DNA of 64,000 nt from an uncultured Fodinibius sp. (GTDB lineage Bacteria; Bacteroidota; Rhodothermia; Balneolales; Balneolaceae). The stretch lies in the NCBI GenBank assembly GCA_913056235.1, contig CAJXMW010000001.1:310001-374000 (forward strand). Reading direction: 5' to 3'. Below the pieces are notes generated by a model. That model did not search any database and had not been told where the DNA came from. It saw nothing but the letters and a program-made list of their open reading frames with translations. This document shows positions 1 through 64,000 of this stretch, piece after piece. A program made the position numbers and the translations under genes. Position 1 is the stretch's first letter, and each line of letters starts with the position of its first letter.

Positions 1-321
1 TTCTCACAAGGTGCCTGTCTCACCACGGAATACGCGGCCCGACATCCCGGGCGGTTTGGTGCAATTGTGGGATTCAGCGGTGGACTCATTGGCCAGCACG
101 TAGATCCAAAAAATTACAGCGGGTCGATGGAGCAAACGCCCGTTTTCCTGGGATGCAGCGACCGCGATCCGCACATCCCAAAGGAACGCGTGGATGAAAC
201 TGAACAGGTCTTTCAGCAGCTCAATGCTGATGTCACCAAACGTATTTACGAAGGTATGGGGCATACAGTCAATAAAGATGAGATTGAGTTTGTGGATGGG
301 CTGATCAGCAAAATCCGGTAA
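1..321 (+). CDS. alpha/beta hydrolase of the carboxylesterase/phospholipase family, C-terminal part
   Basis: The gene is cut by the window start; the reading frame is open from base 1 and ends at the TAA at 319-321, about 106 residues. The first residues read FSQG, the rest of the GFSQG nucleophile elbow of the PF02230 carboxylesterase/phospholipase family, so the catalytic serine is codon 2 visible here. The acid is likely the Asp in CSDRDPHIP and the base the His in GMGHTVN, both at the spacing usual for the family. This is a small cytosolic esterase family with broad ester substrates; the true substrate cannot be told. The upstream neighbour is not visible. Confidence 0.85.
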   Translation, partial: FSQGACLTTEYAARHPGRFGAIVGFSGGLIGQHVDPKNYSGSMEQTPVFLGCSDRDPHIPKERVDETEQVFQQLNADVTKRIYEGMGHTVNKDEIEFVDGLISKIR

Positions 322-543
322 CTTAATTTATAGTAGATTTGCTCTATTTTGATACTCCTCGTTACTTTCATTCCTCGAACTGACTATTTGAAAGGTATTT
401 TCACCTGCAGCTCCATAGTTACTCTTATCCCGTGAACCACTGGGAGTCTTAAATACCTTACTTGAAATATATCTCACCCAGAGACTGTTTTTTATTCCGC
501 CAAGCTGTAGATTACGTATTCCGCAATAACGAATCTATTTGTC

Positions 544-2115
544 ATGGATGTTTTATGGGTCGGTGTGGCCTTTCTTTTTGGGATACTTGTTTCTCGTATC
601 AAGCTGCCGCCACTGGTTGGTTACCTGGCAGCCGGGGCCGCACTATCGGCTTACGGCTACGAGGCGGGAGCGGCCCTGCACGAAATTGCTCACTTAGGCG
701 TCCTTTTTTTACTGTTTACGGTGGGGCTGCACCTTCGGCTGAAAAATATCATACGTATCGAAGTTATTGGCACCGGCGGCATCCATCTGCTCATTAGTAC
801 ACTGATTTTTCTCCCGATTACTATTATACTGGGATATTCCCTCGGTGCCTCACTCATAATAAGTATTGTTCTTAGTTTTTCGAGCACAGTACTTACAGCC
901 AAGAGCCTGGAGCGACGCAGTGAGCTGGGGGCCTTCCATGGCCGCGTGGCGATTGGAATTTTAATCCTGCAAGATATCGTGGCTATTGCCCTGCTGGGAC
1001 TTACCAGCGGCGCGTCCCCTTCTCCGTGGAGCCTCGCTCTACTGGGATTACCTCTGATTCGACCGGCTATTATAAAAATTGTTGAGCTCAGTGAGGAAGA
1101 AGAACTCAAGCTGCTTTTTGCGCTCATGCTGGCACTGGGAGGCGGAGCACTTTTTGAGGGCGTTGGGTTATCTTCTGAACTTGGTGCGTTGATTTCCGGC
1201 ATGCTACTTTCGGGTCACCCCGTTGCCGATGATCTATCTAAAAAACTCTGGGGACTCAAAGAGGCCTTTCTGGTTGGCTTTTTCCTGGAAGTAGGATTAA
1301 CAGGTTTGCCGACGTTACAGGATTTTTATCTGGTCTTGGCAGCTCTTGCCATCCTTCCGCTAAAGTCCGTGCTATTTTTTGGACTTATGCTTCTGTTCAA
1401 ACTACGAGCGCGTACTTCCTTCATAGCAACCATATCACTGACTTCCTACAGCGAATTTACTTTGATCGCCGGCACTGTAGCCGCTTCGGCCGGCTTCATA
1501 CCACCCGGTGTGGTTATCGCTTTTGCCCTTTTGACAGCAATTTCATTTGCTCTCAACGCTCCACTGGCAATCTGGGAAGAGCAGCTTTGGAAACGAATAG
1601 AGATGGCACTCAGCAAATTTGAACGAAATGTTCCACACCCGGACCAGCAAATTATCTCACTGGGCTCAGCTGAATACCTGGTTGTTGGAATGGGCAATGC
1701 CGGACAAGCAGCGTATGATCATCTCAAGAGCCAAGAAAAATATGTCGCAGGCATGGATATCGACCCAGCACGCATTGAGCGAAACCTACAAGAGGGACGC
1801 CGCGTCATTTACGGCGACATGCAGGATGTTGAACTCTGGGATAACCTGGATCTAAGCCACCTGCGATCGGTGATTCTTGCAATTGGAACCCCAGAATCAA
1901 AAGTAAATGCCACAAAATATCTCCGCTCTAATAAATACGAGGGGTCCATTTTGGCCCTTACCATGCAAGAGGATGAGCAAATTGCCCTTAGCAGAGCCGG
2001 CGCCAGTGCCGTGTGCCTGCCCATCACTGAGGCTGGCCGTAAATTGGCAGAGTTAAGCATATCGAATGATATCACTCCAGACGGAATGGTAATTGGCCCG
2101 GAGGTTACGAATTAG
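544..2115 (+). CDS. CPA2-family cation:proton antiporter with TrkA-N domain
   Basis: 523 residues. The first ~350 residues are strongly hydrophobic with the succession of membrane helices expected of the Na+/H+ exchanger domain (CPA2, KefB/YbaL-like), starting MDVLWVGVAFLFGIL and including a GALISGMLLSG helix. From about residue 377 a cytosolic TrkA-N/RCK nucleotide-binding domain follows, with the Rossmann glycine motif VVGMGNAG and an acidic beta-2 end (GMDIDP). Such proteins exchange K+ or Na+ for protons under nucleotide control and serve in pH or salt homeostasis. No TrkA-C domain is seen, since the protein ends soon after the Rossmann fold. The ATG at 544 directly precedes the first helix. 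A hairpin terminator follows the stop. Confidence 0.88.
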   Translation: MDVLWVGVAFLFGILVSRIKLPPLVGYLAAGAALSAYGYEAGAALHEIAHLGVLFLLFTVGLHLRLKNIIRIEVIGTGGIHLLISTLIFLPITIILGYSLGASLIISIVLSFSSTVLTAKSLERRSELGAFHGRVAIGILILQDIVAIALLGLTSGASPSPWSLALLGLPLIRPAIIKIVELSEEEELKLLFALMLALGGGALFEGVGLSSELGALISGMLLSGHPVADDLSKKLWGLKEAFLVGFFLEVGLTGLPTLQDFYLVLAALAILPLKSVLFFGLMLLFKLRARTSFIATISLTSYSEFTLIAGTVAASAGFIPPGVVIAFALLTAISFALNAPLAIWEEQLWKRIEMALSKFERNVPHPDQQIISLGSAEYLVVGMGNAGQAAYDHLKSQEKYVAGMDIDPARIERNLQEGRRVIYGDMQDVELWDNLDLSHLRSVILAIGTPESKVNATKYLRSNKYEGSILALTMQEDEQIALSRAGASAVCLPITEAGRKLAELSISNDITPDGMVIGPEVTN

Positions 2116-2123
2116 CTGCTATG

Positions 2124-2150
2124 TCCCCGGCACTTTAAAAGTGCCGGGGA
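2124..2150 (+). terminator. rho-independent terminator of the antiporter gene
   Basis: A G+C-rich stem (ccccggcac / gtgccgggg, with closing T-A pairs) lies nine bases after the antiporter stop and is followed by cttttcatttta. Stem and loop are visible directly; the T tract is interrupted, so efficiency is uncertain. Confidence 0.7.
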
Positions 2151-2384
2151 CTTTTCATTTTATTCCCTTCAATTCATTTGATATTCCTCGGAGTAACCTG
2201 CACAAATTTAAGGTTGGTATCTATTGCCTCAGCGTAGCTGCCTTTTAACGACAAAGAGTTATTTGGTCTCTTCCCCATCACGTCACTCCGAACATAGTGA
2301 GAAGTCTCAAATGAGATTATCGTCTATGCCTTGGATGGAAATAATTCACAGAGTGTTCTCGGTAGCTTATCATGGCAAGATCAA

Positions 2385-2816
2385 CTATTCCTCAGACAAG
2401 CTATCCAGCGCATTGGCGATCATCTCGGAAAGTACTTCCGTGTATCGATCCCCGAGCTGTTCTTGTTTATCTTGCAAAAGCGTATCCCATTTTTCTTCAA
2501 TATTAGCAGCCATGCTATTGCCCTTACTTGTACATACAATTGATTTTGCTCGTCCCTGTGATTCTTTTTCAACAAGTTGCCTCCGCTCCAGCTTCGCCAC
2601 CAATCGGGTGATGGTTGACGGTTTCAAATGTAACTTCCCGGCTAGCTGACTAGGCTGTACGCCCGGCTCTTGATGGACCAATAGCAGGATTAGCGCATGA
2701 GAAGAGGAGAGCCCTACGGTCGCAAAAACATCATCAGCCTCCTTGGAAAGCTTGCGCGACAAGGCGCCCGCTAGAAAAAAGAGATTTTCTTTTAAGATGC
2801 TTTCTGAGTCTGCCAT
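2385..2816 (-). CDS. MarR-family transcriptional regulator
   Basis: 143 residues, the usual size for MarR dimers. The winged helix-turn-helix sits around residues 45-105: LLVHQEPGVQPSQLAGKL, then LKPSTITRLVAKLERR as recognition helix, then a wing with KSIVCTSKG. Flanking helices form the dimer interface. MarR proteins are usually repressors released by small phenolic ligands or by oxidation; a single Cys lies in the wing, which could be redox active but this is inference. The gene is divergent from glgP's terminator side and convergent with the antiporter, so its target may be itself; a TTGYACATACAA-type motif occurs just upstream of its start and again inside the gene. Confidence 0.85.
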   Translation of the reverse strand: MADSESILKENLFFLAGALSRKLSKEADDVFATVGLSSSHALILLLVHQEPGVQPSQLAGKLHLKPSTITRLVAKLERRQLVEKESQGRAKSIVCTSKGNSMAANIEEKWDTLLQDKQEQLGDRYTEVLSEMIANALDSLSEE

Positions 2817-2833
2817 AATCTATTTTTATATGC

Positions 2834-2845
2834 TTGCACATACAA
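2834..2845. promoter_or_regulatory. possible operator of the MarR gene
   Basis: TTGCACATACAA lies 18 bases upstream of the MarR start codon, in its likely promoter. It has the TTG-N6-CAA dyad form common in MarR operators. A near-identical copy, TTGTACATACAA, lies at 2528-2539 inside the gene. The assignment as operator is inference from position and repetition. Confidence 0.35.
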
Positions 2846-2892
2846 TTATATAGAAGGATAGATTGAAAAGCAATGACAAAGAAAGGATAAAA

Positions 2893-2920
2893 TGCCGGGA
2901 ACTATTAACATCTCCCGGCA
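2893..2920 (-). terminator. rho-independent terminator of glgP
   Basis: An 8-bp perfect stem (tgccggga / tcccggca) with a 12-base loop lies just past the glgP stop. Read on the minus strand it is followed by ttttatcc. Its position and T tract fit termination of glgP transcripts. Confidence 0.65.
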
Positions 2921-2933
2921 CTGAACTCAGTTG

Positions 2934-5405
2934 TTACGATTGGTCGATATCTACGTCCCAAATACGTTCGCAATAATCTTTAATCGAACGGTCGGATGAG
3001 AAGTGTCCCATATTGGCGACATTGAGTATCGCTTTGCGGTTCCAGTCAAACTCATCACGGTAATTTTGCTCAATCTCGGCCTGTTTTTCTACATACTGCC
3101 GGAAATCGGCTAGCACCATAAAGTAATCCCCCTGGTTTAGGAGTGCATTGGTGATAGGGTGGAAAAGCTCCGGCTGGTCAGGACTAAAATACCCAGTGTG
3201 GATCTGGTCGAGGACTTTCTTGAGCTCCTTGTCAGACTTATAAATATCCTGTGGGTTATATCCCTGATCGCGGGTTTCTTCAATTTCATCCACCGTATGA
3301 CCAAAGATAAAGATATTCTCTTTACCCACTTGTTCACGGATTTCGATATTGGCTCCATCAAGAGTGCCAATCGTAAGCGCCCCGTTGAGAGCAAACTTCA
3401 TATTACCGGTGCCCGAAGCCTCCATTCCCGCCGTGGATATCTGCTCAGAAAGATTTGCGGCAGGAATCATCTTTTCAGCCAGCGATACACTATAATCCGG
3501 CAAGAAGAGCACTTTGAGTCGCCCATCCACATCGGGATCATTATTAATCTTATCGGCCACATTATTAATAAGCTTGATATGCAGCTTCGCCATGGTGTAG
3601 CCCGGAGCCGCCTTCCCGGCAAATAGCAACGTACGCGGTTCAATATCAGCATCGGGATTCTCTTTCATGCGGTTGTACAATGTAATGGCATGCATGACAG
3701 CCATCAGCTGACGCTTGTACTCATGAATACGTTTAATCTGGACATCAAAGATTGATTCCGGATTTACCGTCACGCCCATTGTATCCTGGATGTAATCGGC
3801 CAGTCGCTGCTTGTTGTGCAACTTAATGGCCTTAAACTGTTCTTGGAATTCTTCATCCTCGGCAAACTGCTCAATCTGCTGTAGCTGATCCAGATGGGTG
3901 ACCCACTCTTGCCCAATACGATCAGAAATAAGATCAGCCAACTCACGATTGCACTGCCGTAGCCAGCGCCGGGGGGTAATACCGTTGGTCACATTAGTAA
4001 ACTTCTCGGGAAAGTGTTCGGCGAAATCTCTGAAAATGGTCTTCTTCATCAGATTGCTGTGCAGCTTAGAAACGCCATTTACTTTTTTTGCACCCACAAT
4101 GCCCAGATTACCCATCCTGATGCGCGCATTCATATCATTGCTGATAATGCGCATACGGTTCTTTTTATGGCGCAGGTCTTCAGAGTCACTACTCACCTCT
4201 ATACTATTCATGAAACGCCGGTCGATTTCGCGGATAATCTGCACGTGCCGAGGCAACAAGTTCGACATCAACGACAAGGGCCACTTTTCCAATGCCTCCG
4301 GCATCAGCGTGTGGTTAGTGTAGTTCATGGTCTTTGAAACAATATCCCAGGCCGGCTCCCACTCCATGCCTTCGTTATCCATCAGCATGCGCATCATCTC
4401 CGGAATCGCCAGGTTGGGATGGGTATCGTTGCACTGCACGGCCATTTGTTCAGGAATCTTTCGAAGGTCGCTGAACTGTTTCTTGAAACGCCTCATAGCA
4501 TCCTGCAGCGATGCTGATACCAGAAAATATTCCTGCTTTAGCCGCAGCTCCTGTCCCTTGAATACTTTGTCATTGGGATAAAGTACGCGCGAAATATTCT
4601 CTTCCAGCAGGTTATTGCGAACGGCATCAATGTAATCACCTTGATTAAAGCTCTTGAGATCAAAGCCTTCATCCGAGGTAGCCTTCCAGAGACGCAAATT
4701 GTTTACCGTATCGTTTTGAAAGCCGGGTATAGGCGTATCATAAGCCAGCGCCTTTACGTTGTGCGTATTAACCCAGTCGAAATGCAGACGACCATTGCCA
4801 TCTTCGCTGGTGGTCGTTTCCCCATAGAATTTTACCGAGTACTTCTTCTTGGGACGCACGACGCTCCAGGGATAACCGTATTGAAGCCATAGATCCGGCT
4901 TCTCGACCTGCCAACCATCTACAATATCCTGATCAAAAATGCCATAGTCGTAACGGATACCATAGCCCAGCGCGGGAACACCGAGTGTGGCCATCGAATC
5001 CAGGAAACATGCCGCAAGCCGGCCGAGCCCACCATTACCGAGGCCCGCATCCACCTCGGCCTCACGCACCTTGTCATAGTCAAAGCCTAGATCCTCGATC
5101 GCTTCGGCCGCCACATCCTGCAATCCCAGGTTAATTAGCATATTGTCCATCAGGCGACCGATAAGATATTCCATCGACAGGTAATACACCCGCTTCGACT
5201 CGTTCTGATAGTAGCTTTGCTGGGTGTCGATCCAGCGGTCATGCAGGCGATCCATCACGGCCAGCACTACGCTCCGGTAATTATCCCATTCGGTGGACGA
5301 ATATTTATCTTTGGCTAGCGAGTAGTGAAGGTGCTGCTTGATATCCTCGCGGAAAGAATCAACATCCATTCCTGTTCGAGGATTGAGATCTGTATTAATC
5401 GACAT
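2934..5405 (-). CDS. glgP: glycogen/alpha-glucan phosphorylase
   Basis: 823 residues, full length for GT35 phosphorylases of the GlgP type. It releases glucose 1-phosphate from the non-reducing ends of alpha-1,4-glucans using pyridoxal phosphate in the cytosol. The PLP-lysine motif EASGTGNMKFALNG is at about residues 662-675, followed by the conserved GALTIGTLDGANIEI stretch, and the N-terminal YYLSMEYLIGR and GLGNGGLGRLAACFLDS motifs are intact. The ATG at 5405 gives MSINTDLNP, a normal start. It is monocistronic, with a terminator downstream and a 400-base gap upstream. A starch-synthase-like N-domain protein near 63 kb may touch the same storage metabolism. Confidence 0.97.
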   Translation of the reverse strand: MSINTDLNPRTGMDVDSFREDIKQHLHYSLAKDKYSSTEWDNYRSVVLAVMDRLHDRWIDTQQSYYQNESKRVYYLSMEYLIGRLMDNMLINLGLQDVAAEAIEDLGFDYDKVREAEVDAGLGNGGLGRLAACFLDSMATLGVPALGYGIRYDYGIFDQDIVDGWQVEKPDLWLQYGYPWSVVRPKKKYSVKFYGETTTSEDGNGRLHFDWVNTHNVKALAYDTPIPGFQNDTVNNLRLWKATSDEGFDLKSFNQGDYIDAVRNNLLEENISRVLYPNDKVFKGQELRLKQEYFLVSASLQDAMRRFKKQFSDLRKIPEQMAVQCNDTHPNLAIPEMMRMLMDNEGMEWEPAWDIVSKTMNYTNHTLMPEALEKWPLSLMSNLLPRHVQIIREIDRRFMNSIEVSSDSEDLRHKKNRMRIISNDMNARIRMGNLGIVGAKKVNGVSKLHSNLMKKTIFRDFAEHFPEKFTNVTNGITPRRWLRQCNRELADLISDRIGQEWVTHLDQLQQIEQFAEDEEFQEQFKAIKLHNKQRLADYIQDTMGVTVNPESIFDVQIKRIHEYKRQLMAVMHAITLYNRMKENPDADIEPRTLLFAGKAAPGYTMAKLHIKLINNVADKINNDPDVDGRLKVLFLPDYSVSLAEKMIPAANLSEQISTAGMEASGTGNMKFALNGALTIGTLDGANIEIREQVGKENIFIFGHTVDEIEETRDQGYNPQDIYKSDKELKKVLDQIHTGYFSPDQPELFHPITNALLNQGDYFMVLADFRQYVEKQAEIEQNYRDEFDWNRKAILNVANMGHFSSDRSIKDYCERIWDVDIDQS

Positions 5406-5809
5406 GAAAATCTGCTCTATTTATAAAAAATTTGATTGACGTCTATTATAAATGAATAATTAAGAATTAGGAAACTATTTTTACAAGAGACCCATAACTG
5501 GAAGGGAACTCAGCCAAAAAAATTTTCGCTGTAACCTTTTACTACACTGGGCCCTGACGGTCTTCAAGCGAACTTCCATCAGCAAAACAGTTCGGTTTAG
5601 AATCAATGAGTGTCACACTACCCCTCAGGTCTTACTTTAATAAAACCGTATCATATCGCACAACAACAAAATAAATAGGTGACAAATACATTCCTGTAAA
5701 GGTTTAATTACAAGTTTATTCAGCTTGAAAAAGATGTGAATAACTATAACAAAAAAGCAGGAACAACATAGCTAGATAAACTGAACGGGGAAGTCAATAA
5801 AGGTTAGCC
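5406..5809. other. 404-base intergenic region, no gene seen
   Basis: The region lies upstream of glgP and downstream of ispE. It is A+T-rich and holds no convincing ORF, tRNA or terminator. It should contain the glgP promoter, but I cannot fix one. A single DnaA-box-like nonamer (TTATTCACA on the minus strand) at 5735-5743 is the only recognisable word, and one copy means little. Confidence 0.5.
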
Positions 5810-6685
5810 TCATCCCTTCCGATAAATCCCATAATCCGGTGAAAACCCGGGCTTGGTCATGCTGGCCGGGAGGTCCAATTCCAGAAAGGTCTTATACGCA
5901 TCGGTGGCTACAAAATTTTGCTCAAAAATACCATACACCGCCGATCCGCTACCGGTCATAGAGGCATAGGTAGCTCCAAGCTCGTACATCTGGTCTTTGA
6001 GATTACCCGACACATGAATCCGTGGGAACACCGCCTGCTCCAGGTCGTTGGTGAGCATATATTGCCACTCATCAATCTCAGTTTCAGTAAGCGTTTTTTC
6101 GAGGTCAAAATCAGGCTCGGGATTGGGTGCACAGTATTCGTAGGCCTCTTCGGTGCTGCTCTGTTCGTTGGGATAGCATGCCACAATCCAGTGGTTGGGC
6201 TGAATATCCAGCGGCTCAATTTCGTGGCCAATTCCGCGGGCAATTCCGGTTTGCCCCTTAATAAAAAACGGCACATCGGCACCAATATCGCGACTCAGGT
6301 CAATGAGCTCATCATCGGTGAGACCCATTTTCTCGATCTTATTGAGCATACGCAGAGTGAGAGCGGCGTTGCTGCTGCCTCCACCAAGGCCGGCGCCAAT
6401 CGGGATACGCTTGTCCACGCGTATCAGGTAGTTACTTTTGAGTCCGACATATCGGTCTAATACTGCAATTGCCTGATTGATAAGATTACCATCGTCGGTG
6501 GGGATGCGATCGTCGCTGAGCTCGAGTTTCATTTCCGGCGCCTGACGCACCTCAAAATGGTCACGCCAGTCAAGGAAGGCAAATCCAGTTTCAATTGCGT
6601 GATAACCAGTAGGCAGGCGCTCCAGGACGTGAAGTCCCAGATTTATTTTTGAGTATGAGTCAGCAATCCAAGTTTCTTTGGACAT
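5810..6685 (-). CDS. ispE: 4-diphosphocytidyl-2-C-methyl-D-erythritol kinase
   Basis: 291 residues, typical length. IspE phosphorylates CDP-methylerythritol at the 2-hydroxyl in the non-mevalonate isoprenoid pathway. The GHMP-kinase ATP-binding motif PIGAGLGGGSSNAA is at about residues 93-107; the N-terminal SKINLGLHV with its catalytic Lys and a second glycine-rich SMTGSGSAVYG motif near residue 240 are present. The start ATG at 6685 (MSKETWIADSYSKINLGL) places the motif as in other family members. The gene lies between glgP and the cca-like gene in the same direction, but gaps of 170 bases or more suggest separate transcription. Confidence 0.97.
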   Translation of the reverse strand: MSKETWIADSYSKINLGLHVLERLPTGYHAIETGFAFLDWRDHFEVRQAPEMKLELSDDRIPTDDGNLINQAIAVLDRYVGLKSNYLIRVDKRIPIGAGLGGGSSNAALTLRMLNKIEKMGLTDDELIDLSRDIGADVPFFIKGQTGIARGIGHEIEPLDIQPNHWIVACYPNEQSSTEEAYEYCAPNPEPDFDLEKTLTETEIDEWQYMLTNDLEQAVFPRIHVSGNLKDQMYELGATYASMTGSGSAVYGIFEQNFVATDAYKTFLELDLPASMTKPGFSPDYGIYRKG

Positions 6686-6762
6686 AAATAATTCTTCAAT
6701 TAATAGAAATTAACTAATAAAGGTGCAGTACATTTCAGAAGTGTGCTACACCTAAATTCTAC

Positions 6763-6840
6763 AAACCCTGCAGATTTCTTTACTACAAAAGTCTTTTTGT
6801 TCTGGTTACCATCTCTAAAAAAACAAAACCTGCAGGGTTT
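6763..6840. repeat. inverted repeat aaaccctgcag, ispE-cca gap
   Basis: Two perfect 11-base arms, aaaccctgcag at 6763-6773 and its complement at 6830-6840, are separated by 56 bases. The arms are themselves centred on ctgcag. It resembles short intergenic palindromes scattered through Bacteroidota genomes; function unknown. Confidence 0.55.
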
Positions 6841-6855
6841 ACAGGTATTTAATTC

Positions 6856-8271
6856 TTAATTCACAAACTGATCTTTGATCTTCAGCATGTAATTATAGGC
6901 CGCGTCGTGCTCGTTGGGAATATCGCCTTCCAAAATGGCTTCTTTGATGGCATCTTTAATATCACCGATCACCGGCCCGGGATCCAGATCCAGTGCTTCC
7001 ATAATCTCATCACCACTCACTGGGTTCGTCCAGTTGCGAATGCGGTCCTTTTTTTCTACTTCTTCGATCTTCTCTTCAACATGATCAAAATTTTGGTTGT
7101 ACCGCTTCACTTTGTAATCATTCTTGCTGGTAATATCGGCACGGCACAGCATCATCAGGTCATCAATATCGTCACCCGCCTCATAAATCAATCGACGCAC
7201 TGCGCTGTCAGTCACATCATCGGAAACCAGCGCAATGGGACGCAGGTGCAGGCGAACAAGCTTTCGCACATAGCGCATACGTTCGTCTAAAGGTAATCCC
7301 AACCGGCGAAAAATCGGCTCTACCCACTTAGCGCCTAACGCGTCATGGCCATGAAACGTCCAGCCGGTACCTTTCACGAACTTCTGGGTTGGCGGTTTGG
7401 CGATATCGTGCATGATGGCTGCCCAGCGCAGCCAAAGATCACCGTCATCCATCTCGGCAACATTATCAAGCACTTTGAGCGTATGCCAAAAGTTATCTTT
7501 ATGACGTACGCCCCGAACCTCCTCCACACCATGGAGCTCAACGAGTTCAGGAAAAAAGTGCTCCAGTAATCCCGTTTTGAAGAGGTGGTTAAAACCGATG
7601 GACGGCTTCGGCGCTAGCACAATTTTATTGAGCTCTTCGATGATGCGCTCCTTGGAAATAATCTCAATGCGCTCGGCCATCTCTTCGATGCCACGGTACG
7701 TTTGCTCCTCGATATCGAACTGCAGTTCGGTGGCAAAGCGGATGGCTCGCATCATCCGCAATGGGTCGTCTTCGAACGTCTTGAGCGGATCCACCGGCGT
7801 CCGAATCAGCTTCTTTTTTAAATCCTGAATACCGTTAAAGGGATCCAACAACTGCCCGTAATTTTCTTTGTTGAGTGACCAAGAGAGCGCATTAATGGTA
7901 AAATCGCGCCGCATCTGGTCATCTTCCATCGTACCATTTTCTACTATTGGTTTTCGGGAATCACTGCGGTAGCTCTCCTTGCGCGCACCCACAAATTCGA
8001 GATCGAGGTCATTGTACTTAATGTGCGCGGTGCCAAACTGCTTGAATACCGATAGATTATCGGTGCCTAGCTTCTCGGCTACTTTTTGGGCCAGCTCAAT
8101 GCCAGAACCGATGGTCACAAAATCAATATCGAGCTCGTCGGCATCTTTTGTTCGCTTAAGGTAAAAATCTCGCACATAGCCGCCTACGACATACACGTCC
8201 TGATCGACTGCTTCACCGGCAGCAGAAATCACATCAAATACTTCGTTATGGGTTGGATCAATATCGTTCAC
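6856..8271 (-). CDS. CCA tRNA nucleotidyltransferase / poly(A) polymerase family protein with HD domain
   Basis: 471 residues. The N-terminal class II nucleotidyltransferase head is seen in VYVVGGYVRDFYL (about residues 26-38) and the metal-binding DIDFVTIG; the neck RRDFTINAL and the RFATEL element follow. A C-terminal HD phosphohydrolase domain has H..HD (RHKDNFWHTLKVLDN, AAIMHDIAKPP near residue 285). The enzyme probably adds or repairs CCA at tRNA 3' ends; bacterial poly(A) polymerase is the alternative within the same family and cannot be excluded by sequence reading. The HD domain may add 2',3'-cyclic phosphodiesterase activity, as known for the E. coli relative. Confidence 0.92.
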   Translation of the reverse strand: MNDIDPTHNEVFDVISAAGEAVDQDVYVVGGYVRDFYLKRTKDADELDIDFVTIGSGIELAQKVAEKLGTDNLSVFKQFGTAHIKYNDLDLEFVGARKESYRSDSRKPIVENGTMEDDQMRRDFTINALSWSLNKENYGQLLDPFNGIQDLKKKLIRTPVDPLKTFEDDPLRMMRAIRFATELQFDIEEQTYRGIEEMAERIEIISKERIIEELNKIVLAPKPSIGFNHLFKTGLLEHFFPELVELHGVEEVRGVRHKDNFWHTLKVLDNVAEMDDGDLWLRWAAIMHDIAKPPTQKFVKGTGWTFHGHDALGAKWVEPIFRRLGLPLDERMRYVRKLVRLHLRPIALVSDDVTDSAVRRLIYEAGDDIDDLMMLCRADITSKNDYKVKRYNQNFDHVEEKIEEVEKKDRIRNWTNPVSGDEIMEALDLDPGPVIGDIKDAIKEAILEGDIPNEHDAAYNYMLKIKDQFVN

Positions 8272-8362
8272 AGGCTTGAAAAGCTTTTAGGTCTACAATA
8301 CACAAAAATTAATCTTTGTCAGAGAATACAATTATTACAGAGTATGCGTTTTTGCGCCATCA

Positions 8363-9388
8363 GTGGACTTTAAAACGAGCGTAAAAATAAGAACAAATCT
8401 ACTTGCTTTCAGGTATTCTTTGCATAATCTTTTAGCCGATCCAAAAGACAATATTATTGTGAAATCTTCTGCCAAAAATGCGCTCCGTATCAGCTTGGGC
8501 GTCTCCTTTATCTCGCTGGCACTCAAGGTCAGCGGCTTCTGGATTACCAGCTCCACCACAGCCCTGTCGGATGCCGCCGAATCGATTATCCATGTGCTAG
8601 CCGTATCCTTTGTGTATTACGGACTATTGCTGAGCACTAAGCCCGCTGATGACAAGCATCTGTATGGGCACGAGCGCGTCGAGTTTTTATCCGTGGGAAT
8701 CGAGGGAGCCGTCATTACGCTGGCCGGCATCACCATTATCTATCAATCTATCGAAAACTATCTCTATGGTCATGAGCTTAAAGAACTGATGAGCGGCGTA
8801 TACCTGGTGGGCGGTGCGGGGCTCATCAACCTTGCACTGGGCAATTACTTGCTTAAGGTCGGCCGTCGCGAAGAAAACATGATGGTGATAAGCAATGCCA
8901 AGCACACGCTCACTGATGTCTGGACCAGTGCCGGTGCGGTGATTACCCTGCTAATCATCAAGTTCACCAATTATATTATTCTAGACTCTATCGTGGCCAT
9001 TGGGCTTGCCTTTTACATCATGTACGAGGCATTTAAGCTGCTCAAGTACTCCATTGACGGCCTCATGGATTCCCGGGACCCAAGCGTGGACAACGCCATC
9101 CGCAAAGAGCTTGAAAATGAACTTCCCGGATCCATGATCGATGTGCACAACCTGCGCCACCGGACCACCGGCAATACCACCTGGATTGAGTTTCATGCCG
9201 TTTTCAGGGAAAACGTAAACCTTGAAAAAGCTCACGACGATGCTACCCTGCTGGAAAAACGACTTATCAATGCAGTACAGGGTGATGTCATCGTCACCAT
9301 CCATCTGGAGCCGGAAGGGCATCACGAGGATGTACACGATACGCTTAAGGACGCTGATCAGGATCGTCCCCTGCAGGATTTTATATAG
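8363..9388 (+). CDS. cation diffusion facilitator (CDF) family metal transporter
   Basis: 341 residues from the GTG at 8363; a GTG at 8459 (MKSSAKNALRISLG) gives an N-terminus closer to the family norm and may be the real start. The protein has six membrane helices and a C-terminal cytosolic domain, and exports divalent metals such as Zn2+ or Fe2+ against protons. Site A residues are partly visible: TM5 has HTLTDVW (H-x3-D), while TM2 reads SDAAES, so the second TM2 aspartate of YiiP-type proteins is absent and a Glu lies one residue earlier, as in a wide clade of CDFs. The tail is His/Asp-rich (EGHHEDVHD), likely metal binding. It is divergent from the cca-like gene. Confidence 0.9.
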   Translation: MDFKTSVKIRTNLLAFRYSLHNLLADPKDNIIVKSSAKNALRISLGVSFISLALKVSGFWITSSTTALSDAAESIIHVLAVSFVYYGLLLSTKPADDKHLYGHERVEFLSVGIEGAVITLAGITIIYQSIENYLYGHELKELMSGVYLVGGAGLINLALGNYLLKVGRREENMMVISNAKHTLTDVWTSAGAVITLLIIKFTNYIILDSIVAIGLAFYIMYEAFKLLKYSIDGLMDSRDPSVDNAIRKELENELPGSMIDVHNLRHRTTGNTTWIEFHAVFRENVNLEKAHDDATLLEKRLINAVQGDVIVTIHLEPEGHHEDVHDTLKDADQDRPLQDFI

Positions 9389-9407
9389 AACTAGTCATGA
9401 GTAGATT

Positions 9408-9431
9408 AGCCCCGGGATTCATCCCGGGGTT
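9408..9431. terminator. shared hairpin between convergent genes
   Basis: An 8-bp perfect stem, ccccggga / tcccgggg with loop ttca, plus two weaker closing pairs, sits between the convergent CDF and nucleotidyltransferase genes. T tracts are poor on both sides, so it may be either a bidirectional terminator or a repeat palindrome. Confidence 0.45.
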
Positions 9432-9436
9432 CCAAT

Positions 9437-10444
9437 TTACACCTCAATACCAATCTTCGAGTGATCACCCAGATGCACTTCCTGGTCGACGTTTTTCAAC
9501 TCGGTATGTCGACCAATGGTTGAGTCCTCGATATTGCAATCTTCGAGATCTGCGTGTTCTTGAATCAGGCTGTTTTTTACCGTGCACTTCTTGAGTGTCG
9601 ATCCCTCGGCAATACTGGCTTTCGGACCCACGATGCAGTTTTCAAGCTCCACATCATCGCCAATATACACCGGTGGAATAATTTTAGTATCGGGAAAGCG
9701 GTCGTCGTCAATCTCCTCATACTCTTTTTCGGTGATAATGCCCGATGTTTCGCGCCAAGCCGGCAATGTTCCACAATCAAGCCATTGATCAACCGTAGCC
9801 TTGCGAAACAGCTTGTCATCCTTGAGCATACGATCGAGGGCATCGGTAAGCTGAAACTCATTGCCCTTGCCCCGAATATTGTTTTCGAGCAGATACTCAA
9901 TCTCTTTCTTAAGCTGCTCAGCTTCTTTAAAGTAATACACCCCAATGATCGCCAAGTTCGAAATCGGTTCTTCCGGCTTCTCAACGAAATCCGTAATTTT
10001 GCCTTCTTTTTCCACGGCTACGCCAAATCGGGACGGATCTTCTACCTCTTTCAGCCAGACGACACTGTCGGCATCTTCGATAGACACCGAACCTTCCATA
10101 TCGAAAATGGTATCGGCAAACACAATAATGCACTCGCCACTCAGATCTTCCTCGGCACAATACACGGCATGAGCAGTACCCTCGGCTTTCTCCTGTACAC
10201 GGAACCGGGCCTCGGCATTCTGCCGGTCACTCATCGCCTTCAAGGCGTCCTTAATCTCCTGACCAAAATCGGGGCCAAGAATAAAAACGATTTCATCAAT
10301 ATCTCGATCTAGTGTGCGCGCAAACGTCTCTACGATGCGTTCCACAATCATCTTTCCGGCGACGGGCAGCAATGGTTTGGGAACGGTGTGCGAATGGGGC
10401 CGAACTCTTGTTCCTCGGCCTGCCATTGGGATTATTAATTTCAT
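9437..10444 (-). CDS. sugar-phosphate nucleotidyltransferase (NDP-sugar pyrophosphorylase)
   Basis: 335 residues. The N-terminal signature MKLIIPMAGRGTRVRP...PKPLLPVAGKMIV is the nucleotide-binding loop of RmlA/GalU/ManC-like enzymes, which join NTP and sugar 1-phosphate to give NDP-sugar and pyrophosphate. The metal-site Asp is in IVFADTIF (about residue 110), and FVEKPEEP and WLDCGT fit sugar and base contacts. From about residue 245 a left-handed beta-helix with hexapeptide-like repeats follows (IGDDVELENCIVGPKASIAEGSTLKK). Glucose 1-phosphate with dTTP or UTP is the most likely pair, but sugar and base cannot be settled. It stands alone, convergent with the CDF gene. Confidence 0.88.
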   Translation of the reverse strand: MKLIIPMAGRGTRVRPHSHTVPKPLLPVAGKMIVERIVETFARTLDRDIDEIVFILGPDFGQEIKDALKAMSDRQNAEARFRVQEKAEGTAHAVYCAEEDLSGECIIVFADTIFDMEGSVSIEDADSVVWLKEVEDPSRFGVAVEKEGKITDFVEKPEEPISNLAIIGVYYFKEAEQLKKEIEYLLENNIRGKGNEFQLTDALDRMLKDDKLFRKATVDQWLDCGTLPAWRETSGIITEKEYEEIDDDRFPDTKIIPPVYIGDDVELENCIVGPKASIAEGSTLKKCTVKNSLIQEHADLEDCNIEDSTIGRHTELKNVDQEVHLGDHSKIGIEV

Positions 10445-10567
10445 ATATTTGAACGAATTTTAGATGAAAGATTAGTTATTTTACTGCGCTCGTTAATATA
10501 ACGGAAGTTCAATACTTTAGCGACCATACATCACAGGTAATCCCCATTTAAAACAGTAGCTTAACAT

Positions 10568-12241
10568 TTGAATTGGTACTTCGACTTTGTAGACATTCTG
10601 ATCCTCGTTTTCGTGCTCGTCATGGCACGCCACACGTTACTCCGAGGACGCTATTTCTTACATATTTTTCAGCAGCAGGGATATAAATTCAATGAATATT
10701 GGCACTGGCTGATCGATAATTGGAACCAGCGGGTCCTTACACCCGAACATATCCTCTACAACATCGTCATTTTTGTGATGCTTCTTTTCATTTCGGATAT
10801 GGTCACCGAAAGTGCCGCCATTATCATTTTTACCATGTTCGGCATCTTCTGGTTTGGACCGTTCAATTACTACGGAGGAGAAGATTCCAAAAAGCCGCTG
10901 GTGCTTACGCCGCGGATGATCCGCCTCACCATCCCCTTTGCGCTGCTGTCGCTGATACTACCTGCTGCAGTCACCTATATCGCCTATACCGGGCATCTTC
11001 CGTTTACCCGTTTTAATATTGAAACGCCCGAATTTTATGCAGCGGATATCTACCTGCTTTCTTTTGGATGGATCCTTGGCAACGCCATCATCCCGTTTTT
11101 CATCTTTATAGCGGGACTGTTCACCAAGCCGATTGAAGCCTATGTACACCGCCACTTTAAAAAAATGGCGCGAAAAAAGCTGGCGCAGATGCCCAACCTC
11201 ACGGTAGTTGCCATCACCGGCAGTTACGGCAAAACCAGTACTAAATTTATGATCCGCGACCTGCTGAGCGAGCGCTATGCGGTCTGTTCCACACCGGGCA
11301 GCTACAATACCCCTATGGGGATCTGCAAAGTCATCAACAACGATCTGGAAGCCTATCACCAAGTATTGGTACTCGAGATGGGCGCCCGCTACGAGGGCAA
11401 CATTGATGAACTCTGTGATATCGCCGAGCCCGACATTTCTGTGGTCACCAACGTGGGCATTGCCCACCTCGAAACCTTCGGCTCACAGGATGCTATTGCC
11501 CGCACAAAATCCAGCATCGTAAAACGGACTAAGAAAGGCGGCAAGGCAGTACTCAACGCCGATGACGAACGTGTGATTGCCATGGGCGACTTGCGAAACG
11601 ACCTCGAGATTATCACAGCCGGGCTACACTCCGGTGATATCCGTGCCGGCAACATCGAATATGGCCCCAAAGGCATGGAGTTTGATATTACCATAGGCGA
11701 AGAGACCAAGACGTTCAACATGAAAATACTAGGATCTCACAATGTGCTGAACATGCTACTGGCCGTAGCTGTAGGACAGTCGATGGGCCTTCGGCTCCGC
11801 ACCATGGCCATTGCCGCACGGCGCATTCGTCCCGTCGAACACCGCCTGGAGCTCAAACAGCAGGGCAACGTAACGGTAATCGACGATGCCTTCAACTCCA
11901 ATCCCATTGGAGCCCAAAACGCCGTTGAAACGCTGTCTGAATTTACATCGGGGCGGCGTGTGATTATAACCCCCGGCATGATTGAGCTGGGCGACCTGCA
12001 GGATAAGAAAAACCGGGAGTTTGGCGAACAGATCGGCAGTGCTGACCTCGACCTGGTGATCCTGGTTGGCAAAAATCAAACGAAGGCTATCCGAGAGGGT
12101 ATTGAGTCCACCGGTTATGACATGTCAAAAGTAACAACGGTGCGCAGCCTATACGAGGCGAACCGCACCATGCAGAACTATACCGAGGATGGCGACATCG
12201 TGCTGTACGAAAACGACCTGCCCGATTCGTTTAATGAATAA
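10568..12241 (+). CDS. membrane-anchored Mur ligase (MurF-like) protein
   Basis: 557 residues from a TTG at 10568; ATG at 10622 (MARHTLL) is the next option but would cut the first helix. The first ~185 residues form about five membrane helices (for example WYFDFVDILILVFVLVMA and LYNIVIFVMLLFI). The Mur-ligase ATP domain begins near residue 205 with VVAITGSYGKTSTKFMI, followed by EMGARYEGNIDELCDIAEPDISVVTNVGIAHLE, which is MurF-like, and a C-terminal domain with RRIRPVEHRLELK and DDAFNSNPIGA. The family adds D-Ala-D-Ala or another amino component to a carboxylate at the cost of ATP. Replacement of the usual N-terminal UDP-binding domain by membrane helices suggests a lipid-linked or membrane substrate; this is inference. 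Confidence 0.8.
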   Translation: MNWYFDFVDILILVFVLVMARHTLLRGRYFLHIFQQQGYKFNEYWHWLIDNWNQRVLTPEHILYNIVIFVMLLFISDMVTESAAIIIFTMFGIFWFGPFNYYGGEDSKKPLVLTPRMIRLTIPFALLSLILPAAVTYIAYTGHLPFTRFNIETPEFYAADIYLLSFGWILGNAIIPFFIFIAGLFTKPIEAYVHRHFKKMARKKLAQMPNLTVVAITGSYGKTSTKFMIRDLLSERYAVCSTPGSYNTPMGICKVINNDLEAYHQVLVLEMGARYEGNIDELCDIAEPDISVVTNVGIAHLETFGSQDAIARTKSSIVKRTKKGGKAVLNADDERVIAMGDLRNDLEIITAGLHSGDIRAGNIEYGPKGMEFDITIGEETKTFNMKILGSHNVLNMLLAVAVGQSMGLRLRTMAIAARRIRPVEHRLELKQQGNVTVIDDAFNSNPIGAQNAVETLSEFTSGRRVIITPGMIELGDLQDKKNREFGEQIGSADLDLVILVGKNQTKAIREGIESTGYDMSKVTTVRSLYEANRTMQNYTEDGDIVLYENDLPDSFNE

Positions 12242-12298
12242 GAAAAAAGTGCAGCCTCGTCGTTTAGATGCATCGCACTAAAATTTGCTGGATTACTG

Positions 12299-12790
12299 CT
12301 ACAACCTGACTTGCAGCCCTATCCCGGAGTTCAACATGCCCACGGTAATATCATTTCCATCGTTGTAGGAATAAATATTAAGCCCAGCTTCTCCAAATAC
12401 AGCTATCTGCTCTCCAAGCTGATAGGAGGCCCCAATCAGAGCGCCGGGACCAATCACGGTATCATCAAACTGAAGATTCATATTGATGCCCCAGTAGATG
12501 GTGGGCGCATCGGCATTCAGCCAATCGGTCATATGGAGATAACTCAGGTCCAAGAGATAACTATCTCGGGCAGCCGTTGAATTGACGGAGAAAAAACCAA
12601 GCGTTCGCAGTTTATTCTGCTGATCAAAAGCAAACTCGGCGCCCACCGCCGGCGAAATACCACTCATCCTGACCACGGCAGATACTTCCATATTGGACTG
12701 TTGATTAGCATTCCCATCGGACTGGGCAAATGCATTCGTTGTACACAGTAATACAACGAACAGTACAGCGATATAGATAACCTTTTTCAT
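12299..12790 (-). CDS. small exported beta-barrel-like protein, unknown function
   Basis: 163 residues. An N-terminal signal peptide (MKKVIYIAVLFVVLLCTTNAFAQ) is followed by alternating polar/hydrophobic strands rich in Gly, Ser and aromatic residues, as in small outer-membrane beta-barrels of the OmpA/OmpW size class. No known motif is recognised. It is a single gene between the convergent Mur-ligase-like gene and the peptidase gene upstream; a 70-base gap separates it from the latter. Confidence 0.7.
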   Translation of the reverse strand: MKKVIYIAVLFVVLLCTTNAFAQSDGNANQQSNMEVSAVVRMSGISPAVGAEFAFDQQNKLRTLGFFSVNSTAARDSYLLDLSYLHMTDWLNADAPTIYWGINMNLQFDDTVIGPGALIGASYQLGEQIAVFGEAGLNIYSYNDGNDITVGMLNSGIGLQVRL

Positions 12791-12860
12791 AGTCTGTAAT
12801 TTGTTAAGAATTAGCTGGTGAACTTTAAAAAATTTATACTTCCCAAAAGTAACATTTGTT

Positions 12861-14195
12861 TTAGCTTTCCATCACTTTTTCGATGTTGGCCCGCTCCTTT
12901 GGGACATCCGTCATATTCTCGTAACCATCTTCGGTGATAATCAAGTTATCTTCAATACGTACACCACCGAAATCCATTATATCTTTGAGCTTGGATTCAT
13001 TGAGAAACTTCGAAGCTTTGTCATCCTCAAGCGCCGGCTTGAGCAGTGCGGGTACGAAGTAGAGTCCCGGCTCGATAGTCAGCACCATGCCCGGCTGCAG
13101 CGTGCGCCGCATTCGCAGGTACTTGATACCCGGCCGCTCGATACGGTCCACCCCTTTGGGATAGCCGCCCACATCATGCGTATCAAGACCGAGGAAGTGA
13201 CCCAGTCCATGGGGAAAGAAAAGCGCAAAAATATCGTTCTCCATCAGGTCGTCAATTGACCCGTTGACAATGCCCACATCTTTAAGTCCCTGCATCATGA
13301 TACGCGCCGCAAGAATGTGCAGATCCTCCATTTTTACGTCGGGTTTAGAAGATTCTATAACCTGCTTTTGCGCTTCCAGCACCGCTTCATAAACCTTGGC
13401 CTGCATGGACGTAAATTCTCCGTTGGCGGGATAGGTGCGGGTGATATCCGACGAATAACCATTATATTCATAGCCTGCATCAATCAGAAATAGATCACCA
13501 TCTCTGATCTGGCGATTGTTATCCACATAATGCAAAATGGCACTGTTCTTACCCGCCGCAAATATACCGTTGTAGGCATCCTGCATCAGGCCATTTTCAA
13601 TTTGATGATAATCGAATACCGCTTTCATCTCATGCTCGTACTTGCCTGGCTCCAGCGCATCAAGCACACCCTTGTGTGCAATATTGTTCACGCGGCCGGC
13701 CTCTCGCATCTGGTCGAGCTCCCAACCCGTTTTGAATACGCGACAGTGAGTCAACGCATCTTCGAGGGTATCCAGATCGATTGGCAGCTCCCGCTCGAAC
13801 TTCTCGATAAATTCGGCCTGTTTTTCATCAACACAGTAAATTTTCTCGGGATCCAGCTCCTTCATCACCTGTGGTAGCTTGTTTTCGTAATGCAGATGAT
13901 CTGGCTGATATTCTTCCTGCAGCTCTTCCTTTGATTTTACAATTCCGTGCCAAACCGCATACTGGGCATCCCGTTTCGGGGCAAACAGGTGGTATTCCTG
14001 TTTTTTTAGATCCAGTACTAAGTGAAAGTCCGGCTCATTTACACCTGTCAGATACCAGAAATTAGACTCTTGGCGAAAGGGAAACTCGTAATCAGTATCA
14101 TACCGATACATGAGATCCGCACCCTTCATATAGACAATCGCAGATTCTTCGTCATCAAGCAGCGAAAATAGTTTGTTGCGGTGTAAATGATGCAT
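12861..14195 (-). CDS. pepP: Xaa-Pro aminopeptidase (M24B family)
   Basis: 444 residues. An N-terminal AMP_N domain (residues 1-140) is followed by the pita-bread M24 domain. The five metal ligands are visible: Asp in LIDAGYEYNG, Asp in SSDITRTYPA, His in HGLGHFLGLDTHD, Glu in TIEPGLYF and Glu in GGVRIEDN. The enzyme removes N-terminal residues that precede proline, using two Mn2+ or similar ions, in the cytosol. Length and motif order match E. coli PepP. The start MHHLHRNKLFSLLDD puts the AMP_N domain in register. Confidence 0.95.
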   Translation of the reverse strand: MHHLHRNKLFSLLDDEESAIVYMKGADLMYRYDTDYEFPFRQESNFWYLTGVNEPDFHLVLDLKKQEYHLFAPKRDAQYAVWHGIVKSKEELQEEYQPDHLHYENKLPQVMKELDPEKIYCVDEKQAEFIEKFERELPIDLDTLEDALTHCRVFKTGWELDQMREAGRVNNIAHKGVLDALEPGKYEHEMKAVFDYHQIENGLMQDAYNGIFAAGKNSAILHYVDNNRQIRDGDLFLIDAGYEYNGYSSDITRTYPANGEFTSMQAKVYEAVLEAQKQVIESSKPDVKMEDLHILAARIMMQGLKDVGIVNGSIDDLMENDIFALFFPHGLGHFLGLDTHDVGGYPKGVDRIERPGIKYLRMRRTLQPGMVLTIEPGLYFVPALLKPALEDDKASKFLNESKLKDIMDFGGVRIEDNLIITEDGYENMTDVPKERANIEKVMES

Positions 14196-14273
14196 AGCAA
14201 TAATATCTTTGGTTGAAATGAGATCTGGAAGTTACGGTAAAATTCGTATCCGGCAAACTGTGCTGGCAGTAAT

Positions 14274-15194
14274 TTAGTCCACGTGCTCGGCAAACAGCTG
14301 ATCAACCTGTTCCACAATTTCTTGGACGGTATCAACAGACATCAAATCGATGTGCTTACTCAAATGAAACGTTCGAATACCTTTGCGGGAATACAGTGAG
14401 GTATTACCTTTCTTATCCTCAAAAAGAACATCCAGGTTTATCTCGAGTACGGCCTTATTTTCATCTTCTTCATTGAGAATAATAATCATACGATTACCCC
14501 CAAAAGCGGTATTGATGGTCGTAATCGCCAGACGCCGGTCCTTGGCCACTGAACTAACGCGGTAATAGTGATTCAAGTCCACGTCAGATGGACCATTACT
14601 GAAGCTTAAAAAACGGATTGAGGCATCATCATCCAGCCATAACGCAGGCAGCAAATCTTCCAACCATCCCCGTAAATCAGGCGATGCCTTGTCTCCCCAA
14701 AAACCGCGTGCTTTCCAGTCATCCAGCGAATACTGTGGCTTGGTTTGCTCCGTATCGAGCAAGTCGGGACGACTATCCAGCTCCCGGACCTTTTTGGATC
14801 CGTTTTCGATAGCGTACCAATAATCCGAAACCCCGTTGGTCATAAGCAAATAGGGCGCGCCTACTTTTTGATTATACCGTGCCACCTGCTCGGCGGTTTT
14901 GGCTGAGATAGGCACATGCTCGGCTTTGCATTCGATTAGCAGTCGCGGCTCAAACTGCTGAGTATAACAAATGATATCGGTGCGCATCGAGGTATCACCC
15001 AGCTCCCCGATGGCCTCCTCGGTTGAGATGCGATGCTGCGACCATCCGGCCTGCACGAGCGCCTCGATTATCCTCAGGCGGACCCGTTCTTCGGGACGGT
15101 TTTTCAGGGCTTTCCGCTGGATGGGATTCCAGAGTTTCTTGGTCCGATTCCGCCACACAATTTGCGGATATGTATGTTCTGTAATGCTAGCCAT
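14274..15194 (-). CDS. HsdR-N-domain protein (orphan, PF13588-like)
   Basis: 306 residues. Residues ~25-150 match the N-terminal endonuclease-like domain of type I restriction R subunits: RPEERVRLRIIEALVQAGW, then DIICY...PRLLIECKAE with the PD-(D/E)xK catalytic pattern, then YLLMTNGVSDYWYAIE. No helicase domain, HsdM or HsdS is nearby, so this is not a working type I system. Small proteins with this domain are common and conserved in Bacteroidota, with unknown role, perhaps nucleic-acid processing. The C-terminal half (from ~160) has no motif I recognise. Confidence 0.8.
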   Translation of the reverse strand: MASITEHTYPQIVWRNRTKKLWNPIQRKALKNRPEERVRLRIIEALVQAGWSQHRISTEEAIGELGDTSMRTDIICYTQQFEPRLLIECKAEHVPISAKTAEQVARYNQKVGAPYLLMTNGVSDYWYAIENGSKKVRELDSRPDLLDTEQTKPQYSLDDWKARGFWGDKASPDLRGWLEDLLPALWLDDDASIRFLSFSNGPSDVDLNHYYRVSSVAKDRRLAITTINTAFGGNRMIIILNEEDENKAVLEINLDVLFEDKKGNTSLYSRKGIRTFHLSKHIDLMSVDTVQEIVEQVDQLFAEHVD

Positions 15195-15281
15195 AAGGCT
15201 AAATATAGAGATGTTTATCGAAGTGCCAATTTATACAATGATAGAACGTAGATGATAAAAGTGTAGCTCTAGCATCATTTC

Positions 15282-15318
15282 TTGAACAAAGATTTCTCGC
15301 TAGCGCTCGAAATGACAC
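15282..15318. repeat. fossil copy of a Bacteroidota intergenic repeat
   Basis: The stretch reads as a worn copy of the widespread agatttctcgcttcgctcg...aatgac type of intergenic repeat. Related worn copies lie at 2278-2320, 33812-33850 and 33955-33975. Similarity is judged by eye. Confidence 0.45.
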
Positions 15319-15414
15319 ACTAGCTTTTAAAACCCTTCACTTTTGTAGTAGCAATCAGTAGAACATCAGCGGCATCCTTACAGTCTGTGCTGCATGTATT
15401 TACTCCGGCAAACA

Positions 15415-15445
15415 AAAAAGGCCCCGACATACTCGGAGCCTTTTT
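15415..15445 (-). terminator. rho-independent terminator of the rpmH-yidC cluster
   Basis: Arms aaaaaggccccga and tcggagccttttt pair with one mismatch around a 5-base loop, 22 bases past the yidC stop. On the minus strand the stem is followed by ttttttgtttg, a textbook terminator. Confidence 0.82.
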
Positions 15446-15466
15446 GCTTTTAGATTCTAAAGAAAC

Positions 15467-17287
15467 TTAGGCGTTGGCCGCTTCTTTTTCCTGATCGATC
15501 TGACGGTAAATAATCAGCTGCTGGCCAATAGAAACAACATTGTAAACCAAATAATAGAGACTCAATCCCGCCGCAAAGTTGTTAAAGATAAACAGCAGCA
15601 TGAAGGGAAATACATATTGCAACGCCTTCATATTCATACCGCCGGGCGCACCGCCGCCTCCGCCACCGGGACCCATACCACCGGTAAGCTTGCTCTGTGC
15701 CATCATAGCAGCGGTCATTAAGAGTACAAAACCCGCTATCTGATCTCCCAGGAATGGTACACTAAATGGCAGACTCAGGATATAGTCTGGAGCCGAAAGA
15801 TCACTGGCCCAGAGGAATTCTTGTTGACGTATAAGAATCGAGTTCTGGAAAAAGCGCCAGAGCGTCACCAGGATCGGTAACTGCAAGAGGTTGGGCAAAC
15901 ACCCGCCCAGCGGATTCACCCCGGCCTCTTTGTAGAGTTTCATCGTTTCTTTCTGCTGCTTCTCAGGATCATCCTCGTACTTTTCCTTGATCTCCTGCAT
16001 CTTGGGCTGCAGCTCTTTCATCTCGGCCATGCTCTTGTAGCTCTTCTTCGTAAGCGGATAAAGCACCATTTTAATGAGCACACCAAAGAGGATAATCGCA
16101 AATCCATATCCCATGTAGTTATCGACAAATCCAAAGTAGGGAATAATGATATACTCGACCAGAGGATCCGAAATCCAGCTCAACCAGCTGTAGCCAGTAT
16201 CCACCATGTTATAGGCCTGTGCGTCAAAAGAATGCAGCGCATGGTAATCCATCGGTCCCACAAACATCCGAAATGAAGCCGTTCCCTGCTGGTTAAGATC
16301 TGCAGTAATAAACGACTGATAGCGATGCTCGGTTTGCCTGCTATCGCTGGCTCCGGTCTGCTCCCCGACCAGTAGGGCACTTTCAGTCTGATTGCTGGTT
16401 TCAATGATTTGGGTAAAGAACTTAGTGCGCGTAGCCACCCAGTTGATATTTCCGTTATAGTCCTGGGTATTGCGACCGGCTTCGCTCAGCTTCAGCTGCT
16501 CCATCTCGCCACCGGTATACACATAGGCCGACATGTAGCTGGCTTCAACCGTCTCTGGATTTTTCTCTGTAAAGTTGAGGCCTGCGCCCCATCCAAACTC
16601 AACAGAACCGCCCACTACTTCACGCTGAATTCCTTCAAACTGAATATCCAGTCCAATCTGATGCGAATCACCATAAACAGTATATGTATAAATCAGACGC
16701 TTACTATCACTGATATTAAGCGCATACTTGATTTGTGCCGAATCATTTTTGGCAACAGAAATGGAATTGCCCGGCGTAAGCTGTTCAAACACCAGCTGGT
16801 CAGTTTCCACATTGTAATTTTCAGTAGTCAGGAATCCCAGTGAATAGGCCGAATGACTACTATCCTTAATCATCTTGACCGGCTTATGATCCCAGGTCTT
16901 ATAATCTTTCAGGGTGATTTGGGACGGGCCAGCACCAACATTTGTAAAGGTGGCACTATAAAGCGGCGTTTGAACGGCAAGCTTAGAAGTATCTGCAATA
17001 CTGGCTTTCGAGAATACCCCCATTTCCTGCTGTTTCTTCTCAGTGGTTTGCAGGGTATGTCTTTTCGGCTGAGTGGTTTCTTCAGCCTGCTGGGTATCAG
17101 CCTGTTGGGGAGGCTGCTGTGCAGACTGGGTCTTAGAAGTGTCGACCTGGGCGGCGGCAATACTATCCTGCCGCGCTTGCTCAGCTTGACGCTGCTGTAA
17201 TTCTTGTTCTGATGGCATGGTAAAATAGGCCCATGCGACCATTACGATAAAAATTAAAACTAGTCCTGTTACGGTATTACGATCCAA
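15467..17287 (-). CDS. yidC: membrane protein insertase YidC
   Basis: 606 residues. Residue 1-25 is the first membrane helix (TVTGLVLIFIVMVAWAYF). A Gln/Ala/Thr-rich linker leads to the periplasmic beta-sandwich (about 90-355), and the conserved C-terminal insertase core with five helices follows, including YPLTKKSYKSMAEMKELQPKMQEIKEKY and the GGCLPNLLQLPILVTLWRFFQNS helix. YidC inserts and folds inner-membrane proteins with or without SecYEG. A Gly-rich loop (MGPGGGGGGAPGGMN) separates the last helices, common in the Bacteroidota group. It is last in the rpmH-rnpA-yidD-yidC cluster, 26 bases after yidD. Confidence 0.97.
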   Translation of the reverse strand: MDRNTVTGLVLIFIVMVAWAYFTMPSEQELQQRQAEQARQDSIAAAQVDTSKTQSAQQPPQQADTQQAEETTQPKRHTLQTTEKKQQEMGVFSKASIADTSKLAVQTPLYSATFTNVGAGPSQITLKDYKTWDHKPVKMIKDSSHSAYSLGFLTTENYNVETDQLVFEQLTPGNSISVAKNDSAQIKYALNISDSKRLIYTYTVYGDSHQIGLDIQFEGIQREVVGGSVEFGWGAGLNFTEKNPETVEASYMSAYVYTGGEMEQLKLSEAGRNTQDYNGNINWVATRTKFFTQIIETSNQTESALLVGEQTGASDSRQTEHRYQSFITADLNQQGTASFRMFVGPMDYHALHSFDAQAYNMVDTGYSWLSWISDPLVEYIIIPYFGFVDNYMGYGFAIILFGVLIKMVLYPLTKKSYKSMAEMKELQPKMQEIKEKYEDDPEKQQKETMKLYKEAGVNPLGGCLPNLLQLPILVTLWRFFQNSILIRQQEFLWASDLSAPDYILSLPFSVPFLGDQIAGFVLLMTAAMMAQSKLTGGMGPGGGGGGAPGGMNMKALQYVFPFMLLFIFNNFAAGLSLYYLVYNVVSIGQQLIIYRQIDQEKEAANA

Positions 17288-17313
17288 GGGAAATCCTCTG
17301 TCTGGGTTCTAAG

Positions 17314-17535
17314 TTATTTTTTGCGATCAGGTACGGGATCATGCCCCCCTTTGCTCCACGGATGGCACCGCCCGACCCGCTTAATCGTCAGCCACAGCCC
17401 TTTCAAGGCTCCGTGTTCACGAAACGCCTCAATGCTGTACTGGCTGCATGTGGGATGATAGCGGCAACTGCTGGGCATCCAGGGAGAGATAACCAGCTGA
17501 TAAAGTCGGACAAGTCCTATAAACAAGTACTTCAT
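17314..17535 (-). CDS. yidD: membrane protein insertion efficiency factor YidD
   Basis: 73 residues, family-typical. The sequence carries the conserved [37 protein letters not shown] core with three invariant Cys and ends in [14 protein letters not shown]. YidD assists membrane-protein insertion near YidC. Its start overlaps the rnpA stop by four bases (ATGA type), which implies translational coupling. Confidence 0.96.
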
Positions 17536-17969
17536 GAATTGCCGGAAGAAATGGTAGGGAGTTGATCTCGAACTTCATTAAGCAAGGCTACAACATCTTT
17601 TTCGACCTCGGCGTAGGTTCGATCTACTGCTTTGGCCATTAATGCGCCATGTAACGTTAGCCGAGTATTTTCAATTGGTTCTGTCAACAATTGCTGATGT
17701 AGCCGATATGCTTCTTTAAGAAGCCGTTTCATTCTGTTTCGTTTGTTGGCTTTACCCAAGCTCTTTTTTACAATAAATCCCATGAGGCAGCCGAAAGGGG
17801 AATCATCAATAATCTGATACCGCAAGTCTACAAATTTTTTGCGGCGAATATGAGCGTCTCTTTCAAACAGACGCTTAAAATTCTTTCGGCCCCTCAGGAT
17901 CTTTGCTCTGGGTAAGCTATAATCGTCATGTGAGGACGAAGAGTGGTTACTTCGGTCCTTGCTCATCAC
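17532..17969 (-). CDS. rnpA: ribonuclease P protein component
   Basis: 145 residues from GTG at 17969; an ATG at 17966 is an equally likely start. RnpA is the protein cofactor that helps the RNase P RNA bind pre-tRNA 5' leaders. The RNR signature is present in [19 protein letters not shown] (about residues 74-92), and the N-terminal basic patch [14 protein letters not shown] fits the family. The first 20-23 bases overlap the 3' end of rpmH in a different frame. The N-terminal ~20 residues (Ser/His/Asp-rich) are an extension relative to E. coli. Confidence 0.93.
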
Positions 17970-18102
17970 TAGGTGTCAACTTGTGACGTCCCTTTTTGCG
18001 ACGATTCTTCAATACTTTGCTTCCGCTTTTGCTGTTTTTTCGCTTGCGGAAACCATGCTTTTTCTTTCGCTTCTTGTTGCTTGGTTGGTACGTACGTTTC
18101 AT
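17947..18102 (-). CDS. rpmH: 50S ribosomal protein L34
   Basis: 51 residues. Reading the minus strand from the ATG at 18102 gives [18 protein letters not shown], the invariant L34 N-terminus, then a highly basic [20 protein letters not shown] segment and a short [10 protein letters not shown] tail before TAA at 17947-17949. The tail is unusual only in that its last codons overlap the rnpA start region by about 20 bases. L34 is a small subunit-wide anchor of the 50S particle. It heads the rpmH-rnpA-yidD-yidC cluster; no dnaA is next to it in this window. Confidence 0.95.
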
Positions 18103-18197
18103 AGTTGAAATTCTTTATTCAAAATTCGTTTCGCAAATAGACCCATAACTTAAAAATAAATTTAGACAATAAGAACCGTTATTTATGGGTTAGTAGA

Positions 18198-18219
18198 TGT
18201 GATAATGAGAACTATCACA
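18198..18219. promoter_or_regulatory. 22-base palindrome in the rpmH-secA gap
   Basis: Seven-base perfect arms, tgtgata and tatcaca, flank an 8-base spacer in the 219-base gap between divergent rpmH and secA. It is a dyad of operator size. It is not a CRP site (spacing between TGTGA and TCACA is 12, not 6). Regulator unknown. Confidence 0.35.
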
Positions 18220-18253
18220 CAGTAAAAAAACAAGGCCTGCACCTTTAAATAAT

Positions 18254-18284
18254 TTGAACAGGCTCTGTGTAAACTGTAACTTTC
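18254..18284 (+). promoter_or_regulatory. possible Bacteroidota-type promoter of secA
   Basis: TTG at 18254-18256 and TAACTTTC at 18277-18284, 20 bases apart, resemble the Bacteroidota -33 TTG / -7 TAnnTTTG pattern with the last base off consensus. The TTTC lies 37 bases before the secA ATG. Prediction by eye only. Confidence 0.35.
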
Positions 18285-18321
18285 ATAAATCATAAAAATT
18301 GCACGAGACAAGTAATTCCTT

Positions 18322-21300
18322 ATGTTCGATACTATTGGTGAAAAAGTAGGCGATGTTTTAACCAGTATTTTTGGCACAAAAAGTGAACGTGACCTCAAGA
18401 AGATCTGGCCTATCGTTGAAGAGATAAATGAGCACTATGAAGGTATGCAGGAGCTTTCTGATGAAGAGCTCCAGCAAAAAACAGAAAATTTCAAACGACA
18501 GATCAGTGAAGCTACCAAAGAAATTGATGAGGAAATCGCTTCGATCAAGGATACGCTCAACAGTGACGAAGCGCTTTCGGTAAACCGGCGCCGCGAACTA
18601 GCCGAAGAACTTGACGAACTCGAACAGGAGCATCTAGATACTATTGAAGATGTGCTGGACGATATCCTGCCTGAAGCTTTCGCCGTCATGAAAGACACCT
18701 GCCGGCGTTTTCTTGGCGAAAAATGGATGGTTGGCGGCAACATGAACGAGTGGGGAATGGTGCCCTACGATGTTCAGCTTGCTGGCGCTATTGCCATGCA
18801 CCAGGGTAAAATTGCCGAGATGAAAACCGGTGAAGGTAAAACGCTGGCAGCCATTATGCCTGCTTATCTGAATGCCCTGAGCGGCCAAGGCGTGCATATC
18901 GTTACCGTAAACGATTACCTGGCCAAACGTGACGCCGAGTGGAACGCACCCCTTTTTGAGTTCCATGGCCTGGAGGTCGACTGTGTTGACCTTTACGACC
19001 CCAACTCTGAGCAACGCCGTCAAGCCTACCGTGCTGATATAACCTATGGTACCAACAATGAGTTTGGCTTCGACTATCTACGTGACAATATGGTCATCAA
19101 CTCGGAGCAACTGGTGCAACGTGGGCACAACTTTGCCATCATTGACGAAATCGACTCCATCCTGATTGATGAGGCTCGTACTCCGCTGATTATTTCTGGT
19201 CCCGTGCCCGAAGATACCCAATCGGAAAAATATGAGGAGCTGAAACCGCGCGTTGAGTCGCTTGTTAATGCACAGAAAAAGCTTGTAGCCAATTTTGTAA
19301 AAGAGGCACAAGAACACCTTGATGATGGCAACAAAGAAGAAGCCGGCCTGGCCATGTATCGTGCACAACGTGGATTTCCAAAAAACAAGAAGTTCCGCAA
19401 GATGATGCAGATTCCGGCCAATCAGAAGTTGCTTCAGGAAACCGAGAACTTTTACATGCAGGATAATGCACGCCGGCTGCCCCAAGTCGACAAAGAGCTC
19501 TACTACTCGGTGGATATGAAGATGAACAACATCGAGATGCAGGAAAAAGGGCAAGACTTTATTACCAAGGCTGACGAATCTGATGACTTCTTTATCATCC
19601 CCGACCTCGGAACCGAGACTACTGATCTCAATGAAGAGATGGACGAGCTGAAGGAAGAAAAAGTCCAGGAGATCAAAGACAACGACGAGTGGAGCGAAGA
19701 CTATAAAGAAGAGAAAATACAGGAAGCCAAGCAGGAGGTTGAACAAGAGCGCGAACGGCGGCTGAATGAACTACACCGGCGATTTGCTGAACGCAGTGAT
19801 CGTATTCACACCGTCAACCAGCTGCTAAAAGCCTATACCCTCTTCGAACGCGAAGAAGAATACATTGTACAAGAAGGCAAGGTCCAGATTGTTGATGAAC
19901 ATACCGGCCGTGTGATGTCAGGTCGTCGATATTCTGATGGACTCCACCAGGCGCTCGAGGCCAAAGAGGATGTTAGCGTAGAAGCTGCTACACAGACTTA
20001 CGCGACCATTACGCTGCAGAACTTTTTCCGCATGTACAACAAGCTGGCCGGCATGACCGGTACGGCTGCTACGGAGGAAGGCGAATTCAACGAAATTTAT
20101 GATCTCGATGTGGTCATCATTCCTACTAATGAACCCGTGATCCGGGATGATAAAGAAGACCTGGTCTTCCGAACCAAGCGCGAAAAGTACAACGCAGCAG
20201 TAGATAAAATTCGCGAATATCACGAAAATAAACAGCCGGTGCTCGTAGGTACTACCAGCGTTGATGTTTCTGAAACCATCAGCCGGATGCTCAAACGCGA
20301 GAGCATCCCACATAACGTGCTGAACGCCAAGCACCATGCCAGGGAGAGCGAAATTGTAGAAAATGCCGGACAACCTGGAGCCGTTACAGTGGCTACCAAC
20401 ATGGCCGGTCGCGGTACCGATATCAAGCTGGCGCCCGGCGTCAAAGAAAAGGGTGGCCTTGCTATTCTTGGTACTGCACGACACGAATCGCGACGTATCG
20501 ATCTGCAGCTACGTGGACGAGCCGGACGTCAGGGTGACCCCGGGGAATCACAATTTTATGTGTCCCTCGAAGATGACCTGATGCAGCTCTTTGGCTCCGA
20601 CCGCGTAGCCAATGTAATGGACCGCCTCAACTTTGAGGAAGGCGAAGTTATTACCCACTCGTGGATTACCAAGTCGCTGGAGCGAGCACAGAAAAAAGTT
20701 GAGCAGAACAACTTCAGCATCCGTAAGAAACAGCTGGAGTACGATGACGTGCTTAACAACCAGCGCGAAGTGATCTACAAGCGACGCAAGCACGCCTTGG
20801 GTGGAGAAGAGTTGCGTAGCGACATCTATGATATGCTCGAAGACCTGGTGGAAAGCATCGTCGAAGAACACTATCCCGAAGGCGAACTCGACAAGCTGCG
20901 CGATACTATCCTGCGCTTCCTGGCTGTTGACATCCAGCTCGACCGCGAGGAAATGGGTAAAATGGGCCCCGATGTGCTGATCGACCATATTATTGATCGT
21001 GCTTACGAAGTATATCGCCAAAAAGAAGAGATGATTTCGAAGCCGCTCTATCAGGTCATTAAAAACATCAAAGAGTCGGATGCCGATGAGAAACCTTCAA
21101 AAGTACAGGTAATTTTCACTGACGGCATCCGCCGCATGCGGGTGGTCGTGGATGTAGAAAAAGCCTATGAAAATGAAGGCCGCGAAGTGGCACGTGCACT
21201 CGAACGCACGGCTGTACTCTCTACCATCGACAATAAATGGATGGATCACCTGCGCGAACTCGATGCCGTAAAAGAAGGTATTGGTCTGCGGGCATATGGA

Positions 21301-21726
21301 CAGAAAGATCCACTGCTGGAATACAAGAAAGAGGCCTTCGAGATGTTTAAGAAACTGCTCGATGAGATCAACCAAGAGGCCATTTCCCTGATCTGGAAAG
21401 CCATCCCCGAAATGCAGGCCGACAAGAAGAAAATGGAGCAGGCTCCCGAGGAACGTGCCAAAGTGGACATGAATCGCGCCAAAGAGCAGCACTCCGACGC
21501 TACCAATATGGGCTTCAAGACCAACGCCCAGCAACAAAACGGCAATCAGCAACAACAGCAGCAGCGTAGCGATCAAAAACCGCAACCGGTAACCGTGGAA
21601 GAAGAGCCCGGTCGCAATGATTACGTAAAGATACAGAATATGAGCAGCGGCGAAATCATCGACATTAAATGGAAAAAAGCCAAGCGCATGATTGAAGATG
21701 ACAGCTGGGTAGTTATCGAAAAATAG
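18322..21726 (+). CDS. secA: preprotein translocase ATPase SecA
   Basis: 1134 residues, long compared with E. coli (901) but usual for the Bacteroidota group. SecA drives preproteins through SecYEG by ATP hydrolysis. Walker A is MKTGEGKT near residue 167, the DEID Walker B near 272, and motif VTVATNMAGRGTDIKL near 690. Extra length comes from a charged coiled-coil-like insertion at roughly 430-490 (EEMDELKEEKVQEIKDNDEW...) and from N-terminal acidic helices. The tail has a Gln run (about 1067-1085) and ends SSGEIIDIKWKKAKRMIEDDSW with no CxCxxxxxCH zinc motif, so binding to SecB by that motif is not expected. Monocistronic, divergent from rpmH. Confidence 0.97.
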   Translation: MFDTIGEKVGDVLTSIFGTKSERDLKKIWPIVEEINEHYEGMQELSDEELQQKTENFKRQISEATKEIDEEIASIKDTLNSDEALSVNRRRELAEELDELEQEHLDTIEDVLDDILPEAFAVMKDTCRRFLGEKWMVGGNMNEWGMVPYDVQLAGAIAMHQGKIAEMKTGEGKTLAAIMPAYLNALSGQGVHIVTVNDYLAKRDAEWNAPLFEFHGLEVDCVDLYDPNSEQRRQAYRADITYGTNNEFGFDYLRDNMVINSEQLVQRGHNFAIIDEIDSILIDEARTPLIISGPVPEDTQSEKYEELKPRVESLVNAQKKLVANFVKEAQEHLDDGNKEEAGLAMYRAQRGFPKNKKFRKMMQIPANQKLLQETENFYMQDNARRLPQVDKELYYSVDMKMNNIEMQEKGQDFITKADESDDFFIIPDLGTETTDLNEEMDELKEEKVQEIKDNDEWSEDYKEEKIQEAKQEVEQERERRLNELHRRFAERSDRIHTVNQLLKAYTLFEREEEYIVQEGKVQIVDEHTGRVMSGRRYSDGLHQALEAKEDVSVEAATQTYATITLQNFFRMYNKLAGMTGTAATEEGEFNEIYDLDVVIIPTNEPVIRDDKEDLVFRTKREKYNAAVDKIREYHENKQPVLVGTTSVDVSETISRMLKRESIPHNVLNAKHHARESEIVENAGQPGAVTVATNMAGRGTDIKLAPGVKEKGGLAILGTARHESRRIDLQLRGRAGRQGDPGESQFYVSLEDDLMQLFGSDRVANVMDRLNFEEGEVITHSWITKSLERAQKKVEQNNFSIRKKQLEYDDVLNNQREVIYKRRKHALGGEELRSDIYDMLEDLVESIVEEHYPEGELDKLRDTILRFLAVDIQLDREEMGKMGPDVLIDHIIDRAYEVYRQKEEMISKPLYQVIKNIKESDADEKPSKVQVIFTDGIRRMRVVVDVEKAYENEGREVARALERTAVLSTIDNKWMDHLRELDAVKEGIGLRAYGQKDPLLEYKKEAFEMFKKLLDEINQEAISLIWKAIPEMQADKKKMEQAPEERAKVDMNRAKEQHSDATNMGFKTNAQQQNGNQQQQQQRSDQKPQPVTVEEEPGRNDYVKIQNMSSGEIIDIKWKKAKRMIEDDSWVVIEK

Positions 21727-21795
21727 TAGCACGTTATCGGTTATTTGTTAATAGTCATCCTGTTATTAAATAACTGGTAACCAATAGCCAACACC

Positions 21796-22554
21796 ATGGA
21801 TGTACTGGGAATTGATATCGGGAGTTATGGCCTCAAGGGATCTATTGTAGATACCGAAAAGGGCGAAATTATTTCGGAGCGCCGGAGCACGCCGCCTCTT
21901 GAGGATACTACGCCGCACAAGATACTGGCCAAGATGCACCAAATTGTGCGCAATGAGTTTGACTGGGATGGTCCTGTGGGCTGCGCCTTCCCGGCGCCGG
22001 TCAATAAAGGGATCGTACTGTCATCCAAACGGATCGATAATTCGTGGGTTGATGCTGATGCGGAACAGCTTTTTTCGGAAATTACCGACAATCCTGTTTC
22101 GGTCATCAACGATACGGATGCAACGGGGCTGGCCGAAATGTATTTGGGAGCGGGCCAAAACCAGGAAGGCCTGACCATCGTACTCACCGTGGGTACGGGC
22201 ATTGGTTCCTCTCTTTTTATGGATGGACGACTGGTCCCCAATACCGAACTAGGGCTGATGGAAGTCCGCGGCATCACCGTGGAGGAACGTGCATCCAACA
22301 AATCCCGCAAGGAAGAGGGCATACGAAAAAAAACATGGGCTAAACGCCTGCAGTTAGTACTCGAGCACTTTGAGAAAATTTTCCATCCCAACCTGTTTGT
22401 CCTCGGTGGACAGCTAAGGCGCAAAGCTGACAAAACCTTCCCTTATATAAAGATAAATACCACTTTTAAACCAGCCAGCTTCCTCAACGATGCCAGTATT
22501 GTGGGGGCTGCCATGGTTGCGGCTGACAAGAAAAACAAACTTTTTTACAGGTAG
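21796..22554 (+). CDS. ppgK: polyphosphate glucokinase-like ROK-family kinase
   Basis: 252 residues. The start VLGIDIGSYGLKGSIVDTEKGE is the phosphate-1 motif of the ROK/PPGK group, NDTDATGLAEMYLGAG contains the catalytic Asp, and VLTVGTGIGSSLFMDGRLVPNTELG is phosphate-2. Length and spacing match polyphosphate glucokinases, which phosphorylate glucose with polyphosphate and often ATP. The His-Cys zinc motif of many ROK repressors is absent, so an enzyme is favoured. The phosphoryl donor cannot be read from sequence. It lies 69 bases after secA and about 50 before mtgA. Confidence 0.82.
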   Translation: MDVLGIDIGSYGLKGSIVDTEKGEIISERRSTPPLEDTTPHKILAKMHQIVRNEFDWDGPVGCAFPAPVNKGIVLSSKRIDNSWVDADAEQLFSEITDNPVSVINDTDATGLAEMYLGAGQNQEGLTIVLTVGTGIGSSLFMDGRLVPNTELGLMEVRGITVEERASNKSRKEEGIRKKTWAKRLQLVLEHFEKIFHPNLFVLGGQLRRKADKTFPYIKINTTFKPASFLNDASIVGAAMVAADKKNKLFYR

Positions 22555-22575
22555 ATTTAGTACGTTTTCGTTAAG

Positions 22576-22583
22576 CTAAATTT
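22576..22583 (+). promoter_or_regulatory. possible -7 element of mtgA
   Basis: TAAATTTG matches the Bacteroidota -7 consensus TAnnTTTG and ends 21 bases before the ATG at 22605. No clear -33 TTG is found at the expected distance, so this is weak. It overlaps the alternative GTG at 22584, which favours the ATG as start. Confidence 0.3.
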
Positions 22584-22604
22584 GTGATCTGCCTACTCGG
22601 GGCT

Positions 22605-23372
22605 ATGAATAACCTGGATAACTTCAATCAACTTTCTCCCTTAAAACCTGACCTTACGTTCGGGATTCAACGCCGGATTCGCCCCATCCTGAACTGGCTG
22701 TCGCGACTTGTTGCCATTTTATTTGCCCTTTCTGTTCTATCCATCCTGCTTTTACGCTGGATCAATCCGCCAACCACTTCATTTATACTACAGCGCCAAT
22801 ACTCGGCCTGGCAAAACGGCGAAGAATCCCTTGTACTAAAACACGAATGGGTGGACTGGAAACATATTTCGCCATCCATAAAGATGGCGGCCATTACCTC
22901 AGAAGACCAAGCCTTTGCCAAACACTGGGGCATCGATGTCAGCTCCATCCGCAAGGCAATCGACGAATACGAAAAAGGGCAGAACCTGCGTGGGGCCAGC
23001 ACGATCACCCAGCAGGTGGCCAAGAATCTTTTTTTGTGGCCGGCACAATCGTACCTTCGCAAAGGCATTGAAGCCTATTGTGCGCTGCTCATCGAACTGC
23101 TCTGGTCGAAGCAGCGAATCCTGGAAATGTATCTCAATATCGTTGAGTTCGGAGATGGGATTTATGGTGTACAAGCAGCGGCTCAGCACTTTTTTCATAC
23201 CTCGGCCGACAACCTTTCCAAATGGCAAAGTGCCCTGATGGTAACAGCACTGCCAGCCCCCAGACGCTACAATCTCGCCAACCCTTCGCAATACATGCTG
23301 GAACGCCGGACCTGGGTGCTTCAATACATGAATCTACTGGGAAATGACGCTTACCTAGAGAAACTTGAGTGA
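22605..23372 (+). CDS. mtgA: monofunctional biosynthetic peptidoglycan transglycosylase
   Basis: 255 residues from the ATG at 22605 (GTG at 22584 is in frame but overlaps a promoter-like word). One membrane anchor (VAILFALSVLSILLLRW) precedes a GT51 domain with the catalytic Glu in TSEDQAFAKHWGID and the RGASTITQQVAKNLFLWPAQSYLRKGIEAY stretch, then LEMYLNIVEFGDGIYG. The enzyme polymerises lipid II into glycan strands at the outer face of the inner membrane and lacks a transpeptidase domain. All GT51 hallmark motifs are intact. Confidence 0.95.
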   Translation: MNNLDNFNQLSPLKPDLTFGIQRRIRPILNWLSRLVAILFALSVLSILLLRWINPPTTSFILQRQYSAWQNGEESLVLKHEWVDWKHISPSIKMAAITSEDQAFAKHWGIDVSSIRKAIDEYEKGQNLRGASTITQQVAKNLFLWPAQSYLRKGIEAYCALLIELLWSKQRILEMYLNIVEFGDGIYGVQAAAQHFFHTSADNLSKWQSALMVTALPAPRRYNLANPSQYMLERRTWVLQYMNLLGNDAYLEKLE

Positions 23373-23580
23373 CACTGCTTTTCGGATTCAAAACATTTTA
23401 GTTCCATTGCAGAGCAACGTAAACAGATGATGTATTACCACATGGCAGAGGCACAGCACACGCTCGTGATATCCATACAGACACAGAGCATCTACCCACG
23501 TAAAAAAGTTATTGCCCTCTTGCCCCTCTCAGAAATCCTTTCTTTATTTCTAGTCTACCAATTTAAACTGATGTCTCACC

Positions 23581-25695
23581 ATGAAACACCTTTCAAAGAT
23601 TCTCATCGTACTCTTTTTCATTCCGGCTGTAGGTCAGGCCCAAGCTGGACTTGATACGCTCAGCCTGGAATCCATTTTCTATGAGCCCTTGCTGGCCGGC
23701 AATCGCCCGGAACTCAGCTCCTTTTCACCGGATTTGTCACACATCTATTACCAGACCAACGATTCGTCGATGGCCGAGGAAGAGTTCTTCCAGGTAGATC
23801 TGAAGGGCAAAAATATGAAGCTGGTGCCCGACAAAGTGGAGCGCCGGTTCAAAGTAGCACCGAACGGCAAGAAACTGCTCTACAACGAGAAAGGAGACAT
23901 CTGGATAGCCGATCTAAACTTCGAAAACAAACAACAGCTCATTGATACAGAGACCTCAGAATACAGTGGCACCTGGTCGCCCGACAGCAAGCGCATTGCC
24001 TTTGTGCAGGAGGGCAACGTGCTAATCCTGAATATTGAATCTGCAAAGCTTACCCAGGTAACCAATAAAAAAGAAGAGGAGACCGGCTACAGCATTGTCG
24101 ACTGGGCCGGCAACGACAAGCTTGTGTTATCACAGTATGATACCTCCAGCTATAAAGAATATTACTTTCCGGAGTACGTGCATGATTACGTGCAGACCGG
24201 AGCCACGCGGCGTGGGGTCGCACGCGAAATCATCTCAGTGGCTTATCTCGATTCAAGCAGTGTAAAATCAGTCTTTGAACAAAAAGGATACCTGAGTACG
24301 AGCATCAGCGCCGATGGAGACTACCTGGCTATCGATGCGATGGGACCACCCATGGAGAAGCGCGAAGTCAAGATCTACGACATTAACGAGCAAAGCTGGG
24401 CAACCGCGTTTGAGGATTCGACCGACGGCTGGCTCTACGGCACGAAGATCGACTTTGCACCCAAAGGTGACGAGCTAATGATCAAATCCGAGAAGGATGG
24501 CTGGAATCATATCTATACGGTCAATCCCGACGGGAGCAACCTGCAGCAGCATACAGATGGTGCGTTTGAAGTGCCTTGGGCCGAGTGGATCGGTGGAAAC
24601 TCCATCGTCTTTGCCTCCACCAAGGTAGGACCCGGTGAGCGCCACATCTACACGCTGGATATCAATGACAATGACATCACCAAACTAACTTCAGAAACCG
24701 GTTACCGGCAAAATTTTCAGCTCAGCCGTGACAAGCGTCACCTCGTGTACGAATACAGCTATTTTAACGAACCGTTTGAGCTCTACGCGCTCGATCTCAA
24801 GAATCCTAAAAAAGAGCGACACCTGACCCACACCATTCCCGAACGTTTTACAAAAATCGACTGGCAAAAAGAAGATTACATCCACTTTACCGCCCGCGAT
24901 GGGGAAACTGAGCTCTCGATGTCGGTACTCGAACCGCTCAATAAACAGGATAATCAAAAGTATCCGGTGGTGGTCTTTGTACACGGAGCCGGGTCGTTGC
25001 AGAACGTGTACAAGGGATGGTCGGACCACTACTACCGCGAATACATGTTCCACCAGTACCTGAACGCACAGGGCTACTATGTGATCGAGGTGGATTACCG
25101 CCACAGCAACGGCTACGGACGCGAATTCCGCGAAGACGTCACCAACTGGATGGGCAAATATGAGACGCGCGACATCATCGACGGCATCAATTATCTGGCC
25201 GGGCATTATCCGGAGGCCGACACCAGCCGGGTTGGCATTTACGGCGGTAGCTACGGCGGATTTATGGCGCTGTACGCCACCAGTGTAGCACCCTCCTATT
25301 TTGATGCCGCTGCTGCCCTGCGCGCCGTCACCAACTGGGAAAATTACTACCACACCAATCCCTGGTACACCATGCCACGACTAGGTAAGCCCAAAGCAGA
25401 CTCGGCCAACTATGCGCGCAGTTCCCCCCTCACTTATGTGGATCAGCTGGAACAACCGGTACTTATTCTCCACGGCCTGATCGACAACAATGTGGGTTTC
25501 CAGGATGCTGCCCAATATATTGAAAAGCTGATTCAGGCGGGCAACAAAGAGTTTGATATGATGATGTACCCCTCAGAGCGCCACAGCTTCGAAGATCCCG
25601 ACGCATGGTTTGACGAATACACCCGCATTTTTGAATTCTTTAATGAAAAACTCAAGACAGGGTCATCAAAAGAGCTTTCGAATGAAACAAAATAG
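23581..25695 (+). CDS. S9 family peptidase (DPP-IV/acylaminoacyl type), exported
   Basis: 704 residues. A signal peptide (MKHLSKILIVLFFIPAVGQAQ) is followed by an N-terminal beta-propeller with WD40/TolB-like blades (DLSHIYY, SPDSKRIAF, SADGDYLAI) to about residue 430, then an alpha/beta hydrolase domain. The catalytic triad is Ser near 554 (GIYGGSYGGF), Asp near 634 (LIDNNVGFQD) and His near 667 (SERHSFEDPDAW). Members cut dipeptides or oligopeptides after Pro or Ala in the periplasm. The Glu motif of DPP-IV is not clear, so tri- or oligopeptidase activity is possible. A 208-base gap without gene separates it from mtgA. Confidence 0.93.
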   Translation: MKHLSKILIVLFFIPAVGQAQAGLDTLSLESIFYEPLLAGNRPELSSFSPDLSHIYYQTNDSSMAEEEFFQVDLKGKNMKLVPDKVERRFKVAPNGKKLLYNEKGDIWIADLNFENKQQLIDTETSEYSGTWSPDSKRIAFVQEGNVLILNIESAKLTQVTNKKEEETGYSIVDWAGNDKLVLSQYDTSSYKEYYFPEYVHDYVQTGATRRGVAREIISVAYLDSSSVKSVFEQKGYLSTSISADGDYLAIDAMGPPMEKREVKIYDINEQSWATAFEDSTDGWLYGTKIDFAPKGDELMIKSEKDGWNHIYTVNPDGSNLQQHTDGAFEVPWAEWIGGNSIVFASTKVGPGERHIYTLDINDNDITKLTSETGYRQNFQLSRDKRHLVYEYSYFNEPFELYALDLKNPKKERHLTHTIPERFTKIDWQKEDYIHFTARDGETELSMSVLEPLNKQDNQKYPVVVFVHGAGSLQNVYKGWSDHYYREYMFHQYLNAQGYYVIEVDYRHSNGYGREFREDVTNWMGKYETRDIIDGINYLAGHYPEADTSRVGIYGGSYGGFMALYATSVAPSYFDAAAALRAVTNWENYYHTNPWYTMPRLGKPKADSANYARSSPLTYVDQLEQPVLILHGLIDNNVGFQDAAQYIEKLIQAGNKEFDMMMYPSERHSFEDPDAWFDEYTRIFEFFNEKLKTGSSKELSNETK

Positions 25696-25748
25696 CCCCA
25701 TTATCAGTTGTAATTATTCGTATTAGTAGAAATTCAATTTTGCACTAA

Positions 25749-26813
25749 ATGATCTGGTCATTCGCCATTGTAGGCACTTTCCTTGCGGCGCTGTTTGTGG
25801 TTGATAAACTGCTTGCTGCTCCCAAATATAATGCTGACAATTCCAATCACTTTGACGGCAGCAAGTTTGTCAATCCCGGTAATCCAGAAGCCCATCATTA
25901 CGGCGACGTGCTTAAGTGGTGGTTCAGTGGAAACGACAAAGGACATTGGGAAAAACATACCAACGGCGAAATCAATCAGCATACTCCATCAGAATCAAAT
26001 AGTGACAACAACAAAATCACTTTTGTAAATCATGCTACCTTTCTGCTTCAGATAGACGGAATAAACATTCTCACCGACCCGATCTGGAGCAACCGTGCCA
26101 GTCCATACCAGTGGATTGGTCCCAAACGGATGCGCAAGCCCGGTATCGCCTTTGAAGACCTACCGGACATTGATACCGTGCTCATCAGCCACAACCATTA
26201 CGACCATCTGGATATCCATGCCATAAAGCGACTGCACGAACAATATGACCCACAATTCGTGGTTCCGCTTGGCGTCGAAAAACTTTTACACAAACATGGT
26301 ATCAGCAAAACCATCCACCTCGACTGGTGGGAGGAAACTCAAACGGAACAACAGTTGCGACTTACCGCCGTTCCGGCCCGTCACTTTTCCGGTCGCGGTC
26401 TTTTCGATCGCAACAAAACGCTCTGGTGCGGATACGTGCTGCATACTTCGTTGGGCAATATTTACTTTGCGGGGGATTCTGGCTATGGCGACTTCTTCAA
26501 AGAAATTGGGCACCGGTTTGGTCCCATGCACACCTCAATGATTCCCATTGGCGCCTACAAGCCGCGCTGGTTTATGGCGCCCATCCACATGTCTCCCGAG
26601 GAAGCTGTACTAGCCCACCGCGACGTACAGTCGCAGCAAAGCATTGCCATGCACTTCGGCACCTTTCCGATGGCCGACGACGGCATGTTTGAGGCCACCG
26701 AAGACCTGGAGATCGCGCGCAAGAGCAACAACATTAGCGAAGAGCAATTTCGTATCTTGGAAGAAGGCGATCCGCTGGAGCTGACCGCTCGGAAATCAGC
26801 GGATGTGGCTTAA
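25749..26813 (+). CDS. NAPE-PLD-like MBL-fold metallohydrolase
   Basis: 354 residues. An N-terminal hydrophobic segment (MIWSFAIVGTFLAALFVVDKLLAAP) acts as membrane anchor or signal. The metallo-beta-lactamase fold shows FVNHATFLLQIDGINILTDPIWSNRASP, the HNHYDHLD zinc motif at about 148-155, AVPARHFSGRG, YFAGDSGY and a C-terminal AMHFGTFPMADDGMFEA. This order is that of bacterial relatives of N-acyl-phosphatidylethanolamine phospholipase D, which hydrolyse phospholipid head-group bonds. The exact lipid is unknown; an ascorbate-lactonase (UlaG) type function is less likely given the anchor and length. Confidence 0.88.
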   Translation: MIWSFAIVGTFLAALFVVDKLLAAPKYNADNSNHFDGSKFVNPGNPEAHHYGDVLKWWFSGNDKGHWEKHTNGEINQHTPSESNSDNNKITFVNHATFLLQIDGINILTDPIWSNRASPYQWIGPKRMRKPGIAFEDLPDIDTVLISHNHYDHLDIHAIKRLHEQYDPQFVVPLGVEKLLHKHGISKTIHLDWWEETQTEQQLRLTAVPARHFSGRGLFDRNKTLWCGYVLHTSLGNIYFAGDSGYGDFFKEIGHRFGPMHTSMIPIGAYKPRWFMAPIHMSPEEAVLAHRDVQSQQSIAMHFGTFPMADDGMFEATEDLEIARKSNNISEEQFRILEEGDPLELTARKSADVA

Positions 26814-26868
26814 GGGGAAACTCTGCAAATAGGGTAGCGCAATTTTCATATACGCTTTCAGGGTCATC

Positions 26869-26892
26869 CCCCTATCCCCCTTCAAAGGGGGA
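26869..26892. repeat. C/G hairpin repeat
   Basis: A tccccct / aggggga stem around a four-base loop lies downstream of the metallohydrolase gene and follows a run of cccctatcccc. Such C-rich stems are frequent intergenic repeats in Bacteroidota; without a T tract a terminator role is doubtful. Confidence 0.45.
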
Positions 26893-26957
26893 CTTCAGAA
26901 GCTTTATAAGATTACAAATGACAACTTCAATTCTGCTTCTTCTAATCGGTGCTTTTT

Positions 26958-26984
26958 GTAGAACGATTTGGCAAATCGTTCTAC
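26958..26984. repeat. perfect 12-bp hairpin between convergent genes
   Basis: gtagaacgattt and its exact complement aaatcgttctac flank a three-base loop. The hairpin ends two bases before the stop codon of the minus-strand BNR gene. A half-copy (ggcaaatcgttct) occurs at 37848-37860. It lacks a T tract on either strand, so it looks like a repeat palindrome rather than a classic terminator. Confidence 0.65.
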
Positions 26985-26986
26985 GG

Positions 26987-28054
26987 TTACTCTTCTTCCG
27001 GGCGATAGCTAAAAACCCCTTTATTGGTACCAAAGTACAACACCTCTTGGCCACCGGCCATCACTGATATCATATCATTGACGACGATGCCGGACGGGGC
27101 ATCGGGAATTTGCACCTGCTGCCACGTTTCGCCAAAGTCGGTGCTTTTAGCAAAAAACAACGTGCCCGAATCGTTTTTTCCGCTGGCGTATATTGTTTCG
27201 GGGTTGCGGGCGCTGTGGGCCATCGTGCGTATATCAATGTCTTTATACGCCACCTGCCAATTCTGTCCGCCGTCGGCAGTGCGAAATATACCGTACCCGG
27301 TGGCCGCCAGTACCGAATCGCTCTCGGTGGGGTTTAGTAATATATCATTAATGGTGGCAGAAACCGGTGGAGTAACTTGCTCCCAGCTTTTCCCCTTATT
27401 AGTAGATTTAATCAAATAACCTTGAAAAATGGCATTTGACCCTCCAGTCCAAATATTATTCTTGTGATAAGGACTAATCTCAAGAAAACTGGCAAATCCA
27501 CCCCAATAATCCCATTGACCATTTATTAAATTCCAGGTTTTTCCTCCATTAATGGAACGTACTACGGTGGAACCACTAACACGGGAATAAACCGTATCGG
27601 ATGGCTGGGATGGGGTGGTCATATCCCCTACCCAGGTGTATTTCCCTTCTTCTCCTCCATAGTTATTCATGTACGTTTGCCAATGTTCCCCGCCGTCTTC
27701 AGACAGGTAAAGGGATGGGATCCCGGACCCAAAATCAGAAATACGGGTTGCGACCAGCAATCGGTCCCCGGTCAAAAACACAACGTCTTTGACCTCCTTC
27801 TCGGCCATCCCCAGCGAGATCCATTCGGCGCTGGTATCGCCCACGGGGCGCCGGTACAGCCCCTCGTCGGTTACGGCATATAACCCATTTTCAAAGACCG
27901 TCAGTTCATTGGTCGGGGGCTGGCTGAATGGCGTTTTTTCGTTTGCCGTGGGGGTTTCGTTCTTGCAAGCAGACAAGCCCACAAATAAGATAAGTAGAAC
28001 AAAAAATGGGCTGTGGCGGTGTGATCTCAGCATTGTTCGTTTAATTTGTAACAA
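26987..28054 (-). CDS. BNR/sialidase-like beta-propeller lipoprotein
   Basis: 355 residues; the second Met (MLRSHRHSPFF, 28033) may be the true start. The signal ends in a lipobox, FVGLSAC, so Cys30 is the probable lipid anchor. Asp-box-like turns recur through the chain (YLSEDGGEHWQTY, RSINGGKTWNL, KSTNKGKSWEQV, RTADGGQNWQVAY, KSTDFGETWQQV), giving a propeller of the photosystem-assembly/BNR type. Such proteins are surface or periplasmic and of varied roles; no catalytic residues for a true sialidase are recognised. Convergent with the metallohydrolase, divergent from dnaX. Confidence 0.82.
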   Translation of the reverse strand: MLQIKRTMLRSHRHSPFFVLLILFVGLSACKNETPTANEKTPFSQPPTNELTVFENGLYAVTDEGLYRRPVGDTSAEWISLGMAEKEVKDVVFLTGDRLLVATRISDFGSGIPSLYLSEDGGEHWQTYMNNYGGEEGKYTWVGDMTTPSQPSDTVYSRVSGSTVVRSINGGKTWNLINGQWDYWGGFASFLEISPYHKNNIWTGGSNAIFQGYLIKSTNKGKSWEQVTPPVSATINDILLNPTESDSVLAATGYGIFRTADGGQNWQVAYKDIDIRTMAHSARNPETIYASGKNDSGTLFFAKSTDFGETWQQVQIPDAPSGIVVNDMISVMAGGQEVLYFGTNKGVFSYRPEEE

Positions 28055-28222
28055 TTGCTGTTGTAATACTTTAAAAAAACTGCAACTTATGCAACGAATT
28101 AAAATAGAGCCAGTCTACGTTGTCCGTCAGCAATCCCAAATTTACTCCCGAAATTGGGCTTCATTTTTTGTAGATTTATCCGTTGTTTGTAGCAATAACT
28201 CACAGCTCAACAAGAGCCACGG

Positions 28223-30286
28223 ATGTCTGACAATTACCGCGCTTTAACCCGTACGTACCGACCCACTTCTTTTGATGATATCGTGTCGCAAAAGCACGTC
28301 AGCAACACGCTGAAAAATGCCATCAAGAAGAACCGGTTGGCCCATGCCTACATGTTTTGCGGTCCGCGCGGGGTGGGTAAAACGACCATGGCCCGCGTGC
28401 TGGCTCGGACAGTCAATGAGATCGACCAGGAGGTGGACGGCGAATCGCTGAATCAGACACTGAACGTCGTTGAGATTGACGCAGCCTCCAACAACAGCGT
28501 GGATGATATTCGCGACCTGCGCGAACGCGTGCGCATCCCGCCGCAAAACGGGCGCTATAAAATTTACATTGTGGACGAGGTTCACATGCTCAGTAAGTCG
28601 GCGTTTAACGCCCTGCTGAAGACCCTCGAAGAGCCGCCCGATCACGTTATTTTTATTTTTGCAACCACTGAGCCGCACAAGGTACTGCCGACGATCCTTT
28701 CGCGCGTGCAGCGCTTTGACTTTAAGCGCATCAGCGTGGATGAAATTGTAGAACGCCTTGACGCCGTTGCCCAGAATGAGGGCATCAATATTGATGACGA
28801 GTCGCTGCACGTCATCGCCAAAAAGGCCGATGGCGCCCTTCGCGATGCGCTGGGACTGATGGATCAGGCTATTGCCTTCTGCGGCAATGACATCCAGCAT
28901 GAAGAACTGCTGCGCGCCCTGAATGTGGTGAGCACCGAGCGCATGTTCGACTTTATGAACGCGGTAGAGCAGCAGGATGCCAGTGACGGCCTTGAACTTA
29001 TCAATGAGCTGCTGCAAGAAGGATACGACATTCAGGAATATTTAGTGGGATTAACCGAGCATCTGCGCAATTTATATGTAGCCAAGAGCTCGGCCAAGAT
29101 GCACCTGGTGGAAGCTTCTCCCGATACCAAAAAACGCTACAAGGAATCAGCAAGGGATTTTTCCGAGGATGATCTGATGCGGATGCTGCATATCGTGAGC
29201 GAAGCGCAGTATAAGATCAAGGAAGCGCATCAGCCTAAAATACAGTTTGAGATTACATTGCTGAAGCTTATCCACATGGAGCGCACGCAGAACCTGAATG
29301 CGCTGCTCGGTGAGCTTGAGGAGCTAAAAAAAAAGCTCAGTAACCCGTCAACGGTAACCACTTCTGAAACGACTAAAGAGACTTCAGATTCAGCCGAAGC
29401 AGATACCAAATCTCCAAAAGAAAAACCGGATCCTTCGGCTCAGGCTAATCAAAACGGGCAAGTTGCTGCGGGAGAAAAGCCTGAATCTGGCGAAAAGCAA
29501 TCTGATTCTCCACAGAAGTCGCAACCCGACCAAACGATTGTTCAACAAGATGCGAAGCAGGAAACACCCGAAGAGCGTGAAGAACCATCAGAAGTACAAG
29601 AGCCTGAGGTAACTGAGGAAGCCGACGCTACATCCGATGCACCGACCACACCACATCCTCGGGCTATAGATGATGAGCGGCAAAATGAGTCTGAGCCATC
29701 AACCAATGAATCCGAGCAGCAGGTAGCTACGACTGAGCAATCATCCCCGCAAGAAGCTACAGCGCAGGACGATAAAGAAGATGATCTTGACAACCTGTTT
29801 GGCGAATCCTCGCTTGGTAGCCCCAAATCATCCAACGGATCGGCTGAAGCTGAAACACAGACTGAGACGGCTACAAAGTCCAAGGCGGTGGAAAAGCGGG
29901 CGCCGAAAGATGTGGCGCTCGATGAAATTGAAGAGTGCTGGGATGAATATGTTCAGCAGCTTCGAAAAAAATTCCCTGAGCTTTTGTATATCCAAATGCA
30001 GCGCGTGGAACCCATTGAACTGAAAAACGGGGAACTGACTCTGCGATGCAATGATGATTTTGCAAAGAAAATTGTAGATGAAAACAAACGACGACTCAGC
30101 AAGTCGCTGAAAGACCAGCTGGGCGCATTTTTGTCATTTAACTGTGTTGTCAAAAAACAGGAAACGAACGCCGAAGACTCTAAAAGTCCATACGAACGAT
30201 TTAAAGATCTCCAGAAGCGCGATCCAACTATTAAAAAACTGGTAGAACTTTTTGGCGCTGAACTGGACTATAATTTAAATCAGTAA
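28223..30286 (+). CDS. dnaX: DNA polymerase III subunit gamma/tau
   Basis: 687 residues as tau. The AAA+ clamp-loader module spans about 1-365: Walker A GPRGVGKTT (47-55), DEVHMLSKSAFNALLKTLEEPP as Walker B, and the SRVQRFDFKRI sensor 1 region. The zinc-binding Cys cluster normally found after Walker A is absent; the segment reads ARTVNEIDQEVDGESLNQTLNVVEIDAASNN. At codons 367-371 a nine-A run (29326-29334) with A AAA AAG offers a frameshift or slippage route to a 373-residue gamma protein. Residues ~375-570 form a low-complexity Glu/Ser/Thr/Gln linker, followed by a C-terminal polymerase-binding-like domain. Heads a dnaX-ybaB-recR group. Confidence 0.96.
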   Translation: MSDNYRALTRTYRPTSFDDIVSQKHVSNTLKNAIKKNRLAHAYMFCGPRGVGKTTMARVLARTVNEIDQEVDGESLNQTLNVVEIDAASNNSVDDIRDLRERVRIPPQNGRYKIYIVDEVHMLSKSAFNALLKTLEEPPDHVIFIFATTEPHKVLPTILSRVQRFDFKRISVDEIVERLDAVAQNEGINIDDESLHVIAKKADGALRDALGLMDQAIAFCGNDIQHEELLRALNVVSTERMFDFMNAVEQQDASDGLELINELLQEGYDIQEYLVGLTEHLRNLYVAKSSAKMHLVEASPDTKKRYKESARDFSEDDLMRMLHIVSEAQYKIKEAHQPKIQFEITLLKLIHMERTQNLNALLGELEELKKKLSNPSTVTTSETTKETSDSAEADTKSPKEKPDPSAQANQNGQVAAGEKPESGEKQSDSPQKSQPDQTIVQQDAKQETPEEREEPSEVQEPEVTEEADATSDAPTTPHPRAIDDERQNESEPSTNESEQQVATTEQSSPQEATAQDDKEDDLDNLFGESSLGSPKSSNGSAEAETQTETATKSKAVEKRAPKDVALDEIEECWDEYVQQLRKKFPELLYIQMQRVEPIELKNGELTLRCNDDFAKKIVDENKRRLSKSLKDQLGAFLSFNCVVKKQETNAEDSKSPYERFKDLQKRDPTIKKLVELFGAELDYNLNQ
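29318..29343 (+). promoter_or_regulatory. predicted dnaX recoding site (gamma/tau switch)
   Basis: Codons gag cta aaa aaa aag ctc contain nine A residues (29326-29334) and the A AAA AAG heptamer (29329-29335) in the correct frame. A -1 shift or one added A gives gct cag taa with stop at 29341-29343; a +1 shift or one lost A gives a stop at 29355-29357. A GAGGAG word lies at 29318-29323, and gagct/agctc arms flank the A run. The placement at the end of the motor domain matches known dnaX recoding in E. coli and Thermus. That it works here is inference. Confidence 0.6.
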
Positions 30287-30449
30287 TAACGATAAACGGA
30301 TATTACTTCCGTTAATGAAATCACTCCCGTATCATCCTGAATCTGCCTGTAGTAACCGCTTCGGCGAAGACTGGCTTTTTCAGTATCTTTCATAACATCA
30401 GAGTGATACGGTTTATCAACGTACTTATTAACCTAAAAGATCAACGATT

Positions 30450-30794
30450 ATGAATCAGAATATGGCCGATATGTTCGGAAAGTTTTCCGAAATGCAAGAA
30501 AAGATGGAAGAGGCTAAACAAGAATTAGCCAAAGTGGAAGTTGAAGCCGAGGCCGGCGGCGGCATGGTGAAGGTGAAAGCCAACGGCAAACGCAAAATTT
30601 TGAGCATTGAGCTCGATGAGGATGTCATTGATCCTGATGACGCTGAGATGATGGAAGACCTCGTGGTAGCCGGCGTAAACAAGGCGCTGGACAAGGCCGA
30701 AGAAGCCGCCCAGGAACACATGCAGAAAATATACAAGGATATGATGCCCGGCGGCGGAATTCCCGGCATGGACATGAGCAAACTGGGACTTTAA
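30450..30794 (+). CDS. YbaB/EbfC family nucleoid-associated protein
   Basis: 114 residues. Helix-rich ends (FSEMQEKMEEAKQELAKVEVEAEAGGGMVKVKANGKRKILSIELD) and a central beta sheet fit the YbaB fold, a small dimeric DNA-binding protein. It sits between dnaX and recR, the order found in many bacteria. The C-terminus is Gly/Met-rich (MMPGGGIPGMDMSKLGL). The dnaX-ybaB gap is 163 bases, so it may have its own promoter. Confidence 0.95.
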   Translation: MNQNMADMFGKFSEMQEKMEEAKQELAKVEVEAEAGGGMVKVKANGKRKILSIELDEDVIDPDDAEMMEDLVVAGVNKALDKAEEAAQEHMQKIYKDMMPGGGIPGMDMSKLGL

Positions 30795-30802
30795 CAATTC
30801 TG

Positions 30803-30843
30803 AATGTTGAACGGTGAATCTAAAATTACTCCAATTCAACATT
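30803..30843. repeat. hairpin in the ybaB-recR gap
   Basis: Nine-base arms aatgttgaa and ttcaacatt face each other across 23 bases between ybaB and recR, with further aacattctta-type copies behind. It is either repeat debris or a weak attenuator; no T tract is seen. Confidence 0.4.
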
Positions 30844-30869
30844 TAACATTCTTAACTCAACATTCTTAG

Positions 30870-31478
30870 ATGGAAGGAACTTCAGAAATACTGGAGCAGG
30901 CTATCGAACAGCTGGCCAAGCTCCCGGGGACGGGTCGCAAATCAGCACGTCGTATTGCGCTGTACCTGCTCAAGCAGGATGATGAGTCGGTAATAAAACT
31001 GGCTGATGCGCTTGTGGATCTCAAAAAGTCGATCACCCGCTGCTCCACTTGTGGCGTAATCAGCGACAGCGACCCCTGCTCCATTTGCAGTAATACCAAA
31101 CGCCAGACGGGACAAGTTTGTGTGGTGGAAGAGTCGCAGGATGTTTTCCTGATTGAAAAAACCAACGAATTTCGCGGCCGATACCACGTGCTCGGCGGGG
31201 TCATCTCTCCACTTGATAACATTGGTCCCGATGATGTGCGCATCAAACAGCTGATGAAGCGCATCAACGAAGATGACGAAGAGATCGATGAAATAATTCT
31301 GGCGTTGAATCCCGACTCGGAAGGAGAAGCCACATCGTACTATATTAACAAGCTGTTAAAACCCTTCGATGATGTGAAAGTCACTCGCATTGCCTACGGC
31401 ATTCCCATGGGTACAGAGCTCGAGTTTATCGACGAGGCTACCCTTGGACGGGCTTTTGCCAGCCGCAACACGTTTTAA
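30870..31478 (+). CDS. recR: recombination mediator RecR
   Basis: 202 residues, standard length. The N-terminal helix-hairpin-helix contains LPGTGRKSARRIALYLL, the zinc finger is CSTCGVISDSDPCSIC, and the Toprim domain starts VCVVEESQDVFLIE and runs to ALNPDSEGEATSYYI. A Walker-like C-terminal GIPMGTELEFIDEATLGRAF follows. RecR acts with RecO or RecF to load RecA at gaps. It follows ybaB in the conserved dnaX-ybaB-recR order. Confidence 0.97.
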   Translation: MEGTSEILEQAIEQLAKLPGTGRKSARRIALYLLKQDDESVIKLADALVDLKKSITRCSTCGVISDSDPCSICSNTKRQTGQVCVVEESQDVFLIEKTNEFRGRYHVLGGVISPLDNIGPDDVRIKQLMKRINEDDEEIDEIILALNPDSEGEATSYYINKLLKPFDDVKVTRIAYGIPMGTELEFIDEATLGRAFASRNTF

Positions 31479-31562
31479 AAATTGAAAATCATGCATTGGG
31501 AATTTATTCTCTTTGCCTAATTCTTAATTTTAAAATTCTAATTCCTAATTAAATACGACGGT

Positions 31563-33455
31563 ATGAAGTTAAAAGCTATTACTCTTTGTACGATATTCTG
31601 CCTGATTTCTATTGCAGGTTATGGGCAGGGAAAATATTACTGGCAACAAGAGGTGGATTATGAAATGGACATCAATATTGATGCCGAAAACCACCAATTT
31701 ACCGGCACGCAGGAGCTGAAGTATACGAACAACTCACCTGATACCCTGCGGCGCGTATTCTATCATTTGTATTTCAATGCTTTTCAGCCAAACAGCATGA
31801 TGGATGTGCGCTCACGTACAATTGCCGACCCTGACAGCCGTGTACGCGATCGCATTAAACATCTGCCCAAGGATGAGATCGGCTACCATCACATAAACAG
31901 TCTAAAGCAGGACGGTGAAGCCGTTGATTACTCCGTGGATGGCACCATTCTGGAAGTTACCCTCAATGAGCCAATTCTCCCGGGTGAATCGACGACCTTC
32001 AATATGAAATTTGAAAGCCAGGTACCACGTCAAATTCGTCGCTCAGGATGGATGAACAAGGAGGGCGTGGAGTTCTCTATGAGCCAATGGTACCCGAAGA
32101 TCTCGGAATATGACGATAACGGATGGCATCCCAATCCATACGTTGGACGAGAATTTTACGGCGTTTGGGGCAGCTTTGACGTCGAAGTCACTATCGACAG
32201 CTCCTACGTTATGGGCGGAACCGGTTACCTGCAAAATCCCGAAGAAATTGGCCACGGTTATGCCGAGAACTATGATCGTCCCGACTCCAAAAAACTGACC
32301 TGGCACTGGAAGGCCGATAACGTGCACGACTTTATGTGGGGCGCTGATCCTGATTTTACGCACACGACCGCGCAAGTGCCCAATGGCCCAACCCTTCACT
32401 TCCTGTATCAAAAAGATACCGTTGCTGTAAACGCAGAAGAACGCTCACAAGAACAACTGCGAAAAAACTGGGAGAAGCTGCCGGAATATACCGTCAAAGC
32501 GTTTCAGTATATGAGCAAGAACTACGGTAAGTATCCCTATGATAAATTTACTGTAATCCAGGGCGGCGATGGTGGCATGGAGTATCCCATGGCTACGCTG
32601 GTAACGGGAAATCGCTCGCTGGGCAGCCTAGTTGGGGTTACGGTGCATGAGTTCATCCACAACTGGTACTACGGTGTGCTCGCTACCAACGAAAGTCGCT
32701 TTCCTTGGATGGACGAGGGTTTCACGACCTACACTTCGACGCTCACTATGGATCACCTGTTTAATGATGGCCAGAGCGAACGGCCGTTTAAGCGTTCCTA
32801 TCAGTCGTACTTCAATATTATTGAAGATGGCAAACAAGAAGCCATGGATACGCATGCCGATCACTTCCATACCAATCGCGGTTATGGTACCGCCTCGTAC
32901 TCAACCGGTGCCGTCTTCCTCAACCAATTGCGCTATATCATTGGCGGCGATACTTTTGAGAAAGGTATGAAAGAATACTTCCATACTTGGAAGTACAAAC
33001 ATCCCGATGGACGTGATTTTCTTAGGGTAATGGAGCAAGAATCAAATATGGTGCTCGACTGGTACTACGAGTACTTTATTGAAACGACCAAGCACATCGA
33101 CTACGGCATTACCTCGGTGCTTGGCAATGGACAGTCCACCTACGTTACGCTCGAACGTCATGACCTGATGCCGATGCCTATTGACCTGATGGTGACCTAC
33201 AAAGATGGCAGCCAGGAAATGTACTACATGCCCCTTCGCATCATGCGTAACACCAAACCCAAGGAGACAGATGTCCCGCGTACTATCAAGGCCGACTGGC
33301 CCTGGGTCAACCCTACATATACGGTCGAAATTGATGCCCCGGCCTCTGAAATCAAACGCGTAGAAATAGATCCATCGATGCGCATGGCGGATATCAACCG
33401 CGATAATAACGTCTTTAAGATGGAAGACTACATGCAACAGTTTAGCTCGGAATAA
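31563..33455 (+). CDS. M1 family metallopeptidase, exported
   Basis: 630 residues. A signal peptide (MKLKAITLCTIFCLISIAGYGQ) precedes the aminopeptidase-N-like beta-sandwich and the thermolysin-like domain. The zinc motif HEFIHN begins near residue 361, with the downstream ligand in WMDEGFTTY; the GGMEYP variant of the GxMEN exopeptidase motif precedes it. Members remove N-terminal amino acids or cut short peptides in the periplasm. Ending at about residue 630 without the helical ERAP-type C-domain is usual for this Bacteroidota subset. A strong terminator follows. Confidence 0.93.
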   Translation: MKLKAITLCTIFCLISIAGYGQGKYYWQQEVDYEMDINIDAENHQFTGTQELKYTNNSPDTLRRVFYHLYFNAFQPNSMMDVRSRTIADPDSRVRDRIKHLPKDEIGYHHINSLKQDGEAVDYSVDGTILEVTLNEPILPGESTTFNMKFESQVPRQIRRSGWMNKEGVEFSMSQWYPKISEYDDNGWHPNPYVGREFYGVWGSFDVEVTIDSSYVMGGTGYLQNPEEIGHGYAENYDRPDSKKLTWHWKADNVHDFMWGADPDFTHTTAQVPNGPTLHFLYQKDTVAVNAEERSQEQLRKNWEKLPEYTVKAFQYMSKNYGKYPYDKFTVIQGGDGGMEYPMATLVTGNRSLGSLVGVTVHEFIHNWYYGVLATNESRFPWMDEGFTTYTSTLTMDHLFNDGQSERPFKRSYQSYFNIIEDGKQEAMDTHADHFHTNRGYGTASYSTGAVFLNQLRYIIGGDTFEKGMKEYFHTWKYKHPDGRDFLRVMEQESNMVLDWYYEYFIETTKHIDYGITSVLGNGQSTYVTLERHDLMPMPIDLMVTYKDGSQEMYYMPLRIMRNTKPKETDVPRTIKADWPWVNPTYTVEIDAPASEIKRVEIDPSMRMADINRDNNVFKMEDYMQQFSSE

Positions 33456-33474
33456 ATCAAAAAAAATACATTCG

Positions 33475-33502
33475 GCCCGGGTCGGCATGGCCCGGGCTTT
33501 TT
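33475..33502 (+). terminator. rho-independent terminator of the M1 peptidase gene
   Basis: Arms gcccggg and cccgggc with a nine-base loop are followed at once by tttttc, 20 bases past the stop codon. Confidence 0.85.
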
Positions 33503-33659
33503 CTATATCTAAAGCCTTTTTCTTTCTTCGCAGACTCCTTGCCTTCCACGATCAAAATTACTCAAGGTAATGACACATCTCTATGATCAAGTCCCTCTAC
33601 CTTTAGGCCGCTGTATAGCCTAGTACAGTTGACTATTAATAAGCAGTAAAATCACGTAT

Positions 33660-33803
33660 ATGTCCTCCTCCAAACAAAAAGATTACGATCAGCTGTCAAT
33701 TGATGCCCATAAGAAATATGGGGGCAAATTGAAGGTTGAGTCCAAAACACATTGTCATCTAGACAAAGGGAGAGATCTTTGTTCGGCGGTTTTTATTACT
33801 TAA
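33660..33803 (+). pseudogene. possible relic of a malic enzyme N-terminus
   Basis: A 47-codon frame starts MSSSKQKDYDQLSIDAHKKY and goes on GGKLKVESKT..HLDKGRDLCSA. The pattern (L-HKKY-GK-L-V-SK, then a DL-S/A segment) recalls the first 40 residues of NAD(P)-dependent malic enzymes, after which the frame leaves the family and stops. It is far too short for the enzyme (about 400 or 750 residues). The likeness is from memory by eye; it could also be a free small ORF. Confidence 0.4.
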
Positions 33804-33811
33804 TAAGACAC

Positions 33812-33975
33812 AGATTTCTCTCTTCGCTTTCACTCCGTTCAAAATGATACTCAGAGGTATTATCTATTATAGTAGCATCTTATCATCTCAAATAAAACGA
33901 GAGAGCTCTTTTTTAGACCTTACCGCTAGTTAAAACATAGATTCACTGAGCTATGTTCTCTTCGAAATGACAGGT
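33812..33975. repeat. two worn copies of an intergenic repeat
   Basis: 33812-33850 and 33955-33975 both show parts of the agatttctc-gcttcgctc-aatgac repeat seen also near 15.3 kb and, in complement-like form, near 2.3 kb. They are diverged and probably inactive. Confidence 0.45.
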
Positions 33976-33989
33976 GAGAGGCAGTTATC

Positions 33990-34559
33990 CTAAAAAAGGT
34001 TCGCTTGTTCGCTGTCTTCTTTGGGCGCCCGTTCAATCTTGGGATTGGTAATTTCGCCCTGGTTCACTTTCAGCATATCAGCCTTGAACTTTTTGCCGTA
34101 AATTCGCCCTGAAATTCCCTGCAGTGCCCTTTCACCGCGTGGCGTAATCAACAGCCGGTTATGATCATCCAGCGACAAAAAACCAAACTCCTTGAGGTCA
34201 TTGACAATCATATAGGCCAGCTTGCTGACCGCACCGGAATTTTGCTCAATATAATCACGACTGGGAGCCTGCTCATCCGCCGCATAGGCCAACCCTAGCA
34301 CATTCATTTCGACCTCGGTCAACGGATAGCCCTCAGAACCTTTTGTCAGCGTCTCATCCCACGCCTCTTGGCTGTAATAACGGCCAAACCACCACTTGCC
34401 CTCCTTGATAAGCTTCTGCGTTACGGCGCAGGCAAAATATTCGCCGGGCTTGGCTTTCTTGGGAATGCCCCGGTCGCGATACATCGATACCAGCGTAGCC
34501 AAATCCAGCTCATGCAGGTTCGGAGGATAGCTAAAATAACTGTCAGTCGTTTTTTCCAT
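33990..34559 (-). CDS. unknown winged-helix-like protein ending in a clamp-binding-like motif
   Basis: 189 residues; I do not recognise a family. Residues ~95-155 (LTEVEMNVLGLAYAADEQ...VNDLKEFGFLSLDDHNRLLITPRGERAL) have the helix-helix-wing pattern of a winged helix, with LITPRGERAL as in many DNA-binding proteins. The N-terminal half is rich in aromatic residues (GKWWFGRYYSQEAW). The last five residues are QANLF, which fits the Q-x-x-L-F pattern of bacterial beta-clamp ligands (QLSLF type), placed at an exposed C-terminus after an acidic linker. It lies upstream of topA on the same strand with a 200-base gap. A role in DNA transactions is inferred from motif and topology only. Confidence 0.7.
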   Translation of the reverse strand: MEKTTDSYFSYPPNLHELDLATLVSMYRDRGIPKKAKPGEYFACAVTQKLIKEGKWWFGRYYSQEAWDETLTKGSEGYPLTEVEMNVLGLAYAADEQAPSRDYIEQNSGAVSKLAYMIVNDLKEFGFLSLDDHNRLLITPRGERALQGISGRIYGKKFKADMLKVNQGEITNPKIERAPKEDSEQANLF

Positions 34560-34623
34560 GACGCTCCAAATTAGAAAACTGGAACCTTATTGTCATGTTA
34601 AAATTACGCGAATTTTCAATTCG

Positions 34624-34650
34624 TGTATCCTGAACTAGTTTCAGGATCTC
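34624..34650. repeat. copy of a tcctgaa...ttcagga intergenic repeat
   Basis: tcctgaa and ttcagga arms around ctagt, with gtat before and tctc after, match the very common gtcatcctgaac...tttcaggatct repeat of Bacteroidota and other genomes, here one or two bases off. Recognition is from memory. Confidence 0.5.
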
Positions 34651-34758
34651 AAAATATTAGATACTAAAATAAATTCAGCATCACACATAGTTTTAAGTAA
34701 TTTCAAAACCTGAGACAGCAGTCGGAAATTCATCTCACTTTTCAGTCTGCCGTCTGCT

Positions 34759-37302
34759 CTACTTCCCTTTCTCCGCAATCAGTTGGACGGCGATATCCAT
34801 GTTTACATCTTCAGGGTCAAAATCATCTGGCAAACTAATATTGGTCTTTCCATACTTGATATAAGGCCCGTAACGTCCCGTCATCACGCGCACCTTCTTT
34901 CCATTTTCAGGGTGGTCGCCCAGCTCCTTGATCACATTACTTCGGCCGGATTTTTTGTTCTTTTTCTGCTCCAGGAGCTCCACTGCACGATCCAGCTCGA
35001 CATCAAGCACGTTGTCGTTCTTTCGGAGCGATGCAAAAGTGCCATCATGCACCACAAATGGTCCATACCGACCAACCCCGGCCTTGATTACCTTGCCCGT
35101 TTCGGGATGGTCGCCCAGCGGCCGCGGCAACTCAAGCAGTCGCATTGCCAGGTCCAAATCTACATCTTCAGGCTTCATGCCTTTGAGCAGCGAAGCGCGT
35201 TGTGGCTTCTTATCTCCATCACCTTCACCTACCTGTACATAGGGGCCATATCGGCCATTAAGCACATAAATAGGTTCTCCAGATTCGGGATGTTCACCAA
35301 TAGATTTCGGCCCTTCTTCTTCAGCTTTGATCAGCTCCTCGAGCTTCTCTACCGTAATGTCGCTGGGTTTCCAGCTATCAGGAATAGAAGTTGTAAGCTC
35401 TTCGCCATCCACCGTTTTCTTCACATAGGGTCCGTATCGGCCTACAAAAACCTTCATTCCATTCAATCCCGGCAATGGCAATTGGAGATGGCGTGCTTCC
35501 TGGGGATCAATCTTGTCTTCCTGCTCATCAACCTTCGCCTTCAAGCCTTTTTCACCTTTGTAATACGACTTCAGATATTTTTTCGTGTCAAGCTTACCCT
35601 GGGCAATCTCATCCAGCTTCGCTTCCATCTCGGAAGTAAAATCGCTGTCCACTACATCATCGAGATTCTTTTCCAGCAGTTCAGTAACGGCAAAAGCTGT
35701 AAAAGTCGGGATCAGCGTCTTGCCGTCGGCCTCCACATAACCACGATCCTGCACCGTACTGATAATGGTTGCGTAGGTACTTGGTCGGCCAACGCCGCGT
35801 TTTTCGAGTTCTTTTACCAGCGTAGCCTCAGTATAACGAGAGGGAGGCTGTGTTTCGTGCGAGATTGGCTCAATACCTTCTTCCTTGACTTCTTCACCTT
35901 CGTTCAGTTCAGGCAGGAATTTCTCTTGGTTCTCGAGCGCTGCATCCGGATTATCGCTACCCTCAACATAGGCGCGAAAGAATCCGGGGAAAATTATCTT
36001 CTTACCACTCGTCTTGAATTCGGCAACCTGTCCACCAGCCTTGGCTTCAATGGTCACATTAGTAAATTCGAGTTCAGCCTGCTCCATCTGGGTAGCAATG
36101 GTTCGCTTCCAGATCAAATCGTAAAGCTTAAACTGATCGCCGCGCAAGCCTGCCTCTTCCGGCTTTCTGAAATAACTACCCGCCGGACGAATGGCCTCGT
36201 GTGCTTCCTGGGCATTGGCTCCGCCGCCATAATTTCGGGGGCGGTCAAATAAATACTTTTCGCCATATTCAGATTTCACCGCGTTACGGGCCGCGTTAAT
36301 AGCTTGTCCCGACAAACGCGCCGAATCGGTACGCATATAGGTAATATATCCGTTTTCGTACAATTTCTGCGCCACACCCATCGTGCGTTTGGCCGAGAAG
36401 TTGAGCTTCCGGTTGGCCTCCTGCTGCAGCGTTGAGGTAATGAAAGCCGCCGACGGATTTCGTTTCTGTCGGTTCTTCTTAACCTCCGAAACCTTCCATT
36501 CCGCTTCATCCAGATTGTCTCGAAGCTCTGATGCCGACTCATCATCAAGCAGTACAACTTTCTTCGGCTTCTTGAGCTTACCGGTACTCTCGTCAAAATC
36601 CTTGCCCGAAGCTAATCGCTTGCCATCAAGATGCGTCAGATCAGCTTCAAAAATATTTTCATCTTCCAGCTTATGGAGCTGTGCTTTCAAATCCCAATAA
36701 CGCGCCGAGCGAAACTTCATGCGCTCACGCTCGCGGTCAACCAGGAATCGTACCGCCACCGACTGCACGCGTCCCGCCGAAAGACCAGGCGCAATCTTCT
36801 TCCACAGCAACGGTGAAATCGTATATCCCGCCAGACGGTCGATAATCCGCCGCGCTTCCTGTGCATTCACGAGATCCATGTCAATATCACGAAAGTGATT
36901 CAACGCATCCTTGATCGCCTCCTCGGTAATCTCGCGAAACACCATCCGTTTGACCGGCACATCCGGCTTTAGGATTTCGGTCAGATGCCACGAAATAGCT
37001 TCGCCTTCACGATCTTCATCCGTCGCCAGAATCAGCTCATCAGAATCTTTCAGCTCTTTCTTCAAGCGCTTGACCACCTTCTTCTTACTGGAAGGGATCA
37101 CATAAATCGGCTCAAAATCTGCATCAGTGTTGACGCCCAGGTTTGCCCAGTCTTCGCCTTTAAATTTCTTGGGCACCTCCTTGGCATTGGCCGGAAGATC
37201 CCGAATATGGCCCATCGATGAATCAATGGTATACTCCTCGGGCAGATACTTCTTCAGCGTCTTAATTTTTGTGGGTGACTCTACAATTACTAGGGATTTC
37301 AT
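34759..37302 (-). CDS. topA: DNA topoisomerase I (type IA)
   Basis: 847 residues. The Toprim domain opens with KSLVIVESPTKIKTLKKYL and has the acidic ATDEDREGEAISWHL motif; the active-site Tyr is in ENGYITYMRTDS near residue 319. The core ends near residue 600 and is followed by four repeats with GRYGPYV/I (VFVGRYGPYVKK, VLNGRYGPYVQV, VGRYGPFVVH, MTGRYGPYIKY) instead of tetracysteine zinc fingers. It relaxes negative supercoils by single-strand passage. This cysteine-free C-terminal repeat type is known for Bacteroidota and some Alphaproteobacteria. The start is 12 bases after the stop of the peroxiredoxin gene, so the two are likely cotranscribed. Confidence 0.97.
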   Translation of the reverse strand: MKSLVIVESPTKIKTLKKYLPEEYTIDSSMGHIRDLPANAKEVPKKFKGEDWANLGVNTDADFEPIYVIPSSKKKVVKRLKKELKDSDELILATDEDREGEAISWHLTEILKPDVPVKRMVFREITEEAIKDALNHFRDIDMDLVNAQEARRIIDRLAGYTISPLLWKKIAPGLSAGRVQSVAVRFLVDRERERMKFRSARYWDLKAQLHKLEDENIFEADLTHLDGKRLASGKDFDESTGKLKKPKKVVLLDDESASELRDNLDEAEWKVSEVKKNRQKRNPSAAFITSTLQQEANRKLNFSAKRTMGVAQKLYENGYITYMRTDSARLSGQAINAARNAVKSEYGEKYLFDRPRNYGGGANAQEAHEAIRPAGSYFRKPEEAGLRGDQFKLYDLIWKRTIATQMEQAELEFTNVTIEAKAGGQVAEFKTSGKKIIFPGFFRAYVEGSDNPDAALENQEKFLPELNEGEEVKEEGIEPISHETQPPSRYTEATLVKELEKRGVGRPSTYATIISTVQDRGYVEADGKTLIPTFTAFAVTELLEKNLDDVVDSDFTSEMEAKLDEIAQGKLDTKKYLKSYYKGEKGLKAKVDEQEDKIDPQEARHLQLPLPGLNGMKVFVGRYGPYVKKTVDGEELTTSIPDSWKPSDITVEKLEELIKAEEEGPKSIGEHPESGEPIYVLNGRYGPYVQVGEGDGDKKPQRASLLKGMKPEDVDLDLAMRLLELPRPLGDHPETGKVIKAGVGRYGPFVVHDGTFASLRKNDNVLDVELDRAVELLEQKKNKKSGRSNVIKELGDHPENGKKVRVMTGRYGPYIKYGKTNISLPDDFDPEDVNMDIAVQLIAEKGK

Positions 37303-37314
37303 ATAAAATATTTT

Positions 37315-37788
37315 CTACAAATTCTGAATCAATTCCTTTAGCTCTTCAGCGTGCTCCTTGGTATTCACCTTCTCGATGATAGCTTTGACCGTTCCATCAG
37401 TATCAATCACATAAGCGGAACGGGAAGGGGCCTCATACTTATTGCCGAACATCTTCTTTTCTACAATCGAATCGGTGGCTTCCGCGAATTTATAATCGGG
37501 ATCCGAAGCCAGCACATAGTTGATGCCCAGCTTATCCGCATAATTTTTGTGCGAGCCACAGCTGTCTTTGCTGATAGCCACCAGATTATACCCGTGCTCA
37601 TCAAACCAGTCGGCATGCTCGGCCAGACTCTTATTCTGCTTGTCGCAGCCCGAGGTGTTGTTCCTCATATATACCGATACTATCGTCGGACGTTCCAGCA
37701 GTTTACTAAATGTAACAGTCTGCTCTTCGCCATCTTTGACGATATCGAGCGTAAAACCGGTATCAATCTTGGTTCCTGTATCGATCAT
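37315..37788 (-). CDS. peroxiredoxin, Bcp/AhpC-TSA family
   Basis: 157 residues. The thioredoxin-fold redoxin domain covers nearly all the chain. The peroxidatic Cys lies in VYMRNNTSGCDKQN: Thr three residues before Cys is kept, but the usual Pro of PxxxTxxC is a Met. A second Cys in SKDSCGSHKNYADKLG sits where Bcp proteins carry the resolving Cys or its neighbour, and an Arg in APSRSAYVID completes the site. It reduces peroxides with thioredoxin as donor. It is upstream of topA on the same strand with a 12-base gap. Confidence 0.88.
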   Translation of the reverse strand: MIDTGTKIDTGFTLDIVKDGEEQTVTFSKLLERPTIVSVYMRNNTSGCDKQNKSLAEHADWFDEHGYNLVAISKDSCGSHKNYADKLGINYVLASDPDYKFAEATDSIVEKKMFGNKYEAPSRSAYVIDTDGTVKAIIEKVNTKEHAEELKELIQNL

Positions 37789-37847
37789 TTGCGTTTAATT
37801 ATGGGATGGTTGATTAGTGCTGCATAGTATTGTAACTCGAATTGCAG

Positions 37848-37860
37848 GGCAAATCGTTCT
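37848..37860. repeat. half copy of the gtagaacgattt hairpin repeat
   Basis: ggcaaatcgttct matches the loop and right arm of the perfect hairpin at 26958-26984, and a partial gacgatt follows at 37870. A decayed copy is likely. Confidence 0.4.
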
Positions 37861-37985
37861 CTATATCAGGACGATTCGATCTTTTATAATAAAATGATCA
37901 CGCTGATACTGCAATAAATCTTTTGACGAGCAAAGGTACTGCTTATAATTGAAGACTAGATGAAGGAGAACAAGGCAGATGTGAG

Positions 37986-38461
37986 AGGTGAGACGGCAGA
38001 CGTGAATCTATTTGTAAGGTTTAACCATTGAATAGGTCATACCCAAGAATAAGATATTCATCAAAACTATGACCATGATAAATCTAAAGCATAAAAATCT
38101 AGATGTTTGGAAACTTTCAGTGAAACTGACCACTCAAATTTATGATCTAACAAGAGCCTTACCCAACCATGAACTTTATGGTTTGATTTCTCAATTAAGA
38201 CGAGCAGCAGTCTCTGTTCCGTCCAACATTGCCGAAGGTGCTGCTCAAAAATCTTCAAAAGAGCGGAGAAGATTTTATGAAATTGCCCGCTCATCTCTCG
38301 TTGAGATAGATACTCAATTAGAAATTGCTAGAAAACTAAGTTATATCACAAAAAAAGATCTGGCGAATGTTGAGAATGATTTTGAACATACCTTTGCTAT
38401 GCTCTCAAATTTGATAAAAAGTACATAACCCGTCTGCCATTTCACGTCTGCCGTCTCACCT
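37986..38461. mobile_element. four-helix-bundle cassette bounded by 21-bp inverted repeats
   Basis: A perfect 21-base inverted repeat has arms at 37986-38006 and 38441-38461; the shared core is gtgagacggcagacgtga. Between them lies one gene, a four-helix-bundle protein of the 23S rRNA intervening-sequence family, and nothing else. The inside is A+T-richer than the flanks. The right arm overlaps the 3' end of the NUDIX gene. No transposase is present, so it would be moved in trans or arise as an IVS-like unit. Related but diverged words lie at 34733-34760 and 41338-41358. Confidence 0.55.
38069..38428 (+). CDS. four helix bundle protein (S23 / 23S rRNA intervening-sequence family)
   Basis: 119 residues; ATG at 38075 (MINLKHKNLDVW) is an alternative start. 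The typical start NLDVWKLSVKLTTQIYDLT, the loop LISQLRRAAVSVPSNIAEGAA, and RRRFYEIARSSLVEIDTQLEIA mark TIGR02436/PF05635. Members fold as four helices that assemble into pentameric rings and are first known from insertions in 23S rRNA genes; related Avd proteins act with diversity-generating retroelements, but no reverse transcriptase or template repeat is seen here. Biochemical role unknown. Codon use is A+T-rich against its neighbours, and the gene is boxed by 21-bp inverted repeats, which suggests transfer as a unit. Confidence 0.93.
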   Translation: MTMINLKHKNLDVWKLSVKLTTQIYDLTRALPNHELYGLISQLRRAAVSVPSNIAEGAAQKSSKERRRFYEIARSSLVEIDTQLEIARKLSYITKKDLANVENDFEHTFAMLSNLIKST

Positions 38462-39020
38462 TTAACAAATACCTAGCCACCGCCGCCACCACAATACTGT
38501 GATGGATCGTGCCATCGGCTACAAGGTCCAGGAACTCCTCCATCGGCAGCAAATTTACGTTGATGCGCTCATGGGTATCAGGATTTTCAGCCCCTTCGAA
38601 ACAGCAGCTTTCTGCCAGATACATATGGGTAAAGTTACTCATGATGGCGGGATTGGCACTCACCTTTCCCAGACTTTGCCAGCTCCCTGCTTTATAGCCT
38701 GTTTCTTCCAGCAGTTCTCGTCCGGCCGCCTCTTGCGGATCTTCCCCTGCATCCACCATCCCACCCGGAATCTCCAGCGTAGGGGCTTCAATACCATAGC
38801 GATACTGCTCCACCAGCACAACCTCATTTTGGGTTGTGATGGGGATCACATTAATCCATTCGGGTGCCTCGAGCACATAAAAATCGCCGGCGTTTTGCTC
38901 ATCCGCAGCCTCCAAACGCATCGATCTTTTGAAAAGGTTGAATATTGGTGTCTGATATTCCTTATTTTCCTGCACTACCGACCACGGCTCGATGGTAAAC
39001 CTGAATTCTTTTTCACTCAT
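38442..39020 (-). CDS. NUDIX hydrolase, ADP-ribose pyrophosphatase type
   Basis: 192 residues from the ATG at 39020 (MSEKEFRF); an upstream ATG at 39056 would run into the divergent neighbour and is unlikely. The Nudix box is complete: GGMVDAGEDPQEAAGRELLEETGY. Upstream YRYGIEAPTLEIPGG fits the ADP-ribose pyrophosphatase subgroup, which splits ADP-ribose to AMP and ribose 5-phosphate. The last codons (VRRQT and stop) are encoded by the right arm of the inverted repeat that bounds the four-helix-bundle cassette, so the C-terminus has been remade. Only 12 bases separate its start from that of AMP nucleosidase, on the other strand. Confidence 0.9.
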   Translation of the reverse strand: MSEKEFRFTIEPWSVVQENKEYQTPIFNLFKRSMRLEAADEQNAGDFYVLEAPEWINVIPITTQNEVVLVEQYRYGIEAPTLEIPGGMVDAGEDPQEAAGRELLEETGYKAGSWQSLGKVSANPAIMSNFTHMYLAESCCFEGAENPDTHERINVNLLPMEEFLDLVADGTIHHSIVVAAVARYLLKVRRQT

Positions 39021-39032
39021 AATTTTTACGGT

Positions 39033-40220
39033 ATGGCTGAACGTTTTGAATTTCAATCAGAAGATATAAGCTCCGAGGCAGAAATCAACGACCACGTTGA
39101 AGAAGCTTGTGATATCATGGAATCGATCTATGAAAACGGTGAATATCCGAAAGTACTGGTCAAACGGTCGTGGTCAAAACACAATCCCATCATTACCGGA
39201 GAAATGGCGAAGCCAAAGGCCTATCGCTGGTATCTGCTGCGCGAGCTAAAGAAACTGGCCGAAAAAGGTGCCGTCATCAAAGTCATTCCCTCCCGGGAAC
39301 GGCTGGCGCTGAACGATCCGCAACTGCTGGATAATACCGATGAGGATGATTGGGACATCACCCAGAAAAAGCTCTTTCTGTTCAGCCCGGAGCGCATCGA
39401 GATCTCCCTGAATCGCCTCGAACACTATACGGGAACCCAACCCGAGGATTTTCAGCGCTATATCCTGTTTACCAACTATGACATGCACGTCGAGGTCTTC
39501 CTGGACAAATTTCCAGATGCCGTACGTCCGTCACGCAATGGAGTCCAGATGCCTGCCTATCATCATAAATTGGAAAATGACAAAGGCGTTACGCTTATTA
39601 ATATTGGCGTAGGTCCCTCAAACGCCAAAACCATCACCGATCACGTGGCTGTGCTTCGTCCCGATGCCATGGTCATGGTGGGCCACTGCGGCGGTCTGCG
39701 CAACCACCAGGAGATCGGCGACTTTGTGCTAGCTACCGGCTTTATGCGCGACGATGGTGTACTGGATGATATCCTACCACTCAACATCCCTATTACCCCC
39801 AATTACCTGCTGAATGTCTATCTCAAGGAGGTACTCGACAAATATAATCGCGACCACCGCATGGGCACTATCTTTACCACCAGCAATCGCAACTGGGAGT
39901 TTGTCAAACGCCGCACTGTCCAGCAGATTCATATGAGCCGCAGCATTGCCGTGGATATGGAATCGGCCACAGTGGCCACCAATGGCTACCGGTACCGCAT
40001 CCCCAATGCGACCATGCTTTGTGTGAGCGACAAGCCACTGCACGGCAAGCCCAAGCTGAGTGATGAAGCCCAGAACTTCTACGAAAACTCTAAACAGCTG
40101 CATATCGAGATGGCAGTGGAAGCCCTTAACATGTGCAAAGCCAATTATCCCGAAGGACTTCCCAACGCCAGCATCAGAGCAATGAACGAACCGCTGATGG
40201 GTGGACCTGACGAGGATTAG
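39033..40220 (+). CDS. amn: AMP nucleosidase
   Basis: 395 residues from the ATG at 39033 (MAERFEFQSEDISSE); the frame stays open upstream but that part overlaps the NUDIX gene in antisense and is not family-like. The N-terminal domain carries YPKVLVKRSWSKHNPIITGEMAKP, and the phosphorylase-like catalytic domain has INIGVGPSNAKTITDHVAVLRPDAMVMVGHCGGLR and the VDMESATVATNGYRYRIP stretch. It hydrolyses AMP to adenine and ribose 5-phosphate. E. coli Amn has 484 residues, so the regulatory part is shorter here. Together with the divergent ADP-ribose hydrolase it could recycle ADP-ribose to adenine plus two ribose 5-phosphates (inference). Confidence 0.92.
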   Translation: MAERFEFQSEDISSEAEINDHVEEACDIMESIYENGEYPKVLVKRSWSKHNPIITGEMAKPKAYRWYLLRELKKLAEKGAVIKVIPSRERLALNDPQLLDNTDEDDWDITQKKLFLFSPERIEISLNRLEHYTGTQPEDFQRYILFTNYDMHVEVFLDKFPDAVRPSRNGVQMPAYHHKLENDKGVTLINIGVGPSNAKTITDHVAVLRPDAMVMVGHCGGLRNHQEIGDFVLATGFMRDDGVLDDILPLNIPITPNYLLNVYLKEVLDKYNRDHRMGTIFTTSNRNWEFVKRRTVQQIHMSRSIAVDMESATVATNGYRYRIPNATMLCVSDKPLHGKPKLSDEAQNFYENSKQLHIEMAVEALNMCKANYPEGLPNASIRAMNEPLMGGPDED

Positions 40221-40257
40221 TAGGAAGAAGGCAAAAAATGAAACGGCAAAGGCCATG

Positions 40258-40303
40258 CGTAATGAGTAACGAGGAAGAATTTTCCTGAGCCTTACTCATT
40301 ACG
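40258..40303. repeat. long imperfect hairpin downstream of amn
   Basis: Arms cgtaatgagtaa (40258-40269) and ttactcattacg (40292-40303) pair perfectly, with a nested aggaa/ttcct stem inside. It could end amn transcripts although no T run follows directly; it also resembles the local repeat family with tgaaacggca words (40239). Confidence 0.45.
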
Positions 40304-40489
40304 TTTCACTTCTTACTCCTCCACTTTCATTTCTAAATTCTTACCTACAAATTCCTGCCTACCCAAACTATACTTCCATTAAATTTACCATTAAACGATA
40401 ATAATTTACTGTTTTACAATAAAAGTTTATTGATATTCGGCAATACTTCTTGTTATTTGCTGATGAACATCAAGAAATAACCCATACCT

Positions 40490-41131
40490 ATGGCTTGGAA
40501 ATGGTTCAAAAACGATTGGAGTATTGCTGGATTTCTGCTCTTTTGGGCTCAATTTGCCTGGGCGATATACCTCCTCACATTTGTACTTTATTCGATAATT
40601 TTTCTATTAGGAATACTATTCGATTTTGAAGTATTTACCCCTTTTGATTTGCCTGCCCGATTTGAAATCCAAGATTTTACAGAATTAGTTGCCAATAACG
40701 CTACAACAGATATTTTTGAGAGTCCTATAGTTGAAATAAATGTCAGTACAATTGGTACAGACATCCAGCAAACATGGACCAATTCTTTGGCAAGTGTAAT
40801 GGTCCTCGGTCTCAATGGGATTATCCTGTACGGGCTTACGTTACTCAAGCGAATTTTACAAAGCCTGCAACGTGAGCAACCCTGGAACAAACAGAATTCA
40901 AAAGATTTGCGGATAATCGGCTATTTGATGGTGCTTGCTGTTCCCTATAAATATGCTATCGGTTGGCTTTCATACCTGTCCATTCAGCAAGTTCAGCTGC
41001 CAGAATCAATTTCCCTGCTCTGGCCGCCTATTGCCTGGGAATTAGGACTCGCTGGGCTTGCAGTTCTGCTAGTTGCCTACATTTTTGAGGAGGGCACGCG
41101 CCTGTATGAAGAACAAAAACTTACGGTATAG
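40490..41131 (+). CDS. DUF2975 membrane protein
   Basis: 213 residues with four hydrophobic segments (for example WSIAGFLLFWAQFAWAIYLLTFVLYSIIFLLGILF and SLASVMVLGLNGIILYGLTLLKRIL). The motif REQPWNKQNSKDLRIIGYLM (around residue 130) is the FSxxN/LR signature of DUF2975 (YoaS-like). It is followed two bases later by a small Cro/C1-type regulator, a pairing known from many Firmicutes and Bacteroidota. Function unknown. Confidence 0.85.
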   Translation: MAWKWFKNDWSIAGFLLFWAQFAWAIYLLTFVLYSIIFLLGILFDFEVFTPFDLPARFEIQDFTELVANNATTDIFESPIVEINVSTIGTDIQQTWTNSLASVMVLGLNGIILYGLTLLKRILQSLQREQPWNKQNSKDLRIIGYLMVLAVPYKYAIGWLSYLSIQQVQLPESISLLWPPIAWELGLAGLAVLLVAYIFEEGTRLYEEQKLTV

Positions 41132-41133
41132 CC

Positions 41134-41361
41134 ATGGCCATCAAAGTAAATTTGGACCTGATGCTGGTGAAGCACGATATGACCCTAACTGAACTTTCGG
41201 AGGAGGTAGGCATCACCATCTCAAACCTGTCGATCCTGAAAACGGGTAAAGCCAAGGCGGTGCGATTTTCAACACTCAATGCTATTTGTGAAGCACTCGA
41301 CTGTCAACCCGGCGATATTTTGGAATATGAGCAAAAGGCAAACGGCAGAAGTGAAACGTAA
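41134..41361 (+). CDS. small helix-turn-helix regulator (YozG-like, HTH_26)
   Basis: 75 residues. MAIKVNLDLMLVKHDMTLTELSEEVGITISNLSILKTGKAKAVRFSTLNAICEALDCQPGDILEY is the compact Cro/C1-type domain with the GITxxNLSxLKxGK recognition helix. It lies two bases after the DUF2975 gene, so both are surely cotranscribed, and it probably controls that operon. The last codons (ANGRSET) come from DNA that resembles the aacggcagaagtgaaacg repeat family, which hints that the tail was altered by repeat sequence. Confidence 0.9.
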   Translation: MAIKVNLDLMLVKHDMTLTELSEEVGITISNLSILKTGKAKAVRFSTLNAICEALDCQPGDILEYEQKANGRSET

Positions 41362-41521
41362 GCAACAATACTCAACATAAGCCAGCAATTTCACTTATGG
41401 CTCAAGACTCACTACTCATGACTAATTATGCATTAATTAGGTAACAAATTTGCAAAATTGTAACGTGAAAGACTGTGGTTCGTAGACAACCACCGAACAA
41501 TAATTACAAGAGAACATTGCT

Positions 41522-42259
41522 ATGATTTTAAAAGCGCAAAATGTTTCAAAAACGTATGGGAAATCAGGAGGTGACTCCTTTACCCTGCAGATCGATGAGT
41601 TTGCCATCGAGGAGGGCAGCTTTACCGCTATTCTCGGTCCCAACGGATCGGGGAAATCAACCTTTTTAAAAATTATCCTGGACCTTCTTTTTGCTGATTC
41701 TGGGAATATCTCGCTGATGGGCAACCCTCACAAAGAAAAAAAAGCTCGAGCAAAAGTAAGTTATCTCCCCGAAAATTATTCGTTTCCCGAGCATTTTACA
41801 GTCAAAGAGATGCTGCACGCCTTTGGGGATCTCAAAGAATCAACTCCAGGAGAGATCGATCATAAAATAAGCGAACTGGCCAATTCTTTTAATGTGAATT
41901 TTCTGAACAAAAAAATAAAGAATCTCTCCAAGGGCATGCGCCAAACTGCGGCACTCATGCATACCTTTTTGGCGGATGATAAGTTTTATATCCTCGATGA
42001 GCCGTTCAACGGTCTAGATGCAGTGCAGAAGAAAGCCATCATGGATTACATCTTTAGCCTACAAAAAAAGCAAAATATTTCCATTCTGATCACCACCCAC
42101 ATCTTATCAGACATCGACAAAACCTGCGATAGGCTTTACCTCATCGACGATGGTCGTATTATCAATTCGGCTACCAAAAAAGATATTCAGGAACAATTTG
42201 GGACCGTCGAAAACTACTACATCAATCATTTTGAAACCAAAGATTCTGCCATCTCATGA
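41522..42259 (+). CDS. ABC transporter ATP-binding protein
   Basis: 245 residues. Walker A is GPNGSGKST near residue 40, the signature is LSKGMRQTAALMHTF and Walker B is FYILDEPFNGLDAVQ, followed by the H-loop ITTHILSD. The order and size suit the ABC-2 exporter class (YhbG/NosF-like). It overlaps the next gene by four bases, coupling it to its permease. The substrate is unknown. Confidence 0.94.
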   Translation: MILKAQNVSKTYGKSGGDSFTLQIDEFAIEEGSFTAILGPNGSGKSTFLKIILDLLFADSGNISLMGNPHKEKKARAKVSYLPENYSFPEHFTVKEMLHAFGDLKESTPGEIDHKISELANSFNVNFLNKKIKNLSKGMRQTAALMHTFLADDKFYILDEPFNGLDAVQKKAIMDYIFSLQKKQNISILITTHILSDIDKTCDRLYLIDDGRIINSATKKDIQEQFGTVENYYINHFETKDSAIS

Positions 42260-43041
42260 TACGTTTTACCATTCGTACGCTACTTAAAAATAAAACGCTA
42301 TGGGCATGGCCGGGTATTTTTATCCTGTTTGTCGCAGCTATTACTGTATGGGGAGGTGTTTCTATTGACCCCTCGACTTCTTCATATGCGATAAGTTTGG
42401 GTGGGGTACCCTTGCCGACCGGAATTGTGATCAATCAACTTGTTTCTATCACGATCCTCATCGCAATCATTGGTATTCCCACTCATTTTTCCGAAAGCTT
42501 AAAACCCGAACGAGCATCTCTGCTTCTATCCAAACCCATATCCCGAAGTGACATGTTTCTTAAAGATTTTGCGGGTGTATTCAGTTTTTGTTTTGCATAC
42601 ACCCTTCTCACTGTGCTACTTTTAACTTTACTGACTACCGTGCACGGCATACTATTTCCTTTGCATCATGCCATTGCCATAATCGTATTTCTTCCCCTCA
42701 TACTATTAACCTACTATATAACAATTGTTCTATTCCTGATACTCACCAACTCTTATCTCGGAGGAGTTCTGCTGGGTTATTTCTTAACTGGATTTTCTTC
42801 TGTATTCTTAAATTTTGATCAATTTCTGAAGATGTTTGGCTTAACGGATACCTGGTTCGAAATCCTTCTTCATCTATTGGCCTATCTTATACCCAGTGCA
42901 GGAGCTTTTCAACAAATTATGAGTCAGATTTTCAATAGCGGCTTTTCGGGTGTTGATATTAGTCTACTGGGCTTTGCTTTTGCCAGCTGTGTGCCCCTTG
43001 CCTTATTGAGTTATTACCTATATCAAAAGAAACAATTTTAA
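42256..43041 (+). CDS. ABC-2 type permease
   Basis: 261 residues with about six membrane helices, starting MIRFTIRTLLKNKTLWAWPGIFILFVAAITVWGG as is usual for ABC-2 subunits (NosY-like) and with the ERASLLLSKPISRSDMFLKDF cytosolic loop that docks on the ATPase. It is the membrane partner of the ATPase encoded upstream (4-base overlap). Export of a small molecule or lipid-linked compound is likely but not known. The pair lies in an A+T-richer accessory stretch. Confidence 0.9.
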   Translation: MIRFTIRTLLKNKTLWAWPGIFILFVAAITVWGGVSIDPSTSSYAISLGGVPLPTGIVINQLVSITILIAIIGIPTHFSESLKPERASLLLSKPISRSDMFLKDFAGVFSFCFAYTLLTVLLLTLLTTVHGILFPLHHAIAIIVFLPLILLTYYITIVLFLILTNSYLGGVLLGYFLTGFSSVFLNFDQFLKMFGLTDTWFEILLHLLAYLIPSAGAFQQIMSQIFNSGFSGVDISLLGFAFASCVPLALLSYYLYQKKQF

Positions 43042-43163
43042 TTACATCTTAAGATGGGAGAGTTATAACATTTATAGATGTGGTAAATGTAATGGCAATC
43101 CCAAAAACGTTCAGTTCTCTCACACTTAACCCCAGTGATAGGTAACCTTTAAATATTAAAGCA

Positions 43164-44516
43164 TTAAGCTTCCAGTGTTGCCTTCTGATTAATATCATCA
43201 ATTGCGGTTTTCAGTACTGCCATTTGCCCTTGCAGCTCTTCGGATGTGGCCGCATTTTTCTCGGCCATATTAGCTGTATTATCCGAAGTATCGGAAATTT
43301 TACTGATATTTACTTTTAGCTCTTCAAGCTGCTTCATTTGCTCTTTTCCCACTGTATTCACATCACCGATCCAAGATTCCAATTCAGCAATCTGGGCAGC
43401 AATTTCTTTTGACACTTCTGCACCCGCTTCAGCCTTCTCAATATTTTCTGCAATCATTTCACGAATATTTGTAGCCGCCTCAGCTGTCTTCTGGGCTAAC
43501 ATACGAATCTCTTCGGTCACCACTGCAAATCCTGCTCCCGCCTCACCAGCCCTTGCTGCTTCCACAGCCGCATTAAGAGCTAGCATATTTGTTTGTGAGG
43601 CAATACTATCTATAGTTTCATTTATCGTAAAGATACTATCGCTCGAATTTTTGAGGTTTGCCATCGACTGTTTCATTTCTTCCATTTCAGTTACGATACC
43701 TTGCACTTTCTGCTTCACAAGCGACGTTTTATCATCCAGACTATCAATGTTTTCATTCATTTTTGCTATTGATGTTGTTGACTCAGTAACAGCCTGTGTG
43801 TTATTAGCCGCATTTTGCGCCAGCTCTTGTCCTGCACTCGAAATGAAATTGGAAGCCTCGTTGGTATGCTTCGCTGACTCACTGATATCATCCATAATCG
43901 TAAAAACCTCTGCATTGTTGAGGTATTCACGTGTTAAGTTCAAAATGGAACTACTAATCACAATAGTTTCAATTATAACAAATATTGCGTGCAGAGCTAC
44001 TAAATCCCACCCACAACCATAACTGAAAACTTTAATCGGAGTCCCAGCTACTGCCATTTCATATTGTTGAGCAAGATTAAATAGCGCATGATGCACTGCT
44101 GTGGTTAACGCCGCGGTTAACACTGGAGCTATACCTTTATAGCGAATCAAGAAAGCAATAGCTACGAAAATATGGAAGTGCATTTCAATCCTTCCCATAT
44201 GCTGTTGAATAAAAATCATCGAAAAAGCCATAAAAGAAGCCCCAATAGTTATTCTGCTAAGTAAACTTCCCGGGTTCATTCTATATACTAAGAAGCTTAT
44301 GCCTGTAATGAAGGCTCCTCCAGTAAAACCAAGCAAATACGTGCCATAAGTATATGCTGTAAGCGTGGATGCAACTACCCAATGAACCGCCAAAAGCTTC
44401 AGCATAAATCTATCTGTCTGCTTGTACGATTGGTGAAGCGATTGCCGGACTTTGTTAGAAATATCGTTGTTATAAGTCGGGAATAAGTATGTCAAAATAT
44501 CTTTCTGATTATTCAT
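43164..44516 (-). CDS. methyl-accepting chemotaxis protein with polytopic membrane sensor domain
   Basis: 450 residues. The first ~200 residues form about six membrane helices without a large periplasmic domain and carry a His-rich motif, [21 protein letters not shown]...[11 protein letters not shown], which recurs in some bacterial chemoreceptors and cyclases and may bind a metal, haem or quinone (inference). There is no HAMP domain. The rest is the coiled-coil signalling domain with the tip [38 protein letters not shown] near 318. No CheB/CheR pentapeptide is at the C-terminus. Chemoreceptors couple to CheA/CheW; none are in the window. It lies next to a SCO gene on the same strand. Confidence 0.9.
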
Positions 44517-44560
44517 TGTTATATAACTATTGCTATTAGGACAGGCTATTCACCTTTCAA

Positions 44561-45118
44561 TTAATTTAAACCATCCTTTAGAATTTTTTTGATCTCTGAT
44601 ACCTTTGTTGAATTAGCAACAACACGCAAAATTCTCCAGCTGGTATTTTCTCTTTTTAATACAAAAAAGTGGTCGGTATGCACTAAAGGCGAATGATCAT
44701 TGGCAGGCTTTAACTCCAAGGCAAAATCTCTGATTACTCGTTCTCTTTCTTCTTGGGGTAAGTATGTGCCATCAATGTTATCCGAAAACTGATATCCATA
44801 GTTGGTAGCTGACAATGAATCTGCCTGTTTACGGACATCTACAAAAATCACTCCCAGGGATTTATCCGGATTCTTTGCTTCAAAAAGCTCAAGTACCTCA
44901 CTCAATTTCGTGAGTGAATTAGGACAAACTGAGGCACAGCCAACAAAGCCAAAAAAAACTATAGTCAGATCATGGCTAGTTGTAGCAAGAAATGATGGCG
45001 TTTCTATTTGTTTATTTTCTATTGGATACGAAACACCAAAGTAGGAATATCCAATAACTAATCCTGCAGGGAGGAATAGTAATACAATTAGCAATAAAAT
45101 TGATAGAGTGTTTTTCAT
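44561..45118 (-). CDS. SCO1/SenC family copper chaperone-like protein
   Basis: 185 residues. A membrane anchor/signal (MKNTLSILLLIVLLFLPAGLVIGYSYFGV) leads to a thioredoxin-like domain. The metal site CASVC is at about 58-62 in FFGFVGCASVCPNSLTKLSE, and the third ligand His is in HTDHFFVL near the C-terminus. SCO proteins carry or insert copper into cytochrome oxidase CuA or act as thiol oxidoreductases outside the membrane. No oxidase gene is near; the neighbour 44 bases downstream is the chemoreceptor, with which it may share a transcript. Confidence 0.88.
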   Translation of the reverse strand: MKNTLSILLLIVLLFLPAGLVIGYSYFGVSYPIENKQIETPSFLATTSHDLTIVFFGFVGCASVCPNSLTKLSEVLELFEAKNPDKSLGVIFVDVRKQADSLSATNYGYQFSDNIDGTYLPQEERERVIRDFALELKPANDHSPLVHTDHFFVLKRENTSWRILRVVANSTKVSEIKKILKDGLN

Positions 45119-45231
45119 CCGAAAAGTTATAAACTGGCTTTACAACTTTATCGGATATATTTGACCAATATTAAACTCTTAATCGAAAAAAGAGCTTTAA
45201 AAACTGACTAGGTAGGATTGGATTTCATATC

Positions 45232-47490
45232 CTAACTTCTTATCAAATACTGAAACTTCACAAAAAACTGTCGGTCGGTTTCCCTGTAGCCTTCAAATCC
45301 ATTGGGACCGGGCTGGTCGAAATGGTTCATATAGTCCGTCATACCAATATAAAATTTGGTAAATGGATTGACCTTATAGTACAGCAACGGATAGATCTGA
45401 ATTCGCTCATCGAAGGAGTCGTACTGCGTAATTACCCGCGTAAACAATTTACGCGTAAAATTATATCGTCCCGTCATACGAAAGATATCACCACTATAAT
45501 ATTTTTCTGACCCATTGACAGCTGACAAAGTGGAGTAATTATAGCTGAGATTTAACTCCAGCCTATCAGTTGGCTTGACCGTAGCATCTGCTGAGATGCT
45601 ATATCCTTCGCCCATTGATGGATCTTCTGCGCGGTACACATACTTTCCAAAATCCACGTGACCACCAATGGAAAGTGCTTCCATAGGATTCGTATTGGCA
45701 TCGATCATGATTCGGTTCATACCAGTAAAAAACTCTCCGCGAAAATGCTCATCATTAAGCGGCAAAAAGCTGACTCCCAGATACGTCTGTCCGGCAAAAT
45801 TATTCGACAACCGGGTAAAAATATAGCGCTCCTGAAACTGCCCGGAATAATCATATCGCCAAGCCGCATTTACACTAAAACTACCGTTTGAGATCCAGTC
45901 GGCATCGGGATAGTATGAAATGCTTTGTGATGCCTCGTAGCGCCGCTGATCGGTTTGATTGATAAAACCGTCCTGCGCTTGGAAAGTTGGTTCATAGGAT
46001 TTATATCCAAATGAGAAGTTGTAGTATTTGGCTTGACGAGAGAAGTCAGCGCTAACCAAGGTGCCACCAAACTGTTCGCCATTAAAAGCGGCATCATATG
46101 AACTCTTTCCGTAAGTCCGCGTCTCACTGAACAAGCTGGTATCGGCAAGTTCTTTGGTATCAGAATACGCCAACTGGCCGTTAAAATAATACTGGTCCGC
46201 AAGCTGAAGGTTCCAGTCCACACTGCCTACATAGTTGGATCCTTCGCCCTGATTACGGGTTGTCACCAATCCGCCAACATACGACTCGGAACCAAAGTTA
46301 TATTTGCCGCGAACTACATTACTGTAGGCATTTAATTCAGATCGCACCAGCGAACTGCTATATCGGCCGGGCACAATATACGGCGTGCTGCGGTCGTAGG
46401 CCGACAGAAAAGCGATACTATAGCTATCCGACTGATGTGTTACCTTTCCAGCTGCCAGCGGACGATTAATCATCCGGGAATAGAATAGATTCTCTGGTGT
46501 GCTAAACAAATCGCTTCCCTTCATGAAAAAAGGTCGTTTTTCGGGATAGTAGAGCGCAAATGTTTGATTGGCTCCAATCTGGGCAGCATCGGTTTCTACC
46601 TGGCTAAAATCAGGATTAACCACCGCATTAAGCGAGGTAGTTGAGTTTGGGGAATACATGACACTTCCTCCAATACGTCCTTTCAACGGACCGTGATCCA
46701 GACCTGAGCTCGGATCATCCATATCATTAATCGTACTGCTCTGATAACTCATCCCATAAGGGAGCAGCTCAATGGTATTCTCATTTTCGATATCCTGCAT
46801 TCCTTCCAGCAAACCATTCTGGCACATGAGGCAGGAGTTTTGCAACCGAACATCACTCCAAGTCATCTGATACCGGTTACTACGCGGGTAATTGCGAATA
46901 AACTGAATTGACCAATCTTGCACTTTGCGTTTGGGAAAATTCAGGCTCTTAAATGGAATTTTCATCACCGCACGGTATCCCGACTCGGTGATCATCCCGT
47001 CGGAGTGCCAAAGCATATCAAAATTCATATCCTCATTACCGCCGGTCCGCATGCCATCCATCTGGATGCCCAGCGGATTCACAAAGAGCTCATAGGCATG
47101 TTGGTTGCTGTTAAATGGATCGATAAATACGCCCACATAATCATCCTGGAAACTGTTGTCGCGATCAGTTACGCTAGCCCGTATTTCACTGGGACGAGGA
47201 TCCTCACAGATGAAACCGATGTACAAATACTGCTTGCTGTAGAGCACTTTCACTTTCGTATTAACAGGCGCGCGCACCCCATCGTTGGGCTGCACTTGGT
47301 AGTCAATTGAAACGGTTGGTGCTTCGTTCCAAACAGTACTATCCATGGCAGCCGAAATCTTAAAATCTTTTGCAATATGCCTGGGCTTTATATCAGCTGA
47401 CTTTGGGGATTGGGCCATCCCAAGGCTGAATATTCCAAATAAGAGAAGTGGCAATAGAACAATTGTTCGACGGATTCCGGTGTGAAGCAT
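45232..47490 (-). CDS. DUF5916 outer-membrane protein with CBM9-like N-domain
   Basis: 752 residues. A signal peptide (IVLLPLLLFGIFSLGMAQ) precedes a carbohydrate-binding family 9-like beta sandwich (about 35-220; FICEDPRPSEIRASVTDRDNSFQDDYVGVFIDPF, AVMKIPFKSLNFP) and a long C-terminal stretch of alternating amphipathic strands rich in Tyr, Asn and Gly, ending in KFQYLIRS, which is read as a beta-barrel. The EKRPFFMKGSDLFS segment is a DUF5916 hallmark. Function unknown; possibly surface binding or uptake of sugars. Confidence 0.87.
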   Translation of the reverse strand: MLHTGIRRTIVLLPLLLFGIFSLGMAQSPKSADIKPRHIAKDFKISAAMDSTVWNEAPTVSIDYQVQPNDGVRAPVNTKVKVLYSKQYLYIGFICEDPRPSEIRASVTDRDNSFQDDYVGVFIDPFNSNQHAYELFVNPLGIQMDGMRTGGNEDMNFDMLWHSDGMITESGYRAVMKIPFKSLNFPKRKVQDWSIQFIRNYPRSNRYQMTWSDVRLQNSCLMCQNGLLEGMQDIENENTIELLPYGMSYQSSTINDMDDPSSGLDHGPLKGRIGGSVMYSPNSTTSLNAVVNPDFSQVETDAAQIGANQTFALYYPEKRPFFMKGSDLFSTPENLFYSRMINRPLAAGKVTHQSDSYSIAFLSAYDRSTPYIVPGRYSSSLVRSELNAYSNVVRGKYNFGSESYVGGLVTTRNQGEGSNYVGSVDWNLQLADQYYFNGQLAYSDTKELADTSLFSETRTYGKSSYDAAFNGEQFGGTLVSADFSRQAKYYNFSFGYKSYEPTFQAQDGFINQTDQRRYEASQSISYYPDADWISNGSFSVNAAWRYDYSGQFQERYIFTRLSNNFAGQTYLGVSFLPLNDEHFRGEFFTGMNRIMIDANTNPMEALSIGGHVDFGKYVYRAEDPSMGEGYSISADATVKPTDRLELNLSYNYSTLSAVNGSEKYYSGDIFRMTGRYNFTRKLFTRVITQYDSFDERIQIYPLLYYKVNPFTKFYIGMTDYMNHFDQPGPNGFEGYRETDRQFFVKFQYLIRS

Positions 47491-47703
47491 TAATGATCGT
47501 TGGTTTTTTGCGTGCTTAGTTGATTTGTGCCTTTTCTTACGAAGAAATCACAAATTGTTGCATAAAAATATCCATTAAACACTGTTTTGCAGAATAAAAG
47601 GTTGTTAAAATCTGCGGTTCTAATTTTACAAATACACTATTTCTGTAAGGATGACCGCTACAGGAAGTCTTACTATAAATAATTGTCATCAAGAAAAATA
47701 AAT

Positions 47704-48423
47704 ATGTCTGATCAAGAGAAGTTTGAAGCCGATGAATTTATCAAACGCACCGTCAAAGAAATGAATCCCGATGAGCAGCCGCGAGAAAAGCTCACAAACT
47801 ACGGTAGCGAAAGTCTTTCGGATGCGGAACTGCTGGCCATCCTGCTGCGTACCGGGAGCCGCAAGATGAACGTGATCCAAATGGCACAGGCTCTGCTCGA
47901 TCATTTTGACGGACTTCGCTACCTGGCACGTAAAAACTGGCAGGATCTCAAAGTGATTCCCGGCATGGGCAAGGTGAAATCATTAACGCTGGAAGCAGTG
48001 TTCGAGCTATCGAATCGCATCCAGATGGCCAGCCTTGGCGAACAGGTGCAAGTTACTTCTCCAGAGGATGCCGTGGCCTATTTCGGTCCCAAGCTGCGCG
48101 ATCTCACCAAAGAGGTCTTTATGGTGGCATTCCTAAACAATGCCAAAATCGTGATGGGCTACAAAAAGATCAGCTCGGGCGGCGCCACGGCCACTATCGT
48201 AGATCCGGCAGAAGTTATGCGTCAAGCCGTGATGAATGAAGCCAACAGTATTCTGCTACTGCATAACCATCCCAGTGGCAATAACAAAGAGTCGAAAGCT
48301 GATGTGCAACTAACGGAGCGTATCGCCAAGTCGGGTAAGCTGCTGGGCATTCCCGTGGATGATCACATCATCATTGCCGGCGACGGGTATACCAGTTTTA
48401 GGGCAAAGGGGCTTTTGAATTAG
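47704..48423 (+). CDS. radC: RadC family JAB-domain protein
   Basis: 239 residues from the ATG at 47704 (MSDQEKFEAD); a TTG at 47683 is less likely. The N-terminal helix-hairpin-helix part has REKLTNYGSESLSDAELLAILLRTGSR, and the JAMM/JAB metal motif is LLHNHPSGNNKESKADVQLT near residue 186. The role in DNA repair once proposed is disputed; a nuclease or deubiquitinase-like hydrolase fold is known. Its TAG stop (48421-48423) directly abuts the left arm of the GxxExxY cassette. Confidence 0.94.
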   Translation: MSDQEKFEADEFIKRTVKEMNPDEQPREKLTNYGSESLSDAELLAILLRTGSRKMNVIQMAQALLDHFDGLRYLARKNWQDLKVIPGMGKVKSLTLEAVFELSNRIQMASLGEQVQVTSPEDAVAYFGPKLRDLTKEVFMVAFLNNAKIVMGYKKISSGGATATIVDPAEVMRQAVMNEANSILLLHNHPSGNNKESKADVQLTERIAKSGKLLGIPVDDHIIIAGDGYTSFRAKGLLN

Positions 48424-48893
48424 GAATAGAACGCAGATGACACGGATTAGACTGATTTTCACTGACTAATTATGAATCACATGCTATATAAAAACCTAAC
48501 GGGTCAAATTATCGAATCATTTTACAAGGTGTATAATCAATTGGGATATGGGTTCCTCGAAAAGGTGTATGAAAATGCACTCCATAAGGAACTTCCAAAA
48601 CAAGGATTAGAGTGTACTTCTCAGATTCCAATTAAAGTTTATTATGAGGGTGCTGTCGTAGGTGAATACTTTGCAGATCTCATTGTAAATGAAAAAATAG
48701 TTGTTGAATTAAAGGCTTCAGAAAACTTAACCAAAGCTAATGAGATTCAACTTATCAATTACCTCAAAGCTACTAATTTAGAAGTTGGATTACTGTTTAA
48801 CTTCGGCAAACAACCTCAATTCCGAAGAAAAATTTTTACCAACAAATAAATCTGTGGTTAACCGTCTCAAACTGCGTCATCTGCGTTCTATTC
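48424..48893. mobile_element. GxxExxY cassette bounded by 18-bp inverted repeats
   Basis: Perfect 18-base arms, gaatagaacgcagatgac at 48424-48441 and its complement at 48876-48893, enclose one gene and almost nothing else. The left arm starts at the base after the radC stop and the right arm ends 68 bases before argS. The gene inside is A+T-richer than both neighbours. No transposase is present. A worn copy of the arm (14 of 16 bases) lies at 15241-15256. The layout is the same as that of the four-helix-bundle cassette at 38 kb. Confidence 0.55.
48472..48849 (+). CDS. GxxExxY family protein (PD-(D/E)xK fold-like)
   Basis: 125 residues; a second ATG at 48481 is possible. The naming motif is G27-F-L-E30-K-V-Y33 in NQLGYGFLEKVYENALHKEL, and the nuclease-like pattern is D69 in YFADLIVNE with E79-L-K81 in IVVELKAS. 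This matches TIGR04256/PF13366. Such genes are scattered in patchy fashion among bacteria, often near repeats, and no function is established; the fold suggests nucleic-acid cutting or binding. The gene is Lys/Asn/Ile-rich and sits inside 18-bp inverted repeats between radC and argS, evidence for horizontal insertion. Confidence 0.92.
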   Translation: MNHMLYKNLTGQIIESFYKVYNQLGYGFLEKVYENALHKELPKQGLECTSQIPIKVYYEGAVVGEYFADLIVNEKIVVELKASENLTKANEIQLINYLKATNLEVGLLFNFGKQPQFRRKIFTNK

Positions 48894-48961
48894 GGTTCGA
48901 TATTAGAGGCTAAAAACCGTTATATTTAGCGCTTTGTAATTTTTTGAAATGAATGCTATCA

Positions 48962-50596
48962 ATGAAGGACTACCTAAGAGACATAATTAGCAACTCGCTG
49001 CAGCAGTTTGATATCTCCGAGGATGAAATTCCTGAGATACAGATCGAAAAACCAAATCAGCCCGAGCATGGAGATGCCGCCTCCAACATCGCTATGAACT
49101 TGGCCAGCGTGCTGAAGATGAACCCCCGTAAGATTGCTGAACAGATCGTTGAAGAACTGGAATATGATGGCCGTAAGCTTTCGGGGATCGAAATTGCAGG
49201 TCCGGGCTTTATTAATTTCCGATATGCCGAAAATTATTTGTTCAATGAGCTGCAAACGATCCTGAATCAGGGCGAAACATTTGGTCAAAGCGATTCTCTT
49301 GAAGGCCAGAAAATCAACGTCGAGTTTGTGAGCGCTAATCCCACCGGACCGTTGACCGTGGGACACGGCCGTAATGCCGTATTGGGTGATACCATTGCCA
49401 ACTTGCTGGAATGGACCGGCGCCGACGTAGACCGCGAATACTACTTCAACAATGCTGGGCGACAGATGCGCGTGCTGGGAAAGAGCGTCCGCGCACGGTA
49501 CCTGCAGGAACTGAGTCATGATGTCGAGCTCCCGGAAGACGGCTACGAAGGAGAATACATTAAAGACATCGCCCAAACGCTGGTTAATGAGCACGGCAAA
49601 AAGCTTGCTGATACAGAAGATATTACGCCCTTCAAAGAAAAGGCCGAGCAGCTCATTTTCGAGGAGATCCAGGCCACGCTCAAGCGCATGAATATTGTAA
49701 TGGATCGCTTTTTCAATGAGCAAGAAGTGTACGACGATGGATCCATTGACGAAACCGTTCAGAAACTTCGCGACAAGGATTTAGCTTACGACAAAGACGG
49801 CGCTACCTGGTTCCGAACTACCAGCTTTGGCAAAGATCAGGATACAGTGCTAATCAAAAGCAGTGGGGAACCGACCTACCGGCTGCCGGATATCGCCTAC
49901 CACGCCAATAAGCTCGATCGCGGCTACGATCAGTGCATCGACGTTTTTGGCGCCGATCATATCGACACCTATCCCGATGTGCTGTCTGGCATCGAAGCGC
50001 TGGGCTATGACCGCAACAAAGTGGATGTGGTCGTGTACCAGTTTGTAACTATCGTCAAAGAGGGCAAGCCGTTTAAGATGAGTACGCGAAAGGCCAACTT
50101 TGTAACACTCGATGATCTTATGGACGAGGTCGGATCGGATGTAACGCGCTTTTTCTTTGAAATGCGCGACCCTAACACACATCTCGAATTTGATATTGCC
50201 GAGGCCAAGGAGGCTGGCGACAAGAATCCGGTTTTCTACTTACAGTATGCTCATGCCCGTATCCACAGTATCCTTCGCAAAGTAGAGCAGGAATATTCAT
50301 TCAGTAGTGTTCCTAATCTCCAACTGTTGACCCATGAGTCAGAAACGAAACTCATGAAGAGTCTTATTCGCTTTCCCGAGATGATCCAAAGCGCCGCCGA
50401 GAGCCGCGAGCCACACCGCCTGATCAACTATCTCAACGACTTGGCTTCGCACTTCACCACCTTTTATCACGATTGCCGTATTTTGGGTCAGGAAGAAGAC
50501 TTGGTTCAGGCGCGTTCTGCATTGTCTAAGGCTACCGCCCAGGTACTGGCTAACGGATTGGGAATTCTGGGCATTACTGCACCTGAAGAAATGTAG
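48962..50596 (+). CDS. argS: arginine--tRNA ligase
   Basis: 544 residues from ATG 48962 (MKDYLRDIISNSLQQF); ATG 48953 adds three residues. The N-terminal Add1 domain is followed by the class I HIGH variant in SANPTGPLTVGHGRNAVLGD and the KMSKS-like KPFKMSTRKANFVTL. The DALR anticodon-binding domain closes the protein (HARIHSILRKVEQEY, ALSKATAQVLANGLGILGI). It charges tRNA-Arg. Length and motif spacing are family-typical. Confidence 0.97.
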   Translation: MKDYLRDIISNSLQQFDISEDEIPEIQIEKPNQPEHGDAASNIAMNLASVLKMNPRKIAEQIVEELEYDGRKLSGIEIAGPGFINFRYAENYLFNELQTILNQGETFGQSDSLEGQKINVEFVSANPTGPLTVGHGRNAVLGDTIANLLEWTGADVDREYYFNNAGRQMRVLGKSVRARYLQELSHDVELPEDGYEGEYIKDIAQTLVNEHGKKLADTEDITPFKEKAEQLIFEEIQATLKRMNIVMDRFFNEQEVYDDGSIDETVQKLRDKDLAYDKDGATWFRTTSFGKDQDTVLIKSSGEPTYRLPDIAYHANKLDRGYDQCIDVFGADHIDTYPDVLSGIEALGYDRNKVDVVVYQFVTIVKEGKPFKMSTRKANFVTLDDLMDEVGSDVTRFFFEMRDPNTHLEFDIAEAKEAGDKNPVFYLQYAHARIHSILRKVEQEYSFSSVPNLQLLTHESETKLMKSLIRFPEMIQSAAESREPHRLINYLNDLASHFTTFYHDCRILGQEEDLVQARSALSKATAQVLANGLGILGITAPEEM

Positions 50597-50704
50597 GAAG
50601 GTGAGCGGTCAGAATTCAGGAATCAGGATATAAACCAACACTATTTAGCCACTGCCTTATGACTGAAGGCGAGAGCTTACTTTATCAACGTCTTGGGACG
50701 CGTC

Positions 50705-50729
50705 TTCACAAAGCTACCGGCTTTGTGAA
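50705..50729. repeat. 10-bp hairpin between argS and methyltransferase genes
   Basis: ttcacaaagc and gctttgtgaa pair perfectly around taccg in the gap between the convergent argS and methyltransferase genes; ataaaat follows on the plus strand. It may serve as an argS terminator, though 109 bases away and with a poor T tract. Confidence 0.4.
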
Positions 50730-50765
50730 ATAAAATCCGCTGGCCAGGTCTGCTGGCAGGGAATG

Positions 50766-51572
50766 TTAGGCAGGATTGAGCTTTGAAAAGCAAACAATAC
50801 CCCTTGAAAACTGGTCAGCGATGCTAAACCCGGCACGCTCAAACATGGTGTTGCTCTCAGCAATATCCCAGAATTTGATACCACCGAATTCAGCTGAATC
50901 TTGCAATAGGCGCGCGTACCACGCCTCCGCCTTCACCAAGTGCATCATAAAGAAGGTGCCATCTTTTTTTATGACGCGCCGCGCCTCATAAAGCACTTTT
51001 AACGGATCGGTCAACTCATTAAGTGTCCCGCCCATGGTGAGACCATCGAAAGTAGCCCCAAAAAAGGGCAGGTGACGCGCATCAGCTCGCAGCAAGTATG
51101 TATCTACTTCTTCAGCCTCGGATTTCAATCGGGCTTCCTGCAACATCTGTTTTGAAAAATCCAGCGACACTACATCGCAATCAGGCTGCGCTTTCTTGAT
51201 CAGGCGTCCGTACAGTGCCGTCGAACAGCCAATATCCAAATACAATTTACCGGGCTGGAGATGCAGCCAGTCCATCAACAATTCACGTTCTTTTTCGATG
51301 GGAAATTCTTCGCCGGTCAGAATTGATAACGAACGCTTGCGCCAGATATCTTCATACAGGGCCGCCGTCACCTTCCAGTGATTTGAACTCTGTGCCAACG
51401 ACATGCTGACTGGATCATCCCCCAACAAATCAATGATGTTATTGTTGATCGCATACTCATCGCCTTTGTTGGAGCAAATCGTGCCATTAAAGCTTTTCTG
51501 CAGGTGAGCCACTTCTTCGGGGATGGTAATGGAAGCGCGCTCGTATTTTGGAGACCGGATTTCGAGGGACAT
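50766..51572 (-). CDS. class I SAM-dependent methyltransferase
   Basis: 268 residues. The SAM-binding motif I is LYLDIGCSTALYGRLI near residue 110, motif II/III DVVSLDFSKQMLQEARLK and LRADARHLPFFGATFDGLTMGGTLNEL follow, as in UbiE/Coq5-like enzymes. The N-terminal ~60 residues (TICSNKGDEYAINNNIIDLLGDD) recall the short zinc-ribbon/Trm112-like lead found in some methyltransferases, here with only one Cys, so zinc is not bound. Substrate unknown. It is downstream of the SAM hydroxide adenosyltransferase gene on the same strand with a 94-base gap. Confidence 0.85.
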   Translation of the reverse strand: MSLEIRSPKYERASITIPEEVAHLQKSFNGTICSNKGDEYAINNNIIDLLGDDPVSMSLAQSSNHWKVTAALYEDIWRKRSLSILTGEEFPIEKERELLMDWLHLQPGKLYLDIGCSTALYGRLIKKAQPDCDVVSLDFSKQMLQEARLKSEAEEVDTYLLRADARHLPFFGATFDGLTMGGTLNELTDPLKVLYEARRVIKKDGTFFMMHLVKAEAWYARLLQDSAEFGGIKFWDIAESNTMFERAGFSIADQFSRGIVCFSKLNPA

Positions 51573-51666
51573 AAAGCTCTGCTAAGATTTGTAAGTTCGG
51601 CCGGAAAGTAGCCAGCTAATGACAACTAACGCAACTTGATACGTGCAATTGCAACCGGTGTTACAG

Positions 51667-52467
51667 TTATATAGGACTCTCTTTTTGCAGAATCAATGAG
51701 ATCTGTGCTCCTTTTTGAACGCCCAACATCTGCTTAGCATCTCCTTTGTTAATAGCTATTTCGAGCACTCCTGAGCTACCAATGTAAGCCACCGGTTCAC
51801 CTTCGGCCACAGCTCCGAAAGTGGGAGCGATCTCTTCGAGAATAGTATTACCAACGTAAATTTTTACATCTTTATCGCCAACAACCTCTTCCAACAGCGA
51901 GCCCGTAATATTGGTCACCAGATTACCGAATTTGTCGATATGGATCACCATACCTTCAATGCCCTCGTTGTCAGCAATGGGTACGGTCCAGCGATAGGTC
52001 ACCAGCTCATCCAGCGGATCGCCAAGCTCTTCGAGTGATACACCCTGGCTTAGGTGTGCCGCTACCGGGGCAAAGATATCGCGGCCGTGGAAAGTACTCG
52101 ATTTTTCGACTCTCCAATACTGCTCGTTGGTCAAACGAACGGCCTTGTAATCATTTTCTTGGGTAAGCAACGAAAAAATGCCGTTGTCGGGTCCTACAAA
52201 ATATTGATCCCCGATTTTAACAGCCACGGGATTGCGATCAGTGCCTACACCGGGATCCACCACTACGGTGTGCACCGTACCTGATGGAAACAGCATGGCC
52301 GAATTCCTGATGATCCAAGAGCCAGCCATGATGTCCTGCGAGGGAATTTCATGCGAAATATCTACCATGCGCACTTCGGGTGCAATACCCAGCATCACGG
52401 CTTTCATGGCACTCACATAATAATCCTGCAGACCAAAATCGGTCGTGAGGGTAATTACATTACGCAT
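51667..52467 (-). CDS. S-adenosyl-L-methionine hydroxide adenosyltransferase family protein (DUF62)
   Basis: 266 residues. The start ITLTTDFGLQDYYVSAMKAVML, the VDISHEIPSQDIMAGSWIIRNS motif and VVDPGVGTDRNPVAVKIGDQYFVGPDNGIF are all signatures of the fluorinase/chlorinase-like group that hydrolyses SAM to adenosine and methionine with hydroxide. The 23-residue loop of true fluorinase is not apparent. Its start overlaps the dnaN stop by eight bases, so it is translated from the dnaN transcript. The physiological role of the family is unclear. Confidence 0.93.
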   Translation of the reverse strand: MRNVITLTTDFGLQDYYVSAMKAVMLGIAPEVRMVDISHEIPSQDIMAGSWIIRNSAMLFPSGTVHTVVVDPGVGTDRNPVAVKIGDQYFVGPDNGIFSLLTQENDYKAVRLTNEQYWRVEKSSTFHGRDIFAPVAAHLSQGVSLEELGDPLDELVTYRWTVPIADNEGIEGMVIHIDKFGNLVTNITGSLLEEVVGDKDVKIYVGNTILEEIAPTFGAVAEGEPVAYIGSSGVLEIAINKGDAKQMLGVQKGAQISLILQKESPI

Positions 52468-53575
52468 ACGTATTCAACATCACTGGCATTACCAGCATGA
52501 GAATTCGCTCGTCGTCTTCCTCTTCGGATGGCTTGACAATACCCGCCCGGTTGGGAGTTGAAAATTCGAAATATACCTCTTCGCCGTCAACATTGCCCAG
52601 CACGTCGGCCAGGTACTTGGCATTGAAGCCAATCTCCATCTCGTCATTGTCGTAATCGCAGGAAATGGTTTCCTTGGCCTCACTGCTCATGTCGATGTCT
52701 TCTGCCCGGATGGTAAGCTTGTCGGGATTGAGCTGCAGGCGAATCTGTCGCGTGGTAGAACTTGAGAAAATCGACACACGTTTGACCGTGGCCAGCATCT
52801 GCTCTTTGTTGATGACCAGCGTCTTTTCGTTGTCTTTGGGGATCACCGACTCATAGTTGGGATACTGCTCGTTAATCAGGCGCGTAATCACAATAGTGTT
52901 GCCGCTTTTGAACCGTGCATGATCTTCGGTGATGGTAAGCATACACTCTTCGTCATGCAGCGCTTTTTGCACCAGATTTAACGCTTTTTCGGGCACAATG
53001 AAGTCGATCTCCTCATCGCTGGTCAAATTCTCTTTGATGTATTTGACCAGTCGGTGTCCGTCGGTAGCAACGAACTTGCTCTCATCGGGACCGATATCAA
53101 AATAGACGCCCATCATAGCCGGACGCAGGTCGTCGTTTGAGACGGCAAAAAGTGTCTTGTCGATCGCTTTGGTAATCTCGTCTTTGGTGGTCTCCAGCGT
53201 ATGCCCTTCATCAAGATTGGGGACCTCGGGAAACTCATCGGGATCTTCGCCCACCAGCTTATAGGTTCCCTTGTCGGTACGGAACTTCACATTAAACTTT
53301 TCATCCACCTCAAAAGCAACAGGGATGTCCGGCAGCTGGCGAAGTGTCTCAATCAATCGACGTGCGGGAATTGCTACTGCCCCTCCATCATCGATATCCG
53401 CTTCCATCGATTCAATAATGGAAATTTCAAGATCCGTAGCTGTAAGGCGAAGAGAATCGCCGTTACTTTCAAAAAGAATAGTTTCAAGAATGGGAAGAGT
53501 GGCTTTATTGGGTACCGCTCCCGAAACGGCAGACAATGCATTAACCAGTTCGCTACTTGATACGTTGAATTTCAT
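52460..53575 (-). CDS. dnaN: DNA polymerase III subunit beta (sliding clamp)
   Basis: 371 residues, three repeated clamp domains. The start MKFNVSSSELVNALSAVSGAVPNKATLPILETILFES and the end ERILMLVMPVMLNTYA (MPM variant VMPVML) are typical. The clamp encircles DNA and tethers polymerase III and other ligands through a hydrophobic pocket; a possible ligand, the QANLF-ending protein, is encoded at 34 kb. Unusually there is no dnaA or recF beside it. It overlaps the next gene by eight bases. Confidence 0.97.
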   Translation of the reverse strand: MKFNVSSSELVNALSAVSGAVPNKATLPILETILFESNGDSLRLTATDLEISIIESMEADIDDGGAVAIPARRLIETLRQLPDIPVAFEVDEKFNVKFRTDKGTYKLVGEDPDEFPEVPNLDEGHTLETTKDEITKAIDKTLFAVSNDDLRPAMMGVYFDIGPDESKFVATDGHRLVKYIKENLTSDEEIDFIVPEKALNLVQKALHDEECMLTITEDHARFKSGNTIVITRLINEQYPNYESVIPKDNEKTLVINKEQMLATVKRVSIFSSSTTRQIRLQLNPDKLTIRAEDIDMSSEAKETISCDYDNDEMEIGFNAKYLADVLGNVDGEEVYFEFSTPNRAGIVKPSEEEDDERILMLVMPVMLNTYA

Positions 53576-53908
53576 AAATAAATATTTTTATAGCTAAGCG
53601 TTCGTCAGACATCAACAAATAGTCCGAATAATAAGTAACTAATACTAATAAATCCTTGCTCTCTTAGCAACCAAATAACGGCCCTATTCTTGGGAGAAGA
53701 CCACTCTGATATGATGCTTCTCAACAATAGAAATTACCGCCAAATGTAAGCTTAATATTTGTCGAAAAATTTACTTACAGAGCTCGGCCAATCATCAGTA
53801 CCAAATGACGCCTAACTATTCTTTCCCGTTATACCCTCATAAAAAAGAGCTCATATTTCCTTATATTCAGCATTCCGCAAATCAGCATTTTATAAGACCT
53901 GATCATAC
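53576..53908. other. 333-base intergenic region between dnaN and miaA
   Basis: The two genes are divergent, so both promoters should be here. The sequence is A+T-rich with no ORF, no TTATCCACA-type DnaA boxes and no hairpin of note; it does not look like an origin. Confidence 0.5.
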
Positions 53909-54835
53909 GTGCGCATACTGTTACTTGGCCCTACAGCTGTCGGCAAAACCACACTCTCGCTGGAACTGGCTCAGGAGTTAGATGCCGAAATAATCTCGGT
54001 GGATTCTCGACAGTGCTACAAATATATGAATATCGGCACTGCTACCCCTACAGAAGGGGAACGCGGCGGCATCCCGCACTATAACCTGTCGATCATCGAC
54101 CCCGCTACAAAAGACAACGTGATGAATTACTACGAGCGGGCCCAACAGTGGGAACACGACATCCTATCGCGAGGTAAAACACCGCTCTACGTGGGGGGCA
54201 GCACTCTGCACGTACAATGTTCGATCCAGCCGCTGGATGACGTACCCGAGGCCAACGAGGAAAATATAGCTGAGCTCGAAGCTCGAATCGAGAACGAGGG
54301 CATCAAATCGTTGTACGACCAACTGCAAGAAGTCGATCGCGAATACGCACAGCAAATGGACGGGATGAATACCCAGCGTATTGTGCGCGCACTCGATGTT
54401 TGGATGCAAACCGGACGCCCATTTTCATCTTTTCATTCAGATGATGATACGATTTCCGTTCCCGATGACATGCTGGTATTTGGGCTCAAACGGGATCGAC
54501 AGAAACTTTACGACCGCATCAACCGACGTGTAGACCAGATGTTTGAACAGGGCTTTCTGGATGAAGTACGCTCTATCCTCGACATGGGATACTCACTCGA
54601 TGACCCCGGCCTGAACACCGTGGGCTACAAAGAAGCCATTAGATATCTGCATGATGAAATCAGCCGTGAGCAAATGATCAAAGACATGAAAACACAAACG
54701 CGCCGTTACGCCAAGCGGCAACTCTCTTGGTTTCGTCGCTGGGATTTCATTGACTGGATTGACCTGGATCAGACCGAAAATACCCAAGCCCGTAACTACA
54801 TATTACAGCAGCAAATCCAATTTACAAGGCAATAA
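53909..54835 (+). CDS. miaA: tRNA dimethylallyltransferase
   Basis: 308 residues from a GTG at 53909 (MRILLLGPTAVGKTTLSLELA). The P-loop GPTAVGKTT, the catalytic DSRQCYKYMNIGTATPT with the conserved Asp, and GGSTLHVQ and LNTVGYKEAIRYL motifs are present. MiaA puts a dimethylallyl group on A37 of tRNAs reading U-start codons. The usual zinc-finger-like insertion is as in bacterial forms. Single gene, divergent from dnaN. Confidence 0.96.
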   Translation: MRILLLGPTAVGKTTLSLELAQELDAEIISVDSRQCYKYMNIGTATPTEGERGGIPHYNLSIIDPATKDNVMNYYERAQQWEHDILSRGKTPLYVGGSTLHVQCSIQPLDDVPEANEENIAELEARIENEGIKSLYDQLQEVDREYAQQMDGMNTQRIVRALDVWMQTGRPFSSFHSDDDTISVPDDMLVFGLKRDRQKLYDRINRRVDQMFEQGFLDEVRSILDMGYSLDDPGLNTVGYKEAIRYLHDEISREQMIKDMKTQTRRYAKRQLSWFRRWDFIDWIDLDQTENTQARNYILQQQIQFTRQ

Positions 54836-54971
54836 AATTCCGCTCGATACCTTCTTAAATATAGCTATAAATCAATTGTTTGAATCAAAATTCATAACAA
54901 ATTAAGGTTAGCAGCTAAGGCAAATAACATTTAACTTTACCTTCATTTAAAACTGCACAATTTTATCACCG

Positions 54972-55220
54972 ATGTATAAGGCTACTGTAAACGTAACACT
55001 TAGAGAATCTATTTTAGACCCCAAAGGCAAAGCAGCTCATCATGCCCTGAAAGACCTTGGCCTGCCCGAGGTTAATAGTGTACGTATTGGCAAATTGATT
55101 GAGATGAACATCGATGCCGACAGTAAAGATGAAGCATTTGAAATTGCCGAGACGGCCTGCACCAAGCTGTTGGCCAACGAAGTGATGGAAGATTTTGAAA
55201 TCGAGATCCACGAAAACTAA
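54972..55220 (+). CDS. purS: phosphoribosylformylglycinamidine synthase subunit PurS
   Basis: 82 residues. MYKATVNVTLRESILDPKGKAAHHALKDLGLPEVNSVRIGKLIEM is the PurS signature. PurS bridges PurL and PurQ in the three-subunit FGAM synthase of purine synthesis. It opens a purS-clpS-purQ run with gaps of 11 and 3 bases. Presence of PurS implies the small PurL type elsewhere in the genome. Confidence 0.96.
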   Translation: MYKATVNVTLRESILDPKGKAAHHALKDLGLPEVNSVRIGKLIEMNIDADSKDEAFEIAETACTKLLANEVMEDFEIEIHEN

Positions 55221-55231
55221 TTAGCAACATT

Positions 55232-55570
55232 ATGAACGACCTGCTTTTTAGCATGTTGGGATCCAAGCCCGGAAGTGAAGAACAAGAAAAACCGGGCACC
55301 GAAGTTGAGGTACTGGAAAAAGAACAGGAAGATGAAGACGAGGAAACCCCGTGGCGGGTTATCCTGTATGATGATGACATCCATACCTTCGAAGAAGTTA
55401 TTAACCAGCTCATGAAGGCACTGGACTGCAATCAATCCCACGCCGAAGAGCTCACGTACAAAGTACACAACGAGGGCAAAGCCGAAGTCTACGAAGGCAG
55501 TTTTGAAGATTGCTTCGAGGTCAACGGCGTGCTCAAAGAAATTCAACTTGTCACCGAAATTAAAGGATAA
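55232..55570 (+). CDS. clpS: ClpS-like adaptor domain protein
   Basis: 112 residues. A charged N-terminal lead (about 40 residues, Glu-rich) precedes the ClpS core PWRVILYDDDIHTFEEVINQLMKALDCNQSHAEELTYKVHNEGKAEVYEG. ClpS delivers N-degron substrates to ClpA/ClpC. Of the ligand residues, the Asn of the NDD turn is Asp here (YDDD) while the second Asp and the His of VHNEGKA are kept, which could change the recognised N-terminal residues. It is set between purS and purQ in one transcript, an odd place with no clear functional link. Confidence 0.85.
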   Translation: MNDLLFSMLGSKPGSEEQEKPGTEVEVLEKEQEDEDEETPWRVILYDDDIHTFEEVINQLMKALDCNQSHAEELTYKVHNEGKAEVYEGSFEDCFEVNGVLKEIQLVTEIKG

Positions 55571-55573
55571 ACC

Positions 55574-56275
55574 GTGTCTGCTAAATTTGGAGTAATTGTT
55601 TTTCCCGGATCTAACTGCGACCATGATGCCTACCATGCTCTGGCGCACGTCATGAACGCTGAAACAAAATTTCTCTGGCACAAGGATACCGATCTTTCGG
55701 GCATCGACTTTTTGTTGATTCCGGGCGGCTTTTCCTATGGCGATTACTTACGCTCAGGAGCTATTGCCCGTTTTTCGCCCATCATGCAGTCAGTTATTGA
55801 TTTCGCCGAAAAAGGCGGCCCTGTGCTGGGCGTATGCAATGGATTTCAAATTTTGCTTGAGGCCGGCTTGCTACCGGGAGCTATGCTCCATAATCAGCAA
55901 CTACGGTTCGTCTGTAAACACACCCATATTCGCTGCGAGACATCGAACTCACTCTTCACACGCAACATCGAAAAAGGTAGTATCCTGAAAATTCCCGTAG
56001 CCCACGGTGAAGGAAACTATTTTACGGATGACGATCAGCTAAAAAAACTACAGGATAACGACCAGATCGTCTTTCGCTATTGTGACGAAGACGGCAACAC
56101 TACAGAAGAAGCCAACTTTAACGGCTCGATAGATAACATTGCCGGTATCTGCAATACCGATCGTAATGTGCTGGGTATGATGCCGCACCCGGAACGCGCG
56201 GTTGAAGATATACTGGGCTCTGACGATGGGAAAAAGATCTTTGAGTCGGTACTCAACGAGCTGGCAGTTGCATAA
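55574..56275 (+). CDS. purQ: phosphoribosylformylglycinamidine synthase subunit PurQ (glutaminase)
   Basis: 233 residues from a GTG at 55574 ([23 protein letters not shown]). The class I glutamine amidotransferase triad is Cys in [11 protein letters not shown], and His and Glu in [30 protein letters not shown] is the PurQ hallmark. It supplies ammonia from glutamine to PurL. It follows clpS by three bases, so it is translationally close to it. Confidence 0.97.
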
Positions 56276-56296
56276 AGTCAGAACCAATCCTCTTTT

Positions 56297-57064
56297 ATGC
56301 AGGAACAATCCAACAATAAAACGCTGTATAGCAAAGGGCTGACCAAGAGCTATAAAAAACGCACGGTTGTTTCGGATGTCTCCATCGATGTTACACAAGG
56401 CCAAATTGTAGGACTTCTGGGCCCAAACGGTGCTGGCAAAACAACCACCTTTTATATGTTTGTGGGACTGGTTACGCCCGAGACCGGAGAAATTTTTCTC
56501 GACGACAAAAACCTGACCGGCATGCCGATGTACAAACGTGCCCGATTAGGTGTTGGATATCTTTCCCAGGAGGCGAGCGTATTCCGCAATCTAACCGTAC
56601 GGGAGAACCTTGAGTCGATACTGCAATTTTTTGATTTTTCGGATCAAGAAATTAACAATCGTGTTGATCAGCTTATTGAAGAATTTGGTTTAGAGCGCGT
56701 CATTGACAGCAAAGGCTATAGCCTGTCGGGCGGGGAGCGCCGGCGTACCGAGATTGCCCGGGCCCTCGTGACGGATCCCAGTTTTATTTTACTTGATGAA
56801 CCTTTTGCCGGCGTGGATCCCATTGCCGTAGAAGACATCCAGGAAATTGTAGCTGATCTCAAATATCGCAACATCGGCATTTTCATTACCGATCATAACG
56901 TACACGAAACCCTGGCCATCACCGATCGAGCTTACCTGATGTTTGAAGGGAGAATCCTGAAAGAAGGATCGGCCGATGACCTAGCTGAAGATGAGGAAGC
57001 ACGTCGGTTGTATCTGGGCAGTCAGTTTCGACTGGATCGTTATGGAGGACAGCAGGAAGAATAG
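56297..57064 (+). CDS. lptB: LPS export ABC transporter ATP-binding protein LptB
   Basis: 255 residues. Walker [27 protein letters not shown]-loop [18 protein letters not shown], signature [15 protein letters not shown] and Walker [21 protein letters not shown] with H-loop [18 protein letters not shown] are those of LptB. LptB powers extraction of lipopolysaccharide by LptFG. A short N-terminal lead ([18 protein letters not shown]) is normal. It follows purQ by 21 bases. Confidence 0.96.
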
Positions 57065-57089
57065 ATTTTTAACAATAAATTATTTTGAT

Positions 57090-57422
57090 ATGGAAGAGAT
57101 CACAGTTCAGGAATTCAAAAAGAAACTAGACAGTGATAATCACAATGTGTTTTTGCTGGACGTGCGGGAGCCGTTTGAACAGTATCAGTCTAAAATAGAA
57201 TGCGAGAACTCTAAACTTATTCCGGTAGGAGAACTACAATCCCGACTGGATGAAATTGAGTCGCAAAAAGACAGTGAAATCGTTTGTCTTTGCCGCAGTG
57301 GGAGCCGTAGCTCAGAAGCGTGTAAACTGCTGGAAGAGGAGGGGTTTTCGAACGTAAAAAACCTCAAGGGCGGCATCAACGAGTGGGCTCGCGAAATTGA
57401 TGACAGCCTACCAGTATATTAA
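57090..57422 (+). CDS. rhodanese-like domain protein
   Basis: 110 residues from the ATG at 57090 (MEEITVQEFKKKLDSD); the open frame extends upstream into lptB but that part is not family-like. A single rhodanese domain holds LLDVREPFEQ, the active-site loop CRSGSRS with the catalytic Cys, and NLKGGINEWAREID. It carries sulfane sulfur as a persulfide; acceptor unknown. Convergent with rho. Confidence 0.93.
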   Translation: MEEITVQEFKKKLDSDNHNVFLLDVREPFEQYQSKIECENSKLIPVGELQSRLDEIESQKDSEIVCLCRSGSRSSEACKLLEEEGFSNVKNLKGGINEWAREIDDSLPVY

Positions 57423-57430
57423 AAGTGTTT

Positions 57431-57493
57431 TAAGTGTTGGTGTGTTTGTGTGTTAAAGTTTGAGCAGTTCCAACTTTAACACCTTAACACTTC
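57431..57493. terminator. bidirectional hairpin between rhodanese and rho genes
   Basis: Eleven-base arms gtgttaaagtt (57450-57460) and aactttaacac (57472-57482) around an 11-base loop, extended by imperfect aagtgtt pairing outside, fill the gap between the convergent rhodanese and rho genes. The stem is A+T-rich and has no long T run, so strength is uncertain. Confidence 0.5.
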
Positions 57494-57498
57494 GAACT

Positions 57499-58695
57499 TT
57501 ACACCATCGCCGCAATCTGATTGAGCAGCTCTTCATTACTGTCGGTATTGCGTAACACTTTTAACAGACTCTGCATGGATTCTTTGGGCGACTTTTTAAG
57601 CAGGTATCGCCGCACCATGTTGCGCTCTTCCATTGAGTTGCCGATAAACTTATCCTCATTTCGTGTTCCGGATGAGCTAATATTAATGGCAGGGAAGATG
57701 CGATCGTTAGCCAGCTCGCGATCCAGTACGAGCTCCATATTACCGGTTCCCTTAAACTCTTCAAAGATCAGGTCATCCATTCGGGAATTCGTTTCAATCA
57801 GACAGGTCGCAATAATCGTCAGCGAACCACCGCCTTCGATCTTGCGGGCCGAACCGAAAATTTTCTTTGGAATCTCCAGCGCGCGAATATCCAATCCACC
57901 CGAAAGCGTACGTCCACTGCTTTCTTGCACGTTGTTGTAAGAACGTCCAAGACGCGTTAAAGAGTCGATGAGCAAGACTGCATCATCGCCCATTTCGGCT
58001 TTTCGCTTCACATACCCCAATGCCAATTCTGTAATACGAATATGACTATCAGTAGGCTTGTCATTGGATGAAGCAAACACTTCTGCATCGGTCGATCGCA
58101 GAAAATCTGTCACCTCTTCAGGACGTTCATCCACTAACAGGACTCCAGTACTTATATCGGGATGATTTTCAGTCAGTGACTCAGCAATCTTCTTAAGTAA
58201 TACGGTTTTACCAGTGCGGGGCGGCGCCACAATAAGCGCACGTTGCCCCTTACCAATAGGAGCCACAAGGTCCATCACACGCATATCAATATTCTCGGGA
58301 TCCACCCCAAGTTTAATATGCTCGACTGGCATAATGGGTGTTTGTAGCTCAAAGCGGGTAGCTCGTTGCCACTCCATAGGATCGCGTCCATTAATCTTTT
58401 CGATAGAGTAAATATGGCGGTGGCCGTGGTTATCCTCCTCGTATTCACCCTCAATTTCCAATCCCGGTCGCAGGTTATGATGCTTAACTTCGTCGGGTTT
58501 CAAAAAAGGGTCACGAGGCTCGTAGCTGAACTCATGGTCTTTTTGACGCGCAAAACCATAACCTTTCTCGTTGATTTCAACGACACCTTCGTATCGGCCT
58601 GCGATCTCAACATTTTGATTTTCGTTAAAACGCGGCACAAACACATTGTTATTATTATTTCGGCCGCGATTCTTATTATTTCGTGAACGTCCCAT
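57499..58695 (-). CDS. rho: transcription termination factor Rho
   Basis: 398 residues. An Asn/Arg-rich N-terminal tail (GRSRNNKNRGRNNNNNVFVPRFN) is followed by the cold-shock-like RNA-binding domain (EGVVEINEKGYGFAR) and the RecA-like hexameric ATPase with Walker A IVAPPRTGKTVLLKK, Walker B VLLIDSLTRLGRSYN, and the GTGNMELVLDRELA R-loop region. Rho translocates on RNA 5' to 3' and ends transcription. The basic low-complexity tail is typical for Bacteroidota Rho. Confidence 0.97.
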   Translation of the reverse strand: MGRSRNNKNRGRNNNNNVFVPRFNENQNVEIAGRYEGVVEINEKGYGFARQKDHEFSYEPRDPFLKPDEVKHHNLRPGLEIEGEYEEDNHGHRHIYSIEKINGRDPMEWQRATRFELQTPIMPVEHIKLGVDPENIDMRVMDLVAPIGKGQRALIVAPPRTGKTVLLKKIAESLTENHPDISTGVLLVDERPEEVTDFLRSTDAEVFASSNDKPTDSHIRITELALGYVKRKAEMGDDAVLLIDSLTRLGRSYNNVQESSGRTLSGGLDIRALEIPKKIFGSARKIEGGGSLTIIATCLIETNSRMDDLIFEEFKGTGNMELVLDRELANDRIFPAINISSSGTRNEDKFIGNSMEERNMVRRYLLKKSPKESMQSLLKVLRNTDSNEELLNQIAAMV

Positions 58696-58794
58696 TACAT
58701 CCAGTTTGATTAGGTCTTAACCATCTTGAGCCGATGTTGCTATTGCTCAAAATGCTAGAATTGAAGTTTAATTTAAAAGAAGTGAGAGGTGAAT

Positions 58795-58828
58795 AAAGCA
58801 GTGCAGCTTTATACAACTGCACTGCTTT
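58795..58828 (-). terminator. terminator of the TPR-to-comA transcript
   Basis: Twelve-base perfect arms aaagcagtgcag and ctgcactgcttt with a ten-base loop lie 38 bases past the TPR gene stop; on the minus strand tttattc follows. Likely terminator, with moderate T tract. Confidence 0.55.
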
Positions 58829-58866
58829 CAAGAAGTAAGATAAAAATGTTTGACGATATTTAAAAT

Positions 58867-60204
58867 CTATCGTACCGTCGTTGTTTCATTGATCCAGCCG
58901 TAGCATTTTCTGAGCGACGAATTAATCTTAAAACTGTCACCTTTCTCAAGTGGTGGCTGCCAGAAGAATTTTTCCTCTGTCGTAGGAGTTACCGGACTAT
59001 AAGCCTTGTACTTGCGATCGACCTGGCTGGTTGTCGTCGGATCGGTTTGCTTAGCCTTGTCCAGATAATCCAATACCAACCAGTAAACTACTTTGTCTTT
59101 GCGATCCAGCTTGCGATCGCTAGTGCATTGGCTAACAGCCTCAGCATAAATATCGGCAATTTTCACATAAGGCACTCCCCTATCAGGATCTAAGTCAGCG
59201 GCCTGACGTGCATATTTTCGGGCCGTCTGCAGACCTCCCTTATTCAAATAAGCTTCGGAAAGTTTAAGCGCAATATTAGCTTTTTCCTTATCCTCCGAAG
59301 CTTTATCCATCGCCTCTTTCAAATACTTCACGGCCATATCATAATTTGCATTGCTTATCGCATCGTTGGCCACCGCCATTGTGTTATCGAAGCTGGGGTT
59401 GATCTTGTAGAGCTTATCACTAATTGCACTGGCCTTCTGCATCATATCCTGCTCTTGGTAGACTGTGCGCAGCTCATTCAAAACCTTTACATTTTTAGGT
59501 TCTTCTTTGATTCGATTTTCCAGGAAGGTTATCTGTTCTTCTGGAGAATCGAACAGCTTCTTCCGCTGCTGGTTGAAGAAACTTTGCAAATCACTCGATG
59601 CATACTGCTCAGCCTGCTTCATAATGCTCAGAGCTTTATCCTTTTCCCCGGCACCAATGAGTTCTTGAATAACTACCTTTATGTAATAGCCATCCCCAAA
59701 GTTGGTGAACTCTTTAGGGTTGATTTTAAAAGCTTTGGTATAATCTTCAGCTGCTTTTACCGAGGCATTCTCTATGTAGCTGGAGTGGGTTTGATACAAA
59801 CGACCCCGTTTGATATACCAGTTATACATATCGAGCTTACTTTTAGGATATTTTTCAAACGCCTTTCCAAAAATCATCAACGCTGTATCCACATACGCTT
59901 CTTTCAGCGAGGGATCCTGCTTCTTTTTGGCTACCTCACTGTACGCAGTAATCAGTCGATCCAGGTTTTTCTTAAGTTCAAATCTGGGATATCCTTCAAG
60001 CGTCTCTGGCATACCTTTCCAAATCCAGCCGCCAAATTTCATCGCTTCTTCATACGATTCATTCCGGTAGTTCTCATAAAAAAGGGAATAGGCTTCAATC
60101 TCACTTAGCCCACTCGGTGGGTTCACAGAAGACTGTTCCGTCTGCGCAAACGACCAGCTACTGCCTAAGAAGATTAAAGCAGATATTAATAATAGCTTCT
60201 TCAT
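58867..60204 (-). CDS. exported tetratricopeptide-repeat protein
   Basis: 445 residues. A signal peptide (MKKLLLISALIFLGSSWSFAQ) is followed by helical repeats of TPR type: ASVKAAEDYTKAFKINPKEF, AVKYLKEAMDKASEDKEKANIALKLSEAYL, LQTARKYARQAADLDPDRGVPYVKIADIYAEA. It likely scaffolds periplasmic or outer-membrane complexes. It is last of five minus-strand genes and is 59 bases after the outer-membrane protein gene, so cotranscription is likely. Confidence 0.88.
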   Translation of the reverse strand: MKKLLLISALIFLGSSWSFAQTEQSSVNPPSGLSEIEAYSLFYENYRNESYEEAMKFGGWIWKGMPETLEGYPRFELKKNLDRLITAYSEVAKKKQDPSLKEAYVDTALMIFGKAFEKYPKSKLDMYNWYIKRGRLYQTHSSYIENASVKAAEDYTKAFKINPKEFTNFGDGYYIKVVIQELIGAGEKDKALSIMKQAEQYASSDLQSFFNQQRKKLFDSPEEQITFLENRIKEEPKNVKVLNELRTVYQEQDMMQKASAISDKLYKINPSFDNTMAVANDAISNANYDMAVKYLKEAMDKASEDKEKANIALKLSEAYLNKGGLQTARKYARQAADLDPDRGVPYVKIADIYAEAVSQCTSDRKLDRKDKVVYWLVLDYLDKAKQTDPTTTSQVDRKYKAYSPVTPTTEEKFFWQPPLEKGDSFKINSSLRKCYGWINETTTVR

Positions 60205-60263
60205 AACTCTTGCAATTTACTCTATGGTTCAGGTTAAAAACTCATTTCGGGCTGATTTATTAT

Positions 60264-61568
60264 TTATTGCAACTTTGGCCGGTAAAACATAACCTCAGCT
60301 AAGTTGAGAGACAATCGCACACCAAAAATTTGTTCCTTTACTAAGTTTGAAGAACTCGTCCCTCGAATGCCATACTCAAAACTTAGATCAATAGAGGATC
60401 TTGAACGCGGCGCCCGTATCCCCAGCCCAAAAGAAAATTTTAGCGTATTTATTTGTTGTCCCTCCAATTTAATGTGTCCGGTGTCGTAGGAAATACCGGT
60501 ACGATACTTAAAATTAGATAAAAACTTGTTTGATCCAGTAACATAGGGAAGGTACTGCATTCCCAATCCCAGCTTGTAACGATCTACAAACATTTCTTCT
60601 TCTGAGGGCTTAAAATCGTTCTTGTAATTCGACCAGCCCTGGTACAATCCTTCCAACCCAAACATTAACAGGTTGTTGGGGCTATAACTGAGCCCCCCGG
60701 TAATTTTCGTCGGCATCCGTATAGTTCCATCACTATTGGGTAACTCTTTGGTGAGAGTCACTCGACCACTGTTAAGGGTACCCGTCTGCTTCTGCTCAGC
60801 ACTCATTGAAACCGGTAGCGAAACGCTTGCACCAATTCCCAAAAGATCATCGCTATGCAAAAAGTCAGGCACTCTAATAAAGGTACCAAAACGATTTCCA
60901 AATCCAACAGCATTACTTTCAACTGTGTAATTGGAAGTTCGGTACGAAGCCGAAGAATTTTGTAAAAATCGAGCCGTAAAACCATCATCAATAGACATAA
61001 ACATGAGGGAGGCGGCGTACCCTACAGAAATATTTTCATTTATCTTCCAACCCAAGCCAAATTCTGCTCGGTTTACCCCTCCACTGCCCTCGTTTTCCAT
61101 CACAAGATTTACCGTATCCTGCTGTACGCCATCACCTATGTACCGCGTTTCTTGGTTAAAGGTACGGAAGGAAGCTTCGGTAACTGGCGAAAACGAGCCA
61201 GATATGCCAAGCTTGCCACGCAGTATTGGAAGCTGTAACTGAAACTGATTAACCGAGAAGTTCGAATTGGTGGCACTCTCCGTTGCATTACTCGCATTAT
61301 AACTATCAATTCCAATGCCTCCGCTGCCCAAACCATATACAATACTGCCCAAATGGGCTGGGTTTGTCAGGTTACTTACAAACGGCTCGTCGTAGGCAAC
61401 ACCCAACAGTCCCATAGACTGGGCTGCTACATTAGCCGTTGCCACAGGATATCCAACTCCGATCTTGGAGTAAACAGAGCCGCTTCTTGCCTTACTATCT
61501 TCAGTTTGAGCAAATGCTATAGAAGAAAACAGACTGCAAAGTACCGTTATAAAAACTACTTTTTTCAA
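60264..61568 (-). CDS. outer-membrane beta-barrel protein (FadL/PorV-like)
   Basis: 434 residues. Signal peptide MKKVVFITVLCSLFSSIAFAQ, then SKIGVGYPVATANVAAQSMGLLGVAYDEPFVSNLTNPAHLG, which recalls the hatch region of FadL/UPF0164/PorV proteins, followed by alternating strands up to a terminal LSLNLAEVMFYRPKLQ. PorV-like members help deliver or carry cargo of type IX secretion; FadL members carry hydrophobic compounds. I cannot choose between them. Six bases separate it from the lipoprotein gene upstream. Confidence 0.82.
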   Translation of the reverse strand: MKKVVFITVLCSLFSSIAFAQTEDSKARSGSVYSKIGVGYPVATANVAAQSMGLLGVAYDEPFVSNLTNPAHLGSIVYGLGSGGIGIDSYNASNATESATNSNFSVNQFQLQLPILRGKLGISGSFSPVTEASFRTFNQETRYIGDGVQQDTVNLVMENEGSGGVNRAEFGLGWKINENISVGYAASLMFMSIDDGFTARFLQNSSASYRTSNYTVESNAVGFGNRFGTFIRVPDFLHSDDLLGIGASVSLPVSMSAEQKQTGTLNSGRVTLTKELPNSDGTIRMPTKITGGLSYSPNNLLMFGLEGLYQGWSNYKNDFKPSEEEMFVDRYKLGLGMQYLPYVTGSNKFLSNFKYRTGISYDTGHIKLEGQQINTLKFSFGLGIRAPRSRSSIDLSFEYGIRGTSSSNLVKEQIFGVRLSLNLAEVMFYRPKLQ

Positions 61569-61574
61569 CGCTAG

Positions 61575-62846
61575 TTATTGCTGATTTTTTAGAGATGTAA
61601 TTATAATTTTGGGCTTTAACTCGGGTGATACCCCATCGGAATCGGTATAGACCAATCCTGGCTTTATAACGCCATCGTTAGGAAATGTAACAAAAAATTC
61701 TTTGCCTTTAGGGAATCCCTCCTGCAAGATTCTACCTATCATATTAGTGATATTAAACCGGTAAGATCCATCGCTGGGTAAATAAACACCTTGAACCCGT
61801 GCAAAATTATCCAACGGTGCACCGGGATCGATATTTTCAGGAATATTAGCCGGATTTGCCAGATGTAGATACACTGTTCTTTCCTGTGGACGACTTGCTC
61901 TGAAAGAAGCTGACTCCAAAGTCTGCTCCATGATGGATGTATTTTGTCGGAATATCATTTCTGCCCGTGAAAGACCAGTCACAGAAAGATCCAGCTCAGA
62001 AAGTCCTATATCAGTAAAGTGCAATACCTGTTCATAGGTACTGTAAAATGGTGTCGACCCCTGGGGAATTGACGTATCCGAATCCCGTTGCAATGTATAT
62101 CCCCATTGGTTACTGCCAACACTAAAGGTATCGGCTTCAGGGTTTTGAATCACAAAACTACTGGCTTGAATATCAATGGGGACAATCTTATTACTATTTT
62201 CTGGTACCAAAGCCAATCCAGACATGCCATACTTATATGTCGAATCAGCATTGGTCGTATCAGTATATTGGCGATACCGGTTTACCCAGTCAGGTGCCAT
62301 TCCAGAAAGATTGACGTCCAGCGAGTCGGTAAATCCAACCGTAAATTCTCCCAACTTCTTATTCTGGTCGATTGCCAGATCATCATTAACCTTTAGTGCC
62401 CGGCCACGCCATAAATCCTTGACCTCATAAATGCTAAACTGCTGATCGGCAGTACTGTCGCCATAAACCTGCTCGTTATCCAATTTTATGCGCATCAACA
62501 TGGTAGCATTTTCCTGCATAACCTTAGCCGTATCATTCGGAGCAAGCAATCCCGGCTTAACAAATCCCGTGGCCAGCAAATTACCAAAAAGCGGATCATC
62601 AAACTGGCCCGCGGAGTAGTAATTTTGGGCGCCGGAGTAGGAGGGAGTACTAATCGACTCTACACCGTCAAGGAAGAGAGTGTCCGTTTCGACCTCCCCT
62701 CCCGGACCAGAAAGTCCACTACCTACCGAACCGGGATTTTCGCAACCAGTGATCCCGACAATAAGAATGCAAAGGAAAACAATGCCAAAAGAGCCAACGC
62801 TCTGAAAGGAATGATTCATCAATTTTTGTAAAGAAATTCTACTCAA
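61575..62846 (-). CDS. DUF4270-like lipoprotein
   Basis: 423 residues. The N-terminal signal ends in a lipobox, ILIVGITGC, predicting a lipid-anchored Cys near residue 35, then a Gly-rich linker. The body has LFLDGVESISTPSYSGAQNYYSAGQFDDPLFGNLLATGFVKPGL, similar to DUF4270 proteins of Bacteroidota, which are surface or periplasmic and lie next to starch-synthase-like genes. The role is unknown. It overlaps nothing but has only two bases to the next gene, so both are in one operon. Confidence 0.8.
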   Translation of the reverse strand: MSRISLQKLMNHSFQSVGSFGIVFLCILIVGITGCENPGSVGSGLSGPGGEVETDTLFLDGVESISTPSYSGAQNYYSAGQFDDPLFGNLLATGFVKPGLLAPNDTAKVMQENATMLMRIKLDNEQVYGDSTADQQFSIYEVKDLWRGRALKVNDDLAIDQNKKLGEFTVGFTDSLDVNLSGMAPDWVNRYRQYTDTTNADSTYKYGMSGLALVPENSNKIVPIDIQASSFVIQNPEADTFSVGSNQWGYTLQRDSDTSIPQGSTPFYSTYEQVLHFTDIGLSELDLSVTGLSRAEMIFRQNTSIMEQTLESASFRASRPQERTVYLHLANPANIPENIDPGAPLDNFARVQGVYLPSDGSYRFNITNMIGRILQEGFPKGKEFFVTFPNDGVIKPGLVYTDSDGVSPELKPKIIITSLKNQQ

Positions 62847-62848
62847 TA

Positions 62849-63670
62849 TTACGATTCTTCAGTTTCTTCTTCGTCGGTTCCAGCAATCTCATCGTAATAA
62901 GCGGCAAACTGATCAGAGACAGACTCTGGTGAACCTTGAATCTTCTTTGCTGAAATATCCAGCTTGTCAAGAAGATCATCGAGCTGATCAGTAATATGAT
63001 TGCCGGTTACAACATGATCGCTGTATTTAAGACCGATTGTGCGTAGGTCAACGTTATCACCATCGGTAAGATTGTCCACATTTACAGATTCGGGTAATCC
63101 CACCAAATCCAGCAGCTTTTTATTGAACACTCCATTGTTCTCGGGATGATGGATATTGTAAATAACCTTGGTGTCTTTAAAAAGATCCAGGTCATTGTAT
63201 TTCTCTTTGGCCAACAGTGGTATAAGACCAGCTGCCCAGTCGTGACAGTGAATAATATCGGGTTCCCAACCCAGCTTGGCTACCGTCTCGAGCACACCCT
63301 TGCTATAGAACACAATACGCTCGTCATTGTCGTCGTAGTGTTCATTGGTTTCGGGATTCATGAACATGGCCTTGCGATTGAAATAGGTGTCGTTATCCAA
63401 GAAGTACACCTGCAACTTTGCATTGGGAATGCTGGCCACCTTAATACGCATGCTTTCGATCTTGTCTCCAACCTCAACCTCGATACCAGAGAGGCGAATA
63501 ACCTCGTGCAAACGGTTTCTTCGATCGTTGATCGTACCATACTTAGGCAGCAGAATACGAATCTCGTACCCTTTGTCTTGTAGTGAAGCCGGAAGGAACC
63601 GCAGCAGGTCCGCGGTGTGTGTCATCCGGGCAAAAGGAGAAATCTCAGCAGCAGCGTATAAAACTTTCAT
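62849..63670 (-). CDS. stand-alone starch/glycogen synthase N-terminal (GT5) domain protein
   Basis: 273 residues, half the length of GlgA (about 480). MKVLYAAAEISPFARMTHTADLLRFLPASLQDKGYEIRILLPKYGTI and PDIIHCHDWAAGLIPLLAK match the GT5 N-domain. The ADP-glucose-binding KTGGLADV motif is replaced by RMTHTADLL, and the C-terminal nucleotide-binding domain is missing. It ends in an acidic EIAGTDEEETEES tail. Such short forms are common in Bacteroidota and called glycogen synthase, but the loss of motif and domain makes synthase activity doubtful. It is two bases from the DUF4270-like gene and 38 from comA. Confidence 0.85.
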   Translation of the reverse strand: MKVLYAAAEISPFARMTHTADLLRFLPASLQDKGYEIRILLPKYGTINDRRNRLHEVIRLSGIEVEVGDKIESMRIKVASIPNAKLQVYFLDNDTYFNRKAMFMNPETNEHYDDNDERIVFYSKGVLETVAKLGWEPDIIHCHDWAAGLIPLLAKEKYNDLDLFKDTKVIYNIHHPENNGVFNKKLLDLVGLPESVNVDNLTDGDNVDLRTIGLKYSDHVVTGNHITDQLDDLLDKLDISAKKIQGSPESVSDQFAAYYDEIAGTDEEETEES

Positions 63671-63708
63671 AGATTAAATAGACTAAAAAATTCGTTGATG
63701 TTAATTTT

Positions 63709-64000
63709 TTATTCGTCGGATTCGCTATCTTCCTGATCCAAATAGAGTTGATTCATTTCTTCATCATCAAGAGAATAGAAATCGAAAAGGGTGTCACTCC
63801 GCAGTCCAAGGCGCAACGTCTCAACAGGAATCACCTCTGAAGGTTGTACATTCCCGAGATTTACATTGCTGCCGAACTTGCGAATAAACCATACATGTTG
63901 TTCTTTTTGAGGAGCTTCAAAAATAAGATTTTCAACAGGAACTTGATCTGCGATTTCATCGATAAGTCCGGACCGAACCTCTCCATTGGGACGAAATACT
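63709..64000 (-). CDS. comA: phosphosulfolactate synthase (ComA family), C-terminal part
   Basis: The frame enters from the window end and stops at 63709-63711; about 97 residues are visible. VFRPNGEVRSGLIDEIADQV...LIFEAPQKEQHVWFIRKFGSNVNLGNVQPSEVIPVETLRLGLRSDT is the C-terminal part of ComA-type phosphosulfolactate synthases, which add sulfite to phosphoenolpyruvate. It is followed by an acidic tail (DDEEMNQLYLDQEDSESDE). In bacteria the product leads to sulfolactate or sulfonate compounds, possibly sulfonolipid heads; this is inference. Not to be confused with the competence gene of the same name. It lies upstream of the starch-synthase-like gene on the same strand. Confidence 0.8.
   Translation of the reverse strand, partial: VFRPNGEVRSGLIDEIADQVPVENLIFEAPQKEQHVWFIRKFGSNVNLGNVQPSEVIPVETLRLGLRSDTLFDFYSLDDEEMNQLYLDQEDSESDE

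Follow-up and report, generated by a model that had tools for sequence, protein, structure and literature searches.

The dnaX gene and its A run

The window, by which we mean the whole 64-kb stretch of DNA analysed here, contains a dnaX gene whose product is matched by TIGR02397 (dnaX_nterm) over residues 5–350 with 407 bits. The product is also matched by the Pfam families PF13177, PF22608 and PF12169, in a layout of a P-loop part (residues 23–170), a lid (174–221) and domain III (233–354). Its closest named relatives are dnaX genes of Fodinibius/Aliifodinibius, with 92–93% identity over 366 residues. Downstream of dnaX lie ORFs of 114 residues (30450–30794) and 202 residues (30870–31478), which by eye resemble YbaB/EbfC and RecR, and we take this to be the common dnaX–ybaB–recR order. 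The features in and around the run of A's in dnaX are the following.

28223–30286, plus strand: dnaX, with ATG at 28223 and stop at 30286, 687 aa
28223–29343, plus strand: region that would encode the predicted gamma (one extra A in the mRNA), as judged from the frame
29318–29323, plus strand: GAGGAG, a Shine-Dalgarno-like word, 5 bases before the heptamer
29321–29338, plus strand: inverted arms GAGCT/AGCTC round the A run, at 29321–29325 and 29334–29338
29326–29334, plus strand: A9 run, candidate slippage site, codons 368–371, CTA AAA AAA AAG CTC
29341–29343, plus strand: TAA stop of the −1 frame (one A added), read GCT CAG TAA; predicted 373-residue gamma ending KKKAQ
29355–29357, plus strand: TAA stop of the +1 frame (one A lost or two added); predicted 377-residue gamma form ending VTRQR

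The heptamer A_AAA_AAG is in frame at 29329–29335. An earlier note on this DNA had described the nine A's, the in-frame heptamer and both stops, and was correct in their sequence, frame and coordinates, but it placed the run exactly at the end of the AAA+ module. The run in fact lies some 14 codons beyond the three-domain module, as the lid extends to residue 221 and the domain III match to 354. A cut at 368–373 would keep the three-domain clamp-loader module and about 15–20 further residues. In 1jr3, the gamma chain of E. coli has 373 residues; it aligns to query residues 4–350 and is similar in extent to the predicted gamma, while E. coli gamma as such has 431 residues and ends well beyond domain III. 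The part absent from the predicted gamma corresponds to the tau tail; in E. coli, tau domains IV and V bind the helicase and the polymerase (PMC11470591).

Conservation of the run within the order and the class

In the order, a full dnaX match was obtained in 95 of 96 genomes, and these 95 were fetched (G129, with a weak match only, was dropped), together with 15 of the 99 genomes from the rest of the class. Runs were measured in a zone from −20 to +30 codons from the module end. The family, order and phylum are labelled Balneolaceae, Balneolales and Bacteroidota according to the named loci and to the GTDB placement, and the class outside the order is presumably Rhodothermales. As the 60 named close loci overlap with the genome set, the main counts are from the genome set only.

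Within the window's family, a run of at least nine A's is found in the zone in 68 of 73 genomes, and the run stands at the same column in 67/73; the named close loci have it in 57/60, the three without it being L042, L048 and L051. According to the earlier note, relatives that replaced the run by AAG codons would speak against recoding, but none of the 67 family genes with Lys-Lys at this place does so. Both full Lys codons are AAA in 67/67 and never AAG, compared with an AAA share of 40–85% at 14 other conserved Lys columns of dnaX. The codon preceding the run has A as its third base in 99% of 70 genes, whereas none of 87 other Leu/Val/Ile columns exceeds 49%. The final codon of the run is AAC in 41 family genes, AAG in 17 and AAA in nine, so that drift of this codon has removed the E. 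coli heptamer from most runs. The residue at the last codon varies and the A's persist, which indicates selection for the run itself.

The run is not universal. It is present in 5/22 genomes of the other four Balneolales families and in none of the 15 sampled genomes from the rest of the class, and is therefore absent in 17/22 and 15/15, respectively, as it is in 13/60 genomes outside the class and in 5/73 of the family. The lineages without the run (other Balneolales families and the rest of the class) are mostly richer in G+C, but within the family there is no such trend, with a mean GC of 0.42 without the run and 0.44 with it. The five family genomes without a run in the zone belong to genus g11 (4/5) and genus g17 (1/1). 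In L173 (G187), L187 (G173), L156 (G140), L185 (G175) and L191 (G040), an A9 or A10 is found further down the linker and the usual column has no run; G187 and G173 are among the five family genomes just mentioned. The slippage site may have moved down the linker in these five loci. Other homopolymers were seen in the linkers of L104 (G078), with ten G's at codon +43, and L190 (G103), with ten C's at codon +235. The fetched module parts (130 kb from 170 genes, with only about 100 codons of the module per genome outside the class) hold no homopolymer of at least nine, and the −20 to +30 zone holds 120 A-runs.

Conservation across the phylum and beyond

The phylum set comprised 118 genomes, 89 of them outside the class, of which 60 were fetched. 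A9–A11 was found in the zone in 47 of these 60, representing 19 of 22 family-level groups, and all three phases of the run occur among the relatives. We also inspected 20 more distant named loci with 38–46% identity (three titled only 'bacterium', the rest from other phyla, and L080 too short). Four of them carry an A9 or A10 no more than 30 codons from the module end, and in three of these four both other frames stop within eight codons. These loci include L065 (Fibrobacter), L068 (Spirochaetes) and L081 (Aliikangiella), where an A9 or A10 lies just past the dnaX module and both other frames stop within eight codons. The arrangement thus extends beyond the phylum, perhaps through convergence.

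A9 sites elsewhere in the genome

The dnaX run is the sole A9/T9 of the window. The genome of 3.97 Mb has 19 A9 sites on both strands, compared with 2.86 A9 per 64 kb in dinucleotide shuffles of the window, or ~178 per genome by rough extrapolation; A9 is depleted in the genome, though not excluded. With ORFs called mechanically, 9 of the 18 other sites have their longest covering ORF on the A strand. Three of these 18, in trmB, a copper ATPase and murD, served as control genes, for which we expected loss of the A9 within the genus. The run was kept in 1/12 genomes for trmB, 4/12 for the copper ATPase and 9/12 for murD. The control thus partly failed, because the murD A9 is retained in 9/12 of the genus without known purpose, and it follows that retention at genus level alone proves little. 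Of 20 loci outside the genus, 17 have no more than A6 in the corresponding murD stretch, and the other three have A9, A9 and A10.

An A9-bearing murD is located at G000:C1:11106-12470 (L084, L272). In two genomes from different genera, G096 (L350) and G100 (L349), murD is split in frame at or just after the A9, and the remainder of MurD lies in the −1 frame, where one extra A would reach it. MurD is an essential enzyme; the splits are either assembly errors or a sign that slippage at A9 in these bacteria would be frequent enough to supply this essential protein.

Stops in both other frames

For the frames adjoining the run, we used the 97 genes that have tau in the zero frame and at least nine A's. 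A −1 stop occurs within nine codons of the run in 97/97 and a +1 stop within nine codons in 87/97. Both stops are that near in 87/97, compared with about 24 expected from synonymous resampling in which genes were treated as independent despite kinship. With kinship likewise ignored in the resampling, the family has a +1 stop within nine codons in 62/66 genes versus 27.7 expected and both stops in 62/66 versus 15.8, while the genes outside the class have both in 22/26 versus 7.0. Thus, both the run and the adjacent stops, whose upkeep in related dnaX genes the earlier note had proposed to check by alignment, are retained in most genes of the family. Since a −1 ribosomal shift offers no reason for retaining the +1 stop, the presence of both stops speaks for slippage.

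Relatives whose tau requires a frame change

In 23 genomes from 10 families, including two genomes of the window's own family, G136 and G138, the zero frame ends no more than six codons after the run. A tau-tail profile built from the C-termini of the 97 single-frame genes matches another frame in 23/23 of these short-frame genomes, the −1 frame in 22 and the +1 frame in G261; the weakest E-values are 1.9e-6 and, for a match at a contig end, 6e-6. With the zero frame ending just past the run and the tau tail in another frame, a frame change is needed for tau in those species. This two-ORF layout is not that of the window gene. The third frame is also closed within nine codons in 23/23, and the run has nine A's in two of the genes, 10 in 18 and 11 in three.

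The layout and the direction of the change both vary among close relatives. G261 requires +1, whereas five relatives in its family require −1, and G217, of the same genus as G261, has tau in the zero frame. Genera g79 and g84 each contain short and long zero frames. The two genomes of the window's family, G136 and G138 (L193 and L194; also L054 and L055), are small at 1.5 Mb, with A10 followed by GAT TAA in the zero frame and the tau tail at −1.

Candidate signals for ribosomal frameshifting

In E. coli, dnaX is a case of −1 programmed ribosomal frameshifting, and the elements that might support the same process here were inspected. All three that the earlier note had listed, i.e. the heptamer, GAGGAG and the GAGCT/AGCTC arms, are present in the window, but the comparison among relatives is against each of them as a conserved element. 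A_AAA_AAG is in frame in 17/68 family runs, 0/5 runs of the other Balneolales and 15/47 elsewhere, and was rejected as a conserved unit since the A9 stays where the heptamer is lost. GAGGAG is probably not a conserved stimulator, as SD-like words upstream of the run occur at chance frequency (36/120 genes versus 32.4 expected); at 29318–29323 it is probably nothing but two Glu codons. Arms of at least five bases are found in 1/120 genes, the window's own, and GAGCT/AGCTC was rejected as a conserved hairpin. A downstream stem-loop was rejected too, with z 0.46 for the window and mean z of −0.32 (n = 73) and −0.13 (n = 47), although z below −2 in 8/73 and 3/47 genes is somewhat above expectation.

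Among the 38 of 45 tRNA genes that were examined, the sole tRNA-Lys anticodon is TTT (UUU), and the other seven genes, at 83–88 nt, are not of the Lys type. A single tRNA-Lys (UUU) is the situation in E. coli as well; therefore, the two-tRNA argument made for slippage in Thermus dnaX (PMC5009743) does not apply. The 16S rRNA tail with the anti-SD had no match in the assembly of the window genome, and the control for this search matched in 9/14 genomes.

Proposed mechanism and alternatives

Taken together, the comparisons make it very probable that the dnaX run is a site of programmed transcriptional slippage like that in Thermus dnaX, and thereby favour the earlier note's proposal of a recoding site that yields a predicted 373-residue gamma, with slippage likelier than frameshifting. 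RNA polymerase would slip while copying the nine A's and give mRNAs with fewer or more A's. Those with nine (or 9 + 3n) A's would be translated into tau of 687 aa, and those one A longer or shorter would reach a stop a few codons on and give gamma of 373 or 377 aa, a product consisting of the clamp-loader module without the tau tail. The earlier note had argued from weak Shine-Dalgarno use and a short spacing; better grounds for slippage are that both stops are kept, the direction of the shift differs (G261) and the phase varies but the run stays at nine or longer. SD-like words at chance and weak hairpins also favour it. The argument from direction is thin, with one genome, G261, of 23 behind it. 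We infer that the polymerase and not the ribosome is the cause and that the process occurs in this organism, in some ratio of tau to gamma. The alternatives below are graded one by one, and these grades are not mutually exclusive.

The first alternative is −1 programmed ribosomal frameshifting at A_AAA_AAG in the E. coli way, in which the ribosome would slip back on the Lys codons and stop at 29341–29343. It would fit the window itself, with an in-frame heptamer, GAGGAG 5 bases upstream and tRNA-Lys UUU as the only one found, and it would agree with the −1 stop near the run in every one of the 97 genes and with the −1 requirement in 22 of 23 reversed genes; PMC5009743 takes reversed dnaX genes as seemingly ribosomal. 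We nevertheless consider it unlikely, because 51 of 68 family runs retain A9 without an in-frame heptamer, the +1 stops are near too, G261 requires +1, SD-like words are not enriched and the hairpin signal is weak. Moreover, every short-frame gene has nine A's or more, though seven would suffice. In E. coli, A_AAA_AAG is reported to be far more shift-prone than A_AAA_AAC or A_AAA_AAA (PMC5009743).

A second alternative, which we rate marginally lower still, is that ribosomes slide on the successive AAA codons, with or without additional polymerase slippage, a reading compatible with the preferred one. A9 in any phase includes an in-frame A_AAA_AAA, sliding of ribosomes has been reported for poly-A lysine runs (PMC4363877), and sliding in both directions would likewise favour stops in both frames, but the same comparative evidence stands against it as against the −1 shift. 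The last, that there is no recoding and the run simply follows from a Leu-Lys-Lys-Lys/Asn motif and a preference for AAA, is very improbable: A9 or longer arises in 19% of resamplings on average (keeping the protein and each gene's own codon usage, for 66 family genes that all bear the run) and murD keeps its A9 in much of the genus, but the run is observed in 68/73 family genomes, the 100% AAA and 99% third-base A at the run columns are unmatched elsewhere in the gene, both alternative stops are nearer than expected, and the 23 relatives whose tau tail lies in another frame speak strongly against it.

Relation to known dnaX systems

The closest known system is the dnaX gene of Thermus thermophilus, which has nine A's, undergoes transcriptional slippage and has nearby stops in both other frames (PMC1088944, PMC5009743). 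The window gene resembles it in its nine A's, in tau lying in one open frame, in near stops in both other frames and in a truncated gamma, which is predicted here. At the level of sequence it shares three features with Thermus dnaX: a conserved run, both stops, and a direction that appears not to be fixed among orthologues. The two differ in that slippage is known there, whereas here the case is read from sequence, and in the position of the run, which lies seven-eighths of the way through the Thermus gene (PMC1088944) and at ~54% here (codon 368/687). As the run comes soon after domain III, the predicted gamma would be little more than the clamp-loader module. Compared with E. coli dnaX, the window shares A_AAA_AAG, a −1 product that stops almost immediately and the single tRNA-Lys (UUU), but differs in having SD-like words at chance, no clear stem-loop and a heptamer not kept among relatives.

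Antonov et al. (2013) described two-ORF dnaX in 17 genes from 12 genera, 12 of them with poly-A, and suggested transcriptional realignment, for which they regarded a shift direction differing between relatives as a mark (PMC3711429). The 23 short-frame relatives resemble these genes in having poly-A, gamma in the zero frame and tau via a frame change, whereas in the window gene the zero frame encodes tau. Our sample also differs in having both layouts within one family and one genus, with one genome of opposite direction. PMC3711429 names Chlorobi among the two-ORF dnaX species, and some genomes of the present sample may be among the species of Antonov et al. In PMC5009743, the reversed dnaX genes are taken as seemingly ribosomal and one Chlorobium is named as having E. 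coli-like signals. Within the literature covered, from which most subscription journals are missing, only these two papers bear on dnaX slippage in Bacteroidetes, Chlorobium or Flavobacteria. Slippage at a dnaX poly-A is therefore of a known kind; the new part, not found in the literature covered, is its breadth across the phylum and the flipping of the tau frame.

Implications

There is also a broader view, to which we give an even chance. Slippage in dnaX would be ancestral to most of the phylum, and as all three mRNA frames would be made, one A more or fewer (9, 10 or 11) or a nearby indel would be near-neutral. The DNA frame of tau would then drift, so that within a genus the annotation alternates between tau and gamma only, and the same property would let some relatives tolerate frame splits next to the A9 of murD, another essential gene. 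Where gamma is the zero-frame product, many such genomes may carry a dnaX that is annotated as truncated. The varied run length, phase and direction among these genomes offer a natural series for measuring slippage by their RNA polymerases. In summary, what was a guess from one gene has become a case, built on comparison, for a short clamp-loader subunit made by polymerase slippage in much of a phylum, which bears on the question of why gamma is made at all.
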